Shown here in pieces: positions 1 to 64,000 of a DNA stretch of 64,000 nt. Made by a program: the position numbers and the translations under genes. Origin of the DNA: Tepidibacter hydrothermalis (GTDB lineage Bacteria > Bacillota > Clostridia > Peptostreptococcales > Peptostreptococcaceae); NCBI RefSeq assembly GCF_029542625.1, contig NZ_CP120733.1, positions 1,426,001 to 1,490,000 on the forward strand, given 5' to 3'. Under the pieces are notes generated by a model. That model was not told the DNA's origin, searched no databases, and saw only the letters and a list, made by a program, of their open reading frames with translations. Position 1 is the stretch's first letter; each line of letters starts with the position of its first letter.

Positions 1-187
1 CACCAATTGGGAGTTGTCTGTAGCAAGATCTAGTAATGTAGTTAGGTTTTTAGTTGAAGAAACGGGAATTAATCCAGAACGTATTTCTGCATCAGGTTAT
101 AGTGAATATCACCCTGTTGTACCAAATACTTCACCTGAAAATAAAGCTAAAAATAGAAGAGTAGATATACTTATACTAAAAAATTAA
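1..187 (+). CDS. motB: Flagellar motor protein MotB, C-terminal fragment (5' end outside window)
   Basis: The reading frame beginning at base 2 encodes 61 residues of an OmpA/MotB peptidoglycan-binding domain and ends at TAA 185-187. The stretch starting NWELSVARS, then ISASGYSEYHP, and the closing NRRVDILI are hallmarks of MotB. MotB anchors the proton- or sodium-driven stator (MotA4-5MotB2) to the cell wall. It lies directly upstream of fliL, whose product is a stator-associated membrane protein, so the stator and switch genes share this operon. Only the last part of the gene is visible, so the plug and membrane segment cannot be assessed. Confidence 0.88.
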   Translation, partial: TNWELSVARSSNVVRFLVEETGINPERISASGYSEYHPVVPNTSPENKAKNRRVDILILKN

Positions 188-221
188 AATAAATCAGCCA
201 ATAAAATTGGAGGCTTATACT

Positions 222-638
222 ATGAATACAAAAAAAATTATGATATTTTCAATCATAGGATTTATAATATCTTTGTTAATATTTGGAGCTACGCTATATG
301 TTGTACATTTTAAAGATTCAAGTAAGTCGTCGCAAAAAGTGAAAACATTCAATTATGATGCGGGTGAATTTTCTACTAATATGGGCGATTCAGCTCATTA
401 TTTCAAAGGGAAGATTGTGATAGAATCTACTGATGAGAAGGAAATTGAAATAATGACAGAAAAAAATGTTATAATAAGAGATACTATATTAAAAGTAATA
501 ATATCTCAAGATCCTGAAAAAATGACTAGTAATGAAGGATTGGATAAACTAGAACGAGAATTAATATCGAATTTATCGATGAAGTTAGATTTTAAATCTA
601 TAAAAAACGTGTATTTTACAGATTATATAGTTCAATAA
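222..638 (+). CDS. fliL: Flagellar basal body-associated protein FliL
   Basis: This 138-residue single-pass membrane protein has a short basic N-terminus, one transmembrane helix at about residues 7-29 and an extracytoplasmic domain, the FliL layout. FliL forms rings around the stator and stabilises motor function. ATG 222 is chosen because GGAGG at 209-213 is well spaced from it, whereas the in-frame TTG at 207 lies on top of that ribosome binding site. The gene sits between motB and fliM, the usual place for fliL. The family is weakly conserved, so the call rests on topology, length and context as much as on sequence. Confidence 0.85.
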   Translation: MNTKKIMIFSIIGFIISLLIFGATLYVVHFKDSSKSSQKVKTFNYDAGEFSTNMGDSAHYFKGKIVIESTDEKEIEIMTEKNVIIRDTILKVIISQDPEKMTSNEGLDKLERELISNLSMKLDFKSIKNVYFTDYIVQ

Positions 639-653
639 AGGCAGGTGGAGTAG

Positions 654-1658
654 TTGTCTGAAATACTATCGCAAAGTGAAATAGATGCTTTGCTGGATGC
701 TTTAAACACTGGAGAAGTAGATGTTGAAGAAATTCAAGACGATACAAAAGAGAAAAAAATTAAAAAGTATGATTTCAAGAGCCCTAAAAAACTAGCAAAA
801 GATCAATTACGTACTCTTCATATAATACATGATAACTATTCCAGATTGTTAAATACTTTTTTATCTGGATATTTAAGAAGTTATGTTCAAATAGAAGTAC
901 TTTCTGTAGAAGAATTATCTTACTATGAATTTAGTAACTCTATATCTAATCCGGCTATGTTGTCCATTGTAGATTTAAACCCTTTACCAGGACAAATGCT
1001 ATATGAAATATCTACAGGACTTTCATTTTGCATTATAGACAGGATATTAGGTGGAGATGGAAACTATCAAGGAGAAATAAGAAGCTTTACAGAAATTGAA
1101 ATAACTATACTTACTAAGATGCTTAGACAGATTATAAAACTTTTTATTGAACCTTGGGAAAATGTAATAGAACTTTCACCAAAGGTTGACAAAATAGAAA
1201 CCAATTCACAATTTGCACAAATTGTTTCTCCAAATGAAACGGTAGCCTTAATAACGTTAAAAGCTAAAATTGGAGAGATAGAAGGTCTTATAAATATTTG
1301 TATACCACATATTGTTTTAGAACCTATTTTACCAAAACTGAGTACTAAGTTCTGGTTTTCAACATCTTCAAATAATAAAAAAATAACGCCGGAAGAAAAA
1401 GTAATATTAGAAAAAAGAATAAAGAAAGCAGATTTAAATGTAATTGCTGAATTAGCTCAAACCAATATAACCGTCGAGGAATTTTTAAATCTTCAAATAG
1501 GTGATATTATAAGTTTAGGAAAAGAAGTTGATGAACAGTTAGATATAAAAATTTCAGATAAATTTAAATTTAAAGGTTCTCCAGGTACTAAAAAGAACAA
1601 GTATGCTATAAAGTTAACACAAGTCATTGAAAAGGGTGATGATAATTATGATGAATGA
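654..1658 (+). CDS. fliM: Flagellar motor switch protein FliM
   Basis: The 334-residue protein starts with the CheY-P-binding peptide (LSQSEIDALL, residues 5-14). The middle domain (about 45-230) contains a GGDG motif near residue 130, and a FliN-like (SPOA) domain closes the protein. FliM links the C-ring to FliG and receives phosphorylated CheY to change rotation. Translation begins at TTG 654, placed by AGGTGG about 5 nt upstream and by the match of residue 1 to the family N-terminus. The end overlaps the start of fliY, suggesting translational coupling. Confidence 0.95.
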   Translation: MSEILSQSEIDALLDALNTGEVDVEEIQDDTKEKKIKKYDFKSPKKLAKDQLRTLHIIHDNYSRLLNTFLSGYLRSYVQIEVLSVEELSYYEFSNSISNPAMLSIVDLNPLPGQMLYEISTGLSFCIIDRILGGDGNYQGEIRSFTEIEITILTKMLRQIIKLFIEPWENVIELSPKVDKIETNSQFAQIVSPNETVALITLKAKIGEIEGLINICIPHIVLEPILPKLSTKFWFSTSSNNKKITPEEKVILEKRIKKADLNVIAELAQTNITVEEFLNLQIGDIISLGKEVDEQLDIKISDKFKFKGSPGTKKNKYAIKLTQVIEKGDDNYDE

Positions 1659-2820
1659 TATGCTGTCACAAGAAGAAATCAATGCTCTTTTAAAGGGGAG
1701 CTTGGAAGACGTTTCTTCTGAAGATGCAGATAAAGATAAAATTTTATTAAATGATATAGAAAAAGATGCTGTTGGAGAAATTGGAAATATAAGTATGGGA
1801 ACTTCTGCTACAACTTTATTTACATTGATAGGCCAGAAAGTAAGCATAACTACTCCGACTGTAGATATTGTTACTTTAAATGAAATGGCGAGTAAATATC
1901 CATTACCATTTGTTGCGGTTGAAGTGGGGTATAAAGAAGGTTTAACTGGAAGTAATTTATTAGTTTTAAAAGAGGATGATGTTAAGGTAATCACTTCTCT
2001 TATGATGGGAGGGGATGGAAAAGAAAATCTCCCGGATGAATTAGATGAAATACATTTAAGTGCTATAAGTGAAGCTATGAACCAGATGATAGGTTCGTCT
2101 TCTACTGCATTATCGGATATGATATCAAAAAAAATAGATATAAATCCACCTAAAGTTTATAAGGTGAATTTATCCAATAAAGATTATGATTTTAAATTTA
2201 TGAAAAATGATGAAAAGATAGTAAGGATTTCATTTAAAATGACTATAGGTAATTTAGTTGATAGTAATATAATGCAACTTCTACCTATTGACTTTGCTAA
2301 GAGTTTGGTTGATAATATGTTATATGGGGATTCTGAAAATTTATCATCAAATGAAAAAACTAACAATAATAATGAATCTGCTGTTATTGACAACAGTTAT
2401 GTTGGAGAAGTATCTAATGTAACTCAAGAAAGTACTTATAATCAAAATAAACAACCTATTGAACCGCCCGTAAATACTCAACCGGTAAATACTCAACCAG
2501 TAAATGTTCAACCAGTAAAGTTTGAAAGTTTTGAATCTCAAAATGCAAATTCGAATAATATGCCTGAAAATATAGATATAATTAAAGACGTATTATTAAA
2601 TGTAACTGTAGAATTGGGAAGAACTAAAAAAAGCATAGATGATATATTAGAATTTTCTCCAGGCACAATAATAGAACTAGATAAGTTGGTGGGAGAACCA
2701 CTAGATATATTAGTTAATTCTAAAAAAGTGGCAAAAGGAGAAGTTGTAGTCATAGATGAGAATTATGGTATAAGAATAACTGATATTATAAAACCTGAAA
2801 AAAGATTAAGATCAATATAA
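1648..2820 (+). CDS. fliY: Flagellar switch protein / CheY-P phosphatase FliY
   Basis: This is a Gram-positive FliY of about 390 residues. It has an N-terminal CheY-binding peptide (MLSQEEINALL), two CheC-type phosphatase motifs (GEIGNISMGTSA near residues 43-54 and a second E-x2-N helix near 135-150), a low-complexity linker and a C-terminal FliN/SPOA domain (about 315-390). It acts in the C-ring and dephosphorylates CheY-P, replacing FliN. GGGTGAT at 1634-1640 supports initiation at ATG 1648 or the adjacent ATG 1651. The frame overlaps fliM by about 10 nt. The linker carries a threefold 15-bp tandem repeat. Confidence 0.93.
   Translation: MMNDMLSQEEINALLKGSLEDVSSEDADKDKILLNDIEKDAVGEIGNISMGTSATTLFTLIGQKVSITTPTVDIVTLNEMASKYPLPFVAVEVGYKEGLTGSNLLVLKEDDVKVITSLMMGGDGKENLPDELDEIHLSAISEAMNQMIGSSSTALSDMISKKIDINPPKVYKVNLSNKDYDFKFMKNDEKIVRISFKMTIGNLVDSNIMQLLPIDFAKSLVDNMLYGDSENLSSNEKTNNNNESAVIDNSYVGEVSNVTQESTYNQNKQPIEPPVNTQPVNTQPVNVQPVKFESFESQNANSNNMPENIDIIKDVLLNVTVELGRTKKSIDDILEFSPGTIIELDKLVGEPLDILVNSKKVAKGEVVVIDENYGIRITDIIKPEKRLRSI
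2470..2514 (+). repeat. Three 15-bp tandem repeats in the fliY linker
   Basis: Three consecutive copies of GTAAATACTCAACCR (the third with two changes) encode the pentapeptide VNTQP/VNVQP. They lie in the disordered linker between the CheC-like and FliN domains. Being in frame and in a linker, they would tolerate copy-number change. Confidence 0.9.
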
Positions 2821-2866
2821 TAAATAAAGGTGAAATAGTGTAGTAATTTAAAGGAGGAATTTTAAA

Positions 2867-3229
2867 ATGTCAAGAAGTATATTATTAGTAGATGATGCAG
2901 CTTTTATGAGAATGATGATTAAGGATATATTGGTTAAAAATGGTTATGAAGTTGTTGGTGAAGCTGAAAATGGATTAAAAGCAGTTGAAAAGTACAAAGA
3001 GTTAAAGCCTAATCTTATAATAATGGATATTACAATGCCTGAAATGGATGGTATAGAAGCTGTTAAAGAAATCAAAAAAATGGATCCATCAGCTAGTATA
3101 ATAATGTGTTCTGCTATGGGACAACAAGCTATGGTAATTGAAGCTATTCAATCAGGTGCTAAAGATTTTATAGTGAAGCCTTTCCAGGCAGATAGAGTAA
3201 TAGAAGCGGTTAAAAAGGTTTTAGGATAA
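2867..3229 (+). CDS. cheY: Chemotaxis response regulator CheY
   Basis: A stand-alone receiver domain of 120 residues. The acidic pair D9-D10, phospho-acceptor D54 (in IIMDITMP), the switch Ser near 82 and conserved K104 (in VKPF) are all present, with no output domain. CheA phosphorylates it, and CheY-P binds the N-termini of FliM and FliY at the switch. AAAGGAGG lies about 8 nt before the ATG. It sits between fliY and fliO exactly as in B. subtilis. Confidence 0.95.
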   Translation: MSRSILLVDDAAFMRMMIKDILVKNGYEVVGEAENGLKAVEKYKELKPNLIIMDITMPEMDGIEAVKEIKKMDPSASIIMCSAMGQQAMVIEAIQSGAKDFIVKPFQADRVIEAVKKVLG

Positions 3230-3234
3230 AAAAT

Positions 3235-3513
3235 ATGGTAATTAACGTAATTATAAAAATGCTGGGATATATATGCATTTTTATAATAATACTTTATTTG
3301 GCTCATATTACATCTAAATACTTAGCTAAAAAAAATGAGCTTATTAACAAAAACAAAAGTATTAAAATAAAAGAAAGACTCTTTGTAAATAAAGATAAAG
3401 AGTTGATTTTAGTTAAATATAAAAATAGAGAATATTTAATAGGTATTTCTCAAGATAAGTTCACTAAAATAGATACTTTTGAGAATAAGGATGATATAAG
3501 TGAAAAATTTTAA
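3235..3513 (+). CDS. fliO: Flagellar export gate assembly protein FliO/FliZ
   Basis: A 92-residue protein with one N-terminal transmembrane helix (about residues 5-25) followed by a small basic cytoplasmic domain, the layout of FliO (called FliZ in Bacillus). FliO helps assemble the FliP ring of the type III export gate. The sequence is weakly conserved. Position between cheY and fliP and the overlap of its 3' end with the fliP start support the call. ATG 3235 has only a poor ribosome binding site, and reinitiation after the cheY stop 6 nt upstream is likely. Confidence 0.8.
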   Translation: MVINVIIKMLGYICIFIIILYLAHITSKYLAKKNELINKNKSIKIKERLFVNKDKELILVKYKNREYLIGISQDKFTKIDTFENKDDISEKF

Positions 3514-4255
3514 AAAAATTTGTTTTGTTGTTATAGCTTTTTTATGTACAACAAGTTTTGCATGGGGACAACCAGAAGTCCCTAATATTTCATTACAGAT
3601 AAATGGAACAACAGATCCTGGAAATTTGAGTAGTACTGTTGAGATAATATTATTATTTACGGTTCTTTCATTATTGCCTACTATAATAATAATGATGACA
3701 TCGTTTACCAGAATAATAATAGTTTTATCTTTTTTGAGAAATGCTCTAGCAACTCAACAAAATCCACCTACTCAAGTTTTAATTGGACTTGCTTTATTCT
3801 TAACGTTTTTCATAATGGCTCCCGTTGGAACTGAAATTTATGATAATGCGTTAAATCCTTATTTTAATCAACAGATAAGTCAAGAAGAAGCTTTTGAGAA
3901 AGGTATGAAACCTGTAAGGAACTTTATGTTTAGGCAAACTAGGAAAAAAGATATTTTGCTTTTTACTGAAATAGCAAAAATAGAAAAAATAGATGATTTG
4001 AAATTGGAAGATGTTCCAAATCGAGTTCTTATTCCTGCTTTTTTAATAAGTGAACTTAAAACAGGATTTCAGATGGGTTTTGTTCTTTTTATACCTTTTA
4101 TAATTGTAGATATGGTTGTTGCAAGTACATTAATGTCTATGGGTATGATGATGTTACCTCCTGTAATGATATCTCTTCCGTTTAAGGTATTATTATTTAT
4201 ACTAGTAGATGGTTGGAATTTAGTAGTTAAATCTATTGTATTAGGGTTTAAATAA
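3500..4255 (+). CDS. fliP: Flagellar type III export gate protein FliP
   Basis: 251 residues with a cleavable-looking signal peptide (basic start, hydrophobic core to about residue 24), then FliP transmembrane segments and the family signature around TSFTRIIIVLSFLRNAL and NPPTQVLIGLALFLTFF. FliP forms the core of the export gate with FliQ and FliR. It begins at GTG 3500, inside the end of fliO, with GGATGAT just upstream. Length matches the family. Confidence 0.96.
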   Translation: MKNFKKICFVVIAFLCTTSFAWGQPEVPNISLQINGTTDPGNLSSTVEIILLFTVLSLLPTIIIMMTSFTRIIIVLSFLRNALATQQNPPTQVLIGLALFLTFFIMAPVGTEIYDNALNPYFNQQISQEEAFEKGMKPVRNFMFRQTRKKDILLFTEIAKIEKIDDLKLEDVPNRVLIPAFLISELKTGFQMGFVLFIPFIIVDMVVASTLMSMGMMMLPPVMISLPFKVLLFILVDGWNLVVKSIVLGFK

Positions 4256-4270
4256 AAGGGAAGTGAAAAA

Positions 4271-4540
4271 GTGGATGTAAGTTCTGCTGTTAATTTAGGG
4301 CAACAGGCTCTAACTATGATTTTAATGTTAGCATCTCCGATATTAATATTAAGTCTTGTAGTCGGCCTATTGGTAAGTATATTTCAAGCTACAACGCAAA
4401 TACAGGAAGCTACTTTGTCATTTGTACCTAAAATTGTAGTTACATTTTTGTCATTAGCTTTATTCGGACATTGGATGATAAGTACTATTGTTAATTTTAC
4501 TCAAAATTTATTTTTAAATTTTGACAAGTTTATGAAATAG
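4271..4540 (+). CDS. fliQ: Flagellar type III export gate protein FliQ
   Basis: 89 residues with two transmembrane helices and the conserved FliQ segment LVVGLLVSIFQATTQIQEATLSF. Part of the FliP5Q4R1 export gate. GTG 4271 is preceded by an AGGGAAGTG ribosome binding site. It lies between fliP and fliR. Confidence 0.95.
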   Translation: MDVSSAVNLGQQALTMILMLASPILILSLVVGLLVSIFQATTQIQEATLSFVPKIVVTFLSLALFGHWMISTIVNFTQNLFLNFDKFMK

Positions 4541-4553
4541 AAGAGATGATAAT

Positions 4554-5339
4554 ATGAATGATGTTTTAAACCAAATGTTAAATTATGTAAATGTGTACAT
4601 GCTAATATTAGCAAGGTGTATAGGTTTATTTATAGCATCACCTGTATTCGGAAGGAAAAACCTTCCGAATATTTTTAAATTAGGATTTTCAATAATATTA
4701 GCTTATATAGTATTACCGTTTATAGATATTTCTAATTTAGAATACATGTCATTTTTACAGATATTATTTTTAGCAATAAAAGAATTGATAATAGGTTTAG
4801 TTATAGGATTTGTAGCTTTTATAGTGTTCTCTACTTTTTTCTTAGCTGGATCCTTCATAGACAGAGATTTAGGATTTAGTATGGCAAACGTGGTAGATCC
4901 TCAATATGGATTTCAAGTACCTATTACTGGAAATTTCATTTATATAATAGCTACATTGATATTTTTAATAATTAATGGGCATCATTATTTAATAAAAGCG
5001 TTAGTTAATAGTTTTTATATAATACCTATTAATAGTAATATCAATTTAGATGCTAGTATTTTGAAGTTTATGATTGATATATTTGATTATATATTTATTA
5101 TGGCAATTAAAATATCAATACCTATAACTATAATAATACTATCTACAAACTTAATATTGGGTATATTAGCTAGAACTATGCCGCAAATGAATGTTTTTGT
5201 TGTTGGAATGCCCATCAAGGTAATACTAGGGTTAGTTATAGTCTCTATTGTATTTCCGTATTATGAACCTATAATGGAAACTATGTTTAAGGACATGTAT
5301 AAATTTATATTTAATATTACAAAAATAATTCAAGGATGA
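4554..5339 (+). CDS. fliR: Flagellar type III export gate protein FliR
   Basis: 261 residues, hydrophobic throughout, with the FliR motifs ARCIGLFIASPVFGRKNLP near the N-terminus and LARTMPQMNVFVVGMPIK near residue 205-222. FliR is the single closing subunit of the export gate. A terminator-shaped hairpin lies inside its codons 31-41 (see separate entry). The gene ends 5 nt before flhB. Confidence 0.95.
   Translation: MNDVLNQMLNYVNVYMLILARCIGLFIASPVFGRKNLPNIFKLGFSIILAYIVLPFIDISNLEYMSFLQILFLAIKELIIGLVIGFVAFIVFSTFFLAGSFIDRDLGFSMANVVDPQYGFQVPITGNFIYIIATLIFLIINGHHYLIKALVNSFYIIPINSNINLDASILKFMIDIFDYIFIMAIKISIPITIIILSTNLILGILARTMPQMNVFVVGMPIKVILGLVIVSIVFPYYEPIMETMFKDMYKFIFNITKIIQG
4645..4676 (+). 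terminator. Terminator-shaped hairpin inside fliR coding sequence
   Basis: An 11-bp perfect stem (TATTCGGAAGG, loop AAAAA, CCTTCCGAATA) is followed at once by TTTTT. It has the form of an intrinsic terminator but lies wholly within fliR codons. It encodes the conserved FGRKNLPNIF segment, so it may be partly a coding coincidence. Function is inferred from shape only. Confidence 0.5.
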
Positions 5340-5344
5340 TATAG

Positions 5345-6433
5345 ATGAGTTATATACACATAAATTTACAGCTTTTTTCAGGAGAAAAATCAGAAGAAGC
5401 TACTCCCAAAAAAAAGCAAGATGCTAGGAAAAAAGGACAAGTAGTCCAAAGTAAAGAAATAACTTCAGCACTTACATTGTTATTTTCTTTATTGAGTTTA
5501 AAATACTTGGGTAAATATATAATATCTAATTTTTATGATAGTATTTTGTTTTTCAAAAACAATTTTTTTAATGCTGAATTTAACAATACTTTAATAGGAT
5601 ATAAACTTCTAATGTATATTTTTTATTTTGCATTAAAAATAGGATTTGTGATAGTACTTATAAATGCCATTGTAGCAATTATAAGTAGTAAAGCTCAAGT
5701 TGGAAATTTATTTACAACTGAGAATTTAAAATTTAAATTTGATAAATTAAATCCGATAGAAGGTTTTAAAAGAATGTTATCTATAAAAGCTCTATTTGAA
5801 TTTGGTAAATCAAGTTTTAAAATATTGATTTTAACAGTAATAGCTTATAATTATATGAAAAAAAATATAGTATATATTTTAAAAAGTATTAATTTAAATA
5901 AATTTCAAATTTCATATAATCTTTTAGATTTAACTCTTAGTCTTGGTATAAAATTATCATTATATCTTCTAGTATTATCTGCATTTGATTATTTATACCA
6001 GCTATATGAGCATAATAAAAATTTGAAAATGTCAAAACAAGAAATTAAAGAGGAATATAAGCAGTCTGAAGGAGATCCACAAATAAAATCAAAGATAAAA
6101 GAAAAGCAAAGGCAATCTGCTATGAAAAGAATGATGCAAGATGTTCCTAAGGCTGATGTTATAATAACAAATCCTACTCATTTTGCTGTAGCTATAAGAT
6201 ATGATGAAAATGAAAGTGATGCACCATATGTTGTTGCAAAGGGCAAAAATATGGTTGCTTTAAAAATTAAAGAAAAAGGTAGAGAAAATGATATACCAAT
6301 AATAGAAAATAAACCTTTGGCAAGACAGTTATATGCAACTGCTAATATAGGAGATGCAATACCTCATGAGCTGTATGAAGCGATAGCAGAAATACTAGCT
6401 TATGTATATTCGTTAAAAAATGTGACTAGATAG
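5345..6433 (+). CDS. flhB: Flagellar export specificity switch protein FlhB
   Basis: 362 residues: a basic N-terminus (EKSEEATPKKKQDARKKGQV), four transmembrane segments (about 40-220) and a cytoplasmic domain with the autocleavage motif NPTH at residues 276-279. Cleavage between N and P switches export from rod-hook to filament substrates. ATG 5345 follows an AGGATGAT ribosome binding site that overlaps the fliR end. Start, length and motifs are standard. Confidence 0.97.
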   Translation: MSYIHINLQLFSGEKSEEATPKKKQDARKKGQVVQSKEITSALTLLFSLLSLKYLGKYIISNFYDSILFFKNNFFNAEFNNTLIGYKLLMYIFYFALKIGFVIVLINAIVAIISSKAQVGNLFTTENLKFKFDKLNPIEGFKRMLSIKALFEFGKSSFKILILTVIAYNYMKKNIVYILKSINLNKFQISYNLLDLTLSLGIKLSLYLLVLSAFDYLYQLYEHNKNLKMSKQEIKEEYKQSEGDPQIKSKIKEKQRQSAMKRMMQDVPKADVIITNPTHFAVAIRYDENESDAPYVVAKGKNMVALKIKEKGRENDIPIIENKPLARQLYATANIGDAIPHELYEAIAEILAYVYSLKNVTR

Positions 6434-6443
6434 GGTGGTTAAA

Positions 6444-8489
6444 GTGAAAAAATCAGGAGATATTATAGTTACCTTAGGCATTATAGGTATAATTTTAATG
6501 ATAATAATACCAGTGCCTTTATTTATGCTTGATATACTTTTAAGTTTAAATATATCTTTATCATTATTAATACTTTTGATTGCTATATATAATAAAGAAG
6601 CTTTGGAATTTTCAGTATTCCCATCCTTACTATTAATTACAACGTTGTTTAGATTGGCACTTAATATAACTAGTACTAGATATATATTGGGAACAGGTAG
6701 TGCTGGTAATGTAATAGAAGCATTTGGTAATTTTGTAATGGGTGGAAACGCATTAGTTGGTTTTATAGTATTTATTATAATAGTTATAATTCAATTTATG
6801 GTAATAACTAAAGGAGCAGAGAGGGTATCAGAGGTAGGAGCAAGATTTACACTTGATGCTATGCCAGGAAAACAGATGGCAATAGATGCAGATCTAAACT
6901 CAGGTCTTATAGATGAAACACAAGCTAGAGATAGAAGAAAAAAAATACAAATGGAAGCTGATTTTTATGGAGCTATGGATGGAGCATCTAAGTTTGTAAA
7001 AGGAGATGCTATAGCAGGTATAATGATAGCTGTTATTAATATATTAGCGGGATTTGTTATGGGGGTAGTTTTTCAAAAACTTCCAATTCAAGAAGCTGTA
7101 GTTAGATATACATTGTTGACAGTTGGAGATGGACTTGTATCTCAGGTGCCTGCTTTATTAATTTCAACAGCTACAGGTATAGTTGTTACTAGAGCAGCAT
7201 CAGAAACGAATCTTGGAAAAGACGTTTTAAGTCAACTTTTTAGAGAACCTAAAATAATGTATATAATAGCAGGTGTTTTATTTTCTTTATCTTTGACACC
7301 ACTACCGTTTGTTCCATATTTTATTCTTTCTATAGTATTTGTTATTATAGGTCTTAATTTGAAAAAATTAAATGAAAGTATAGAAGAAAATGATATGGAT
7401 TCTGATAAGCAAGGTGATGAAATTAGTGAAGAAATAGAGGATATAAGAAAACCTGAAAATGTATTACCGCTCTTACAAGTTGATTCTATTGAACTTGAAT
7501 TTGGGTATGGAATAATACCTTTGGCGGATAAATCTCAGGGAGGAGACTTGTTTGATAGATTGGTTATGATTAGACGACAATGTGCTCTTGAAATGGGAAT
7601 TATTGTACCTATGATAAGATTGAGAGATAATATACAACTTGAGGCCAATGAGTATATTATAAAAATAAAAGGTGTAGAAATGGCTAGAGGGGAAATAATG
7701 TTTGACCATTATCTTGCTATGAATTCAGGAGTTGCAGAAGGTGATGTTATAGGTATTGATACAATAGAACCTGCGTTTGGACTTCCTGCTAAATGGATAG
7801 ATGAAAAAGAAAGAGAAAAGGCAGAAATATTTGGATATACAGTTGTAGATCCTCCATCGATAATATCAACTCACTTAACAGAGGTTATAAAGAAATATAC
7901 TTATGAATTGTTAGGAAGACAAGAAGTTAAAATGTTAATAGATAATCTAAAGGAAACTAATGCGGCACTAGTGGATGAAGTTATACCAAATTTATTCTCA
8001 TTAGGAGAAATTCAAAAAGTTTTATCAAACTTATTAAAAGAAGGTGTATCTATAAGAAATTTAGCTACAATATTAGAAACGTTAGGGGACTATGGTGTTT
8101 TAACTAAAGATTCAGATACATTAACAGAATACGTAAGACAATCTTTATTTAGGTCTATTACCAAACAATTTATATCTAACAGTCAAGCTAAAGTTATAAA
8201 CTTAGACACTAATTTAGAACAAGTAATAATGGATTCTATACAACAAACGGAAACAGGAAATTACTTAGCTTTAGATCCACATGTTTCTCAAATGTTAGTA
8301 GAAAATTTAAGTAAAGAAGTAGAAAAATTATTGTCAATAGGAGAACAGCCTATAATAGTTACAGCTCCTATTATAAGAATATATTTTAAAAGATTTATAG
8401 ATCAAATTAGTGATGATATAATAGTTCTTTCGTACAATGAAATAGATCCTAAAGTTAAAATACAATCTGTTGGGACGGTGAGTATATAA
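6444..8489 (+). CDS. flhA: Flagellar export protein FlhA
   Basis: About 681 residues: eight N-terminal transmembrane helices (to about 315) and a large cytoplasmic domain forming the nonameric docking ring for chaperone-substrate complexes. The FHIPEP signature region is visible (RDRRKKIQMEADFYGAMDGA and following). The GTG at 6444 is preferred because AGGGTGG (6432-6438) is spaced 5 nt from it; an in-frame GTG at 6435 lies within that site. It is followed by flhF after one base. Confidence 0.96.
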   Translation: MKKSGDIIVTLGIIGIILMIIIPVPLFMLDILLSLNISLSLLILLIAIYNKEALEFSVFPSLLLITTLFRLALNITSTRYILGTGSAGNVIEAFGNFVMGGNALVGFIVFIIIVIIQFMVITKGAERVSEVGARFTLDAMPGKQMAIDADLNSGLIDETQARDRRKKIQMEADFYGAMDGASKFVKGDAIAGIMIAVINILAGFVMGVVFQKLPIQEAVVRYTLLTVGDGLVSQVPALLISTATGIVVTRAASETNLGKDVLSQLFREPKIMYIIAGVLFSLSLTPLPFVPYFILSIVFVIIGLNLKKLNESIEENDMDSDKQGDEISEEIEDIRKPENVLPLLQVDSIELEFGYGIIPLADKSQGGDLFDRLVMIRRQCALEMGIIVPMIRLRDNIQLEANEYIIKIKGVEMARGEIMFDHYLAMNSGVAEGDVIGIDTIEPAFGLPAKWIDEKEREKAEIFGYTVVDPPSIISTHLTEVIKKYTYELLGRQEVKMLIDNLKETNAALVDEVIPNLFSLGEIQKVLSNLLKEGVSIRNLATILETLGDYGVLTKDSDTLTEYVRQSLFRSITKQFISNSQAKVINLDTNLEQVIMDSIQQTETGNYLALDPHVSQMLVENLSKEVEKLLSIGEQPIIVTAPIIRIYFKRFIDQISDDIIVLSYNEIDPKVKIQSVGTVSI

Positions 8490-8490
8490 T

Positions 8491-9687
8491 ATGCAGATAA
8501 AGAAATTTGTTGCAGATAATGCCCAAGAAGCAATAAAAAAAGTAAGAGATGAATTAGGTGATGATGCAGTAATAATACACACTAAAAAAATAAAGGTAAA
8601 AGGTATATTTGGAATCTCTAGCAAGGAAAAGGTGGAAGTATTGGCTGCATTAGAAAAACAAAGCATAGATAATAAAAATTCTGCATCAGAACATTCAGAT
8701 ACAGAACTATTAAATAAAAGTGCAGAAGAAACTAATAAATCTAAAAAAGAATACACTAATAAAATTAGAAAAGAATATACTATAGATACTTATAACAGAG
8801 AGAAAGATGTAAGTGAAATAAATAATCAAATACAAGAACTAAAAACTATGATGATGAAAATTAATAATAAGGTTGATATTAATTTAAATAATGATGCTAA
8901 TAAGGATAGTTTAAAAAAAGTTTATGATTTATTAGAATCTGTAGGTTTATCTAAAGATTTAATTGAAGATATATTGAGTAATATAGGAGATAAACATTTT
9001 GATGATGATGATTTCATAAAATATATAAAATCGTATTTTATTGAAAAATTTAAAAAACAAGATAATGAAACTGTTGATCTTGATTGTAAAATTAATATAT
9101 TTGTAGGTACTACAGGGGTCGGAAAGACTACAACTTTAGCAAAGCTTGCGTCAAAGCAGGTTTTAAAGAAAGATAAAAAAGTAGGTTTTTTAACACTAGA
9201 CACATATAGAATATCTGCTGTCGATCAGTTGAAAACATATGCAGATATATTAAATGCTCCTCTTGAAGTAGCATATGATTTAGATGATGTTTCTTACTCT
9301 ATACAAAGACTAAAAAATAAGGATATAATATTTATAGATACTGCTGGTAGAAGTCATAAAAATAAAGAACATATGGAAGAGTTAAAGCAGTTTATAAACT
9401 GTTTTGAACAAAAGAATATTTTTTTGGTTTTAAATGCTAATTGGCATATACAAGATATAAAAGAAATTATAAAAAACTATAGTTTTTTAGATAATTATAA
9501 AATTATAATAACAAAAATAGATGAGACATCTAGGACTGGAGTTATATTTGATATACTATATCATTTTGGAAATAAAATAAAATATATAGCATACGGACAG
9601 AATGTCCCTGATGATATAGAGGAATTTGATATTGAAAAAATAGTTGATGATATTTGGGGGGGGAGAGACTGTGGATCAAGCCTCTAA
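8491..9687 (+). CDS. flhF: Flagellar SRP-type GTPase FlhF
   Basis: 398 residues in the FlhF layout: a basic N-terminal B domain (1-130, low conservation), an NG domain with P-loop GTTGVGKT at 206-213, the DTYR motif near 237 and DTAGR near 280. With FlhG it sets flagellar number and position and recruits FliF to the membrane. The 3' end overlaps flhG by 17 nt. Confidence 0.95.
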   Translation: MQIKKFVADNAQEAIKKVRDELGDDAVIIHTKKIKVKGIFGISSKEKVEVLAALEKQSIDNKNSASEHSDTELLNKSAEETNKSKKEYTNKIRKEYTIDTYNREKDVSEINNQIQELKTMMMKINNKVDINLNNDANKDSLKKVYDLLESVGLSKDLIEDILSNIGDKHFDDDDFIKYIKSYFIEKFKKQDNETVDLDCKINIFVGTTGVGKTTTLAKLASKQVLKKDKKVGFLTLDTYRISAVDQLKTYADILNAPLEVAYDLDDVSYSIQRLKNKDIIFIDTAGRSHKNKEHMEELKQFINCFEQKNIFLVLNANWHIQDIKEIIKNYSFLDNYKIIITKIDETSRTGVIFDILYHFGNKIKYIAYGQNVPDDIEEFDIEKIVDDIWGGRDCGSSL

Positions 9688-10558
9688 ACTTAGAAGTGCT
9701 ATTTTGAAAAAAAATAAATATAACTATCTAAAAGAAAATAAAAGTGATTCAAATGAAAATCCTAGAGTGATTTGTGTATCTAGTGGTAAAGGTGGAGTAG
9801 GAAAGACAAACTTTACACTAAATTTGTCTTTGGCATTAAAGAAAAAAGGAAATAGAGTATTAGTAATTGATGCTGATTTAGGGCTTGCCAATATAGAAAT
9901 TTTATTAGGAATAGATATAAAATATGGATTTATAGATTTGGTAGAGGATGATATAAAAATAGAAGATATTATGGTAGATGGACCATTAGGAATAAAAATA
10001 ATTTCTGGTGGAGCTGGAATTAGTGAAGTTGCTGATTTACCAATATATAAGATTAATAAAATATTAAATAATCTTGTTTACTTAAAAGAATATGTTGATT
10101 TTATATTAATCGATACAGGAGCTGGAATATCCAAATCAGTAATGTCATTTGTATTAGCAGCTCAAGAAGTTATTGTAGTTACTACTCCCGAACCTACATC
10201 AATAGCTGATGCATATGCATTGATAAAAGTAATTACAAAAAAAACAGATGAAAAAGCAATAAATATGGTTATAAATCGAGCTGATAATCAAAAAGAAGCA
10301 GAAATAACATTTAAAAAAATGAATATGGTATCAGAACGATTTTTGAATAAAGATATAAAGTATTTAGGGTATATAAGTGACGATAAAAATGTTAGAAATT
10401 CAGTGAAAAACCAAATTCCTTTTTTGCTGAATTCACCTAATTGTTTAGCAAGTAAAAATATAGAAAATATTTGCGATTCATTATTAGGTAATACAGAAAA
10501 CAAAAATAAATTCAACAATTTTATAAATAAACTGTCTAATTTATTTTTAGGGGGGTAA
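9671..10558 (+). CDS. flhG: Flagellar number regulator, MinD-like ATPase FlhG
   Basis: 295 residues of a MinD/ParA ATPase (FlhG, FleN or YlxH). The deviant Walker A GKGGVGKT sits at residues 39-46, with DADLGLANIE and DTGAGIS following. A short N-terminal region (MDQASKLRSAI) matches the FlhF-activating DQAxxLR motif of the family. GTG 9671 is placed by the G-rich ribosome binding site at 9656-9666. A longer in-frame extension upstream lies inside flhF and lacks a site. Confidence 0.95.
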   Translation: MDQASKLRSAILKKNKYNYLKENKSDSNENPRVICVSSGKGGVGKTNFTLNLSLALKKKGNRVLVIDADLGLANIEILLGIDIKYGFIDLVEDDIKIEDIMVDGPLGIKIISGGAGISEVADLPIYKINKILNNLVYLKEYVDFILIDTGAGISKSVMSFVLAAQEVIVVTTPEPTSIADAYALIKVITKKTDEKAINMVINRADNQKEAEITFKKMNMVSERFLNKDIKYLGYISDDKNVRNSVKNQIPFLLNSPNCLASKNIENICDSLLGNTENKNKFNNFINKLSNLFLGG

Positions 10559-10566
10559 ATATTTTT

Positions 10567-11214
10567 ATGAAATATAAAAATTTTTTTGAAGTAGGAGATA
10601 AGCTAGAAATTGAATTTATAGATGGTTATATAGAAAATGATAAAAGGTTAACTAGCCAATTGATGGAAATAATATCTGAAGATGAATATGTAGTGGCTAT
10701 GCCGATATATAAAGGCAGATTAATTAATATACCTAAGGGGAGCAATGTAAATATTAGCTATAGCATCCAAAATAAAGGAATTTATTGTTTTGATGCTAAG
10801 GTTGTATATAGAAATAGTGGAGATGTGGCATATATAAAAATAAAGCAAATTAACGAAACAAAAATAAAACAAAGAAGAAATTATTATAGACTGCATGTTA
10901 GCAATAAAATTTCTGTCTATAATAAAGAAGATTTTGTAGCTAATGGATATACAAAAGATTTAAGTGAAGGTGGACTAAAATTTATATCTGATGTTAAATT
11001 AGATTTAAATACAGTAGTAATATGTAAATTACTTATAGATGACGAAGAATTAACAATAAAATCACAAGTAATAAGGTCTAATGTATATGAAAAAAATTTA
11101 GAACAGTTTGAAATTAGCCTTAAGTTCATAGAATTATCCAAAAATATTCGGGACTATATAGTAGCTTATATATTTAGACAACAAAGAATATTAAGGCAAA
11201 AGGGATTGATTTAA
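10567..11214 (+). CDS. PilZ-domain c-di-GMP flagellar brake (YcgR-like)
   Basis: 215 residues with an N-terminal YcgR-type domain (about 1-95) and a C-terminal PilZ domain. The c-di-GMP-binding signatures are present: QRRNYYRL near residue 100 and DLSEGGL near 135. Proteins of this type slow or stop the motor when c-di-GMP is high. It lies between flhG and cheB, where B. subtilis has no PilZ gene, so motility here seems directly wired to c-di-GMP. Neighbouring starts and stops are within 10 nt. Confidence 0.88.
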   Translation: MKYKNFFEVGDKLEIEFIDGYIENDKRLTSQLMEIISEDEYVVAMPIYKGRLINIPKGSNVNISYSIQNKGIYCFDAKVVYRNSGDVAYIKIKQINETKIKQRRNYYRLHVSNKISVYNKEDFVANGYTKDLSEGGLKFISDVKLDLNTVVICKLLIDDEELTIKSQVIRSNVYEKNLEQFEISLKFIELSKNIRDYIVAYIFRQQRILRQKGLI

Positions 11215-11215
11215 G

Positions 11216-12295
11216 ATGAATAAAATAAAAGTATTGATAGTTGATGATTCAGCATTTATAAGAAAACTTCTAAGAGATATTTTATCTACAGATAAAGAAA
11301 TAGAGGTCGTAGATTTTGCAAGAAACGGAAAAGAAGCTATTGAAAAATTAATGAAAAATGAAATTGATGTTGTAACACTTGATATTGAAATGCCAGTTAT
11401 TGATGGAATTGATACATTAAAAGAAATTATGATAAAAAAACCTACATCTGTAGTTATGCTAAGTAGCCTTACAAAAAATGGAGCAGATTTAACTATAAAG
11501 GCATTAGAATTAGGTGCAGTTGATTTTATAACTAAGCCCTCTAATATTTTTAAAATAAATAATGATGATATAAAAAATTTGGTTATAGATAAGGTTAAAA
11601 TAGCATCTAAGGTCAAACAATATAATAAAAATTATAATCACAAAATCAAAACTATTGATAAAACTAAGTACGATTCTAATAAAAATTTAAATAAAAAAGA
11701 TAGAAAAGATAAGATAGATAATATAATAGCAATAGCTACATCAACAGGAGGCCCTAGAGCATTACAAAATGTAATATCTAATTTATCTAGCGAGATAAAT
11801 TCACCTGTAGTTATTGTTCAGCATATGCCTGCTGGATTTACCAAATCACTGGCAAATAGGTTAAATAATATGTCTAGTTTATATGTTAAGGAAGCAGAAG
11901 AAGGGGAATTTTTGAGAAATAATACTGTTTATATAGCTCCGGGGAATAGACATATGAAGTTTAAAAAAGAGAGAAACAACATAAAAATAATATTAGATAA
12001 TGGAGAAAAAATATCTGGACATAAGCCTTCAGCAGATGCAATGTTTTATTCATTATGTGAAATAGATGTAAAAAAAATAATAACTGCAGTAATGACTGGA
12101 ATGGGAAGTGATGGTTCTAAAGGTTTAAAAAAACTAAAAGAATCAAGACCAGATATTATATCTATTGCGGAAGATGAGTCAACTTGTGTAGTTTTTGGGA
12201 TGCCAAAGAGTATTATAAACTTAGGTTTAGCAGATAAAGTAATTCCAATTAATGATATAGCTAAAGAAATTAATAAATTAATGGGGAGGTTTTAA
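11216..12295 (+). CDS. cheB: Chemotaxis protein-glutamate methylesterase CheB
   Basis: 359 residues: a receiver domain with phospho-acceptor D56 and a methylesterase domain with the catalytic triad S176 (in ATSTGGP), H203 (in QHMPAGFT) and D299 (in TGMGSDG). It removes methyl groups from (or deamidates) chemoreceptors for adaptation. The linker (about 130-165) is unusually Lys/Asn-rich. It starts directly after the PilZ gene. No cheR is present in this window. Confidence 0.96.
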   Translation: MNKIKVLIVDDSAFIRKLLRDILSTDKEIEVVDFARNGKEAIEKLMKNEIDVVTLDIEMPVIDGIDTLKEIMIKKPTSVVMLSSLTKNGADLTIKALELGAVDFITKPSNIFKINNDDIKNLVIDKVKIASKVKQYNKNYNHKIKTIDKTKYDSNKNLNKKDRKDKIDNIIAIATSTGGPRALQNVISNLSSEINSPVVIVQHMPAGFTKSLANRLNNMSSLYVKEAEEGEFLRNNTVYIAPGNRHMKFKKERNNIKIILDNGEKISGHKPSADAMFYSLCEIDVKKIITAVMTGMGSDGSKGLKKLKESRPDIISIAEDESTCVVFGMPKSIINLGLADKVIPINDIAKEINKLMGRF

Positions 12296-12298
12296 ATT

Positions 12299-14698
12299 AT
12301 GTTTGATTTAGAACAATATGTAGATATGTTTTTAGATGAATCTAAGGAACATTTAGATAATTTAAACCAAAGATTATTAGATTTAGAAAATGATGATTCA
12401 AATATGGAGATAGTGAACGAAATATTTAGAATAGCTCATACATTAAAAGGAATGTCTTCTACTATGGGATTTACAAAAATGGCTAACCTTACTCATAAAA
12501 TGGAAAACGTACTTGATGATATAAGAAGTAATAAACTAAATATAAATACGAAAATAATAGACATACTGTTCGAAGGATTAGATATATTAGAAGAATTTGT
12601 GAAAAATATTGAAAATGAGGGTTCTGAATCGGATAAATCTATAGAAGATATATTGAATAGATTAGAAAAAATAGAAAATATAGAAGATACACAATTGGAT
12701 GATGTGAATATACAAAATGAAGAAGTTGAAGATGGTTATAGTTATATAAACAATCTGGTAACCAAAGCCAAAGCTAGTGGTTTAAATGCATATGATGTAA
12801 AGGTTACTTTAGATGAAAGTTGTATGTTAAAAGCAGCTAGAGCGTTTTTAGTATTTAAATCAGTTGAAGAAGATGGAGAAATAATTTACTCAAATCCTAG
12901 TGCTGAAGATATAGAAGAAGAAAATTTTGCTAATTCATTTGATATAACTGTTATTACAAATGTGGATAAAAATATTTTAATGGATAAGATTAAAAATATA
13001 TCTGAAGTAAATGAGGTTCAAATAACAGAAATAGTAAATGTGGAAATGAATGGAATTAAAAATGAAGGTTATCAATCAAATGATTCAAATGTAAAAAATA
13101 AAGAAATTGAAGATGGATACAATTATATAAATGATGTAGTAAATAAAGCCAAAGCTACTGGATTAAATGCATATGATGTAAAAGTTAGTTTAGATGAAAG
13201 TTGTATGTTAAAAGCAGCTAGAGCATTTTTGGTATTTAAATCAGTTGAAGAAGATGGAGAAATAATTTACTCAAACCCGAGTGTTGAAGATATAGAGGAT
13301 GAAAATTTTTCAAAGTCGTTTGATATAACAGTTATTACAAATTGTGATAAAAATATTTTAATAGATAGGATTAAAAATATATCTGAGGTAAATGAAGTTC
13401 AAATAACAGAAGTAGTAGATATAAAAGAAAACGACAATAGTGAATATCAAGAAAAAAATGTTGAGACTAATATAAAGAATAAAAAAGAACCTAAAGTTAG
13501 TAATACAAAGTCTAATAATGAAATACAAAGCAAACAAAGGAAGGGTAAAACAGGAAAAACAGTAAGAGTTGATATTGATAGATTAGATAATTTGATGAAT
13601 CTAGTTAGTGAGCTTATAATAGTAAAAACTAGATTAGAAGATATTGATATATCTTCTAAAACTCAAAATATGAATGAGGCAATAGAGTACTTAGAGACTA
13701 TAACTACAAGCCTTCATGATGCTGTGACTAAGGTTAGAATGGTTCCTATTGAAAGAGTTTTCAATAGATTCCCTAGAATGATAAGAGATTTATCAAAAGA
13801 ATTAAATAAAGAAATCAATTTGATAATGGAGGGTGAAGAAACAGAAGTTGATAGAACTGTAATAGATGAAATTGGAGATCCTCTTATACATCTTTTAAGA
13901 AACTGTATAGATCATGGAATAGAAATGCCTGAAATTAGAAAATCTTTGAATAAAAATGAAGTTGGAACTGTTAAACTGTCTTCTTACCCGGATGGAAATA
14001 ATGTTGTTATAGAAGTTTGCGATGATGGAGCAGGAATAAATGTTGAAAAGATAAAACATAAGGCAATAGAGAAAGGTGTAATAACTAAACAACAATCACT
14101 TGTAATGGATGATAAAGATGCTGCAAATCTGATTTTTTCTCCTGGATTTAGTACAGCAGATAAAATATCTGATATATCTGGACGTGGTGTAGGTCTTGAT
14201 GTAGTTAAAACAAAGATAGAAGCATTAGGAGGTATTGTAGAGCTAGAGACTCAAATTAATATGGGAACTAGATTTATAATAAGATTACCATTAACATTAG
14301 CAATAATCCAAGCATTATTAGTTATGGTAGGAAATGAAAAATATGCAATACCATTAAATAATATAAAAGAAATAACTAATATAGACAGAAGTAATATAAG
14401 AAATGTAGAAGGTAAAGATATAGTTTTATATAGAGAACAAACTCTTCCTCTTGTAGATTTAGGAGATGTAATAGGTGTACAAAAAGAAAATGTAGAATAT
14501 TCGGAAGAATCTACTGTGGTAGTTGTAAAAAAAGGAGATAAAGATTTAGGAATAATAGTTGATCAGCTTATAGGACAACAAGAAATAGTAATAAAATCAT
14601 TAGGAAAATATCTAAGTGGTATTAATTTTATAGCAGGTGCTACAATTCTAGGAAATGGTAGTGTGGCGCTTATAATAGATACAAATTCTCTATTTTAA
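12299..14698 (+). CDS. cheA: Chemotaxis sensor histidine kinase CheA with duplicated P2 domain
   Basis: 799 residues. Order: P1 with the phosphoryl-accepting H47 (in RIAHTLKG), a first P2 (about 142-248), a second P2 (about 269-374), P3 dimerisation (from about 425), P4 kinase (N-box HLLRNCIDHG near 530, CDDGAGI near 574, SGRGVGLDVV near 630) and a CheW-like P5 domain to the end. CheA phosphorylates CheY and CheB. The two P2 copies differ at 14 of 103 positions. The extra 127 residues make the protein longer than the usual ~670-residue form. It is followed by cheW in the operon. Confidence 0.96.
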   Translation: MFDLEQYVDMFLDESKEHLDNLNQRLLDLENDDSNMEIVNEIFRIAHTLKGMSSTMGFTKMANLTHKMENVLDDIRSNKLNINTKIIDILFEGLDILEEFVKNIENEGSESDKSIEDILNRLEKIENIEDTQLDDVNIQNEEVEDGYSYINNLVTKAKASGLNAYDVKVTLDESCMLKAARAFLVFKSVEEDGEIIYSNPSAEDIEEENFANSFDITVITNVDKNILMDKIKNISEVNEVQITEIVNVEMNGIKNEGYQSNDSNVKNKEIEDGYNYINDVVNKAKATGLNAYDVKVSLDESCMLKAARAFLVFKSVEEDGEIIYSNPSVEDIEDENFSKSFDITVITNCDKNILIDRIKNISEVNEVQITEVVDIKENDNSEYQEKNVETNIKNKKEPKVSNTKSNNEIQSKQRKGKTGKTVRVDIDRLDNLMNLVSELIIVKTRLEDIDISSKTQNMNEAIEYLETITTSLHDAVTKVRMVPIERVFNRFPRMIRDLSKELNKEINLIMEGEETEVDRTVIDEIGDPLIHLLRNCIDHGIEMPEIRKSLNKNEVGTVKLSSYPDGNNVVIEVCDDGAGINVEKIKHKAIEKGVITKQQSLVMDDKDAANLIFSPGFSTADKISDISGRGVGLDVVKTKIEALGGIVELETQINMGTRFIIRLPLTLAIIQALLVMVGNEKYAIPLNNIKEITNIDRSNIRNVEGKDIVLYREQTLPLVDLGDVIGVQKENVEYSEESTVVVVKKGDKDLGIIVDQLIGQQEIVIKSLGKYLSGINFIAGATILGNGSVALIIDTNSLF
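12722..13420 (+). repeat. Tandem in-frame duplication of the CheA P2-coding segment (381-bp period)
   Basis: Bases about 12722-13040 recur at about 13103-13420, offset by 381 bp (127 codons). Long stretches are identical at DNA level, for example across the segment encoding DESCMLKAARAFLVFKSVEE. Separating linkers are less alike. The close DNA match suggests a recent duplication or ongoing gene conversion. Confidence 0.92.
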
Positions 14699-14710
14699 GG
14701 GGGCGTAAAA

Positions 14711-15139
14711 ATGGTGGAAAATACTCAAGAAAGATATGTTATTTTTAAATTAAAGAATGAGTTTTATGGAATTAATATAAATTATGTTCAAACAATAGAA
14801 AAAATGATTGAAATAACAAGGGTTCCTAAGGCAAATGCGTATGTAAAAGGAGTTATAAATTTAAGAGGAGAAATTGTACCAGTAATAGATTTAAGAAAAA
14901 GATTCAATGTTGAAAGTTCAGATTATGATAAAGATTCTAGAATCATAGTAAACAAAATAGATGATGTTTTAGTTGGATTTGTAGTAGACTCTGTAACGGA
15001 AGTGAAAGAAATAGATCAAGATAATATAGATTATTCTATAGTAGATGAAGGTTTTAATGATGGATTTATTAAAGGAATTGGGAAGATCGATGAACAAATA
15101 ATAATATTAATAGATGTTAATAAAGTATTAGATAATTAA
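14711..15139 (+). CDS. cheW: Chemotaxis coupling protein CheW
   Basis: A 142-residue single CheW domain with the family segments YGININYVQTIEKM, GVINLRGEIVPVIDLRKRF and GFVVDSVTEV. It bridges chemoreceptors and the P5 domain of CheA. A G-rich ribosome binding site (GGGGGCG) lies about 6 nt before the ATG. It follows cheA by 12 nt. Confidence 0.95.
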   Translation: MVENTQERYVIFKLKNEFYGININYVQTIEKMIEITRVPKANAYVKGVINLRGEIVPVIDLRKRFNVESSDYDKDSRIIVNKIDDVLVGFVVDSVTEVKEIDQDNIDYSIVDEGFNDGFIKGIGKIDEQIIILIDVNKVLDN

Positions 15140-15178
15140 TAAACGTTAATATAGGGGTGGAGGAGGAAAATCTAAAAA

Positions 15179-15802
15179 ATGAATTTTAAATTAGATAATA
15201 TACAAGATTTATATATAGATGTTCTTAAAGAAATAGGAAATATAGGTGCAGGTAATTCTGCTACTTCTCTTTCTAAAATGATTAATTCTAAAATAGATAT
15301 GGAAGTTCCTTCTATTGAAATATTAGAAATAGAAAAAGTAGTTGAAATTTTAGGTGGAGAAGAACTAATAGTGTCAGGAGTATATCTAGAGTTTTATGGA
15401 GATATAAATGGAACTATACTTTTGATATTAGATAAAAAATCTAGTGATAATTTATTGAGCATGTTATTTGGAAAACCTTGCGAAGGTGAGTTTTATAATG
15501 AAATGGAATTATCGGCGTTTCAAGAAATAGGAAATATATTAGCTAGTTCGTATATAAATTCTATATCAGCGTTCTCTAGTCTTAAGGTAAATATATCTGT
15601 ACCCTCTGTTAGCATAGATATGGCAGGGTCTATACTAAGTGTTCCAGCTATAGAGTATGGACAAGTTAGTGATAAAATAATTTTAATAGAAAATAGGCTA
15701 AAAGAAGGTGAAAATGAGATAGTAGGTAATTTTTTCTTGATGCCAGATATGGATTCTTTTAAAGTGTTATTTAAGAGTCTAGGAGTGTTAAATGATGAAT
15801 AA
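15179..15802 (+). CDS. cheC: CheY-P phosphatase CheC
   Basis: 207 residues with the two CheC active-site helices: KEIGNIGAGNSATSL (near 20-34) and QEIGNILASSYI (near 118-129), each with the E-x2-N pair. CheC dephosphorylates CheY-P and is stimulated by CheD. GGAGGAGGAAA lies upstream of ATG 15179. It overlaps the start of cheD. Confidence 0.95.
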   Translation: MNFKLDNIQDLYIDVLKEIGNIGAGNSATSLSKMINSKIDMEVPSIEILEIEKVVEILGGEELIVSGVYLEFYGDINGTILLILDKKSSDNLLSMLFGKPCEGEFYNEMELSAFQEIGNILASSYINSISAFSSLKVNISVPSVSIDMAGSILSVPAIEYGQVSDKIILIENRLKEGENEIVGNFFLMPDMDSFKVLFKSLGVLNDE

Positions 15803-16280
15803 TCTTATAAAAGTTGGCATGGCAGATTATAAAATAGGAAAAAATGATGATTCTTTAATAACCTTGGGATTAGGGTCTTGTGTTGGAATTGTTTTATATG
15901 ATAAATTCAAAAAAATTGGAGGAATGGCACATATAATGCTTCCGAGTAGTAAAGATATAAAAAATAATTCAAATAAAGCTAAATTTGCCGATACAGCATT
16001 AAAAGAAATGCTAAATGATATGATTAAACAAGGTGCTTCAAAAAACAGAATGATAGCTAAAATAGCAGGAGGAGCACAGATGTTTAATATATCCATAAAA
16101 AGTGATACTTTGAATATAGGTAGAAGGAATGTGGATGCTGTAAAATCAATATTGTCTGAATATAGAATAAATATTATATCTGAAGATGTACTAGGTAATC
16201 ATGGTAGAACTATAGAGTTTAATTGTATTAACGGAGAATTATCGATAAAGACAATAGGAAAAGGTAAAAAAATAATATAA
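15792..16280 (+). CDS. cheD: Chemoreceptor glutamine deamidase CheD
   Basis: 162 residues (161 if the second ATG is used) with the catalytic Cys in GLGSCVG (residue 30) and His in GGMAHIMLP (residue 47). CheD deamidates receptor glutamines and partners with CheC. An AGGAGTG ribosome binding site within the cheC end places the start. The pair cheC-cheD is fused in order as in B. subtilis. Confidence 0.95.
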   Translation: MMNNLIKVGMADYKIGKNDDSLITLGLGSCVGIVLYDKFKKIGGMAHIMLPSSKDIKNNSNKAKFADTALKEMLNDMIKQGASKNRMIAKIAGGAQMFNISIKSDTLNIGRRNVDAVKSILSEYRINIISEDVLGNHGRTIEFNCINGELSIKTIGKGKKII

Positions 16281-16298
16281 TTTAAAGGTGTGCATTGT

Positions 16299-16619
16299 AT
16301 GAAAAATTTTAAAAAAAAATATATATTTTGGATAATAAATTATTTGATTTTATTTATATGTGCAATATATGTATTGATCAGTCACAGCAGTTTTTTAAAA
16401 TTTATAAATAGGTATTTAACTTTAGCAATATCAATAAATGCAATATTATTAATATTTTTTAATCTTATACTTAAGAATATTAATGTTTGTGAAAAAAGTA
16501 TAGATATATCGATACCTCCTATAGAATCAGAATTGAAAGATTTGTTAAATAACCAGACAGAAGATGAATTAGAGGATGAGGCATTTAGAGAAGTAAATTT
16601 TAAAAATCTAAACAGTTAA
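16299..16619 (+). CDS. Small two-helix membrane protein of unknown function between cheD and sigD
   Basis: About 106 residues: a Lys-rich N-terminus, two hydrophobic segments (roughly 8-27 and 37-58) and an acidic cytosolic tail (ELKDLLNNQTEDELEDEAF). AAAGGTG at 16284-16290 supports ATG 16299; the in-frame GTG at 16290 overlaps that site. I do not recognise the family. It is in the operon on the same strand, between cheD and sigD, which are adjacent in B. subtilis. A role near motility or in SigD control is possible from position only. Confidence 0.7.
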   Translation: MKNFKKKYIFWIINYLILFICAIYVLISHSSFLKFINRYLTLAISINAILLIFFNLILKNINVCEKSIDISIPPIESELKDLLNNQTEDELEDEAFREVNFKNLNS

Positions 16620-16635
16620 ATAGGGGTGTATTTAG

Positions 16636-17379
16636 ATGGTTAGAGAAGATGTATGGGTTAAGTATAAAAATTCAAAAAGTTTTGAAGAAAAGAGTGAATT
16701 GAAAAAAGAAATTATATTAGAATATATAAATTTAGTTAAAATAATTTCAGGTAGACTTTATAATTATTATGGAGCTAATATTGAATACGATGATTTAATG
16801 AGTTATGGTGTTATAGGTCTTATAGATGCTATAGAAAAATATGATTATACGAAAAATATAAAATTTCAAACGTATGCATCTGTTAGAATAAGGGGTGCTA
16901 TAATAGATGAAATAAGAAATTTAGATTGGATACCAAGATCTATAAGACAAAAATCAAAACTTATGAAAGATACTTATTCTAAATTAGAAAATAAATTAGG
17001 TAGAGAACCATCTATAAGGGAAATTGGTAATGAACTTGGAAAAAAAGATGAAGAAGTATTAAAAATATTAGAAGAAACTAATATTTATAATTTGGTTTCA
17101 CTAGAAGAAGAATTAAGTGAAAATTTGAAAATACAAATAAAAGATATTTCTATTGATATTAATCCGGAAGAATCATTGTTAAAAAAGGATATAATAAAAA
17201 ATTTAGAATTTGCATTGAATACTTTAAATGAAAGAGAACAATTAATAATTAATCTATATTATTATGAAGAATTAACATATAAAGAAATAGGTAAGGTGTT
17301 GAATATATCTGAGTCTAGAATATCTCAAATTCATAGTAAAGCAATATTAAAAATAAAATCTAAATTAGATTTTATTTAA
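16636..17379 (+). CDS. sigD: Motility sigma factor SigD (FliA, sigma-28)
   Basis: 247 residues with sigma regions 2 (DDLMSYGVIGLIDAIEKYD, KFQTYASVRIRGAIIDEIR), 3 (IPRSIRQKSKLMKD) and 4 (TLNEREQLIINLYYYEELTYKEIG, then SESRISQIHSKA). It directs transcription of late flagellar, autolysin and chemoreceptor genes. The gene lies at the end of the fla/che operon as in B. subtilis, which couples its amount to read-through of the whole operon. No flgM is visible in this window. Confidence 0.96.
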   Translation: MVREDVWVKYKNSKSFEEKSELKKEIILEYINLVKIISGRLYNYYGANIEYDDLMSYGVIGLIDAIEKYDYTKNIKFQTYASVRIRGAIIDEIRNLDWIPRSIRQKSKLMKDTYSKLENKLGREPSIREIGNELGKKDEEVLKILEETNIYNLVSLEEELSENLKIQIKDISIDINPEESLLKKDIIKNLEFALNTLNEREQLIINLYYYEELTYKEIGKVLNISESRISQIHSKAILKIKSKLDFI

Positions 17380-17394
17380 ATGTAGGAGGGAAAA

Positions 17395-17748
17395 ATGGAC
17401 ATAAATTATGTAATTATCATAATAGCTTTGATTACGTGTATTGTCAGTATGATTTTGCTATTTAGAGTGTCAAAACAGTTTGTGCAACACCAGGGCAATA
17501 CTGAAAAATCAAAAGAGTATAGAATGATTATGAATTATATACAAAAAATTGATAAAAATACAAAGGAATTAATAGAAAATACAGAAAAGCCAAATGATTA
17601 TAAAAACAATCTTTGTGAAAAAAATGTAGAACATTCTAATGAGGTAGAAAAACTTGAATTTTTAGGATTTTCAAAAGAAGAGATTGCAAAAAAAACAAAT
17701 AAAAGTATTCGTGAAATCGAATTGATTTTAAGGTTAAAAAAAGGATAA
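17395..17748 (+). CDS. Membrane-anchored protein at the SwrB position
   Basis: 117 residues: an N-terminal transmembrane helix (about 5-22), a charged middle region and a C-terminal helix-turn-helix-like segment (LEFLGFSKEEIAKKTNKSI). SwrB of B. subtilis, which promotes flagellar export gate activation, has the same position (just after sigD) and the same layout. Sequence similarity cannot be judged by eye, so I leave the symbol blank. An AGGAGGG ribosome binding site precedes ATG 17395. Confidence 0.72.
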   Translation: MDINYVIIIIALITCIVSMILLFRVSKQFVQHQGNTEKSKEYRMIMNYIQKIDKNTKELIENTEKPNDYKNNLCEKNVEHSNEVEKLEFLGFSKEEIAKKTNKSIREIELILRLKKG

Positions 17749-17752
17749 TGGT

Positions 17753-18394
17753 ATGAAAAAATATAATAACATACAAAAAATAATTTTTCTCACATTAGGG
17801 ATTGGATTTTCAATAGGTCTTCTGACATCTTCTTTAATTAATATAAACTATGATAAAACAAAAAAAACTAGTGGTTTAGAAATGAAAAAAGAAATAGAAG
17901 AAAAAGAAGAACAAATAGAAAAAAAAGAAATAGAAGAAAAAGAAGAACAAATAGAAAAAAAAGAAATAGAAGAGAAAGAAAAATTAGTTGATAAAAAAAA
18001 TATTGAAGATGAATTTGTGAATATAAATATAAAAAATGGATATACTTGTAATGAAATTGCAGACATTCTTTATGAAAATGAATTAATATATAATAAAGAA
18101 GATTTTAAAATTATTTATAATTTAATGTTGTTTGATATATATGGAGCTGGAAGCTCATTGACTAAAAAAGGAATCATAAGTAAGGGATGGAAAATAAATA
18201 CTTTGTCCAAGATTATAATAACTAAAAGAAATGAAGTGACGAATATTTTATATAAAGATAAGATAATAGATGATAAATATAGTTTAAATGCTATTTTAGA
18301 TTCTATTAATTCTAACAAAAAAATAGTTTATGGTGAAAAAAAGATAAAAAAAGGGTCATCTAATATAGAAATTATAGAAATATTAACAAAATAA
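17753..18394 (+). CDS. MltG/YceG-like membrane protein, short form
   Basis: 213 residues: N-terminal membrane helix (about 10-30), a highly charged Lys/Glu stretch (about 44-80) coded by tandem repeats, then a LysM-like module (IKNGYTCNEIADILYENELI) like the one preceding the catalytic domain of the MltG endolytic transglycosylase. A second related module may close the protein. The MltG catalytic core is not evident, so enzymatic activity is doubtful. It is the last gene before the rpsB promoter; no terminator separates them. Confidence 0.6.
   Translation: MKKYNNIQKIIFLTLGIGFSIGLLTSSLININYDKTKKTSGLEMKKEIEEKEEQIEKKEIEEKEEQIEKKEIEEKEKLVDKKNIEDEFVNINIKNGYTCNEIADILYENELIYNKEDFKIIYNLMLFDIYGAGSSLTKKGIISKGWKINTLSKIIITKRNEVTNILYKDKIIDDKYSLNAILDSINSNKKIVYGEKKIKKGSSNIEIIEILTK
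17891..17983 (+). repeat. 36-bp tandem repeat, about 2.6 copies
   Basis: Two identical 36-bp units (17891-17926 and 17927-17962) and a partial third copy encode EIEEKEEQIEKK repeats. The unit is a multiple of three, so copy changes would keep the frame. The region is almost pure purine on this strand. Confidence 0.88.
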
Positions 18395-18408
18395 ACTATA
18401 AAAACATA

Positions 18409-18437
18409 TTGTAAATGAAATTACTATATGCTATACT
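18409..18437 (+). promoter_or_regulatory. Sigma-A promoter of rpsB-tsf
   Basis: TTGTAA (18409-18414), a 17-nt spacer and TATACT (18432-18437). It starts a transcript with a leader of about 100 nt before rpsB. Confidence 0.8.
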
Positions 18438-18460
18438 ATCAGAGGCGAAAATATTACACA

Positions 18461-18518
18461 CGATTTGGAATTCTTAAAAAGGTGCCTATATGGGTTTTTT
18501 AAGAAAATGACTAAATCG
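18461..18518 (+). ncRNA. rpsB leader stem-loop
   Basis: A long hairpin pairs CGATTT with AAATCG at its base and TTCTTAAAAA with TTTTTTAAGAA further in, and encloses GGTGCC. It ends just before the Shine-Dalgarno region of rpsB. Ribosomal protein operons often carry such leaders for autoregulation; here that role is inferred. Confidence 0.55.
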
Positions 18519-18546
18519 GAGGAAAAAACCATAGGAGGTGCTGTAA

Positions 18547-19266
18547 ATGGCAGTTATATCAATGAAACAATTATTAGAAGCAGGTGTACACTTTGGACAC
18601 CAAACAAGAAGATGGAATCCTAAAATGTCAAAGTATATATTTACTGAGAGAAATGGAATATACATCATCGATTTACAAAAAACAGTTAAGAAGGTTGAAG
18701 AAGCTTATAGATTTGTTAAAGAAGTTGCTGAAACTGGAAAACCAATATTATTTGTTGGAACTAAAAAACAAGCTCAAGATGCTATCAAAGATGAAGCAGA
18801 AAGAGTTGGAATGTACTATGTAAATGAAAGATGGTTAGGTGGAATGTTAACAAACCACAAAACTATCAAAAACAGAATCAAAAAATTAGTAGAATTAGAA
18901 AAAATGGAAGAAGAAGGTGTATTTGAAGTTCTTCCTAAAAAAGAAGTTATCAAATTAAAGCATGAAAAAGAAAAATTAGAAAAATACTTAAATGGAATCA
19001 AAGAAATGCCTGAATTACCAGGAGCTTTATTTATAGTTGATCCAAGAAAAGAAAAAATAGCTATACAAGAAGCTCATAGACTAGGTATTCCAGTTGTTGC
19101 TATAGTTGATACTAACTGTGATCCAGAAGAGATAGACTATGCAATTCCAGGAAATGATGATGCTATAAGAGCGGTTAAATTAATAACTGCAGCAATGGCT
19201 AATGCAATAGTTGAAGGAAGACAAGCTATAGAAGAAGAGCAAGAAGAAGAAGAAGTACAAGAATAA
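18547..19266 (+). CDS. rpsB: 30S ribosomal protein S2
   Basis: 239 residues with the S2 signatures [20 protein letters not shown] at the N-terminus and [20 protein letters not shown] near 180-200. The C-terminus is a short acidic tail ([11 protein letters not shown]). S2 is a late-assembling small-subunit protein. ATAGGAGGTG places the ATG. It is co-oriented with tsf as in most bacteria. Confidence 0.98.
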
Positions 19267-19272
19267 TAAACT

Positions 19273-19298
19273 GGTAAGGAACTTCGTTCCTTACCTTT
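19273..19298 (+). terminator. Attenuator-like hairpin between rpsB and tsf
   Basis: GGTAAGGAAC, loop TTC, GTTCCTTACC: a 10-bp perfect stem followed by only three T. It probably terminates partially or stabilises the rpsB mRNA 3' end. Confidence 0.65.
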
Positions 19299-19322
19299 AA
19301 TAATATATAGGGAGGCGATTTT

Positions 19323-20237
19323 ATGGCAATTACAGCTGCAATGGTCAAAGAAATCAGAGTAAAAACTGGTGCAGGAATGATGGATTGTAAAAAGGCTTTA
19401 ACTGAAGTTGATGGAGATATGGAAAAAGCTATAGATTTATTAAGAGAAAAGGGACTTGCTAAAGCTGCTAAAAAATCAGGTAGAGTAGCTGCAGAAGGTT
19501 TAGTAGATATGTGTATGTCTGATGATAAAAAATCAGCAACTATAGTTGAGGTTAATTCAGAAACAGATTTCGTTGCTAAAAATGATGATTTCAAAAAGTT
19601 TGTTAAGGATATCGCTGTTACAGTATTAAAAACAGATAATGCTGATATTGAATCTTTAATGGCTCAAAAATATATAGATGCAGAAGAAACTGTTCAAGAA
19701 GTGCTTAATGCTAAGATAGCTACTATCGGAGAAAACATGAATGTAAGAAGATTTGAAAAGTTTGAAGTTGAGAACGGACAAATTGCAGGATATATTCATG
19801 GTGGAGGAAAGATAGGAGTTTTAGTTGCTTTAGAAACAGGATCTGATTCTGAAGAGATTATAGCTTTAGGAAAAGATATAGCTATGCAAGTTGCAGCTAT
19901 GAATCCTAAGTATATATCAAGAGATGACGTTGATGAAGCTTACATAGCTCATGAAACAGAAATATTAAAGCAACAAGCTTTAAATGAAGGAAAGCCAGCT
20001 CAAATCGTTGAAAAAATGGTTGTTGGAAGAATGAACAAGCAGTTACAAGAAGTATGTCTTCTTAATCAAACATTCGTAAAAAATCCTGATTTAACAGTTG
20101 AAAAACTTGTTAAAGAGGTTGCTACTAAACTTAACACTGAAATTAAAGTAGCTAAGGTTATGAGATTTGAAGTTGGAGAAGGTATAGAAAAGAAAGAAGA
20201 AAACTTTGCAGAAGAGGTTGCTAAGCAACTTAAATAA
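19323..20237 (+). CDS. tsf: Translation elongation factor Ts
   Basis: 304 residues with the N-terminal UBA-like helix (VKEIRVKTGAGMMDCKKALTE) and the core motif SETDFVAKNDDF near residue 80. EF-Ts recycles GDP from EF-Tu. A GGGAGGCG ribosome binding site precedes ATG 19323. A strong terminator follows immediately. Confidence 0.98.
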   Translation: MAITAAMVKEIRVKTGAGMMDCKKALTEVDGDMEKAIDLLREKGLAKAAKKSGRVAAEGLVDMCMSDDKKSATIVEVNSETDFVAKNDDFKKFVKDIAVTVLKTDNADIESLMAQKYIDAEETVQEVLNAKIATIGENMNVRRFEKFEVENGQIAGYIHGGGKIGVLVALETGSDSEEIIALGKDIAMQVAAMNPKYISRDDVDEAYIAHETEILKQQALNEGKPAQIVEKMVVGRMNKQLQEVCLLNQTFVKNPDLTVEKLVKEVATKLNTEIKVAKVMRFEVGEGIEKKEENFAEEVAKQLK

Positions 20238-20240
20238 TAT

Positions 20241-20271
20241 AAAAAGAGAACACTTTTGTGTTCTCTTTTTT
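20241..20271 (+). terminator. Intrinsic terminator after tsf
   Basis: AAAAAGAGAACAC, loop TTTT, GTGTTCTCTTTTTT: a 12-bp or longer stem with a T tract. Ends the rpsB-tsf transcript. Confidence 0.92.
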
Positions 20272-20273
20272 AG

Positions 20274-21016
<743 letters not shown>

Positions 21017-21017
<1 letters not shown>

Positions 21018-21574
21018 TGAAATTAGAAGTTCATAAGGTTTTAGAAGAAAAAATGTCAAAAACGATGTCGGTTTTAAAAGAAGAATTAGGAGTAATAAGA
21101 GCTGGAAGAGCTAATCCAGGAATGCTTGATAGAGTTATGGTAGATTATTATGGATCTCAGACTCCGCTTAAACAAGTAGCTACTGTATCTGCTCCAGAAC
21201 CTAGATGTATAGTTATACAGCCGTGGGATATGTCAGCTCTTGGAAGCATAGAAAAGGCTATTCAATTTGCCAATTTAGGATTCAATCCAACTAATGATGG
21301 TAAGATGATAAGAATAGTAATTCCTCAACTTACAGAGGAAAGAAGAAAAGATTTAGCTAAACTTGCTAGCAAAACAGCAGAAAATGCTAAGGTAGCTCTT
21401 AGAAATGAAAGAAGAGATGCTAATGATAAGTTAAAGAAGATGCAAAAGGATTCTGAAATAACAGAAGACGATTTGAAAAAAGCACAAGATGAAGTTCAAA
21501 AAACAACTGATAAAAATATAAAATTAGTGGATGAATTTTTAGCTAAGAAAGAAAAAGAAATAATGGAGGTTTAA
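21017..21574 (+). CDS. frr: Ribosome recycling factor
   Basis: 185 residues, the standard length, with RRF motifs [18 protein letters not shown] and [20 protein letters not shown]. With EF-G it splits post-termination ribosomes. Coupled to pyrH through an overlapping stop/start and a GAGGAGG ribosome binding site. Confidence 0.98.
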
Positions 21575-21575
21575 T

Positions 21576-21773
21576 TTGAATTATTTTGAATTATTTGGGA
21601 TTGAACTTTCTAAGGCAAAACAGGTACTTGAAAATAATGATATAAAGTATATAATAAAAGAGACGATAGGGCGTAAAGATAAATCTTTGTTAGTATGCCC
21701 TAGAGTTATAAATATCAAAAAAAGAAATGATTATATAGAACTTGTTATCACATATTTTTCTGATTCCTTATAA
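21576..21773 (+). CDS. Conserved-position 65-residue protein of unknown function
   Basis: 65 residues from TTG 21576, with GGAGGT at 21565-21570 giving good support. The sequence (GIELSKAKQVLENNDIKYIIKET, then RVINIKKRNDYIELVITYF) is reminiscent of a single PASTA-type beta-alpha-beta module, but this is a visual impression. No signal peptide or membrane helix is seen. It lies between frr and uppS on the same strand, so it is probably translated with them. Confidence 0.65.
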   Translation: MNYFELFGIELSKAKQVLENNDIKYIIKETIGRKDKSLLVCPRVINIKKRNDYIELVITYFSDSL

Positions 21774-21808
21774 TAAGGAGTTAGAAAAATATTTGATTGG
21801 AGGAAAAT

Positions 21809-22543
21809 ATGGAGAAAAATATATTGAATGATATAGATAAAAATAATATACCAAAACATATAGCTATTATAATGGATGGGAATGGACGATGGGCAAAAAA
21901 AAGGTTTTTACCTAGAACGTTTGGACATAAGGCGGGCGTTGAAACTATAAGAGAAATTGTAAAAGAATGTAGTAGTTTAGGAGTTGGATATTTGACTTTA
22001 TATGCTTTTTCTACAGAAAATTGGAAAAGACCTAAAGATGAAGTAAGTGCTCTTATGAATTTACTAGTTCAATATTTAAAAAAAGAAATAAAAGAGTTAC
22101 ATGAAAATAATGTTATTTTTAATACTATAGGAGATATATCGTATCTACCTAGCGTTGCAGCTGAAGAAATTAAAAAATCGAAAGAACTTACTAAATATAA
22201 TACAGGACTTACACTTACATTAGCTTTGAATTATGGAAGCAGACATGATATTAAAAATGCTATTGTTAATATACTTGAAGATTATAAAAATGAAAAAATT
22301 GAGATAGATGATGTTGACGAAGAGTTTATTAGGAATTATTTAAGTACCAAATCATTACCAGATCCAGATATATTAGTTAGACCTAGTGGTGAGTATAGAG
22401 TTAGTAATTTTTTATTATGGGAAATAGCATATTCTGAATTTTGGTTTTCGGATATATACTGGCCAGACTTTAGAAAAGAAAATTTACATAAACTTATTTT
22501 GGATTATCAAAATAGGGAAAGAAGATTTGGAGGACTTAAATAG
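21809..22543 (+). CDS. uppS: Undecaprenyl diphosphate synthase
   Basis: About 244 residues of the cis-prenyltransferase family: HIAIIMDGNGRWAKKR (catalytic Asp in DGN) near the start, LTLYAFSTENWKRP near 60-75, and LVRPSGEYRVSNFLLWEIAYSE near the C-terminus. In the usual family motif RTGGE, this protein has RPSGE. It makes the C55 lipid carrier for wall synthesis. ATG 21809 is preceded by GGAGG (21799-21803); the TTG at 21797 is too close to serve. Confidence 0.96.
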   Translation: MEKNILNDIDKNNIPKHIAIIMDGNGRWAKKRFLPRTFGHKAGVETIREIVKECSSLGVGYLTLYAFSTENWKRPKDEVSALMNLLVQYLKKEIKELHENNVIFNTIGDISYLPSVAAEEIKKSKELTKYNTGLTLTLALNYGSRHDIKNAIVNILEDYKNEKIEIDDVDEEFIRNYLSTKSLPDPDILVRPSGEYRVSNFLLWEIAYSEFWFSDIYWPDFRKENLHKLILDYQNRERRFGGLK

Positions 22544-22553
22544 GAGGATTTAT

Positions 22554-23330
22554 ATGTTTGTTAGAATAGTATCTTCGATAATATTATTGCCAGTTTTAGC
22601 ATTGATCTTAATAAATGGAGGAGTTCCTTTATATTTAGGTGTTATGGTAATTTCATTAATGGCTATAAAGGAATTTTATGATGCCTTTAGAAACAAGAGT
22701 TTCAATGGAGTTAGTTGGTTGGGGTATTTATCTACTCTAATTATTTATTTTGGTGCGATTTTACAAATGGATAGTAGATATATAACATGTGGCTTTTTTA
22801 TTGTTTTTTTTATATTGTGCATATTACTTGTAAGGAGAAAGTATAATGTTATTGATATGGGTATAACTTTTCTTGGTATAATATATATACCCTATCTTTT
22901 GAAATATATAATATTGATTTCTAAATTTTCAAATTATAATTACATATATTTAATTTTTGTAATAGCATGGATGACGGATACATTTGCTTATTTTAGTGGT
23001 TATTTCTTTGGCAAGCATAAATTGATACCAGCTGTTAGTCCTAAAAAGACTATAGAAGGAAGTATCGGAGGAGTTATAGGGAGCTCTTTATCTTGTGTTG
23101 TATTTGGATATATATTTGGATTTGATTTGATGCATATGGGCATAATTGGACTTATAGGAAGTATGATAGCTCAAATCGGAGATTTGTTTGCATCTGCAAT
23201 AAAAAGATTTCTGGAAGTTAAAGATTATGGAAAATTAATACCTGGACATGGCGGTATATTAGATAGATTTGATAGTATAATTTTAACAGCTCCTTTTGTT
23301 TATTATTATATATATTTTTTTATAGATTAA
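22554..23330 (+). CDS. cdsA: Phosphatidate cytidylyltransferase
   Basis: About 258 residues, with several membrane helices and the C-terminal CdsA signature (SAIKRFLEVKDYGKLIPGHGG, then LDRFDS). It makes CDP-diacylglycerol, the substrate of PgsA encoded further downstream. AGGAGG at 22543-22548 places ATG 22554. The isoprenoid and lipid genes uppS, cdsA, dxr, rseP, ispG run together, the common Gram-positive order. Confidence 0.96.
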   Translation: MFVRIVSSIILLPVLALILINGGVPLYLGVMVISLMAIKEFYDAFRNKSFNGVSWLGYLSTLIIYFGAILQMDSRYITCGFFIVFFILCILLVRRKYNVIDMGITFLGIIYIPYLLKYIILISKFSNYNYIYLIFVIAWMTDTFAYFSGYFFGKHKLIPAVSPKKTIEGSIGGVIGSSLSCVVFGYIFGFDLMHMGIIGLIGSMIAQIGDLFASAIKRFLEVKDYGKLIPGHGGILDRFDSIILTAPFVYYYIYFFID

Positions 23331-23363
23331 GATATAATTGAAGAGAATAAATTTAACCTTAGG

Positions 23364-23383
23364 GCTTCAGAATTTTCTGAAGC
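23364..23383. other. Perfect inverted repeat between cdsA and dxr
   Basis: GCTTCAGAA and TTCTGAAGC meet through two T. It can fold as a hairpin but no T tract follows, so it may be an RNA-processing site, weak attenuator or protein-binding site. No choice is possible from sequence. Confidence 0.5.
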
Positions 23384-23418
23384 TATTATATTACGCTGTT
23401 TAAGAAGGGGTGGATAAT

Positions 23419-24570
23419 ATGAAAAAAATATCTATTTTAGGATCAACAGGTTCTATAGGTATGCAGGCTTTAGAGGTTGTGAGAAATAACAAAGATAAAT
23501 TTAAAATAGAAGCTTTAGCTATAAATACTAGTATAGATATGCTAAAAAAACAAATACTAGAGTTTAGACCAAGAGTAGTTGCTGTATATAATGAAGGTAA
23601 AGCTAAGGAATTAAAAGAAATTCTACCAAATGAAGTGGATGTTGATATATATTCTGGTATGGAAGGATTAAAGACTATAGCATCTTTGGAAAGTGTAGAT
23701 ATAGTTTTAACAGCTCTTGTTGGAATGATAGGACTTATTCCTACTTTAGAAGCTATTAAATATAAAAAAACAATAGCTCTTGCAAATAAAGAAACACTTG
23801 TAACTGCTGGAAAATTAGTTATGAATGAAGCTAAAAAAATGGGGGTTAAAATTCTACCAGTTGATAGTGAACATTCTGCTATATTTCAATGTTTAAATGG
23901 AGAAAGTAATAAAGAAATTGAAAAAATTATATTAACAGCATCAGGTGGGCCATTTAGAAATAAAACAAAAGAACAACTTATAGATATAACTAAAAATGAG
24001 GCATTAAAACATCCTAACTGGAGTATGGGAAGAAAAATAAGTATAGATTCAGCTACTTTAATGAATAAGGGACTTGAAGTTATAGAGGCAAAGTGGTTGT
24101 TTGGAGTTGAGGCAAGTGATATAGATGTGTTAGTTCATCCTCAAAGTATAGTACATTCTATGGTACAATTCATAGATGGATCAGTTATAGCTCAACTTGG
24201 AAATACTGATATGAAGCTTCCTATACAGTATGCACTTTCATATCCAAATAGAATATATAATGATTATGAAAGATTGGATCTTGCAAAACTAAGTTCATTA
24301 ACATTTGAAAAGCCAGATAGCGATACTTTCCCGTGCTTAAAACTTGCTTATGAATGTTTAGAAAAAGGTGGAACTTATTCTACTGTTTTAAATGCAGCTA
24401 ATGAAATCTTGGTAAGTGAATTTTTAAATGACAAAATTAAGTTTTATGATATACCAATGTATATAGAAAGAGCATTAGAAAAACATTCTATAATAGAAGA
24501 ACCGACATTAGAGGAAATATTACATATAGATAATTGGAGTAGAGAATTTATAAAAGAAAGTATGAAATAG
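23419..24570 (+). CDS. dxr: 1-deoxy-D-xylulose 5-phosphate reductoisomerase
   Basis: 383 residues with the NADPH motif GSTGSIG near residue 8-14, the metal and substrate segment [13 protein letters not shown] near 145-157, TASGGPFR, and [13 protein letters not shown]. Second step of the MEP isoprenoid pathway, which also includes ispG downstream. ATG 23419 follows AAGGGGTGG. A nearby GTG at 23410 overlaps that site. Confidence 0.97.
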
Positions 24571-24582
24571 GAAGGTGAAAAT

Positions 24583-25578
24583 ATGAATATCATTATATCT
24601 CTTATAGTATTTGGAATACTTGTTTTATTTCATGAGTTTGGTCATTTTATAGTTGCTAAAAAAGCAGGTGTTAAAATACATGAGTTTGCTATAGGAATGG
24701 GACCTAAAATTTACTCATATAAAGGTGATGAAACGGAATATTCACTTAGATTATTACCTATAGGGGGATATGTTAGAATGGAAGGTGAAGATGAGGAATC
24801 GAGTGATCCTAGAAGTTTTAATAATAAAACTATATTTCAAAAGATAAGTATAGTATTTGCTGGGCCTGTGATGAATTTTATACTGGCTATATTGTTGTTT
24901 ACGGTTATGTTTATGTATAAGGGGGTTCCAGGAACTATTATAGAAAATACTATTGATAACTTGCCAGCTCAACAAGTTGGAATTAAACAGGGAGATAAGA
25001 TATTAAAAATAAATGATTCTAATATAAAAAACTGGGAAGATATAAGAAATACAATATCTGATTCTAAAACTGATGATATAAAAATTCAAATACAAAGAGA
25101 TGGTAATGTATTAGAATATAATATTACACCTAAAGATGAAAAGGGTAAAAAAATGATAGGTATAGAGCCTAGATATGAAAAAAATGTAATATCATCTTTT
25201 AAATATTCTATAGATCAAACTTTTTTCATATTAGGACAAATGGTAGATTTTCTAGGAAAGGCTATAACTGGAAATGTATCAAGAGATGAAGTGGCAGGTC
25301 CTGTAGGCATAATAAATGTAGTAGGTCAAGCAGCGGATGCTGGAATGATAAATGTTATATTTTTGGCAGCTGTTATAAGTATAAATCTAGGATTGTTTAA
25401 TTTGCTTCCTATACCAGCTTTAGATGGAGGAAGAATTATATTTTTACTTATAGAGCTTATTAGGGGGAAAAAAATGGATCCTGAAAGAGAAGGGTCTATA
25501 CATTTCGTAGGATTTGTTGCATTGATGCTTTTGATGGTATTTACAATTTATAATGATGTGTCTAGAATAATTAAATAG
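24583..25578 (+). CDS. rseP: Site-2 intramembrane zinc metalloprotease RseP/RasP
   Basis: 331 residues: HEFGH at 17-21 supplies two zinc ligands and the catalytic Glu, one PDZ domain lies at about 125-190, and NLLPIPALDGGR near 275-286 gives the third ligand. RasP of Bacillus degrades anti-sigma factors and signal-peptide remnants. One PDZ is usual for Gram-positive forms. It lies between dxr and ispG. Confidence 0.96.
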   Translation: MNIIISLIVFGILVLFHEFGHFIVAKKAGVKIHEFAIGMGPKIYSYKGDETEYSLRLLPIGGYVRMEGEDEESSDPRSFNNKTIFQKISIVFAGPVMNFILAILLFTVMFMYKGVPGTIIENTIDNLPAQQVGIKQGDKILKINDSNIKNWEDIRNTISDSKTDDIKIQIQRDGNVLEYNITPKDEKGKKMIGIEPRYEKNVISSFKYSIDQTFFILGQMVDFLGKAITGNVSRDEVAGPVGIINVVGQAADAGMINVIFLAAVISINLGLFNLLPIPALDGGRIIFLLIELIRGKKMDPEREGSIHFVGFVALMLLMVFTIYNDVSRIIK

Positions 25579-25589
25579 AAGGTGATTTT

Positions 25590-26636
25590 TTGAGAAAACT
25601 AACAAGAGTAATTGATTGTGGCAAGATTAAAATAGGAGGAAATTATCCTATATCTATTCAGTCTATGACTAATACTGATACAAGAGATGTGGATGCCACA
25701 ATAGATCAAATAAAGGGTCTTGAAGAAGTTGGGTGTGATATAGTTAGAGTTGCTGTTCCTGATATGGATGCTGCGTTGAAACTAGGTAGAATAAGAAAGG
25801 GTATAAATATACCTGTTATAGCAGATATACATTTTGATTATAGATTAGCTCTTGAAGCTATAAACCAAGGCGTAGATGGACTTAGAATAAATCCTGGAAA
25901 TATAGGAAGTATAGAACGAGTAAGGATGGTAGTTGAAAAAGCCAAAGAAAAAAATATAAAAATAAGAATAGGTGTAAATGGAGGATCTTTAGAAAAAGAT
26001 CTACTTGAAAAGTATGAAAAAGCTACACCAGAGGCTTTAGTAGAAAGTGCAATGAGACATATAAATATTTTAGAAAGTATGGATTTTCATAATATAGTTA
26101 TATCTTTAAAATCTAGCGATATACATACTACTATAAAAGCGTATGAACTTATGTCTGAAAAGGTAGATTATCCACTACATGTTGGAATAACAGAATCTGG
26201 AAGCGTAAAAAAAGGAACTATTAAATCATCTATAGGTATAGGATATATATTACTTAAAGGAATAGGTGATACTATAAGAGTATCTTTAACGGGAGATCCT
26301 AAAGAAGAGATATTTGTAGGTAAAGAAATTTTGAAATCTGTAGGTTTATTAGATGAAGGAATTAAGGTGGTATCTTGTCCAACTTGTGGAAGGTGTAATA
26401 TAGACTTGATAAATATAGCTTCAGAGGTTGAAGAACAGATAAAAGATATAGATAAAAAAATGACTGTAGCCATAATGGGTTGTGCGGTAAATGGACCTGG
26501 AGAGGCTAGGGAAGCTGATATTGGTATAGCTGGTGGAAATGAGAATGCTATCCTATTTAAAAAAGGAGAAATTGTAAGAAAAATAAAGAGTGATGATTTG
26601 ATAAATGAATTAATAAGCGAAATAGAAAAATTCTAG
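25590..26636 (+). CDS. ispG: (E)-4-hydroxy-3-methylbut-2-enyl-diphosphate synthase
   Basis: 348 residues with the [4Fe-4S] ligand motif CPTCGRC near 265 and the third Cys in MGCAVNGPGEA near 303. Second-to-last MEP pathway enzyme. It begins at TTG 25590, 6-8 nt after GAAGGTGA. The stop codon lies inside the stem of a strong terminator. Confidence 0.97.
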   Translation: MRKLTRVIDCGKIKIGGNYPISIQSMTNTDTRDVDATIDQIKGLEEVGCDIVRVAVPDMDAALKLGRIRKGINIPVIADIHFDYRLALEAINQGVDGLRINPGNIGSIERVRMVVEKAKEKNIKIRIGVNGGSLEKDLLEKYEKATPEALVESAMRHINILESMDFHNIVISLKSSDIHTTIKAYELMSEKVDYPLHVGITESGSVKKGTIKSSIGIGYILLKGIGDTIRVSLTGDPKEEIFVGKEILKSVGLLDEGIKVVSCPTCGRCNIDLINIASEVEEQIKDIDKKMTVAIMGCAVNGPGEAREADIGIAGGNENAILFKKGEIVRKIKSDDLINELISEIEKF

Positions 26637-26657
26637 ACTTTTTAGTCTAGAATTTTT
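26627..26657 (+). terminator. Intrinsic terminator overlapping the ispG stop codon
   Basis: AAAATTCTAGACT, loop TTTTT, AGTCTAGAATTTTT. The TAG stop of ispG is part of the 5' arm. Ribosomes finishing ispG may therefore mask the stem. Confidence 0.9.
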
Positions 26658-26730
26658 ATGTTAATCTATATATTGAACTTTATTAATAAAGTGAAACGGA
26701 TAAAAACATTAAGACTGTCTGGGAGGTATT

Positions 26731-29700
26731 ATGGATAGTATAAAAAAATATTTAGAAAAAATAGGAGTGTATAATAAATTAGATAAGAAATATGATAATG
26801 TGTTATTGAGTAATATAGTCTATTTTAAAGAAGATAAGATCGTATATTTTTATTTAGAATCAAAAGAAATACTAAATATATCTGAGATTAGAGATATTGA
26901 GAGCAAGATAAAAAATGAATTAACTTTTTTTAATGATGTAAAATTTAGAATAAGATATAAGAATATTGAAGATGATGTAAGTGTTGTTATAAATAAATAT
27001 TGGAATAATATAGAATTTATAATGAAGTCTATGGTTTCATCTTTAACATCTACTGAAAAAATTACATGGACATATATAGATCGATGCTTAGTTATAAATA
27101 TACAAAATGAAATAATATATAAAATATTGGAGTTGAAGAAGACTGCATATTCTATAAAAAGTATGATAAATGAGGAATTAGGTTTTGATTTGAGTGTTAG
27201 ATTCAATCTTGAAAGTAAATTCGATATGAATTTAGAAGAATATATAACCAAGAAAGACGAGGAAACAGATAGTTTACTTTCCAATAGAATCGTAGCGAGT
27301 CCAAAATCTGAAACAAATGAAAAGAAAAATAATGATCATAAGGTTGAAAAAGAGGAAACAGATAATATATATGGTAAAAGTATTACAGATCCTATTGAAA
27401 TTATTAAAAATGTAACTCCTGAAACAGGAAGGGTATGTATAAAAGGAGAGGTATTTGATGTGGAGAATAGAGAGTTAAAGGGAGGAAGAACTCTATTAAC
27501 TATTTCTATAACAGATTATACAAGCTCTATAAAATGTAAATTATTTTTAAGGGAAAATAATAAGGATGGTGTAGTAGACAATATAAGTAAAGGATCTTAT
27601 TTGAAGATTAGAGGGAATGCTTTATTTGATAATTATTCTCAGGAACTTATTGTAAATATTTCTGATATACAAAAATCAAAGAAAAAAGAAAAACATGATA
27701 AAAGTGATAAGAAAAGGGTTGAACTACATTTGCATACTCAAATGTCTGCTATGGATGCGATAACCTCAGTATCAAAGGTTGTTGAAAGAGCCGCTAAATG
27801 GGGACATAAGGCTATAGCGGTTACTGATCATGGGATAGTTCAGGCTTTTCCAGAGGCAATGGATGCATCTAAAAAACATGGTGTCAAAGTTCTTTATGGA
27901 GTTGAAGGATATTTAGTAGATGATACTAATCCTGTTATAAAAAATCCGAATAAATTGCCTCTAAGTCAAACTTTTGTAGTGTTTGATTTAGAAACAACAG
28001 GTTTTTCTAACAAAAATGATAAGATAACAGAGATTGGTGCTGTGAAAATAGAAAATTTTGAAATAGTAGATAGATTTAGTGTTTTAGTAAATCCTGAAAA
28101 ACCTATACCGTATAAAGTTCAGGAACTTACAGGTATAACTAATGATATGGTTAAAGATGAAAGAACTATTGAACAGGTGCTGCCAGATTTTTTAGATTTT
28201 ATAGATGATAGTGTGTTGGTTGCCCATAATGCAGAGTTTGATATAGGTTTTATAAGAGAAAATTGTAAGCGAATGTCTTTAGATTTTAATAATATATATG
28301 CTGATACTATAAATCTTGCTAGAGAGTTACTTCCTCAACTTAAAAGATATAAATTAAATACAGTAGCAAAAGCTCTTAAGGTTTCTCTTGAAAATCATCA
28401 TAGAGCAGTTGATGATGCTGAGGCTACAGCTGAAATATTTATAAAGTTTTTGGAAATGTTACAAGAAAAAGATGCAACTCATTTACACCAAGTTAATGAA
28501 TTGTTTAAAGTAGCTGATTTTAAAAAAGTAAGAAGTAATCATATAACTATATTGGTTAAAAACTATATAGGTCTTAAAAATCTATACAAATTAATATCAA
28601 AATCACATATGGAGTATTTTTACAAGACACCTAGGATACCTAAAAGTGTTTTAAAAGAATATAAGGAAGGACTTTTGATAGGATCTGCATGTGAAAATGG
28701 TGAAGTGTATCAAAGCATACTTAAAAATAAAGAAAATTATGAAATAGAGGAAGTATTAGAACTATATGATTACCTAGAGATAATGCCACTTGATAATAAT
28801 AAGTTTATGATAGAAAAAGAAATTGTTAAAGATTATGAAGAACTTAAAGATATTAATAGGGAAATTATAAAACTTGGTAAAAAATATGATAAATTAGTTG
28901 TGGCAACGGGAGATGTTCACTTTATAGATCCTCATGATGAAGTATATAGAAAAATATTAAAACATTCACAAGGATTTAAAAGTGCTAATGAAGAGGTTCC
29001 CCTTTATTTTAGAACTACAGATAATATGTTGGATGAATTTAGTTACTTAGGAGATGAGGTAGCTAGGGAAGTTGTTATAACTAATACAAATAAAATAGCA
29101 GATCAAATAGATGAAATAAAACCTATACCAGATGAAACATGTACTCCTGTAATAGAAGGATCTGAAGAAGACCTTAGAGAGATGTGTTATAAAAAGGCCC
29201 ATAGTATGTATGGAGAAAAACTTCCTGATGTAGTTGAAAAGAGACTTGAGAGAGAGTTAACTTCTATAATAAGTAATGGGTATGCAGTTTTATATATAAT
29301 ATCTCAAAAACTAGTTGCAAAATCTTTGCAAGATGGATATCTAGTTGGATCAAGGGGATCTGTTGGTTCTTCATTTGTTGCTACGACAAGTGATATAACA
29401 GAGGTTAATCCTTTGCCAGCACATTATAGATGTGAAAAATGTTTAAAATCGGAATTCTTTGAAACTGGAAGTTATACATCAGGAGCTGATTTACCAGATA
29501 AAGAGTGTCCTGTTTGCAAAATACCTTATATAAAAGATGGACATGATATACCTTTCGAAGTGTTTTTAGGATTTGAAGGAGATAAAGAACCGGATATTGA
29601 CCTTAATTTTGCGGGTGAATATCAGCCTAATGCACATAAGTATACAGAAGTACTATTTGGGGAAGGATATGTGTATAGAGCTGGAACTATAGGAACGATA

Positions 29701-31011
29701 GCAGATAAAACAGCATATGGATTTGCTAAAAAGTATATTGACGAAAATGAAATGAAAACTACATCAGCAGAAATTAACAGATTATCTAAAGGGTGCACTG
29801 GAATCAAAAGGACATCAGGGCAGCATCCGGGAGGAGTAATGGTTGTTCCTCATTATAAAGAAATATATGATTTTTCTCCTATTCAATATCCAGCTAATGA
29901 TTCTACATCTGGAGTTGTAACAACTCATTTTGATTATCACTCTATAAGTGGTAGGATACTAAAGCTTGATATACTAGGACACGACGTTCCGACTATAATA
30001 AGAATGATTGAGGATATAACAGGAATTAATGCTACTAGAATACCTCTTGATGATAAGAAGACGATGTCTATATTTACATCTACAGAGGCTTTAGGAGTTA
30101 CTAGTGAAGAAATCAATTGTACTATAGGAAGTCTTGGAATACCTGAGTTTGGAACTAAATTTGTTAGACAAATGCTTACAGATACTCAACCTACAACTTT
30201 TGGAGAACTTGTTAGGATATCTGGATTATCACATGGTACAGATGTTTGGCTTAACAATGCTCAAGACTTAGTTAGGGATGGTGTTGTTACATTAAAAGAT
30301 GTTATATCAACAAGAGATGATATAATGAATTATCTTATATTTAAAGGATTGAAGCCTAAGCTTTCATTTAAGATAATGGAGAAGGTTAGAAAAGGTAAAG
30401 GCTTAACTCCGGAAGATGAAGAAGAAATGAAAAATAATGATGTGCCACAGTGGTATATAGATTCTTGTAACAAGATTAAGTATATGTTCCCAAAAGCACA
30501 TGCGGTAGCTTACGTTATGATGTCAGTTAGAATAGCTTATTGTAAGGTTTATTATCCACATTCTTTTTATGCTACTTATTTTACTACTAAAGCGGAAGAT
30601 TTTGATGCTAATTTAGTTATAAAAGGTAAAGATGAAGTTATTCGAAAGATGAAAGAAATAGAAAGTCTTGGAAATGATGTTACTGCTAAAGAAAAAGGTA
30701 TGTTAACTGTGCTTGAGGTTGTTGTAGAAATGTTTGCAAGAAAGATAGAAATTTCAAGAGTAGACCTTTATAAATCAGATGCAAAGAAATTTAGAATAGT
30801 AGATAATAAACTATTACCACCATTAATAGCTCTTCAGGGAGTTGGGGGTAATGCTGCTATTAATATTGCTAAAGAAAGAGAAAAGGAAGAATTTCTTTCA
30901 ATAGAAGATTTGAGAAAAAGGACTAAGATTTCAAAAACTGTAGTTGAAACATTAAAGAGCCATGGCTGTATTGAAGGCCTACCTGAGACCAATCAATTAT
31001 CTCTGCTGTGA
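26731..31011 (+). CDS. polC: DNA polymerase III alpha subunit, PolC type
   Basis: 1426 residues of the Gram-positive replicative polymerase. Order: N-terminal domain (to about 220), OB fold (about 225-320), PHP domain (starting VELHLHTQMSAMDA near 330) split by a DnaQ-type proofreading exonuclease (VVFDLETTGF near 412), polymerase palm with the catalytic segment EPDIDLNFAGEY, a zinc-binding insert (CEKC...CPVC) and the GQHPGGVMV fingers region. Full length. A GGGAGG ribosome binding site precedes the ATG. Confidence 0.98.
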   Translation: MDSIKKYLEKIGVYNKLDKKYDNVLLSNIVYFKEDKIVYFYLESKEILNISEIRDIESKIKNELTFFNDVKFRIRYKNIEDDVSVVINKYWNNIEFIMKSMVSSLTSTEKITWTYIDRCLVINIQNEIIYKILELKKTAYSIKSMINEELGFDLSVRFNLESKFDMNLEEYITKKDEETDSLLSNRIVASPKSETNEKKNNDHKVEKEETDNIYGKSITDPIEIIKNVTPETGRVCIKGEVFDVENRELKGGRTLLTISITDYTSSIKCKLFLRENNKDGVVDNISKGSYLKIRGNALFDNYSQELIVNISDIQKSKKKEKHDKSDKKRVELHLHTQMSAMDAITSVSKVVERAAKWGHKAIAVTDHGIVQAFPEAMDASKKHGVKVLYGVEGYLVDDTNPVIKNPNKLPLSQTFVVFDLETTGFSNKNDKITEIGAVKIENFEIVDRFSVLVNPEKPIPYKVQELTGITNDMVKDERTIEQVLPDFLDFIDDSVLVAHNAEFDIGFIRENCKRMSLDFNNIYADTINLARELLPQLKRYKLNTVAKALKVSLENHHRAVDDAEATAEIFIKFLEMLQEKDATHLHQVNELFKVADFKKVRSNHITILVKNYIGLKNLYKLISKSHMEYFYKTPRIPKSVLKEYKEGLLIGSACENGEVYQSILKNKENYEIEEVLELYDYLEIMPLDNNKFMIEKEIVKDYEELKDINREIIKLGKKYDKLVVATGDVHFIDPHDEVYRKILKHSQGFKSANEEVPLYFRTTDNMLDEFSYLGDEVAREVVITNTNKIADQIDEIKPIPDETCTPVIEGSEEDLREMCYKKAHSMYGEKLPDVVEKRLERELTSIISNGYAVLYIISQKLVAKSLQDGYLVGSRGSVGSSFVATTSDITEVNPLPAHYRCEKCLKSEFFETGSYTSGADLPDKECPVCKIPYIKDGHDIPFEVFLGFEGDKEPDIDLNFAGEYQPNAHKYTEVLFGEGYVYRAGTIGTIADKTAYGFAKKYIDENEMKTTSAEINRLSKGCTGIKRTSGQHPGGVMVVPHYKEIYDFSPIQYPANDSTSGVVTTHFDYHSISGRILKLDILGHDVPTIIRMIEDITGINATRIPLDDKKTMSIFTSTEALGVTSEEINCTIGSLGIPEFGTKFVRQMLTDTQPTTFGELVRISGLSHGTDVWLNNAQDLVRDGVVTLKDVISTRDDIMNYLIFKGLKPKLSFKIMEKVRKGKGLTPEDEEEMKNNDVPQWYIDSCNKIKYMFPKAHAVAYVMMSVRIAYCKVYYPHSFYATYFTTKAEDFDANLVIKGKDEVIRKMKEIESLGNDVTAKEKGMLTVLEVVVEMFARKIEISRVDLYKSDAKKFRIVDNKLLPPLIALQGVGGNAAINIAKEREKEEFLSIEDLRKRTKISKTVVETLKSHGCIEGLPETNQLSLL

Positions 31012-31015
31012 TAAG

Positions 31016-31044
31016 TTGCACAAAAAAACATTATATGGTATACT
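31016..31044 (+). promoter_or_regulatory. Sigma-A promoter of the rimP-nusA-infB operon
   Basis: TTGCAC (31016-31021), 17-nt spacer, TATACT (31039-31044). It begins just 4 nt after the polC stop. Confidence 0.82.
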
Positions 31045-31074
31045 GATATAGAAAACTATATACTAATAAAATGT

Positions 31075-31105
31075 AGAGTGGGGGATAATGCCCACTCTTT
31101 CTTTT
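31075..31105 (+). terminator. Leader terminator/attenuator upstream of rimP
   Basis: AGAGTGGG pairs with CCCACTCT and is followed by TTCTTTT. It lies between the promoter and rimP, so it may end polC read-through or attenuate the rimP-nusA operon (NusA autoregulation is known for this operon in other bacteria). Confidence 0.72.
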
Positions 31106-31174
31106 ATAATAATAGGAAACGCGACTTATTAAAAAATAAACAACCTAAAAACTAAATAAAGGAGGTATACATAT

Positions 31175-31636
31175 ATGAAGAAAAATATAGAAAAAACAAT
31201 AGAAGAAATAGTTTTGCCAATAGTTGATAAAAATAACTTTGAATTAGTAGACGTAGAATATATTAAAGAAGCTGGACACTATTATTTAAGAGTCTATATA
31301 GATAAAGAAGGCGGAATTGGATTAAATGACTGTAAAATGGTAAGTGAAGAATTGAGTGAAACATTAGATAAAGTAGACCCAATAAAAGAAAACTATTTTT
31401 TAGAAGTATCATCACCAGGAATTGATAGACCATTAAAAAAAGATAAAGACTTTGAACGATATAAAGGAAGAGATGTTGAATTAAAGCTTTATAAAGCTTT
31501 AGACGGACAAAAGCAGTTTGAAGGAGAGCTTGTAGGATTATTTGAAGATATAATAAAAATTAAAACAGATAAAGATGAGATATTAGAGTTTAATAAAAAA
31601 GAAGTATCTATAATTAGATTATCTGTAAAAATTTAA
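31175..31636 (+). CDS. rimP: Ribosome maturation factor RimP
   Basis: 153 residues with the RimP segments FELVDVEYIKEAGHYYLRVYID and LEVSSPGIDRPLKKDKDF. It assists 30S assembly. AAAGGAGG precedes the ATG. First gene of the conserved rimP-nusA-ylxR-ylxQ-infB-rbfA operon. Confidence 0.96.
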   Translation: MKKNIEKTIEEIVLPIVDKNNFELVDVEYIKEAGHYYLRVYIDKEGGIGLNDCKMVSEELSETLDKVDPIKENYFLEVSSPGIDRPLKKDKDFERYKGRDVELKLYKALDGQKQFEGELVGLFEDIIKIKTDKDEILEFNKKEVSIIRLSVKI

Positions 31637-31651
31637 TAAGGAGGAGAAATG

Positions 31652-32695
31652 ATGAATTTAGAATTCATAGATGCTTTAGAACAATTAGAAAAGGAAAAAG
31701 GTGTTTCTAAAGACATATTAATAGATACTATTGAAGCGGCACTTGTTTCAGCATACAAAAGAAATTTTGGTTCGTGTCAAAATGTTAGAACAGAAATAGA
31801 TAGAGAAAATGGGGAAGTTAAAGTTTATTCTCAAAAAAGAGTAGTAGAAAATGATGATGTATATGACGATTTTTTAGAAATAGCTATAGATGAAGCTAGA
31901 GAGATTAATAAAAATTATGAATTAGAAGATATGGTTGAATTTGAAGTTACACCTAAAAACTTTGGAAGAATTGCAGCTCAAACAGCTAAACAAGTTGTAG
32001 TTCAAAGAATAAGAGAAGCAGAAAGAGATGTTATATATTCAGAATTTATAAATAGAGAAACTGAAATAGTTACAGGAATAGTAGCTAGAGTAAGCAAAGG
32101 TATAGTATATATTTCTCTTGGAAAAATAGAGGGTGTATTAAATCAAACTGAACAAATACCAGGTGAAACATATGAAGTGGGTCAAAGAATAAAATCATAT
32201 ATACTAGAAGTTAAAAAGACTACAAAAGGGCCTCAAATACTTTTATCTAGAAGTCATCCAGGACTTATTAAAAGATTATTTGAATTAGAAGTACCTGAAA
32301 TATATGATGGAGTTGTTCAAATAAAATCTATATCAAGAGAAGCTGGTTCTAGAACTAAAATGGCAGTACATTCTATAGACGAAAATGTAGATTCAATAGG
32401 AGCTTGTGTTGGAGCTAAGGGATCTAGAGTGAAAAATATAGTAGATGAGTTAAAAGAAGAAAAAATAGATATAATAAAATATAGTGAAAATCCTGCTGAA
32501 TTTATATCTAGTGCACTAAGTCCATCAAAAGTAATTTCTGTTGACTTAGTGGAAGAAGAGAAAAGTGCAAAGGTAATAGTTCCAGATTATCAATTATCAT
32601 TGGCTATAGGTAAAGAAGGTCAAAATGCTAGACTTGCAGCAAAACTTACTAACTGGAAAATAGATATAAAAAGTGAGAGTCAAGCTAATAATTAA
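31652..32695 (+). CDS. nusA: Transcription termination/antitermination factor NusA
   Basis: About 347 residues: N-terminal RNA polymerase-binding domain (to about 125), S1 domain (about 134-200), and KH1 and KH2 domains (GACVGAKGSRVKNIV and LAIGKEGQNARLAAKL). No C-terminal acidic repeats, as usual in Gram-positives. Two adjacent ATGs (31649, 31652) exist; the second is better spaced from GGAGG. Confidence 0.97.
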   Translation: MNLEFIDALEQLEKEKGVSKDILIDTIEAALVSAYKRNFGSCQNVRTEIDRENGEVKVYSQKRVVENDDVYDDFLEIAIDEAREINKNYELEDMVEFEVTPKNFGRIAAQTAKQVVVQRIREAERDVIYSEFINRETEIVTGIVARVSKGIVYISLGKIEGVLNQTEQIPGETYEVGQRIKSYILEVKKTTKGPQILLSRSHPGLIKRLFELEVPEIYDGVVQIKSISREAGSRTKMAVHSIDENVDSIGACVGAKGSRVKNIVDELKEEKIDIIKYSENPAEFISSALSPSKVISVDLVEEEKSAKVIVPDYQLSLAIGKEGQNARLAAKLTNWKIDIKSESQANN

Positions 32696-32715
32696 TAAAA
32701 AAGGAGGCGATATTC

Positions 32716-32988
32716 TTGAGTCAAAAGAAAATACCTCAACGCAAATGTATAACTTGTCAGGATAGAAACTCTAAAAAAACTTTGATAAGAATAGTAAAAA
32801 ACAAAGATGGAGAAATATTTGTAGACAATACAGGTAAAGCTAATGGTAGAGGAGCTTATATTTGTGCTACTAAGGAATGCTTAGAAAAGGCTATAAAAAC
32901 TAGGGCACTAAATAGAGCGTTTAAATTAGAAATTTCAGAAAAGGTCTACAAGGACTTGTCGGAGGAAATAGAGAAATATGAAAAATAA
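32716..32988 (+). CDS. rnpM: RNase P modulator RnpM (YlxR)
   Basis: 90 residues of the YlxR family with PQRKCITCQ near the start and NGRGAYIC near the middle. The family binds RNA and was shown to modulate RNase P in B. subtilis. It starts at TTG 32716, with AAGGAGGCG upstream. It overlaps the following gene. Confidence 0.9.
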   Translation: MSQKKIPQRKCITCQDRNSKKTLIRIVKNKDGEIFVDNTGKANGRGAYICATKECLEKAIKTRALNRAFKLEISEKVYKDLSEEIEKYEK

Positions 32989-33280
32989 AATTCTTTCGCT
33001 ATTAGGTATTATTTTAAGAAGTGGTAACTTGGTTTCTGGAGATGATACTACATTATCTGATCTTAAAAAAGGAAAAATAAAATTAATTATAATAGCAAAT
33101 GATGCATCGGAAAATACAAAAAAACTTTTTAGAGATAAATCTGAATATAGAGATGTACCTTATATAATAGATTTTACGAAAGAAGAATTAGGAAAAAGTA
33201 TAGGAAAAAGTAGTAGAGCAGTAATAGGTATAAAAAGTGAACAATTTGCAAAAAAAATAAAAGAAATTAGTAGGGGGTGA
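32978..33280 (+). CDS. L7Ae-family ribosomal protein (YlxQ)
   Basis: 100 residues of the L7Ae/L30e/S12e/Gadd45 fold, recognised from [15 protein letters not shown] and [15 protein letters not shown]. Likely a kink-turn RNA-binding protein of the YlxQ group. It begins inside the end of rnpM and its own end touches the infB ribosome binding site, so the three genes are translationally linked. Confidence 0.88.
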
Positions 33281-33285
33281 AGCTT

Positions 33286-35214
33286 TTGTCAGAGACAAGA
33301 GTTTATCAATTAGCACAAGAATTAGGAATGTCAAATGAAGAAATTATAGAAAAAATGGATTCGTTAGAAATACTTGTAGAAAATAATATGAGTGTTTTAA
33401 GTGAGGAAGAAATAAATCAAATAAAAGAACTTTCAAATGAAGAAGAAGGAAATGGTGACAATAATCTAACTGAAATCAAAATAGCTGATAAAATAACAGT
33501 TCAAAACTTATCACAATTAATAGATAAAAGTGCTACGCAAGTTATAACTAAGCTTATAAAATTAGGAGTAATGGCAAGCATGAATCAAGAAATAGATTTT
33601 GATTTAGCTGCATGTGTGGCTATGGATTACGGATTTAAAGGTATAAGATATGAAGAAGATGAAATAGATGATGAAATAGAAATAGAGGAAGATAGACCGG
33701 AAGATTTAAAACCAAGACCAGCTATTGTAACTGTTATGGGACATGTTGACCACGGTAAAACATCATTACTTGATGCTATTAGAAATAGTAAGGTAACAGA
33801 TAAAGAGGCTGGTGGAATAACTCAACATATAGGTGCGTATGAAGTAGAAGTTGACAAAAAGAAAATAGTATTTTTAGATACTCCTGGACATGAAGCGTTT
33901 ACATCTATGAGAGCAAGAGGAGCTCAAGTAACAGATATAGCTATACTTGTAGTTGCAGCAGACGATGGTATAATGCCTCAAACGGTAGAAGCCATAAACC
34001 ATGCAAAAGCAGCACAAGTACCTATAATAATAGCTATAAACAAAATAGATAAAGTTGGAGCAAATCCAGATAGAGTAAAACAAGAATTAACAGAGCATGG
34101 ACTTTTAGTTGAAGATTGGGGAGGAGATATAATATCTGTTCCGGTTTCAGCTCTTAAAAATGAAAATATAGATACATTACTAGAAATGATTTTATTAGTT
34201 GCTGAAATGGAAGAATTAAAAGCTAATCCAAATAGAAAAGCAGTAGGAACTGTTGTAGAGGCACAACTTGATAAAGGAAGAGGTCCAGTAGCTACTGTAC
34301 TTGTTCAAAATGGAACATTAAAAGTTGGGGATGCACTTGTTGTTGGTTGTGCCCACGGTAAAATCAGAGCTATGGTAAATGACTTAGGTAAAAGAGTAAA
34401 GCAAGCAGCACCGTCTATACCAGTTGAAATACTTGGACTTTCTGAGGTTCCTCAAGCAGGAGATCAGTTTGTAGTAGTTAAAAATGATAAGATGGCTAGA
34501 AGTATAGCTGATAAAAGAAAAGATAAAATTAGAGCAAGACAAATGAAATCTAGTCAAAAGGTATCATTAGATGATTTATTTAAACAAATGGAACAAGGTG
34601 ATGTAAAAGAGCTTAATATAATAATAAAGGCAGATGTTCAAGGTTCAGTTCAAGCTGTAAAACAGTCTTTAGAAAAATTAAGTAACGAAGAAGTAACTGT
34701 AAGAGCTATTCATGGAGCTGTTGGAGCTATAACTGAGTCTGATGTAATGCTTGCTAGTGCTTCTAATGCTATAATAATAGGATTTAATGTAAGACCAGTT
34801 GGAGCAGCATCAGATGTAGCTGAAAAAGAAAAAGTTGATATGAGAACATATAGAGTAATATATAAGGCTATAGAAGATATACAATCTGCAATGAAAGGTA
34901 TGCTTGATCCTGAATTTGTAGAACAAGACTTAGGAAAAGCAGAGATTAGAGCTACATTTAAAGTATCTGGAGTTGGAACTATAGCTGGTGCATATGTAAC
35001 TCAAGGAAAGTTAGCAAGAAATGCTCAAGTAAGACTAGTAAGAGATGGAATAGTTATACATGAAGGTGAGCTTAGCTCTTTAAAGAGATTTAAAGATGAT
35101 GCTAAAGAAGTAGCTAAAGGCTATGAATGTGGATTTGCATTAAATAACTTTAATGATCTAAAAGAAGGCGATGTAATAGAAGCTTTTATAATGAAAGAAA
35201 AAGAAAATAGATAG
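33286..35214 (+). CDS. infB: Translation initiation factor IF-2
   Basis: About 642 residues: a short N-terminal region, a GTPase domain with G1 GHVDHGKT (near 148-155), DTPGHEAF and NKIDKVGA, and domains II-IV that bind fMet-tRNA. TTG 33286 is preferred because GGGGGTGA lies 5 nt upstream; the GTG at 33277 is part of that site. The protein is compact, without the long N-terminal repeats found in many IF-2s. Confidence 0.97.
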
Positions 35215-35230
35215 AAGGGTTGTAGATACT

Positions 35231-35596
35231 ATGGCATCATATTCTAGAACAAGAAGAATAGGAGAAGAAATAAAAAAGGTTGTAAGTAGATTGCTTTTAG
35301 AAGGTCTAAAAGATCCTAGAATATCTTCTCTAGTAAGTGTTACGGATGTTAATGTTACTTCTGACTTAAAGTATGCTTATATATACATCAGTGTACTTAC
35401 AGGAGATAAAGATGGAACCCTAAAAGGATTAAAAAGTGCCAGTGGATTTGTTAGAAAAGAAATAGGAAAACAAGTTAAATTAAGATATACTCCTGAAATA
35501 ATATTTAGACTTGATGACTCTATTGAAAAAGGAGTTTACATGTCTAATTTAATTAAAAACGTCAATTCAAAAAAAGAAGATGATGTAAATGAATAA
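35231..35596 (+). CDS. rbfA: Ribosome-binding factor A
   Basis: 121 residues with the RbfA KH-like fold: SRTRRIGEEIKKVVSRLL at the N-terminus, LKDPRISSLVSVTDV, and LRYTPEIIFRLDDSIEKG. A cold-adaptation 30S maturation factor. It overlaps nrnA by 8 nt. Confidence 0.96.
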   Translation: MASYSRTRRIGEEIKKVVSRLLLEGLKDPRISSLVSVTDVNVTSDLKYAYIYISVLTGDKDGTLKGLKSASGFVRKEIGKQVKLRYTPEIIFRLDDSIEKGVYMSNLIKNVNSKKEDDVNE

Positions 35597-36539
35597 AATA
35601 ATAAATACTATAATGGGAAGTAATAATTTTATTATTACTTCCCATTATAGTCCAGATGGAGACAATTTAGGATCATCAATAGGACTATACTATGCGCTTA
35701 AAAGTATGAAGAAAGAAGCTTTGTTTGTATTAGATGATAATCTTCCTGCTAATTTAGATTTTTTATATAAAGATATTAAAATATATAAATCTGAAGAAAT
35801 AAATACTGAAGACTATGTACTTATATCACTTGATTGTGGGGATAAAGATAGACTTTGTTGTAGCGATACTATAAAAAGTGAAGCAAGTTTAACTATAAAT
35901 ATAGATCACCATACAAGCAATGACTTATATGCGGACTTAAACTATGTAGACGATAAAGCATCATCTACATGTGAAGTTGTATATGAAATGCTTATGAAAA
36001 TAGATAAAAATATTATAGATAAAAAAATAGCTAATTGTCTTTACACTGGTCTTATAACTGATACAGGTAATTTTATGTATTCAAATACTAATCCTAGTAG
36101 TTTTGAAATGGCTTGTGAACTATTAAAAAAAGGAATAGACAAGCAAGATATAATACAAAGTATATATCAAAATAATCCTTTGAACTATGTCAAAATACTA
36201 GGAGAATCTTTAAATACATTAAACGTTGTAAAAGATAAAATAGCTACTATTGAATTGACTACTCAAATGTTTAAAAACAACAATATAACATTTAATGATG
36301 TAGATGGATTTGTAAACTATGCTAGAGATATAAATGGAGTAGAAGTTGGGATTTTATTTAAGCAAAAAAAATCTAATCAGATTAAAATAAGCTTAAGATC
36401 AAAATCATATGTCAATGTTAGTGAAATAGCAAAAGTATTTGGAGGAGGAGGCCATGTGAGGGCTTCTGGATGTACAATAAATGATTCTTTAGAGAATGCT
36501 AAAAAAACGCTTATAGAAGAAGTAATAAAGCATATTTAA
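35589..36539 (+). CDS. nrnA: DHH-family nanoRNase / pAp phosphatase NrnA
   Basis: 316 residues with the DHH motifs SHYSPDGDNLGSS (near 18), LDCGDKDR, the DHH motif itself in INIDHHTSND, and the DHHA1 signature FGGGGHVRASG near the C-terminus. It degrades short oligoribonucleotides and pAp. The start is within rbfA. Its codons about 7-21 form a perfect 20-bp hairpin (see separate entry). Confidence 0.93.
   Translation: MNKIINTIMGSNNFIITSHYSPDGDNLGSSIGLYYALKSMKKEALFVLDDNLPANLDFLYKDIKIYKSEEINTEDYVLISLDCGDKDRLCCSDTIKSEASLTINIDHHTSNDLYADLNYVDDKASSTCEVVYEMLMKIDKNIIDKKIANCLYTGLITDTGNFMYSNTNPSSFEMACELLKKGIDKQDIIQSIYQNNPLNYVKILGESLNTLNVVKDKIATIELTTQMFKNNNITFNDVDGFVNYARDINGVEVGILFKQKKSNQIKISLRSKSYVNVSEIAKVFGGGGHVRASGCTINDSLENAKKTLIEEVIKHI
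35608..35650 (+). other. Perfect 20-bp stem-loop at the 5' end of the nrnA coding sequence
   Basis: The arm at 35608-35627 (starting CTATAATGGGAAG) is exactly complementary to 35631-35650 (ending CTTCCCATTATAG), with the 3-nt loop TTT. It begins 19 nt after the ATG, in the region covered by an initiating ribosome, and also lies just after the rbfA stop. Twenty paired bases with no mismatch are far beyond what coding alone needs. Confidence 0.9.
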
Positions 36540-36553
36540 GAGAGTGATAATAT

Positions 36554-37456
36554 ATGAATGGAATACTTAATATACTAAAACCAACAGGTATGACATCTCA
36601 TGATGTTGTATCAAGAGTTAGAAGAATTGCAAATATGAAAAAAGTAGGACATACAGGTACATTAGATCCAAATGCAGCTGGAGTATTACCTATATGCCTT
36701 GGTAAGGCTACAAAAATAGCTGAACTCATATTGAATAAAGAAAAGACTTATATAGCAGAGTTAACACTTGGGATACAAACAGATACTTATGATTCTTTTG
36801 GTGAGATTATACAAAAGAAAGATCCAAGTCATATAAATGAAGAAGATATATATGCGGCATTTAAAAAATTTGAGGGAGAGATAACTCAAGTACCACCTAT
36901 ATATTCTGCTATAAAGGTTAATGGTAAGAGGTTGTACGAATTAGCGAGAAGTGGACAAACTGATGTTGAAATAAAATCAAGAAAAGTAATAGTAAAAGAT
37001 ATAAAAATAAAAAACATAGATAAAGAAAAAGTGTTATTTGAAGTTACAGTAACTAAGGGTACATACATTAGAAGTCTTTGTAAGGACATAGGAGACGAAC
37101 TTGGAGTTGGTGCTTATATGTCGTTTTTGCTTAGAACAAAGTCTGGTAATTTTGACATTCAAGATACATATACACTAGAAGAAATAGAACAAGCATCTGA
37201 AGAATCAAAATTACAAGATTGCATAGTGGGAATAGACTATCCTCTTACAAACTATGAAAGAATAGATGTAAAGCAAAGTGCATACAAGGCATTTTCTAAT
37301 GGAAATACTATATATCAAAAAGGTCTAATAATTAACCGAAAATATTATGATGAACAATTAGTAAAAGTATATATAGATGATAAATTTTGCGCAATTGGGA
37401 AAATAAAAATAGAAGATGATAATATATTGTTAAAAAGCCATAAATTATTTATTTAA
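36554..37456 (+). CDS. truB: tRNA pseudouridine(55) synthase TruB
   Basis: 300 residues with the N-terminal KPTGMTSHDVV and the catalytic Asp motif GTLDPNAAGVLP near 36-47, then PPIYSAIKVNGKRLYELAR and VTVTKGTYIRSLCKDIG. It makes pseudouridine 55 in the T loop of tRNAs. It lies between nrnA and ribF, the usual order. Confidence 0.96.
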   Translation: MNGILNILKPTGMTSHDVVSRVRRIANMKKVGHTGTLDPNAAGVLPICLGKATKIAELILNKEKTYIAELTLGIQTDTYDSFGEIIQKKDPSHINEEDIYAAFKKFEGEITQVPPIYSAIKVNGKRLYELARSGQTDVEIKSRKVIVKDIKIKNIDKEKVLFEVTVTKGTYIRSLCKDIGDELGVGAYMSFLLRTKSGNFDIQDTYTLEEIEQASEESKLQDCIVGIDYPLTNYERIDVKQSAYKAFSNGNTIYQKGLIINRKYYDEQLVKVYIDDKFCAIGKIKIEDDNILLKSHKLFI

Positions 37457-37471
37457 TTATTGGAGCTGAAT

Positions 37472-38395
37472 ATGATGAAAATAATTACAGATATAAAAAA
37501 CATAAATATAAAACAGGATACGGTTGTAACTATCGGAAACTTTGATGGAGTTCATAAAGGCCATCAAAAAATAATAAAAGACACTATATCAATAGCTAAA
37601 AATAAAAAAATGAAAAGTGTACTTTTTACATTTTCAAATCATCCTGTTAATTTTTTTAGAAAAGACAAAATTAAAAATATAATTACCAAAGAAGAAAAAT
37701 ATGAAATTATAAATAAAATGGGAATAGATATAATCGTTTCTATCCCATTTAATGAATTTGTAATAAATTTAGATCCACAAGAGTACATACAAAAAATTCT
37801 TTTGGACAAATTAAATGCAAAACAAATAGTTATAGGACACGATTTTAGATTTGGTTTAAATAGAGGTGGAAACGCTGAGTTCTTACAAAATATTGGAAAA
37901 ACATATGGTTTTGATGTGAACGTTATGAAACCTATTTGTTTGGAAAATATAAGGATAAGCAGTACTTATATAAGGAGTTTACTGAAAAATGGTGAAGTAG
38001 ATAAGGTAAATCAATTTTTAGGAAGACAGTACAAATTAAAAGGAATTGTTGTACATGGCAAAAAAATAGGAGGAGATATACTAGGATTTCCAACTATTAA
38101 TTTAAAGTATGACGAAAATATATTAATTCCTAAGACGGGTGTGTACCAAACAACAGTAAATATAGATGGAAAAATCTATGATGGTGCAACTAATATAGGA
38201 TATAGTCCAACTGTCAAACAAAATGAATTCACCGTTGAAACATACATACTTAAATATAGTGGAGACTTATATGAAAAAGAAGCATCTATTAACTTCATAA
38301 GAAGAATTAGAGATGAAATTAAGTTTGATACAATACAAGAGCTAAAGAAACAGATGAATATGGATATAGAGAATATAATTTCCTATTCATTATAA
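37472..38395 (+). CDS. ribF: Bifunctional riboflavin kinase / FAD synthetase
   Basis: About 307 residues: FAD synthetase domain with GNFDGVHKGHQ (near 22-32) and SSTYIRSLL, then the flavokinase domain (GFPTINLKYD and YDGATNIGYSPT). It converts riboflavin to FMN and FAD. GGAGC precedes the ATG pair at 37472/37475. Repeat R1 starts at the very next base after the stop codon. Confidence 0.95.
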   Translation: MMKIITDIKNINIKQDTVVTIGNFDGVHKGHQKIIKDTISIAKNKKMKSVLFTFSNHPVNFFRKDKIKNIITKEEKYEIINKMGIDIIVSIPFNEFVINLDPQEYIQKILLDKLNAKQIVIGHDFRFGLNRGGNAEFLQNIGKTYGFDVNVMKPICLENIRISSTYIRSLLKNGEVDKVNQFLGRQYKLKGIVVHGKKIGGDILGFPTINLKYDENILIPKTGVYQTTVNIDGKIYDGATNIGYSPTVKQNEFTVETYILKYSGDLYEKEASINFIRRIRDEIKFDTIQELKKQMNMDIENIISYSL

Positions 38396-38475
38396 AAATT
38401 CGCTTTATGCTAACGCATAGCTCATGTTGCCAACGAGTCCTACGGGCTCCGTTGCTCAAAAATGGTTGCGAATTT
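38396..38475 (-). repeat. Dispersed intergenic repeat, copy R1 (minus orientation)
   Basis: This 80-bp copy matches, on the minus strand, copies R2-R5. It contains the conserved CAACG...CGTTG hairpin and the TATGC-GTTA-GCATA hairpin, and it alone has perfect 8-bp ends, AAATTCGC and GCGAATTT. Its first base directly follows the ribF stop. Confidence 0.9.
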
Positions 38476-38540
38476 AATTCTTTAATCAATGTTATCGAAA
38501 GATTAAAAATCATATACTTTCTTTATAGATGAAAAATTAG

Positions 38541-38569
38541 TTTACTTATAAAGCTAGTTATGTTACAAT
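38541..38569 (+). promoter_or_regulatory. Sigma-A promoter of rpsO
   Basis: TTTACT (38541-38546), 17-nt spacer, TACAAT (38564-38569). It gives a leader of roughly 80 nt. Confidence 0.7.
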
Positions 38570-38586
38570 GGTTAATGTTGAAACCG

Positions 38587-38623
38587 TTGCTCGGCATTTG
38601 ATTCACCGACGAATGCTCAGCAA
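38587..38623 (+). ncRNA. rpsO leader stem-loop
   Basis: TTGCT and GCATT on the 5' side pair with AATGC and AGCAA on the 3' side, with a symmetric internal bulge (CG opposite TC). Many rpsO leaders bind S15 for autoregulation; this one is a candidate. No published class was matched. Confidence 0.55.
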
Positions 38624-38655
38624 TAGGTGTTAAAAAAATATGGAGGTGTTTTAAT

Positions 38656-38922
38656 ATGTTACAAGGAGCTAAAAAGCAAGAAATAATCGAAACTTACAAA
38701 ACTCATGAGGGAGATACTGGTTCTCCAGAAGTTCAAATAGCATTATTAACTACTAGAATAAATGAGTTAAATGATCACTTAAAAATGCACAAGAAAGATC
38801 ACCATTCAAGAAGAGGTCTTTTAAAGATGGTTGGAACTAGAAGACGTTTACTTAAGTACTTAAAAGGAAAAGATTTAGACAGATACAAGACTTTAATTGA
38901 AAAATTAGGATTAAGAAAATAA
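38656..38922 (+). CDS. rpsO: 30S ribosomal protein S15
   Basis: 88 residues, full length, with the S15 core ([21 protein letters not shown] and [18 protein letters not shown]). Primary 16S rRNA-binding protein of the platform. ATGGAGGTG precedes the ATG. It lies alone between its own promoter and terminator and upstream of pnp, the classic order. Confidence 0.98.
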
Positions 38923-38925
38923 TAA

Positions 38926-38950
38926 AGGGCAGGGTTTACCTGCTCTTTTT
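38926..38950 (+). terminator. Intrinsic terminator after rpsO
   Basis: GGGCAGG, loop GTTTA, CCTGCTC (one G-U pair), followed by TTTTT. Confidence 0.88.
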
Positions 38951-39018
38951 AAATACATAATAAATTATAAATTATTTCTAATAGGGAATAATAAATATAT
39001 GGCGTATTTTAAATAAAA

Positions 39019-39047
39019 TTGTTTACTAAAATTAAAATTTGTAGTAT
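39019..39047 (+). promoter_or_regulatory. Candidate promoter of pnp
   Basis: TTGTTT (39019-39024), 17-nt spacer, TAGTAT (39042-39047). The -10 is weak; position just upstream of pnp and after the rpsO terminator supports it. Confidence 0.45.
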
Positions 39048-39073
39048 CTTTTACCTATGAGAGGAGGCAAATT

Positions 39074-41200
39074 ATGTATAAAAATTTCGAAATGGATTTA
39101 GCAGGAAGAAAACTTTCTGTGGAAATAGGTAAAGTATGTGAAATGTCAAATGGAAGTTGTATGTTAAAATATGGGGATAGTGTTGTACTTGTGAATGCAT
39201 GTGCATCTTCTGAGCCAAGAGGGGGAATTGATTTCTTCCCGCTTAGTGTCGATTATGAGGAGAAACTTTATTCAGTGGGTAAAATACCTGGAGGATTTAT
39301 AAAAAGAGAAGGAAGACCATCAGAAAAGGCTATTTTAACGTCTAGACTAATAGATAGACCAATTAGACCTTTATTCCCAAAAGGATATAGAAATGATGTA
39401 CAAGTTGTAGCAACAGTAATGTCTACAGATCCAGATTGTCCTACTGATATAGCAGCAATGATAGGTTCATCTGTAGCTCTTTCAATATCAGATATCCCAT
39501 TTGATGGACCAACAGGATCTGTATGTGTAGGATTAATAGATGGAGAATTTATAGTTAACCCTACCGGAGAACAAAAGAAAGAAAGTCAGTTAAACTTAAT
39601 AGTATCTGGAACTAAAGATGCTATCATGATGGTTGAAGCGGGTGCAAACGAATTAAGTGAAGACTTAATGCTAGATGCTATCATGTTTGCACATGAGCAG
39701 ATAAAAAAAATAGTTGAATTCATTGAAAGCATAGTAGAAGAAATTGGAAAAGAAAAGCAAGAGGTTGTTTTATATAAGCCTGATGAGGATGTTGAAACAG
39801 CGGTTAGAGAATATGCTAGCGAAAGTATGAAACAAGCTATAAAAACAGTTGAAAAGCTTGAAAGAGCTGAAAAAATGGCTGAAGTTAAAGCTGATACTTT
39901 ACTTCATTTTGAAGAGATATATCCAGAAAATATGAAAGATGTAGACGCTGTTTTACATAGTATCATAAAAGAATTAGTAAGAGATATGATTGTAAATGAG
40001 AAAATAAGACCTGATAATAGAAAATCAGATGAGATAAGACCTATATGGTCAGAAGTTGGAATTCTTCCAAGAACACATGGTTCTGGACTTTTTACAAGAG
40101 GACAAACACAGGTTTTAACTGTAGCTACTCTTGGATCTTTAGGTGATGTACAAATTATAGATGGACTTGAAGATGAAGAAGATAAAAGATATATGCATCA
40201 TTATAACTTCCCTGCGTACAGTGTAGGAGAAACAAGACCATTAAGAGGTCCTGGAAGAAGAGAAATAGGACATGGAGCACTTGCATCAAGAGCTTTAGAG
40301 CCTATGATTCCAAGTAAAGAAGATTTCCCATATACAATAAGATTGGTATCAGAAGTATTAAGTTCTAACGGATCTACATCTCAAGCAAGTGTTTGTGGAA
40401 GTACATTGTCATTACTTGATGCAGGAGTTCCTATAAAGGATATGGTAGCAGGTATAGCAATGGGACTTATAAAAGAAAATGAAAATATAGCAATTTTATC
40501 TGATATACAAGGAATGGAAGATTTCTTAGGAGATATGGACTTTAAAGTGGCTGGAACTCCAAATGGTATAACAGCTATACAAATGGATATAAAAATAGAT
40601 GGAATAGATAAAGAAATACTAAAAACTGCACTTGGACAAGCTAGAGACGGTAGACTTCATATACTGAATGAAATGAAGAAGACAATAGATACTCATAGAG
40701 AAGAAATGTCTGAATATGCTCCAAGAATAATAAAATTAAAAATACACCCTGATAAGGTTAGAGATGTTATAGGACCTGGTGGAAAAACTATAACAGCTAT
40801 AATAGAAGAGACTGGTGTTAAAATAGATATAGAGAAAGACGGAGAAGTATTCATAATGTCTCCAGACAAAGAATTAGGACAAAAAGCAAAAGATATGATA
40901 TTAACTATCGTTAAAGAAGTTGAAGAAGGGGAAATATATGAAGGAAAAGTAACTAGAATAATGAATTTTGGTGCTTTTGTAGAAGTATTACCTAAAAAAG
41001 AAGGATTAATTCATATATCTAATATAGCTCACGAAAGAGTAGAAAAAGTTGAAGATGTTCTAAAAATAGGAGATATGGTAAAAGTTAAAGTTACTGAAAT
41101 AGATAAACAAGGAAGAATAAATCTTTCAAGAAAAGCATTGATTGAAAAAGCAGAAAAGACAGAAAAAGTAGAAAAAACAGAAACTGAAAAAAAAATGTAG
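39074..41200 (+). CDS. pnp: Polynucleotide phosphorylase
   Basis: 708 residues: two RNase PH domains (catalytic core with [20 protein letters not shown] and [20 protein letters not shown]), a KH domain ([16 protein letters not shown] near 552) and an S1 domain ([17 protein letters not shown] near 625), ending in a Lys/Glu tail. A 3'-5' phosphorolytic exoribonuclease. GAGGAGGC precedes the ATG. Confidence 0.98.
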
Positions 41201-41207
41201 TATCAAA

Positions 41208-41238
41208 ATAAGCGCTTTATAAAGTGCTTATTTTTTTT
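41208..41238 (+). terminator. Intrinsic terminator after pnp
   Basis: AATAAGCGCTTT, loop ATA, AAGTGCTTATTTTTTTT (one G-U pair). Confidence 0.92.
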
Positions 41239-41297
41239 ATTTAAAGAAATTATATAAATTTTAATATATGAATAAAATTGATGAAATAACTACAGTT

Positions 41298-41377
41298 GCA
41301 ACTATTTTTGAGCAACGGAGCCCTTAGGGATCGTTGGCGACATGAGTCAGTGCGGAGCAACTAGACGAATTTTTTTT
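41298..41377 (+). repeat. Dispersed intergenic repeat, copy R2
   Basis: It shares the 5' half (GCAACTATTTTTGAGCAACG...CGTTGGCGACATGAG) with the other copies, but its 3' half is different (AGTGCGGAGCAACTAGACG before the T run). Its TAGACGAATTTTTT tail is shared with R3 only. Confidence 0.88.
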
Positions 41378-41416
41378 GCATAAATTCATAAGTCAAATAA
41401 TAGATATATATTGGAC

Positions 41417-41440
41417 GAGGTATTATAGGCTAATACCCTC
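41417..41440 (+). other. Stem-loop in the ylxY 5' region
   Basis: GAGGTATTA, loop TAGGC, TAATACC then CTC (one unpaired base). It lies about 24 nt before the ylxY start and has no T tract, so it is more likely leader structure or a binding site than a terminator. Confidence 0.45.
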
Positions 41441-41463
41441 AAGATAAAAAAGGAGATGAATTT

Positions 41464-42174
41464 ATGATAGTTATAATTAAAAAGAAAAAAGTAATTAGAA
41501 TGGCTTTATTTATATTAGCTATTGGGATGATGAGCCTCATAACTAATTATAGTGTTAGTTGTTTTAATAATAAGCAAGAGCCTTTTTATAAAGGTAATAA
41601 AGAAAATTCAAACCATGTAGCTATAACATGCAATGTTGATTGGGGTAATGAATACATAGATACTATGTTAAAAACTCTTAAAGAAGAAAATGTTAAAATA
41701 ACTTTTATGGTTACAGGTAGATGGGCAGATAAATATCCGGATATACTTATGAAAATAAAAGCGGATGGGCATGAAATTGGAAATCATGGATATAAACATA
41801 TCGATTATAGCAAACTTGATTATAAAGCAAATTATGATGAAATAAAAAAGTCAAAAAAGATAATAGATAACATAATAAAAGAGGATACTAAATTTTTTGA
41901 ACCTCCATCTGGGTCTTATAATGACGATACTGTAAAAGCTGCAGTTGATTTGAATTATATACCTATAAAATGGACATTAGATACTATTGATTGGAAGTAC
42001 AAAGATAATCCTGATAAAATAGTTCAGAGAATAAAATCAAAAGATATGGAGGAGTCAGGTATTATATTGATGCATCCTACTAAAGCTACATCACAGGCTT
42101 TAAAATCTATAATAGAAACTATAAGAAATAATGGTTATGAAGTGGGATGTCTTAGTGATATATTTGATATGTAG
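41464..42174 (+). CDS. ylxY: Polysaccharide deacetylase-like protein YlxY
   Basis: 236 residues: N-terminal membrane anchor (about 10-30) and a NodB/CE4-type domain. The first motif reads NVDWGNEYI in place of the metal-binding TFDDG, while HEIGNHGYKH is kept. This matches the YlxY subgroup found directly after pnp in Bacillus, where activity and target are unclear. AAAAGGAGATG places ATG 41464. Sporulation linkage is suggested by the family, not by this sequence. Confidence 0.87.
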   Translation: MIVIIKKKKVIRMALFILAIGMMSLITNYSVSCFNNKQEPFYKGNKENSNHVAITCNVDWGNEYIDTMLKTLKEENVKITFMVTGRWADKYPDILMKIKADGHEIGNHGYKHIDYSKLDYKANYDEIKKSKKIIDNIIKEDTKFFEPPSGSYNDDTVKAAVDLNYIPIKWTLDTIDWKYKDNPDKIVQRIKSKDMEESGIILMHPTKATSQALKSIIETIRNNGYEVGCLSDIFDM

Positions 42175-42178
42175 TAAA

Positions 42179-42232
42179 TCAACTTTTGAGCAACAGAACT
42201 TGAAAGATCGTTAGCGAGTAGACGAATTTTTT
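42179..42232 (+). repeat. Dispersed intergenic repeat, copy R3 (shortened, diverged)
   Basis: This ~54-bp copy keeps TTTTGAGCAAC...GATCGTTAGCGA and the TAGACGAATTTTTT end seen in R2, but lacks the second hairpin. It lies immediately upstream of the promoter of the M16 peptidase gene. Confidence 0.75.
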
Positions 42233-42236
42233 AATG

Positions 42237-42265
42237 TTGAATAAATATATAATGTAAACTATAAT
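42237..42265 (+). promoter_or_regulatory. Sigma-A promoter of the M16 peptidase-ymxH-dapG operon
   Basis: TTGAAT (42237-42242), exactly 17 nt, TATAAT (42260-42265). It begins 5 nt after repeat R3. Confidence 0.85.
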
Positions 42266-42300
42266 TAAATGTATAACTTTAAAGGTTGGGAGGCTGAAAA

Positions 42301-43542
42301 GTGTCTAAAAAATATACTCTAGATAATGGTTTAGTTATAGTAGGTGAAGAAATAGAGCATGTAAACTCTGTAAGTTGTGGAATTTGGATAGATGCTGGTA
42401 GTCGATATGAAGATGAATATACAAATGGGATGTCTCACTTTATAGAGCATATGTTATTCAAAGGTACTAAAAATAGAACGGCAAAAAAAATAGCTGAGGA
42501 AATAGATAACCTTGGTGGACACATAAATGCTTTTACTAGCAAAGAAACTACTTGTTATTATGTTAAAATGATTGATGAGCATATAGAATCTGGAATAGAT
42601 ATACTAGCAGATATGATATTGAATCCTTTGTTTTTAGATGAAGATATATCAAAAGAGAGAACAGTTATACTTGAAGAAATAAATATGTATGAGGATTCAC
42701 CAGAAGATTTGGCTCATGATATGTTATTTGAAATGATTTATAAAAATCAAGGAATTGGAAGAAATATATTAGGAACAAGAAGTTCTTTACAGAAAATAAA
42801 AAGAGAAAATATGATGGAGTTTTTTTATAAATACTATGTTCCTAATAATTGTGTAATATCTATATGTGGTAATTTTGATTTTGATAATATAGTCAAACTC
42901 ATAGAAGAAAAATTTAAAGGATGGAATAATAAAAAAGATAAAAACATAGATATTAATAATTGCAATTTTAATTTAGGAGTTATAACTAGAAATAAAGATA
43001 TAGAGCAAATGAATTTATGTATGGGACTTGAAGGGATAGGTCTTGAAAGTGAGCATATATACGCTCTATCAATTGCAAATAATATATTCGGATCTAGTAT
43101 GAGTTCTAGGCTATTTCAAAATATAAGAGAAGAACAAGGTACGGTTTATTCTATTTACTCATATTTGACTCTAAACAAGGGTTTGGGTACATTCAATATA
43201 TCTTCCAGTATGAGTGAAAAGAATATATACAAAGTATACAATTCTATTATTAATGAAATAAAATTAATTAAAGAAAATAGTCTTACAAAAGAAGAAATAA
43301 AAAGATCAAAGGAACAATTAAAGGGTAATTATATATTGGGTCTTGAAAGTACCAGCAGCAGAATGATGTCTATGGGTAAGTCACAGATTTTATTAAATAA
43401 AGTAAATAATCCAAAAGACATACTAAATAAAATTAACAATGTAACAGATGATGAAATAGATTATATAATAAAAAGTATTTTTGACAAAGATAAAATAGCC
43501 ATTTCTGTAGTTGGTAAAAACAGTGAGAATTTAAGTTTTTAG
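42301..43542 (+). CDS. M16-family zinc peptidase (MlpA/YmxG-like)
   Basis: 413 residues with the inverted zinc motif HFIEH in MSHFIEHMLFKGT (near 48) and the downstream Glu in ILEEINMYEDSPEDLAHD. It is a pitrilysin-family processing peptidase related to B. subtilis MlpA, with the same place after ylxY. Translation starts at GTG 42301, after GGGAGGCT. Confidence 0.93.
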   Translation: MSKKYTLDNGLVIVGEEIEHVNSVSCGIWIDAGSRYEDEYTNGMSHFIEHMLFKGTKNRTAKKIAEEIDNLGGHINAFTSKETTCYYVKMIDEHIESGIDILADMILNPLFLDEDISKERTVILEEINMYEDSPEDLAHDMLFEMIYKNQGIGRNILGTRSSLQKIKRENMMEFFYKYYVPNNCVISICGNFDFDNIVKLIEEKFKGWNNKKDKNIDINNCNFNLGVITRNKDIEQMNLCMGLEGIGLESEHIYALSIANNIFGSSMSSRLFQNIREEQGTVYSIYSYLTLNKGLGTFNISSSMSEKNIYKVYNSIINEIKLIKENSLTKEEIKRSKEQLKGNYILGLESTSSRMMSMGKSQILLNKVNNPKDILNKINNVTDDEIDYIIKSIFDKDKIAISVVGKNSENLSF

Positions 43543-43553
43543 GGGGGAGTAGT

Positions 43554-43799
43554 ATGAAATTGTCTTCTATTGCTGGCAAGGAGATTGTTAATTTGACAAC
43601 AGGGGAAAGGCTGGGAATTATAGCTGAATCAGACTTGGTAGTTGATGAAGGAACAGGCAGAATCATGGCTTTGGTTATACCAAGAGATAGAAGTTTCTTT
43701 TCATTTAGAAGAGATAAATCAACATTAGAGGTGCCATGGAAAAATGTAAAAAAAATAGGTAATGATATGATTATCATTGAATATGAAGGCAATATATAG
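43554..43799 (+). CDS. PRC-barrel sporulation-associated protein YlmC/YmxH
   Basis: 81 residues of the YlmC/YmxH PRC-barrel family: SIAGKEIVNLTTGERLG at the start and WKNVKKIGNDMIIIE at the end. A short YmxH form is typical between the M16 peptidase and dapG in spore formers. GGGGGGAG precedes the ATG. Biochemical function is not established. Confidence 0.9.
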   Translation: MKLSSIAGKEIVNLTTGERLGIIAESDLVVDEGTGRIMALVIPRDRSFFSFRRDKSTLEVPWKNVKKIGNDMIIIEYEGNI

Positions 43800-43816
43800 C
43801 GTTGGAGGGCAAGACT

Positions 43817-45034
43817 ATGAATATATTAGTTCAGAAATTTGGGGGAACATCAGTAGAATCATATGAAAAAATGAACAAGATATGTGAAATAATAAAAAAA
43901 TACAAAGATGAAAACTATGATCTAGTAATTGTAGTATCTGCAATGGGAAGAAAAGGAGCTCCATATGCAACAGATACTCTTATACAACTGTGTAAGCAAG
44001 TAAACGAAGATGTATCAAAGAGAGAACTCGATCTTATAATGTCTTGTGGAGAGATAATATCTGGTACTTTGCTTGTTAATATACTAAAGAGTAAAAAAAT
44101 CAACTCTATATTGTTGACGGGTGCTCAAGCTGGAATTATCACTAATGCAAAATACGGAGACTCATCAGTTATTGATGTTAATCCATGTAGAATAAAAGAG
44201 GAACTACAAAAAAATAAGGTAGTAGTAGTAACTGGATTCCAAGGAATTACAGAAAATGGAGAAGTCACAACTCTTGGAAGAGGAGGAAGTGATACATCTG
44301 CTGTAATTGTTGGTGCTGGACTAGATGCAAAAATTGTTGAGATTTATACAGATGTTGATGGAATAATGACTGCGGATCCTAGAATAGAACCAAATGCCAA
44401 AGTTATAGATCATATAAACTACGAGGAAGTATTCCAAATGGCTGAAAAAGGAGCTAAGGTTATTCATCCAAGAGCAGTTGAGATAGCTAAAAATAATAAT
44501 ATTGTTTTAAAAATTAAGAACACTTTGAATCCAGGAGATGGAACTAGCATAGGTTCATATTTATCAAGAGAAATAGATGGATATATGAGTATGAACAAAG
44601 ATTTAATGACTGGTATAGCAAATGCAGATGGTATAGTACAAGTTAAAATTACGGACTGTAAAGAAGCTACATTTACAGATATATTAAGTGATATGGAAAA
44701 AAATGAAATAAGTATGGATATGATCAATTTCTTTGTGAAAGAAAAAGCATTTACAATTGATGAAGAAAAGTTAAAGTGTCTTGAGAAATTACTTGATAAA
44801 TATGATATAACTTATGAAATAGTTAAAAACTGTTCAAAGGTAACTTTGATAGGCAGTAGAATAAATGGTATACCAGGAGTAATGGTTAGAATAGTTAGGG
44901 TATTATCTGAAGAAAAAATAGAAATACTTCAAACATCAGATTCACGTATGACTATATCTTGTGTAATAAAACAAGAAGATCTTAGAAAAGCAGTTAATGC
45001 TCTTCATAAAGAATTCAATCTATCCAAAATATAA
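43817..45034 (+). CDS. dapG: Aspartate kinase
   Basis: 405 residues: kinase domain with VQKFGGTSV at the N-terminus and TLGRGGSDTSAVIVG near 150, and two C-terminal ACT domains (about 265-335 and 345-405), expected to sense lysine or related end products. First step of lysine, threonine, methionine and diaminopimelate synthesis. ATG 43817 is set by GGAGGGC; the TTG at 43802 overlaps the site. Here dapG follows ymxH directly, without the spoVF and asd genes found in Bacillus. Confidence 0.93.
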   Translation: MNILVQKFGGTSVESYEKMNKICEIIKKYKDENYDLVIVVSAMGRKGAPYATDTLIQLCKQVNEDVSKRELDLIMSCGEIISGTLLVNILKSKKINSILLTGAQAGIITNAKYGDSSVIDVNPCRIKEELQKNKVVVVTGFQGITENGEVTTLGRGGSDTSAVIVGAGLDAKIVEIYTDVDGIMTADPRIEPNAKVIDHINYEEVFQMAEKGAKVIHPRAVEIAKNNNIVLKIKNTLNPGDGTSIGSYLSREIDGYMSMNKDLMTGIANADGIVQVKITDCKEATFTDILSDMEKNEISMDMINFFVKEKAFTIDEEKLKCLEKLLDKYDITYEIVKNCSKVTLIGSRINGIPGVMVRIVRVLSEEKIEILQTSDSRMTISCVIKQEDLRKAVNALHKEFNLSKI

Positions 45035-45070
45035 GAATTTAAAAAAATATGTATAATTCAAATTTATTTT

Positions 45071-45097
45071 AAGTTGCTATTTAAATAGCAACTTATT
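45071..45097 (+). terminator. Intrinsic terminator after dapG
   Basis: A 24-nt perfect palindrome, AAGTTGCTATTT joined to AAATAGCAACTT, followed by A and seven T. Confidence 0.92.
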
Positions 45098-45181
45098 TTT
45101 TTGCTTAAATTCCTATATATTGGGCAAAATAAGATGAACGTTAATTATGTATTAATGCAATTACAATAATAGGAGGATATT

Positions 45182-45907
45182 ATGGAAAATAAAAAAAATA
45201 AAGATGAGTCTAAGAACAAGGAAATGGTAGAGGATATAAAACAATTAGGGACTCCTAATTTAGGACTTGATAATAAAGAAATACAGTGTATAACTATAAT
45301 TGGTGAAATAGAGGGTCATATGATGTCTGCTCCTCAGAAAAAAACAACTAAATATGAGCATATAATTCCTCAGCTATACGCAATTGAAGAAAATCCTAAT
45401 ATAAAAGGAGTACTTATAATATTAAATACTGTAGGAGGAGATGTAGAGGCAGGACTTGCTATATCGGAACTTATAAATAGCTTATCTAAACATACAGTGA
45501 CACTTGTACTAGGAGGAAGTCATAGTATTGGAGTTCCTCTTGCAACATCAGGAGACTATTCTTTTATAGCTCCAACTGCAACTATGACAATTCATCCAAT
45601 AAGAATGAATGGACTTGTAATAGGAGTGAGCGAGACTTTTGAATATTTTAGAAAAATGCAACAAAGAATTACAGATTTTATAACTAGAACATCAGGTATA
45701 GGCAAAGAAAATCTAAATAAATTAATGAATTCAAGAGATGAACTTGTAAATGATGTAGGAAGTGTATTAATTGGAAAAGAAGCGGTAGAATATGATTTGA
45801 TAAATGAAGTAGGCGGGTTAAAAGACGCAATAGAACATCTAAAAAAATTGATTTCGGATGAAAAAACAGATGAAAAAACAGATGAAAATTCGCAGGAAAA
45901 TAAATAA
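45182..45907 (+). CDS. tepA: ClpP-like serine protease TepA
   Basis: 241 residues of the ClpP/crotonase fold in the TepA/YmfB group. The nucleophile region is GGSHSIGVPLATSGDYSF and the following His is in MTIHPIR. N- and C-termini are charged and low in complexity. It precedes ftsK/spoIIIE as in Bacillus. An AGGAGG ribosome binding site precedes the ATG. Confidence 0.92.
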   Translation: MENKKNKDESKNKEMVEDIKQLGTPNLGLDNKEIQCITIIGEIEGHMMSAPQKKTTKYEHIIPQLYAIEENPNIKGVLIILNTVGGDVEAGLAISELINSLSKHTVTLVLGGSHSIGVPLATSGDYSFIAPTATMTIHPIRMNGLVIGVSETFEYFRKMQQRITDFITRTSGIGKENLNKLMNSRDELVNDVGSVLIGKEAVEYDLINEVGGLKDAIEHLKKLISDEKTDEKTDENSQENK

Positions 45908-45928
45908 TATGTTATAATTATGAGATGG

Positions 45929-45965
45929 AAGTGTTAGTGTGAAAGGCATTAACACTTTTATTAAT
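45929..45965 (+). terminator. Probable intrinsic terminator after tepA
   Basis: AAGTGTTA pairs with TAACACTT across a 13-nt loop and is followed by TTATT. The A+T-rich stem is only moderately strong. Confidence 0.65.
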
Positions 45966-45999
45966 GTAATAATATGCATAATTTATCCGAAAGCTAAAA

Positions 46000-46037
46000 A
46001 TTCAGGTGTGATAAAACTCCATCTGAATTAAGTTTTT
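46000..46037 (+). other. Hairpin with T tract upstream of ftsK
   Basis: ATTCAGGTG pairs with CATCTGAAT (one G-U pair) and TAAGTTTTTG follows. It could be an attenuator in the leader of ftsK. Confidence 0.5.
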
Positions 46038-46086
46038 GCTTTATGTACATAATCTACGTATGATATATTTTGATGGGGTGATGCTT

Positions 46087-48381
46087 ATGGGAAAAAGAAA
46101 AAAAAGACAAACTAAAAACAAGCTAGATAATAAGTTTATGCAAGAACTCAGAGACCTTAGCTTGATATTTTTAGGATTATTCTTTTTATATAGCTTAAAG
46201 ACTAACTCAATGGGAAATGTAGGGTATTTTATCAAGGTAATGTTTTTAGGGTTTTTCTCTAAATTATCTATAATAGTACCATATATTATAATTTTAATAG
46301 GAGTAATGGATTTAATAAATAGCAACAAAATTAAAAATATAAAGAGTTATAAATTGTATTATCCTCTAATATTTATAATGGTTTTAATTTATGGACTTAT
46401 GAAGAAGGATTTTATACCAGTAGATAGTCCGTTTATACCTGAAAATTTAAGAATAATATTTCAAATATCTATAGAGGGAAATGGAAGTGGGATATTTAGT
46501 ACTATAATAGCATATTATTTTATTAAACTATTTGGAGTTAAAGGCTCTTATATAGTTGGTATTTTTGCTTTAATTGTTATTACTTTATTTGGGTTTAACA
46601 TATCAATACAAGATGCTCTAAAAAGAGTAAACAATTTATTAGTAGACAGCTTCGTTTCTTTTAAAAATTTTGTTATTAGTTTTGTAACCGTTGAAAGAAA
46701 ACAAAATAATAAAATTAAAAAGAAGATTAAAATTAACAATGAAAAAGATTCTTACGAAGAAAGTTCAAAAGAAAAGCCTATAAAAATAATAAACTTTGAT
46801 CGAGAATCTAAAACTGAAAATAAAGTAGATAATATGGATAATAAAGTATATGATAAAGTAGACGTAGAAGATAATAATATCAAACAGTCTAGTTTAAAAA
46901 ATATAGATGATAAACAAGATGATGATAAAGAAATAAAAATAGTAACTAGCGATAATGTAGAAAATTTTTCTGATTATGAAATTCCTAGTTTAGATTTATT
47001 AAAGGAATCTACTAGTAATACTGATTTAAAAGATAAAAAGCAAATACTAAAAAATGCTAAAGTATTAGAACAAACACTAAAGGATTTTGGTGTAGAGGCT
47101 CAGATAAATCAAGTTACAAAAGGACCAACTATAACTAGATATGAAATTCAGCCAAAAGCTGGAGTTAAAGTTAGTAAAATTGTAGGACTAGTTGATGATA
47201 TTGCTTTAAGCTTAGCTGCAAAGAGCATAAGAATAGAGGCACCTATACCAGGAAAAGCTGCTGTTGGGATAGAGGTTCCAAATGAACAAGTACAAATTGT
47301 AACATTAAGAGAGGTTATAGAAGCTAAAGAGTTTACAAATAATGAATCGAAATTATCGTTTTCATTAGGTAAGGATATATCAGGAATGCCTATAATTACT
47401 GATATATCAAAAATGCCACATTTACTTATAGCAGGTGCGACAGGATCTGGTAAAAGTGTTTGTGTTAATACACTTATAAATAGTATACTGTATAAAGCAA
47501 AGCCCGATGAGGTTAAGTTTTTAATGATAGATCCAAAGGTTGTGGAACTTACAAATTATAATGGTATACCACATTTACTTATACCAGTTGTTACAGACCC
47601 TAAAAAAGCAGCATCTGCGCTTAACTGGGCAGTAAGTGAGATGAATAGAAGATATAAATTGTTTGCAGAGAATTCAGTAAGAGATATAACTGGATATAAT
47701 AATAAAATGGAAGAAAAATTGCCTAAGGTAGTAATAATAATAGATGAGCTTGCAGATCTAATGATGGTAAGTCCTAATGATGTTGAAGATGCTATATGTA
47801 GGTTAGCACAGATGGCAAGAGCAGCTGGAATGCACCTTATAGTAGCAACACAAAGACCTTCTGTAGATGTAATAACGGGAGTTATTAAAGCGAATATACC
47901 TTCAAGGATTGCATTTGCTGTATCGTCTCAGGCAGATTCAAGAACAATACTAGATATGGGAGGAGCAGAAAAACTCTTAGGAAAAGGAGATATGTTATTT
48001 TATCCAGTTGGAGCTACTAAGCCTATGAGACTTCAAGGTGCTTTTATATCTGATGATGAAGTGGAAGAAGTTGTTAGTTTTGTAAAAAATCAAGTAGGAG
48101 AGGTGAAATACACAGAAGATATAATAGAAAATATAAATAAAGGAATAAACGTAGAATCATCTGATGTAGATGATTTACTAAGTGATGCTATAGAACTTGT
48201 AATAAATAGTAATCAAGCTTCTGCTTCAATGCTTCAAAGAAAATTTAGAATAGGATACAATAGAGCAGCAAGACTTATTGATCAAATGGAAGAAAGAGGA
48301 TTAATAGGCCCAAGTGAAGGAAGTAAACCAAGAAAAGTTTTAGTAACTAAAGAAGAATTTGAAAGTACAGTGGGTGAATAA
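46087..48381 (+). CDS. DNA translocase FtsK/SpoIIIE
   Basis: About 764 residues: four N-terminal membrane helices (to about 170), a charged linker (about 190-320), and a RecA-type motor with Walker [10 protein letters not shown] near 450 and Walker [10 protein letters not shown] near 555. A winged-helix gamma domain for polar KOPS/SRS reading closes the protein. It pumps DNA through the division or sporulation septum. ATG 46087 follows GGGGTGAT; the upstream in-frame starts have no site. FtsK versus SpoIIIE cannot be decided here. Confidence 0.95.
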
Positions 48382-48382
48382 T

Positions 48383-49453
48383 TTGAGTAATATTATAGAG
48401 ATTGAGAATGCTTTAGGGTTGGAGAATAGTATATTTATAGATGTAAGATCGGAGTCAGAATATGAAGAGGATAGAATTTTAAACTCTGTTAATATACCTA
48501 TTTTAAATAATGAACAAAGAAAAATAGTTGGAACGTTATATAAGCAAGAAGGAAAAGAAAAAGCAATAGAAAAAGGGTTAGAATTAATAGCTGATAAATT
48601 GAAGGATATTTACATAAAATTGAAGAAATTATCAAGTGAGTATGATAATCTGATCGTATATTGTGCAAGAGGAGGAATGAGAAGTTCTCTTTTGGTCAAC
48701 TTTTATTCTGGCTTGGGAATTAATATGCATAAGCTAGATGGGGGATATAAAAAATATAGAAATTATGTCATAGATTTTTTAGAACACGCTGATGAAGATT
48801 ATGAATTTATAGTACTTCATGGTTTAACAGGAGTGGGAAAAACAGATGCCCTTAAATATTTAACTAGTAAAAATATAAGTAGTTTGGATTTAGAAGGGCT
48901 TGCTCAAAATTGTGGTTCTGTATTTGGATATCTGGGATTTGAAAAAGAACCACCTAGTCAAAAAATGTTTGAAACACTGTTGTTTGATTACATAATAAAT
49001 TCGAATTCTAAGTACATATTTACAGAGAGTGAAAGTAGAAGAATTGGATATGTGATGTTGCCAGAAAATATATACAATATGACTATAGAAAAGGGATATC
49101 ATATACTTATTGAAGATACTACAAAAAATAGAATACAAAGATTAGTAAATCAATATGTTAATCTAAGTTCTAAAGATGATGAAAAAATTTCAGAATCAAT
49201 AGAAAAGCTTAGAAAAAGACTTGGAAATAAAAAAACAGACTATTTAAATGAAAATCTTCATTTAAAACAATATGATAAGATAGCAGAAGAACTTATAATA
49301 AATTATTATGATCCTTTATATAAATATTCGATTGATAAATTTGAATATGATAATATTATAAGTGTTGATGAATTTGAAAAAGCCATGGACAATTTGATAA
49401 ATATACATAGACAGTTACATGAAGGGAGCTTAAATAAATGGGTTTTAAAATAG
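48383..49453 (+). CDS. mnmH: tRNA 2-selenouridine synthase MnmH (SelU)
   Basis: About 356 residues: a rhodanese domain with the catalytic Cys94 in VYCARGGMRS, and a P-loop domain (GLTGVGKT near 147-154). MnmH exchanges sulfur for selenium at the wobble 2-thiouridine of Lys, Glu and Gln tRNAs, using selenophosphate, so SelD must be encoded elsewhere. Translation starts at TTG 48383 after GGGTGA, overlapping the ftsK end region. It overlaps rimO by 16 nt. Confidence 0.94.
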   Translation: MSNIIEIENALGLENSIFIDVRSESEYEEDRILNSVNIPILNNEQRKIVGTLYKQEGKEKAIEKGLELIADKLKDIYIKLKKLSSEYDNLIVYCARGGMRSSLLVNFYSGLGINMHKLDGGYKKYRNYVIDFLEHADEDYEFIVLHGLTGVGKTDALKYLTSKNISSLDLEGLAQNCGSVFGYLGFEKEPPSQKMFETLLFDYIINSNSKYIFTESESRRIGYVMLPENIYNMTIEKGYHILIEDTTKNRIQRLVNQYVNLSSKDDEKISESIEKLRKRLGNKKTDYLNENLHLKQYDKIAEELIINYYDPLYKYSIDKFEYDNIISVDEFEKAMDNLINIHRQLHEGSLNKWVLK

Positions 49454-50778
49454 CACTAGAATCATTAGGATGTTCTAAAAATTTAGTAGATGCAGAGGTA
49501 ATGTTAGGAATACTTAAAAATAATGGTCATAGACTTACAAGTGATTTTGAACAAGCTGAGGTAATAATAGTAAACACTTGTGGATTTATAGAGTCAGCAA
49601 AGGAAGAGTCTATAAATACAATATTAGAACTTGCAGAGTATAAAAAAACAGGAAATTTAAAAATACTTATAATGTCTGGTTGTCTTGCTCAAAGATATAG
49701 TGAAGACATACAAAATGAAATAGAAGAAGTAGATGCTATAGTTGGAACTGCAAGTTATTCTAAAATAGCTGAAATAATAAAGAGATTATCTGAAGAAAAA
49801 AATATAATTGAACTTGATGAACTTGATTTTGTATATGATGAAACACTGCCAAGATATACTACAACTCCTTCTTATATGGCTTATTTGAAAATAGCTGAAG
49901 GGTGTGACAATAACTGTACTTACTGTATAATACCTAAATTAAGAGGAAAATATAGAAGTAGAGAATTAGAAAACATAATAAAAGAGGCAAAAGAACTTGC
50001 AAAAAATGGAGTAAAAGAGTTAGTAGTAATAGCTCAGGATACAACAAGATATGGAATTGATATATACAAAGAGCAAAAACTTGCGTACTTACTTCAGGAA
50101 CTTGCAAAAATTGAAGGACTTAAATGGATAAGAGTTATGTATTCGTATCCAGAAGAATTAAGTGAGGAAACAATAAAGGTTATAAAAGAAAATGAAAAAA
50201 TATGTGCTTATTTCGATATACCAATACAACACTGCAATAATAGAATACTGAAGCTTATGAATAGAAGAACTACTAAAGAAGAAATAAAAAGCAAGATAGA
50301 TATGATAAGAAAAGAAATACCAAAAGCTTGCATTAGAACATCTATAATAGTAGGATTTCCATCAGAAACAAAAGAAGAATTTGAAGAACTAAAAGAATTT
50401 GTAGAAGAAGTTAAATTCGATAGACTGGGAGTATTTGCTTATTCTCAAGAAGAAGGTACTGCTGCTGCAAGATTAGAAAACCAAATAGATGAAGAAATAA
50501 AAAATACTAGAAGAGATGAATTAATGCTTATCCAGCAAGAAGTATCTTTTAATAATAATCAATCTAAGATAGGTGATGTATACGAAGTTTTAATAGAAGA
50601 AAAATTAGAAGACAATGTATATATAGGAAGAACATATCAAGATGCTTGTGAAATAGATGGAGTTGTATATGTAAATACAGATAAAAAATTAGATATAGGG
50701 CAATTTGTAAATGTAAAAATAAATGATGCTCTAGAATATGATTTAATGGGAGTGATGTTGGATGAATCTAGCAAATAA
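49438..50778 (+). CDS. rimO: Ribosomal protein S12 methylthiotransferase RimO
   Basis: 446 residues: UPF0004 domain with GCSKNLVDAE, CGFIESAKEES and MSGCLAQRY cysteines, the radical SAM motif C-x3-C-x2-C in CDNNCTYC, and a C-terminal TRAM domain. It methylthiolates Asp of ribosomal protein S12. The typical RimO segment IPKLRGKYRSR is present, which separates it from MiaB. Confidence 0.95.
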   Translation: MGFKIALESLGCSKNLVDAEVMLGILKNNGHRLTSDFEQAEVIIVNTCGFIESAKEESINTILELAEYKKTGNLKILIMSGCLAQRYSEDIQNEIEEVDAIVGTASYSKIAEIIKRLSEEKNIIELDELDFVYDETLPRYTTTPSYMAYLKIAEGCDNNCTYCIIPKLRGKYRSRELENIIKEAKELAKNGVKELVVIAQDTTRYGIDIYKEQKLAYLLQELAKIEGLKWIRVMYSYPEELSEETIKVIKENEKICAYFDIPIQHCNNRILKLMNRRTTKEEIKSKIDMIRKEIPKACIRTSIIVGFPSETKEEFEELKEFVEEVKFDRLGVFAYSQEEGTAAARLENQIDEEIKNTRRDELMLIQQEVSFNNNQSKIGDVYEVLIEEKLEDNVYIGRTYQDACEIDGVVYVNTDKKLDIGQFVNVKINDALEYDLMGVMLDESSK

Positions 50779-51280
50779 GCTGACTATACTTAGAATATTA
50801 TTAGTACCTATATTTGTAGTAGTAATACTCTCTGGTATTAAAAATTCACTATTGATTTCAGCATTAATATTTGCAATAGCATCAATAACAGACTTTTTAG
50901 ATGGATATATAGCAAGAAAATATAATTTAGTAACTAATTTTGGAAAGTTTATGGATCCTTTAGCAGATAAACTATTAGTTGCCGCAGCTTTTATAACTAT
51001 GGTAGACTTAAACCTAGTATCATCGTGGGCTGTAATAGTAATAATATCAAGAGAATTTGCTGTTAGTATATTAAGAGCAATAGCAGCATCATCTGGAATC
51101 GTTATAGCTGCTAGTAAATGGGGAAAAGCAAAAACTGTATCTCAAATATTAGCTATAATGATGATTTTATTGAATATACCATTTTCAAACATAGTTATGG
51201 GAATTGCTGTATTGCTTACTATATATTCAGGATATGACTATATAAATTTAAACAAAAGCATATTTAAGAATATGGATTAA
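50762..51280 (+). CDS. pgsA: CDP-diacylglycerol-glycerol-3-phosphate 3-phosphatidyltransferase
   Basis: 172 residues, several membrane helices and the CDP-alcohol phosphotransferase motif with its aspartates spread over DFLDGYIAR and GKFMDPLADKLL (near 43-70). It makes phosphatidylglycerol phosphate using the CDP-diacylglycerol made by CdsA. ATG 50762 lies inside the end of rimO (GAGTGATG upstream). Confidence 0.95.
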   Translation: MNLANKLTILRILLVPIFVVVILSGIKNSLLISALIFAIASITDFLDGYIARKYNLVTNFGKFMDPLADKLLVAAAFITMVDLNLVSSWAVIVIISREFAVSILRAIAASSGIVIAASKWGKAKTVSQILAIMMILLNIPFSNIVMGIAVLLTIYSGYDYINLNKSIFKNMD

Positions 51281-51285
51281 TAATG

Positions 51286-51328
51286 AATAAGACTTTAGAA
51301 TCTATGTTAGATTTTAAGGTCTTATTTT
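51286..51328 (+). terminator. Intrinsic terminator after pgsA
   Basis: AATAAGAC...GAATCT pairs with AGATTT...GTCTTATT around the loop ATGTT, with small internal mismatches, and the 3' arm ends in TTTT. Confidence 0.8.
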
Positions 51329-51377
51329 GGTTTGAGGGAAATTGTAGTTTAAATAATATGAATAATATAATACATAA

Positions 51378-51406
51378 TTGACTATAAAGAAAATATAATA
51401 TATAAT
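51378..51406 (+). promoter_or_regulatory. Sigma-A promoter of recA
   Basis: TTGACT (51378-51383), 17 nt, TATAAT (51401-51406): the best promoter match in the window. Confidence 0.92.
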
Positions 51407-51414
51407 TCTATATA

Positions 51415-51426
51415 GAACGTCTGTTC
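51415..51426. promoter_or_regulatory. LexA (DinR) operator of recA
   Basis: GAACGTCTGTTC fits the Gram-positive SOS box GAAC-N4-GTTC exactly. It lies 9 nt after the -10 hexamer, at about the transcription start, where LexA binding would block initiation. Confidence 0.93.
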
Positions 51427-51449
51427 TTTATATGAAAGGTGGGTTAACT

Positions 51450-52469
51450 ATGAATGATAATAAGAAAAAAGCATTAGATATGGCTCTTTCTCAAATAGAA
51501 AAAGAATTTGGTAAAGGATCTATAATGATACTTGGTGAAAATACAAAGATGAATATAGAGGCTATATCAACAGGATCTATAGGTCTGGATATAGCTATTG
51601 GAATAGGAGGACTTCCTAAGGGAAGAGTAGTAGAAATATATGGACCAGAATCATCTGGTAAGACAACTGTAGCACTTCATACTATAGCAGAAGCACAAAG
51701 AGCAGGAGGAATAGCTGCATTTGTTGATGCAGAGCATGCTATTGATCCTGTATATGCAAGAGCATTAGGAGTAGATATAGATAATTTGATAGTATCTCAA
51801 CCTGACACAGGAGAGCAGGCATTAGAGATAACAGAAGCATTAATAAGAAGTGGAGCTGTAGATATTATAGTAATAGACTCTGTTGCAGCACTTGTTCCAA
51901 AAGCAGAAATAGAAGGAGAAATGGGAGATTCACACGTAGGTCTTCAAGCAAGACTTATGTCACAGGCACTTAGAAAACTAACTGGAGCTATTAAAAAGTC
52001 AAATACAGTTACAATATTTATAAATCAGCTTCGTGAAAAAGTAGGTATAATGTTTGGTAATCCAGAAACTACAAGTGGAGGTAGAGCGTTGAAGTTCTAT
52101 TCATCAGTAAGACTTGATGTTAGAAAATGCGACACTATAAAACAAGGAGACAATATACTTGGAAGTAGAACTAGAGTTAAAGTAGTTAAAAACAAAGTAG
52201 CACCTCCATTTAAAAAATGTGAATTCGATATAATGTATGGACAAGGTATATCAAAAATCGGAGATATATTAGATGTTGCTGTAGATGTTGATATAGTTAA
52301 AAAATCAGGTTCTTGGTATAATTATAATGATGTAAAATTAGGACAAGGAAGAGAAAATGTTAAGAAGTTCTTAGCTGAAAATAAAGAATTAGTAGAAGAA
52401 ATAGATAATAAAGTAAGAGTTCATTATGGGCTAATAAAAGGTGAGGAAACAGACGCAGCTACTGAATAA
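51450..52469 (+). CDS. recA: Recombinase RecA
   Basis: 339 residues with Walker [10 protein letters not shown] (near 66-74), the MAW motif region, L2 segment [22 protein letters not shown], and a short C-terminal tail. Central to recombination and SOS induction. ATG 51450 is chosen because AAAGGTGGG at 51435-51443 precedes it; ATG 51432 lies before that site. Controlled by the LexA box upstream. Confidence 0.98.
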
Positions 52470-52529
52470 GCGGTGTAAACCTTGACACTTTAATCAAAAA
52501 ATTATACAATTAAGAAGTAAGAGACTCTT

Positions 52530-52565
52530 AAATATATAGAGACCTATGTCTCTATATATTTTTGA
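52530..52565 (+). terminator. Intrinsic terminator after recA
   Basis: AAATATATAGAGAC, loop CTAT, GTCTCTATATATTT, then more T. It is nested in an outer imperfect pair (TTAATCAAAAA near 52492 with TTTTTGATTAA near 52558-52568). Confidence 0.9.
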
Positions 52566-52776
52566 TTAAGTGCATTTTTAAAATTAGAAAATGAAAAGAA
52601 AGACTTTGTTTAGTTTAGCTATTTTAATGACTTAAATTTTACTATTTATGTTTAAAAAATATATAGAAAATATAAATAGATTATTTTTGTTTAATTCAGA
52701 GATTTTATGGTTGAATGGGTTGAATTTAGTTCATTTAAATGACAATGTGGATTGAATTTTACGTTAGAAAAGGGAG
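52566..52776. other. Intergenic region recA-rny
   Basis: About 210 bp of AT-rich sequence after the recA terminator. I see no convincing promoter, gene or repeat in it, although rny must be transcribed from here or by read-through. Confidence 0.6.
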
Positions 52777-54315
52777 GTGGAGATTATAGAAACATTATTA
52801 GTTGTAGCAGGGACTGGAATCGGAATCTTAGTTGGCTATATAGTTCGTAAAAATATAGCAGAGAAAAAGATTGGAGCTGCAGAAGAAGTATCTAAGCAAA
52901 TAATGGAAAAAGCTGAAAAAGATGCTGAAACTATAAAGAAAGAAAAATTATTAGAAGCAAAAGAAGAATCTCATAAACTGAGAAGTGAAGTGGAAAAAGA
53001 AAATAAAGAAAGAAGAAACGAACTTCAAAGATATGATAAGAGATTAGTTCATAAAGAAGAAAGTATAGATAGAAAACTGCAATCACTAGAATCAAAAGAA
53101 TCTAATTTGAATGAAAAACTAAAAACTATAGTAAAAAAAGAATTAGATATAGAAGAAATAAAAACTAAACAAATTGAAAAGTTAGAAAGTCTTTCAGGAA
53201 TTACATCAGAGCAAGCAAAGAATATTATATTGACTAATACAGAAAAAGAAGTTAGACATGAGATGTCAATGATGATAAAGGAAATAGAGGTTGCTGCTAA
53301 AGAAGAAGCTGAGAAAAAAGCTAGAGAAATAATATCATATTCAATTCAAAAATGTTCAGCAGATCATGTTGCTGAAACGACAGTTACGGTAGTAAATCTT
53401 CCTAATGATGAAATGAAGGGACGAATCATAGGAAGAGAGGGTAGAAATATAAGAACCCTTGAAACGTTAACAGGTATAGACTTGATAATAGATGATACTC
53501 CGGAGGCTGTAATTTTATCAGGTTTTGACCCTATAAGAAGAGAAGTAGCAAGAATTGCATTAGAAAAATTAATATCTGATGGAAGAATACATCCAGCAAG
53601 AATAGAAGAAATGGTTGCAAAAGGAAGAAAAGAAGTTGAGAATATAATAAAAGAGCAAGGTGAACAAGCTACTTTTGAAACAGGTGTTCATGGACTTCAT
53701 CCAGAACTTATAAGGTTACTTGGTAGACTTAAATATAGGACAAGTTATGGTCAAAATGTTCTTAAGCATTCTATAGAAGTATCTCATTTAGCAGGAATAA
53801 TGGCAGCTGAAATCGGAGCAGATGTCAAGCTTGCAAAAAGAGCGGGATTATTACATGATATAGGAAAAGCAGTTGACCATGAAATGGAAGGAACTCATGT
53901 TGAGTTAGGAATGGATTTACTTAGAAGATATAAAGAATCTAAAGATGTAATTCATGCTATGTCAACTCATCATGGAGACTATGAGCCTCAAACTGTTGAA
54001 GCTGTTCTAGTTACAGCTGCAGATGCTATATCTGCTGCAAGACCAGGAGCAAGAAGAGAAACATTAGAAGCTTATATAAAGAGACTAGAAAAACTAGAAG
54101 AAATATCTAATTCATATGATGAAGTAGAAAAATCATACGCTATTCAAGCAGGTAGAGAAGTTAGAATAATAGTAAAACCTGAAAATGTTAAAGATGAAGG
54201 AATGCATTTACTTGCTAGAGAAATGACTAAGAGAATAGAAGATGAATTAGAATATCCAGGACAAATAAAAGTAAACATAATAAGAGAAACAAGAGCAATA
54301 GAATATGCAAAATAA
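52777..54315 (+). CDS. rny: Ribonuclease Y
   Basis: About 512 residues: N-terminal membrane helix (about 5-25), a long coiled coil (30-190), a KH domain ([22 protein letters not shown] near 210) and an HD domain ([17 protein letters not shown] near 360). The main endoribonuclease of mRNA decay in Gram-positives. The start is unclear: the frame opens at GTG 52777, but that codon is inside the strong GGGAGG site (52772-52777). ATT 52783 or ATA 52786 are better spaced. Confidence 0.96.
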
Positions 54316-54342
54316 AAAAGTAGCCAATTGGCTACTTTTTTA
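54313..54342 (+). terminator. Intrinsic terminator after rny
   Basis: AAAAAAGTAGCCAATTGGCTACTTTTTT: a palindromic stem with a T tract; the first A bases overlap the rny stop. Confidence 0.92.
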
Positions 54343-54402
54343 TTTATAGAAAAATTATGAAATTTTTAAACTGAGCATAACATTTGGAAGTAGACTAAAC
54401 TA

Positions 54403-54477
54403 GCAACTATTTTGAGCAACGGAGCCCGTTAGGACTCGTTGGCGACATGAGCCATGCGATAGCATGAAGCGAATTTT
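54403..54477 (+). repeat. Dispersed intergenic repeat, copy R4
   Basis: It is nearly identical to R5 and R1. Its second hairpin reads CATGC-GATA-GCATG where R1 and R5 have TATGC...GCATA, a compensating change. Its T-rich tail overlaps the stop codon (54476-54478) of the convergent minus-strand gene. Confidence 0.92.
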
Positions 54478-55141
54478 ATTTGAATCTATTTCTTATTATA
54501 GAAACTACAAATATTAATACCATTATTGTAATAAATGAGTATATCATTATATCAAAAAAGCTAAGTCCTAAACCGTAAAATCCATGATTGCTGTAAAATG
54601 GGTATCTAAAATTAAAAAATGTGCGAGACTTTTTAGGAGTATAGTCTTCATCTTTAAAAACTTGTTTCTTATTTGAACTATCAGATGCTTTTTCGTTTGT
54701 AGTGTTTTTTGTGCTATTTGAAAAACTACCACTTTTCATAGAACTTTTAGGTTCAGAGTCTTTATATGTAGTATCCTTTGTATTTGAATAAGTAGTAGAT
54801 TTATTTGTATTACTTTTTGTAGTGTTTGAAAAACTTCCGCTTTTTACTCCTGAATTACTAGATTTTGGAGCAGTAGAAGATGTATCTGTTACTTTATAAT
54901 TAGTATCTTTTTTATTAGTACTATTTGTAAAGCTAGAGGTTTTTAAGTTACTATTACTACTCTTTGGTTTTTTGTATGAAGAAGAATTACTTTTATATGA
55001 TTTGCTATAAGAAGAACTCCTAGATTTAGAATAGGAGCCACTTCTTGTTTTTGCATATGCTGTATTTACTATTATTTGAGAAAATAGTAATGTGAATATT
55101 AAGAATATAGATAAAAATATTCTCTTGAAATTTTTATTCAT
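54476..55141 (-). CDS. Ser/Thr/Lys-rich exported or membrane-anchored protein, last gene of the pspA cassette
   Basis: About 221 residues: signal peptide or anchor (Lys-rich start, hydrophobic to about 27, AYA), a long low-complexity middle with three copies of a KSGSFSN-type module, then a C-terminal membrane helix (about 195-215) with a basic end. AAGGGG precedes ATG 55141 by 9 nt; the ATG at 55150 touches it. I do not recognise the family. It follows the Cys-cluster gene closely and is probably co-transcribed from the pspA promoter. Confidence 0.75.
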   Translation of the reverse strand: MNKNFKRIFLSIFLIFTLLFSQIIVNTAYAKTRSGSYSKSRSSSYSKSYKSNSSSYKKPKSSNSNLKTSSFTNSTNKKDTNYKVTDTSSTAPKSSNSGVKSGSFSNTTKSNTNKSTTYSNTKDTTYKDSEPKSSMKSGSFSNSTKNTTNEKASDSSNKKQVFKDEDYTPKKSRTFFNFRYPFYSNHGFYGLGLSFFDIMIYSFITIMVLIFVVSIIRNRFK

Positions 55142-55154
55142 AAAATACATCCCC

Positions 55155-55811
55155 TTAATCTAAGTTGCAAGAATTAAATATTTGAGCTATATAATCAAAC
55201 TCAGAAGCATCCGTTATTTCCCCATAATCATCTTCCTTTATACCAGGATAGTGGTATAATATATATTTTTCATCCTGATTATGTATGTTTTGAATTACTA
55301 TATATCTTTTATTATCGTTTAATACTTGAATTGTAGACAACACTTTATATGTATCATCTTCATTTGTTTCGTTATTTGTAAGGTTTAAAGTATAATCCTT
55401 ATAAGCTGTAGAATTGACGTTTTCATGGTCACACATAACGATTTTAGAGTTTGATCGACATCCAAGACAAGTATCGAAATTACATTCTTTTACACATTTG
55501 AAGCATGAGCATTTTAAGCAGTTTTTTATCTGCTTAAAATGCGACTCATGTTCTTTCTTGTACTTATTTAATTTATCTATATAGTTATCTTCTCTTTGGA
55601 AAATCTTAAAAATAGATTTTTTATTATATTTAGATTCTAAAGTATCTATTAGCTGTATATAATCTTTCAATATATTTGATTTTGATATATATTTTCTTTG
55701 ATTCATTCTATCTTCTGGTAAAAATTCATTTATATCATTTATTGCATAATTTATATCTACGTACATTTTTTCATATTTACTTTTTTCATCTTTAAAGAAA
55801 TTAGAGTCCAT
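55155..55811 (-). CDS. Cysteine-cluster protein in the pspA cassette
   Basis: 218 residues: an N-terminal helical region (1-95), then seven cysteines spaced C-x2-C-x-C-x2-C-x3-C-x4-C-x2-C at residues 98-118, plus C127, then a beta-rich C-terminal part (about 145-218) that recalls DUF1292-type modules. The cluster looks like a zinc or Fe-S site. Context (between a PspA homologue and an exported Ser-rich protein) parallels the ydjF-ydjG-ydjH cassette of B. subtilis, whose YdjG has a zinc ribbon; homology is not proven. ATG 55811 follows AAGGTGG. Confidence 0.72.
   Translation of the reverse strand: MDSNFFKDEKSKYEKMYVDINYAINDINEFLPEDRMNQRKYISKSNILKDYIQLIDTLESKYNKKSIFKIFQREDNYIDKLNKYKKEHESHFKQIKNCLKCSCFKCVKECNFDTCLGCRSNSKIVMCDHENVNSTAYKDYTLNLTNNETNEDDTYKVLSTIQVLNDNKRYIVIQNIHNQDEKYILYHYPGIKEDDYGEITDASEFDYIAQIFNSCNLD
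55504..55551 (-). other. Long hairpin inside the Cys-cluster gene
   Basis: GCATTTTAAGCAG (55509-55521) and CTGCTTAAAATGC (55530-55542) pair perfectly over 13 bp around an 8-nt loop. Flanking CATGAG and CTCATG extend the stem across a small bulge. It lies just before the codons of the cysteine cluster. Confidence 0.8.
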
Positions 55812-55825
55812 TTTAACCACCTTAA

Positions 55826-56479
55826 CTAGTTTTTATATTGTTGAAGCTCTAAGTCTAAGTCTATATCATTTTCTAATTTTTCAAATTCTGCATCTAAAGA
55901 ATCAGAGTTATTTTTAAGTTCAGACATACCTTCTGCCAAAGCTTCTTTTTTAGAAATTTTTCTTTCAATATCATCTAAGTCAATACTATTAGATCCATTA
56001 TCTATATTTGCTAATATTTCATTTACCTTTTGAGACGCTTCTGCATTGTTGAGTCTTGCAGCTGCTTCATCTCTGTAATGTCTTGTTTTTTTAATTTCAT
56101 CTTCTAAACTGATAAGTTTTGATTTTAATTGATCTGATTTTATTTTAGCTTCATCATAAGATGTTTTTAAACTCTCATATTTTTTATCTGACTCCATTTT
56201 CTTTTGTAAAGCTTTTTTAGCTAAATCTTCATTATTTTTGCTCATTGCAAGCTTTACTTTTTCGTCAAAATCATTAGATTCTTTTAAAGTTTCATCCATT
56301 TGCTTCTTTATTAAGTGCGCGTTTCCTATTACTTCAGCAGACGATATTTTGGCTTTATTAAGGCTTTCTTCCATTTCTCTTATTTTAAGATCTAAAAGCT
56401 CTATAGGGTTTTCTGCTTTATCTAATGCACTGTTTGCTTTTCCTTTTATAATGTTGTTTAATCTTTTAAAAATTCCCAT
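55826..56479 (-). CDS. PspA/IM30-family membrane stress protein
   Basis: 217 residues, almost all helical and coiled-coil, with the family start MGIFKRLNNIIKGKANSALDKAENP. PspA proteins bind stressed membranes and form ESCRT-III-like assemblies. ATG 56479 is preceded by GGAGGT. First gene of a leftward three-gene cassette, divergent from the chemoreceptor gene. Confidence 0.9.
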   Translation of the reverse strand: MGIFKRLNNIIKGKANSALDKAENPIELLDLKIREMEESLNKAKISSAEVIGNAHLIKKQMDETLKESNDFDEKVKLAMSKNNEDLAKKALQKKMESDKKYESLKTSYDEAKIKSDQLKSKLISLEDEIKKTRHYRDEAAARLNNAEASQKVNEILANIDNGSNSIDLDDIERKISKKEALAEGMSELKNNSDSLDAEFEKLENDIDLDLELQQYKN

Positions 56480-56936
56480 TTAAACATACCTCCATATTAA
56501 TTGATTATATTCACAAGTGGTTTTTAAAACTACTTGATGTATTTATGATAATATATAAATCAAAAAAATGAAAATGCGATTTAAGCTTGAAAATGATTAA
56601 AAAAAGGCATTGTAGTGATATATCTTGTAAATACTCCGAATTTCTTAAAAATACTATAAACATAATAAAAAAAGATAATTAATAATACAATACATAGTAT
56701 TTAAAACTACATAGTGTCTTTTTAAGAAAAAGATAAAAGTAGAATTTAAAAATATCTCATAAGGTGATAAATCTATATTAATGTAAGAAAAAAAGCGATA
56801 TTTATACAAAGCTAGTGGGTTATATTGAATATTATGTAAAAATATAGTAAAATAACCAGTGAAATAGGACTTGAACATAGTAGATATAAAGCTTTGGAAA
56901 TATAAAAAAATATAAGAATAAGGAGTAGGGTGTTAA
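56480..56936. promoter_or_regulatory. Divergent intergenic region between the pspA cassette and the chemoreceptor gene
   Basis: 457 bp, very AT-rich. On the minus strand a TATAAT (56505-56510) lies about 26 nt before the pspA start, with only a weak -35. An imperfect 23-bp palindrome at 56514-56536 (CAAGTGGTTTT / AAAACTACTTG) overlaps that -35 region, a possible operator. The core TTTAAAACTAC recurs at 56700-56710. GCGATATT near 56793 resembles a SigD -10, but I found no TAAA at proper spacing. No gene seen. Confidence 0.45.
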
Positions 56937-58952
56937 GTGGGAAAAATATTGAATTTTAGAAATAAAATAGGTTCTAGACTTATTGTAGTATTTATTTTAT
57001 TAATAACTATATCGCTAAGTACATTAGGAATAACTTCATATGTTAAATCAACAGCAATTTTAGAAGAAAATTTAAAAGATAATTCTTTTCAAATGGTTAA
57101 GCAAATAGAAGAGAATATGGTAACTTTTATAGAAGAAAATGAATTTAATATTATTCAAATGTCTAAGGATCCAAATGTTCAGCAAGTTATATCAAATCAA
57201 GATTCGAAAATGTGGATGATGAAAACTTTTAAAAGTTATAAAGAAGCACATCCATTTGTTGAAAGCATTTATTTAGCTACAATCAATAGAAATATGTATT
57301 TATATCCACGATTGGATCTACCAGAAGGATATGATCCTGTTGAAAAAGATTGGTACAAAAATGTTTTAAGTAAGAATGATATAGTGTGGGAAAAACCATA
57401 TAAAGATATAGTTACTGGAAAAATGGTTACGACTGTTTATATACCTGTATATAATACTAATAGTAACAATGAATTAGTTGGGGTGTTAGGAGTAGATCTA
57501 TCTTTAGAAAATTTTTCAGCTAAAGTAAACAAACTTAAAATTGGAAAAAAGGGTGGTGTTGTTTTAGTAGACAAAGATTTAAATCTTATTACTCATAAAA
57601 ATAAAGAACTTATAGGAACGCATATAAATGTAAAAGAAGTTGAAGAAGCTATAAAGAAAATTAATGAGGGAAGTGTAGAATATTCTAAAAGTGAACAAGG
57701 AGTTTCAAAAGATAAAATTGCATTATTTACTAAGATAGATAAATTAGAATGGACAATTATTGGAACTATGTATGTTGATGAAATTAGAGATGATACTAAA
57801 GTTTTATTTAATACTACATTAATTATAGGGTTGATATCTTTACTGGTAGCTGGATTTACTTCTATTATCTTTTCTAAGAATTTAACAAAACCTATAAATA
57901 TACTTTCAAATAATATGAAGAAAATACAAAAAGGTGACTTTACAGTAAGGTGTAATTTTAAAAGTAAAGATGAAATAGGTCAAATAGGAGAAGGATTCAA
58001 TGAAATGCTTGACGATATTGGAAAACTTATGAATAATATACAGAATACATCACAGGAAGTTAATAAGTCTGCACAGAACTTAGCAGGAACTTCAGAAGAG
58101 GTTAGTGCATCAGCTGAAGAAGTAGCAAGAACTGTAGATGAAATAGCTAAAGGAGCTTCTAATCAAGCTAGTGAATCGGATAAAGGGTCGGTTTTAGCAT
58201 CTAATTTGGCAGATAAACTTAATGAACTTTCAGAAAGTACTGATGATATGTTAAATTCTACAAAAGAAGTTATAGATGCTAATTTAATAGGAGTTAAAGT
58301 TATAGAAGAATTAAAGGAAATAACAGAACTAAATAATAAAGAAACTAAGAAAGTTGGACAAGCAATATTTGAGCAAAACGATAAGGCAAAAAATATAGCT
58401 AATATATTAGATACAATAAGCTCTATTGCAGATCAAACTAATTTATTAGCATTAAATGCTTCTATAGAAGCAGCAAGAGCAGGTGAAGCAGGAAGAGGAT
58501 TTGCAGTAGTTGCTGATGAAATAAGAAAACTTGCAGAAAGTTCAAGTAATGCAGCTAATGAAATAAAGGAAATTGTTATCAATATTCAAAATGATAGTAA
58601 TAAAACTGTTGAGATTATGAATGAAGCAAAAAAAAGTACTATAAGTCAGTCAAATGCAGTTTCTCGTGTTAATGATTAATTCAATGTAATTATAAAATCT
58701 ATTGATAAGATTACAGAGAAGATTAATTCTATTAGTGAATATGTTACTAATATTAATAATGATAAAGATAATATTGTACAAGCTATAACAAATATATCAT
58801 TTGTATCAGAAGAAACAGCAGCATCATCAGAAGAAGTTAGTGCTTCAATGCAAGAACAAGCAAGTGCTGTTGAGGAAGTTGCAAAAGCATCAGATTTACT
58901 TAATGAGCTTGCTACAAACTTAAACGAAGAAATAAGTAAATTTAAAATATAA
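56937..58952 (+). pseudogene. Methyl-accepting chemotaxis protein gene interrupted by an in-frame TAA
   Basis: The reading frame runs 671 codons from GTG 56937 (AGGAG upstream) to TAA 58950-58952, but codon 581 is TAA (58677-58679). Before it: membrane helix (about 14-34), double Cache sensor ([12 protein letters not shown]), second helix (about 283-305), HAMP, and the signalling tip ([20 protein letters not shown] near 499). After it, in the same frame, the rest of the return helix continues (for example EETAASSEEVSASMQEQA). A stopped product of 580 residues keeps the tip but loses the distal bundle. One base change would restore the frame. Confidence 0.88.
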
Positions 58953-59027
58953 TAAGATGAATGTGAATGAAAGCCATGGCTAGATATTATTTATCAAGAC
59001 CTAATTTTAAAAAATATTAGTATTACT

Positions 59028-59067
59028 TTATTCAAACAAATTATATATATATAATTTGTTTGAATAA
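59028..59067. repeat. 40-nt perfect palindrome
   Basis: The 20-base arm at 59028-59047 (TTATTCAAACAAATTATATA) is exactly repeated in reverse complement at 59048-59067. It is AT-rich, with no spacer. It lies 3 nt before a conventional terminator. Confidence 0.92.
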
Positions 59068-59070
59068 TAT

Positions 59071-59103
59071 AAAAACCAGCAATTTAATAATTGCTGGTTT
59101 TGT
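59071..59103. terminator. Bidirectional intrinsic terminator between the chemoreceptor gene and the 59135 gene
   Basis: AAAACCAGCAATT, loop TAAT, AATTGCTGGTTTT: a 13-bp stem with T on one side and A on the other, suited to both convergent genes. Confidence 0.92.
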
Positions 59104-59134
59104 TTCGTGTCCATAGTAATTTCACACTACCACT

Positions 59135-59506
59135 TTAACATTCCAATATCCAAAATAATGTCATTCCAATTATAATAAAACCAATTAACACTATTTTTCC
59201 CAATTTCTTAACTTTTTCATCTCCATATTTAAATATTCCAAAAAACGTAAAAAACATTGTTAACCCAAGCATTATAGAAATAATTAATAAAAGTAAATCT
59301 TTATATATTTCAAAATCTATAAAATAATCATCTACTAATCTATATAATATAGTTGCAATACCGCTTATACAAGTGCAAATTAACATTAAAGTAGTAGAAA
59401 CAGGTTTTTTATTTTTAATAGACCAAATTATTGTATGTCCAATTATAATAATACTTATAATTACAATTGTAAAATATATATATCCTGATGTATGATTATA
59501 ATACAA
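59135..59506 (-). CDS. Four-helix small membrane protein, possible transposon cargo
   Basis: 123 residues with four predicted membrane helices (about 10-28, 38-58, 70-92, 104-121) and short loops. It starts at TTG 59506, with AAAGGAGA 8 nt upstream. No family recognised. It has the same orientation as the tnp genes and lies downstream of tnpC, the place where Tn554 relatives carry cargo. Resistance or stress function cannot be claimed. Confidence 0.6.
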   Translation of the reverse strand: MYYNHTSGYIYFTIVIISIIIIGHTIIWSIKNKKPVSTTLMLICTCISGIATILYRLVDDYFIDFEIYKDLLLLIISIMLGLTMFFTFFGIFKYGDEKVKKLGKIVLIGFIIIGMTLFWILEC

Positions 59507-59688
59507 CTAGTATATCTCCTTTCAATTATATAATGAAAATATATTGTTTTTAAGGATAGCTAACATAAATAACTATTCTTTTGTAAATATTTAGTCATTA
59601 TATTGATTTTTTTAGTTAAAAATACTATAATTTTTCTAATAAAATATTTTTTTAATTATGCACGATGTATAGTACTATTTCATAAAAG
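59507..59688. other. Intergenic region between the small membrane gene and tnpC
   Basis: About 180 bp, extremely AT-rich. Apart from the ribosome binding site of the 59135 gene at its left edge, I see no gene and no convincing promoter. Confidence 0.5.
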
Positions 59689-60069
59689 TTATATTTGCTT
59701 ATATATATCTGCATAATTTATTTTTACTTTTTCTCTTAGTTCTTTATTTTCTTCTTCAAGTCTTTTTATTTTCCTCTTTAAACTTGCAATTATAGCATCT
59801 TTGTTATTCTCATCCATTTCTCTTTTTACTTGAGATGGAGTTGGTACTTGTGATTGTTGATGTCTTAAAGTTTCTATTCTTTCTCTAATATCTTTATTAT
59901 TGTAAAGAGTTGCTTTTGTAAGTCCACTTTCGTTAGCAACACTATTAAAATTTATAGGTTTTTGAGCCTTGATAAGCCTTTGTATTGCCTTATCAACCTT
60001 TTCTTGTGTTATAGCTTTTCTTTTCTTATGCAAGGCTTTTAATTGTTCATTCCTATTAAAATTACTCAT
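59689..60069 (-). CDS. tnpC: Tn554 TnpC-like transposition regulator
   Basis: About 126 residues: a helix-turn-helix-like middle (INFNSVANESGLTKATLYNN) and a C-terminal coiled coil (SLKRKIKRLEEENKELREKV). This layout is that of TnpC, which affects frequency and orientation of Tn554 transposition. ATG 60069 follows AAGGTGA, and the start overlaps the tnpB end. Confidence 0.82.
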   Translation of the reverse strand: MSNFNRNEQLKALHKKRKAITQEKVDKAIQRLIKAQKPINFNSVANESGLTKATLYNNKDIRERIETLRHQQSQVPTPSQVKREMDENNKDAIIASLKRKIKRLEEENKELREKVKINYADIYKQI

Positions 60070-62182
60070 TAGTTTCACCTTTTCTTTTAAGTTTATCTAT
60101 TCTACTATAAATTAAACTTCCAGTTGATATTTTAGAATAAATATCTTCATACAATTTAAGTAGTTCTTCATTTTCACTTACCATTTCAGTTCTATTGTAC
60201 ATTTTAGCATTTTCTATCATAGATTTTGTTGAATTAATCAAAATCTTATATTTATCTATATCTCCCTCAAATGCTCCAACACATAAATCCTTACAAGGAC
60301 TCCCATTGTTACAAGTTAAGCAAGGTGGTTGTTTAGCAAAACTACATTTACCGTTTTTTCTCTGCATACAAGTACCATAAGGTGTATCAAGAGCATTTAA
60401 TTTATGATTTGTATATAGCATATCTATAATATCAGATGGTATTTCACCATCATTTTCTTCTTTTAACTTATCACTTTCGTCAAAAGTAAATATTCCTTGT
60501 TTTACGACTTTATTAAAAATTTTTCTTTTAGTATCATCAAGTAATTTAGCATATCTCATAGTCATTTCTGGTGAGGCATGAGCCAGTAGTTCTTGTACTG
60601 TAACTATATCAGCACCACCATTCAACATTTTAATAGCATAGGTGTGTCTAAAAGCGTGATTCTTAAAGTGATATTTATTACCTAACTCATCGGTTATATT
60701 ATAATCTATTGCAAATAAATTAAGTTCATTTTGAACCCATGTTCGACTATAAGGCCTACCTTTTCGAGAACCTTTATATCTTACAAATATATAATTTTCA
60801 GAGTTATTATATTCATTACTATACGTTTTAGCATTATCAATTAATACAGCTAACATATTAGCAAGTTCCTCATCAATAGGTATCCTATGACCTTCTACAT
60901 AAGTTTTTTCTATATCAGCTTCTACCCAATATTCATTGTTTAATTTAACTAAGCAATCTTGTTTTAATCCTAAAACATCCGATATTCTAAGCCCTGTTTT
61001 AAACATTGTATAGACTACTGTAACAACTTCTTTATGAAGATTATTTATATTATCAAATAGTTGTTCTAACACAAAGTCTGAAACATAATCTATTTGGTCA
61101 TTAGATTTTTTACGTAATTTAGGTTTATCTTCTGGAAATATTAAAATCCTAATATTTTTTGTAGGAGCAATATCATATTCTCTTATTTGAATATCTGATA
61201 AAAATTTCTGAATTATTGATAATGAATTTCTGATATATCGTTTAGGATTAGCATTCTTTTGAGTCAACTTCTCTTTAGCATATATATTTAACCATTCTAT
61301 ATACTTTTCTATATGGTGTCTTTCTAAGTCCTTTAAATCATTCCAAGTAGGCTCTAATTTGCATATAAAATTCACAAATAATGGAATTGATTCTAAGTAC
61401 GATGAAGCAGTACCCCAAGAAAATTTATTATTAGTAATTAGTCTTTGTTTTATATATTTTTTCACTTGTTGTCGAATTTTAGCGTTATTTATTTTACTAA
61501 ATTTAATATAATAATGATTATCTGATTTATTATAAGTTATGCCATATCGTTCTAAATTTCTAACATCCCATCTATCTTTTTCCCATTCTGTTCTTTCACC
61601 TGTTAAACTATTAAGCCACATTAATACATTTTCTAAAAATTTAGCAGTTGCAGTTTTTACGAAATACTCTTTTCCTATTAATTTAGAATGATAATTATGT
61701 TTTCGCATAATTTTTATATCTTTACTATTTAACCAGTCTATCCATTGAATATTGGCTTTTTCTAAATCTAATTCAAGTATCGAATTTATATTAGGATACT
61801 TTTCATTTATAAACTCTGACAATCGTGTTATATGTTGTATTTGAGTCATTAAAACTGATTGTAATCTCCATTCATCGGAAAATAATTTACTATAAACTAT
61901 AAACTTAATTTCTTTGTTTATATTTTCATTGTTAAATCGAAAAGAAATATTTTTATTAGAGTATTTATAGTTTTCGACTTGTTCTTTAAATTGTTCTATA
62001 TTACCGAAAAAAGCTATATGCCATTTATCATTTTCTAAAAAGTAAGTTGTTGCTACTTCTGTATATGTTACTGTTTTGTCTTCATTTATTGTTATTTTAG
62101 TATATTTTGATAATATTTTGATTATCTTATCATTATAATCATTTATACTATGATAACCTAATGTTCTTAAAGTATTATTCAT
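60062..62182 (-). CDS. tnpB: Tn554 TnpB-like tyrosine recombinase
   Basis: 706 residues: a large N-terminal region, a tyrosine recombinase domain with GLRISDV (first Arg), HAFRHTYAI (H-x-x-R) and the Tyr in MTMRYAKL, and a C-terminal Cys-rich zinc-type segment (CMQRKNGKC...CLTCNNGSPC). This combination is diagnostic of TnpB of Tn554. A GGGGG site precedes ATG 62182. The frame is intact. Confidence 0.92.
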   Translation of the reverse strand: MNNTLRTLGYHSINDYNDKIIKILSKYTKITINEDKTVTYTEVATTYFLENDKWHIAFFGNIEQFKEQVENYKYSNKNISFRFNNENINKEIKFIVYSKLFSDEWRLQSVLMTQIQHITRLSEFINEKYPNINSILELDLEKANIQWIDWLNSKDIKIMRKHNYHSKLIGKEYFVKTATAKFLENVLMWLNSLTGERTEWEKDRWDVRNLERYGITYNKSDNHYYIKFSKINNAKIRQQVKKYIKQRLITNNKFSWGTASSYLESIPLFVNFICKLEPTWNDLKDLERHHIEKYIEWLNIYAKEKLTQKNANPKRYIRNSLSIIQKFLSDIQIREYDIAPTKNIRILIFPEDKPKLRKKSNDQIDYVSDFVLEQLFDNINNLHKEVVTVVYTMFKTGLRISDVLGLKQDCLVKLNNEYWVEADIEKTYVEGHRIPIDEELANMLAVLIDNAKTYSNEYNNSENYIFVRYKGSRKGRPYSRTWVQNELNLFAIDYNITDELGNKYHFKNHAFRHTYAIKMLNGGADIVTVQELLAHASPEMTMRYAKLLDDTKRKIFNKVVKQGIFTFDESDKLKEENDGEIPSDIIDMLYTNHKLNALDTPYGTCMQRKNGKCSFAKQPPCLTCNNGSPCKDLCVGAFEGDIDKYKILINSTKSMIENAKMYNRTEMVSENEELLKLYEDIYSKISTGSLIYSRIDKLKRKGETNE

Positions 62183-62206
62183 TCATTGTCCCCCTTTTAT
62201 ATCTTA

Positions 62207-63382
62207 CTAAAATGGATGGTCATCTTCATCAATATCTTCTTTCTGTTCAGTTTTTATATTAATCTTAAAGCTAGGTTGTGCTTTTTCCCAAGCAGATCTT
62301 ATATCTTTATCAGAAGGGTGTACATACATATCCAAAGTAGTTTGAATATGAGCATGACCAGCTCTTTCTTGAGTTGCTTTTGCATCTTTAGTTGCAATAT
62401 AAAATATAGTTAAACTTGTATGTCTTAAAAGGTGAGGGTGAACATCTATTCCTGTTTTATTTTTAAGTTTTTTAAATAAAGCACTAACATCTTGGTATTC
62501 TAATGGTTTACCTTTGTTTTCACCTCTTAATTTTACAAATACAAAGTTAGTATCAATTTCTAATTCATCTAAAATATCATAAGCATAATCATCAAATAAA
62601 TCTATTAAATCCTGCGATATATGTATTTCTCGCTCTCCTGTTTTTAACTTTGCTCCATTAGGCAATTCACCTCTATCAATCAACTTAATTCTATGCCCTT
62701 TATTATGATCATAAACTATATCCTCAATAAATAGTGAAAGGAGTTCTCCTATTCGTAATCCCGTTTCAAATAGCAGCTTGATAAGAAATTTATCTCTAAT
62801 ATTAGTTGTAGCATTATAAATTACTTCCACTTCTTCTGGAGTTAAAACTTTTAGTTTTCGTCTTGGTTCTTTTATTTTAAGGATATTTTTATTTTTAGGG
62901 TTATCTTTATTCACATGATGTAGAAAGTCTTTATAAGAATTGCAACCTCCTGTAAATACTTGTTTCATTAGTTTTTCAATCATATCATTATTGATTTCTT
63001 CTGTTCTAAACAAGTAATCATAGAAGTTAGTAACAACTGTTACTATTAGATTACAAGTTGTTTCAGCTCGTTTAGTTTCAGATTCTTCATCCTCAATAGG
63101 TTTTAATTCTATTACTTTGTTACTTTCATAAGGATTTCTAAGCCATCCAACAAACTCGAATAAATCATTTATATTAATATTTGTGTAATTTTTTTCTATT
63201 GCACTTAAATATTCAAAGTAATGTTTAAGAGCGTAACAATAAGTTTTTTGAGTGTTATAACTTTTTTCACCATTATCAATAAACTTTAAGTATTTTGCTA
63301 CTGGCATTATTGGTGTTCCATCAGTGTTAACTAACAAGTATCTTTTAACATTATTATCTAACTTTACTTCTTGTACTTTCAT
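62207..63382 (-). CDS. tnpA: Tn554 TnpA-like tyrosine recombinase
   Basis: 391 residues with a SAM-like N-terminal DNA-binding domain (about 20-130) and a catalytic domain with GLRIGELLSL, HPHLLRHTSL, GHAHIQTT and the nucleophile in LDMYVHPSD. It acts with TnpB. GGAGG precedes ATG 63382. All catalytic residues look intact, so the element may still be mobile. Confidence 0.93.
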   Translation of the reverse strand: MKVQEVKLDNNVKRYLLVNTDGTPIMPVAKYLKFIDNGEKSYNTQKTYCYALKHYFEYLSAIEKNYTNININDLFEFVGWLRNPYESNKVIELKPIEDEESETKRAETTCNLIVTVVTNFYDYLFRTEEINNDMIEKLMKQVFTGGCNSYKDFLHHVNKDNPKNKNILKIKEPRRKLKVLTPEEVEVIYNATTNIRDKFLIKLLFETGLRIGELLSLFIEDIVYDHNKGHRIKLIDRGELPNGAKLKTGEREIHISQDLIDLFDDYAYDILDELEIDTNFVFVKLRGENKGKPLEYQDVSALFKKLKNKTGIDVHPHLLRHTSLTIFYIATKDAKATQERAGHAHIQTTLDMYVHPSDKDIRSAWEKAQPSFKINIKTEQKEDIDEDDHPF

Positions 63383-63651
63383 GTTATCCTCCTATGTAAA
63401 CTTTACATCTTCATTATACAAACAAATGTTCTGATATACTACAAGCATATTATACCAACTATACTTCTTTATTCATCTACTTTTAATTATTCAAATATAT
63501 AAAAAAAGATATAGAATAATAGTCCATATTAAACTATTTATCCTATATCCATAATACTCTATTTAATATTATATAAGCCATGGCTTTTTTATATACTAAG
63601 GGATTATAAAATTTTCGTTCTGTGGATAACATTGATGGAAGAATTATACTT
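63383..63651. promoter_or_regulatory. Region upstream of tnpA
   Basis: On the minus strand a TATAAT lies at 63413-63418, followed by the leader and the tnpA ribosome binding site. AAACAAATGTTC (plus strand, about 63420-63431) is one base from a LexA box and abuts the -10, a weak hint of SOS control. The possible element junction AAGCCATGGCT is at about 63574. No gene seen. Confidence 0.4.
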
Positions 63652-63728
63652 GCAACTATTTTAAGCAACGGAGCCCGTAGGACTCGTTGGCGACATGAGC
63701 TATGCGATAGCATAAAGCGGATTTTTTT
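63652..63728 (+). repeat. Dispersed intergenic repeat, copy R5
   Basis: It is very close to R4 and to the reverse complement of R1: GCAACTATTTTAAGCAACG, then CGTTGGCGACATGAGC, then TATGC-GATA-GCATA and a T tail. It lies outside the putative transposon junction. Confidence 0.92.
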
Positions 63729-63751
63729 ATATATTTTTAATATAAATATAC

Positions 63752-63780
63752 ACTTCACTTTTAGAAGGTGGAAGTGAAGT
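63752..63780 (+). other. Stem-loop sequestering a ribosome binding site
   Basis: ACTTCACTT (63752-63760) pairs with AAGTGAAGT (63772-63780). The 11-nt loop holds GAAGGTGG, the only possible site for the short frame that follows. Confidence 0.55.
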
Positions 63781-63968
63781 TTAAAATAAAAATTTATGAC
63801 ATAGTGCAAGAAAGTAACTATAGTGCAAAAACACCAAAAAATGGTAGATATTCTGCAATGAAAAATAAAAATTTATGCCATAGAAAAAAGTACTATTCTG
63901 TTAAAATTAATGTAATATTCGAAAAACTTATATTGGTTAATTCAGGGAAGAGAGTGATAATTAACTAA
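63768..63968 (+). CDS. Doubtful 66-codon open frame
   Basis: A Lys/Asn-rich frame with GTG starts inside the preceding stem-loop. It contains a 22-bp direct repeat (63783-63804 and 63862-63883, one mismatch) whose 79-bp spacing is not a multiple of three, which argues against coding. No family recognised. It is probably non-coding or a decayed fragment. Confidence 0.2.
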   Translation: MEVKFKIKIYDIVQESNYSAKTPKNGRYSAMKNKNLCHRKKYYSVKINVIFEKLILVNSGKRVIIN

Positions 63969-64000
63969 TTGTACTTAGAAAATTAAAAAATAAAATAGAA

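Follow-up and report, generated by a model that had tools for sequence, protein, structure and literature searches.

The window, a 64-kb stretch of DNA from Tepidibacter hydrothermalis, carries the gene order infB-rbfA-nrnA-truB, and an inverted repeat occupies early codons of nrnA. The best NCBIfam match of the nrnA product is the NrnA model, at 149 bits, under that model's 350-bit cutoff. The features of the locus, all on the + strand, are as follows, with the basis of each assignment in parentheses.

33277–35214, +: infB, upstream in the same gene row (reading frame, homology)
35231–35596, +: rbfA, whose stop codon at 35594–35596 overlaps the nrnA start (reading frame, homology)
35589–36539, +: nrnA, DHH/DHHA1 family protein of the oligoribonuclease/pAp phosphatase type (reading frame, homology)
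35607–35651, +: predicted mRNA hairpin, 21-bp stem and 3-nt loop, codons 7–21 of nrnA (sequence, repeat search, folding)
35607–35627, +: left arm of the stem (repeat search)
35628–35630, +: loop TTT, a Phe codon; TAT, ATA or longer in some relatives (sequence, relatives)
35631–35651, +: right arm of the stem, encoding I-I-T-S-H-Y-S (sequence, repeat search)
35617–35641, +: family-wide conserved core, 35617–35627 paired with 35631–35641 (50 loci)
35640–35663, +: codons of the conserved SHxxPDGD motif, encoded partly by the right arm (sequence, relatives)
36554–37456, +: truB, downstream in the same gene row (reading frame, homology)

The inverted repeat at the nrnA start

A sequence-only reading of the locus had claimed a perfect 20-bp stem with a 3-nt loop at about codons 7–21 of nrnA. 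An inverted-repeat search confirmed this claim and added one pair: 35607–35627 pairs with 35631–35651 over 21 positions, the arms being 100% complementary and 3 nt apart. The stem spans nt 19–63 of nrnA. Its first base is 18 nt past the A of the ATG (35589) and is separated from the rbfA stop codon by 10 nt. An 81-base query matched its own genome at the hairpin site only, on both strands. The stem is followed by CCAGATGGAGAC and lacks the trailing U run of an intrinsic transcription terminator. Rfam returned 11 matches at E ≤ 5 in 35400–35900, none of them near the gathering score (best 24 bits vs. 74).

The 63 ORFs within the 64 kb were scanned in 60-nt segments with a step of 6. Among the 9305 coding segments, the hairpin ranked first both by minimum free energy (−27.8 kcal/mol; mean of all segments −6.0, SD 3.3) and by synonymous-codon z score (−8.1; next best −5.4). 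For individual loci, we generated 300 synonymous resamples of 60 nt using codons from the gene itself (seed unfixed). None of the 300 resamples of Tepidibacter nrnA was as stable as the observed sequence.

Pairing and codon choice among relatives

nrnA was found in 70 of the 71 family genomes; G028 had no match. Fifty of the 69 family nrnA starts examined carry the hairpin at the same codons (18 of 23 genera), and the remaining 19 (genera g8, g9, g11, g13 and g14) lack it with the protein kept. Hairpin loci were first picked by eye and then as whole genera, yielding 50 of the 51 genomes of the 18 genera. G069, in which a contig edge cuts the locus, was left out, and we dropped L011–L014 (duplicates of L005, L006, L018 and L017), L015 and L016 (too distant), and L125 and L126 (motif not found). 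Besides the family, nrnA was fetched by region from 40 of the 288 matching genomes at the order level.

A near-exact copy of the sequence (up to 3 mismatches) occurs in only six of the 71 family genomes, at nrnA. Three other g1 genomes have a stem that differs only in the outermost pairs. At 73% protein identity, T. thalassicus and T. formicigenes have G-C in place of one inner A-T pair through one change per side, one of them synonymous. Tepidibacter-type loci have 20–22 uninterrupted pairs, the folds of g15, g7, g18 and g20 have 12–13, and others contain a bulge. Loop sequence and size also vary among relatives (TTT, TAT, ATA, 4–7 nt), and all four g15 loci carry an additional codon within the loop region and keep an intact stem.

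Of the 500 cells formed by the inner ten pairs of the 50 hairpin loci, 493 are paired; the eleventh pair is broken in 20 loci, where the folds usually bulge a base. Coding-strand wobbles in the inner ten pairs comprise 31 G.U and a single A.C, which argues for an element of the mRNA and not a DNA palindrome. The pair −18/−10 is G-C in 20 loci, A-T in 16 and T-A in 14; each of its two sides underwent six or more changes on the tree (49 rows), with the pair never lost. Three central pairs are invariant, and they sit at codon positions largely fixed by conserved protein residues.

We measured covariation in an alignment (A2) of 46 rows, 37 of them distinct, over 12 pairs; four g15 rows with the inserted codon were misplaced by MAFFT and kept out. 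Pairing occupied 94.8% of cells, vs. 85.4% in shuffled alignments and 34–65% in slid registers. Cells with a double change numbered 55 vs. 16.3 shuffled, and the covariation score was 0.423 vs. 0.229 shuffled. These three measures were reached by none of 500 shuffles and exceeded all slid registers. Two others were not above the shuffles: pairs with a double change (5 vs. 4.6; 326 of 500) and further pair types (12 vs. 13.6; 499 of 500). The double changes fall in five of the twelve pairs among the 37 distinct sequences.

A covariance model built from A2 found nrnA in all 50 hairpin genomes (E ≤ 4.2e-8), 46 of which were expected by construction, the four g15 loci having been outside the model. 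It scored the coding strand far above the opposite strand. Weak matches were obtained at nrnA in seven hairpin-less genomes (E 1e-6 to 0.044), and seven weak matches lay elsewhere (best E 4.6e-4); there was no strong second copy in the searched genomes under the stricter filters used. Within 120 nt on either side, no longer conserved structure or switch was detected in the 50 rows beyond one 2-pair helix.

Synonymous codon choice follows the pairing. Under the resampling described above, the 50 hairpin loci had z scores of −8.6 to −3.0 (median −4.9), with 0–3 of 300 resamples reaching the observed energy and none doing so in 42 loci; the 19 hairpin-less loci had z scores of −2.1 to 2.0 (median −0.3). 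For the right-arm Thr, 31 hairpin loci use ACT, 19 use ACC and none uses ACA or ACG. Downstream in the same genes, ACA makes up 315 of 775 ACN codons and ACC only 19, and in hairpin-less relatives the same Thr codon is ACA in 9 of 19. The preceding Val/Ile codon is GTT, GTC, ATT or ATC in all 50 loci; the commonest GTN codon downstream is GTA (541 of 1019).

These comparisons show that codons 7–21 of nrnA encode a coding-strand mRNA stem-loop, which selection appears to have kept in most of the family, across a long span of evolution, by way of compensatory and synonymous changes. The check proposed by the sequence-only reading, whether relatives lose the pairing through synonymous changes, came out in favor of the hairpin, with 50 of 69 starts paired. 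Its broader suggestion of a functional mRNA hairpin is supported by pairing with compensatory and codon-choice evidence in the 50 loci, but the protein is kept without a hairpin in the other 19; its interpretation as a whole is borne out in part.

History of the hairpin and related folds

A quick tree of 84 NrnA proteins was computed with the hairpin part removed and the hairpin state set by genus; L087 was left out of the trees. It gave four hairpin-state changes within the family, and five with other families scored as hairpin-less. Since the early branches (g2, g12 and g1+g22) carry the hairpin, an ancestral hairpin with about four losses (g13, g9, g8 and g11+g14) would be the simplest reading. 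It is a tentative one because many forks are unresolved, the other families do not fall on one side, and five outside rows, four of them from f9, lie inside the family.

A shorter hairpin occurs at the same place in nrnA in all five f5 genomes (L128–L132) and in 5 of the 14 f11 genomes with nrnA (L134, L136, L142, L144 and L146; genera g65, g54 and g70). It has a G-rich left arm and a right arm of the CTTCCCC/CTCCC type, whose end falls on the same His codon or next to it. Relative to the Tepidibacter family, the register is one base off in f5 (L093) and one base off the opposite way in g65 (L095). Of 2000 synonymous resamples, 2–73 were as stable as these hairpins, figures that are suggestive given that the 21 re-tested loci from other families were picked after the first resampling; the f5/f11 follow-up covered 19 loci, most of them the same genes. 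In L104, a different fold scored equally well (10 of 2000). If the f5/f11 hairpin is real, its left arm had a separate origin, and this would speak for recurrent selection. It is possible, if rather doubtful, that nrnA contains an ancient regulatory RNA lying wholly inside the gene, which has shaped codons and some amino acids close to the catalytic motif and has originated there two or more times, in one register in the Tepidibacter family and in others in f5 and part of f11.

Possible roles at the rbfA/nrnA junction

In 49 of the 50 hairpin loci, the upstream reading frame stops 49–72 nt before the conserved His codon, a tight junction of the kind that a translational barrier or coupling element would call for. 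This frame was identified as rbfA by homology in nine of the 50 hairpin genomes, including one RbfA-NrnA fusion and one via L160. The fiftieth locus, L031 (G005), has rbfA and nrnA in one open 443-aa frame without a stop and with the stem kept, and this frame appears to be an RbfA-NrnA fusion or read-through frame. A strong SD-like AGAGGAG precedes the nrnA ATG in L031. In L160 (G007:C1:1418400-1421900; genus g4, same family), an insert of ~1.9 kb at about 909–2783 interrupts nrnA after about codon 214–220. The insert carries a 372-aa frame resembling a TnpB/IS605 OrfB-type protein, as judged by reading without a family search, and may be an IStron-like element; it contains no Rfam intron match at gathering score.

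The junction has opened in g14, where the rbfA stop lies 151–1097 nt before the His codon in eight genomes and L153 has no rbfA within about 1.8 kb. The hairpin is absent from all nine g14 loci (L151–L159). Ten loci in g8, g9, g11 and g13 have a tight junction without a hairpin, and therefore the junction does not require one.

The sequence-only reading had placed the hairpin in the initiation region, which holds only loosely. Counted from the A of the ATG (taking the likely ATG as the nrnA start), the conserved core begins after 28 nt in Tepidibacter-type loci and after about 37–40 nt in most other genera, and predictions show no consistent effect of the hairpin on opening of the start region. 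Positions 28–40 nt past the first base of the ATG are outside the footprint of an initiating ribosome. The mean predicted cost of opening the start region was 8.4 kcal/mol, vs. 7.9 kcal/mol for resamples, and was under the null mean in 17 of 50 loci (60 resamples for each locus, with a rule assigning the start codons). A hairpin that insulates the ribosome-binding region and keeps it open is not supported, as the opening cost is not lowered; nor does a hairpin that sequesters the start site fit, as the Tepidibacter stem begins 18 nt past the first base of the ATG and the cost is not clearly raised. By-eye inspection of the relatives revealed no shared slippery heptamer upstream of the stem as in a frameshift signal.

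Tentatively, and with slightly more doubt than confidence, we propose that the stem acts mechanically on ribosomes at the rbfA/nrnA junction. It lies about 11–30 nt past the rbfA stop and 18–40 nt past the nrnA start, with the genes overlapping or nearly touching, and so could fold in front of a ribosome that is finishing rbfA or beginning nrnA. By holding such a ribosome back at the junction, the stem would govern the frequency and speed of nrnA translation relative to that of rbfA, whether as a brake or as an aid to re-initiation. We favor such a barrier because the site is past the start, the junction is tight and the opening cost is not lowered. Also in its favor are the compensatory pairing, the strand-specific G.U wobbles, the codon choice that follows the pairing, the near-absence of other consensus structure within 120 nt on either side and the loss of the hairpin along with the open junction in g14. 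Against it stand the ten tight loci without a hairpin, the stem kept in the fused frame of L031 and the varying distance between start codon and stem among loci; the opening cost, which the hairpin does not lower, weighs on this side as well, and the loss in g14 is a single event on the NrnA tree.

Alternatively, the stem may be where RNase III (or a different double-strand endonuclease) processes the polycistronic mRNA, a cut at the nrnA start that would lower NrnA. As in elements of this type, the stem-loop lies within the first ~100 nt of the coding sequence (nt 19–63, relatives comparable), and there is a precedent in E. coli betT, whose hairpin at nt 21–95 of the coding region is cut (excerpts of PMC4067347). 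The 20–22 uninterrupted pairs of Tepidibacter-type stems make this a real rival in Tepidibacter, but that paper gives a minimum stem of about 22 bp, and several genera (g15, g7, g18 and g20) have 12–13 pairs, with bulges elsewhere. The RNase III target suggested by the sequence-only reading is therefore weak as a conserved role, many relatives having only 10–13 pairs, and as a general account we regard it as unlikely.

It is distinctly unlikely that the stem shields the upstream infB-rbfA message from 3′-to-5′ exonucleases, a role in which a protecting hairpin must sit inside the next gene because the genes overlap. In its favor, nearly every hairpin locus has the stem shortly after the rbfA stop, and the stem is absent from g14, where a long distance separates rbfA and nrnA. 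However, it is missing from the ten tightly spaced loci, it persists in the fused RbfA-NrnA frame, and the stems are A+T-rich.

We also find it rather improbable that the stem is a site for an RNA-binding protein, be it NrnA or a neighbor like NusA, a YlxQ/YlxR-type protein or RbfA, in an autogenous circuit. The gene row encodes RNA-binding proteins, the covariance model finds a single copy per genome at E ≤ 4.2e-8, and the three central pairs never vary. Those pairs, however, are at codon positions largely fixed by conserved residues, and the loop varies in sequence and size. Conservation of the stem but not the loop, with about 10 to 22 pairs tolerated, fits a barrier better than a sequence-specific protein site. 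Feedback by NrnA, which the sequence-only reading called conceivable, is a guess that finds no support in these comparisons.

That the hairpin is a functionless by-product of coding or of a recent template switch is very improbable. Its right arm does encode part of a conserved motif (ITSH/VTSH) and two of the five covariation measures stay within the shuffles, but the other three exceed every shuffle and slid register, synonymous resamples scarcely reach the observed energies, and the pair −18/−10 changed repeatedly on both sides without ever being unpaired. We rejected a recent template-switch palindrome because the stem is kept in 18 genera with differing sequences. A DNA-level palindrome, either a protein operator or a cruciform, is scarcely credible even though the inverted repeat is perfect in Tepidibacter, given the G.U/A.C asymmetry, the coding-strand preference of the covariance model and the absence of a second strong copy in the searched genomes; an operator was rejected on the first and last of these grounds.

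Structures inside bacterial coding sequences are already known, and the nrnA hairpin is unusual for the depth of its covariation. Alphavirus DLP and flavivirus cHP are downstream hairpins that hold the ribosome at the start codon. The barrier proposed for nrnA would likewise be a stem a few tens of nt past the start codon acting on the ribosome; theirs act on eukaryotic scanning ribosomes, whereas nrnA belongs to a bacterial overlapping gene pair with variable spacing. E. coli pnp is autoregulated through RNase III and PNPase, with a stem in the leader and not in the coding sequence. Both pnp and nrnA have a stem-loop beside the gene of an RNA-degrading enzyme, the nrnA stem being in the coding sequence. 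Excerpts of PMC4067347 describe pnp as RNase III-dependent and betT, bdm and proU as having coding-sequence hairpins controlled by RNase III. The betT type resembles the nrnA hairpin in being a stem-loop near the start of the coding sequence that is able to set the mRNA level; it differs in that most nrnA relatives are below 22 bp and in that betT rests on biochemistry, the nrnA case on family-wide covariation. Structures internal to ORFs of Mycobacterium ulcerans are likewise predicted hairpins located within coding sequence or close to it. Some of their pairs covary, but few do so significantly in excerpts of that study (PMC10062443), compared with double changes in five of twelve pairs in nrnA.

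We found no report of the nrnA hairpin among open-license PubMed Central papers, main texts only. One large RNA-element pipeline used intergenic regions of at least 30 nt (excerpts of PMC2864571). Searches are often limited to the DNA between genes, so a conserved element within a gene is easily missed. If nrnA does contain an ancient regulatory RNA, the dosage of NrnA relative to its operon would be under strong, recurrent control at the RNA level, possibly autogenous. The product of nrnA is an enzyme acting in the final step of RNA decay. The fold of the RNA dictates which codons are used and, it seems, amino acids beside a catalytic motif. The natural compensatory variants make direct tests simple.

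Other inverted repeats and stems were seen in the window. Long imperfect inverted repeats lie at 21747–21797 (25 nt at 88%) and 59023–59072 (26 nt at 92%). The coding segment at 4614–4673 has a 12-bp stem (about ATTCGGAAGG / CCTTCCGAAT) with a codon z score of −4.1, and may be a terminator lying within a called frame or at its end.
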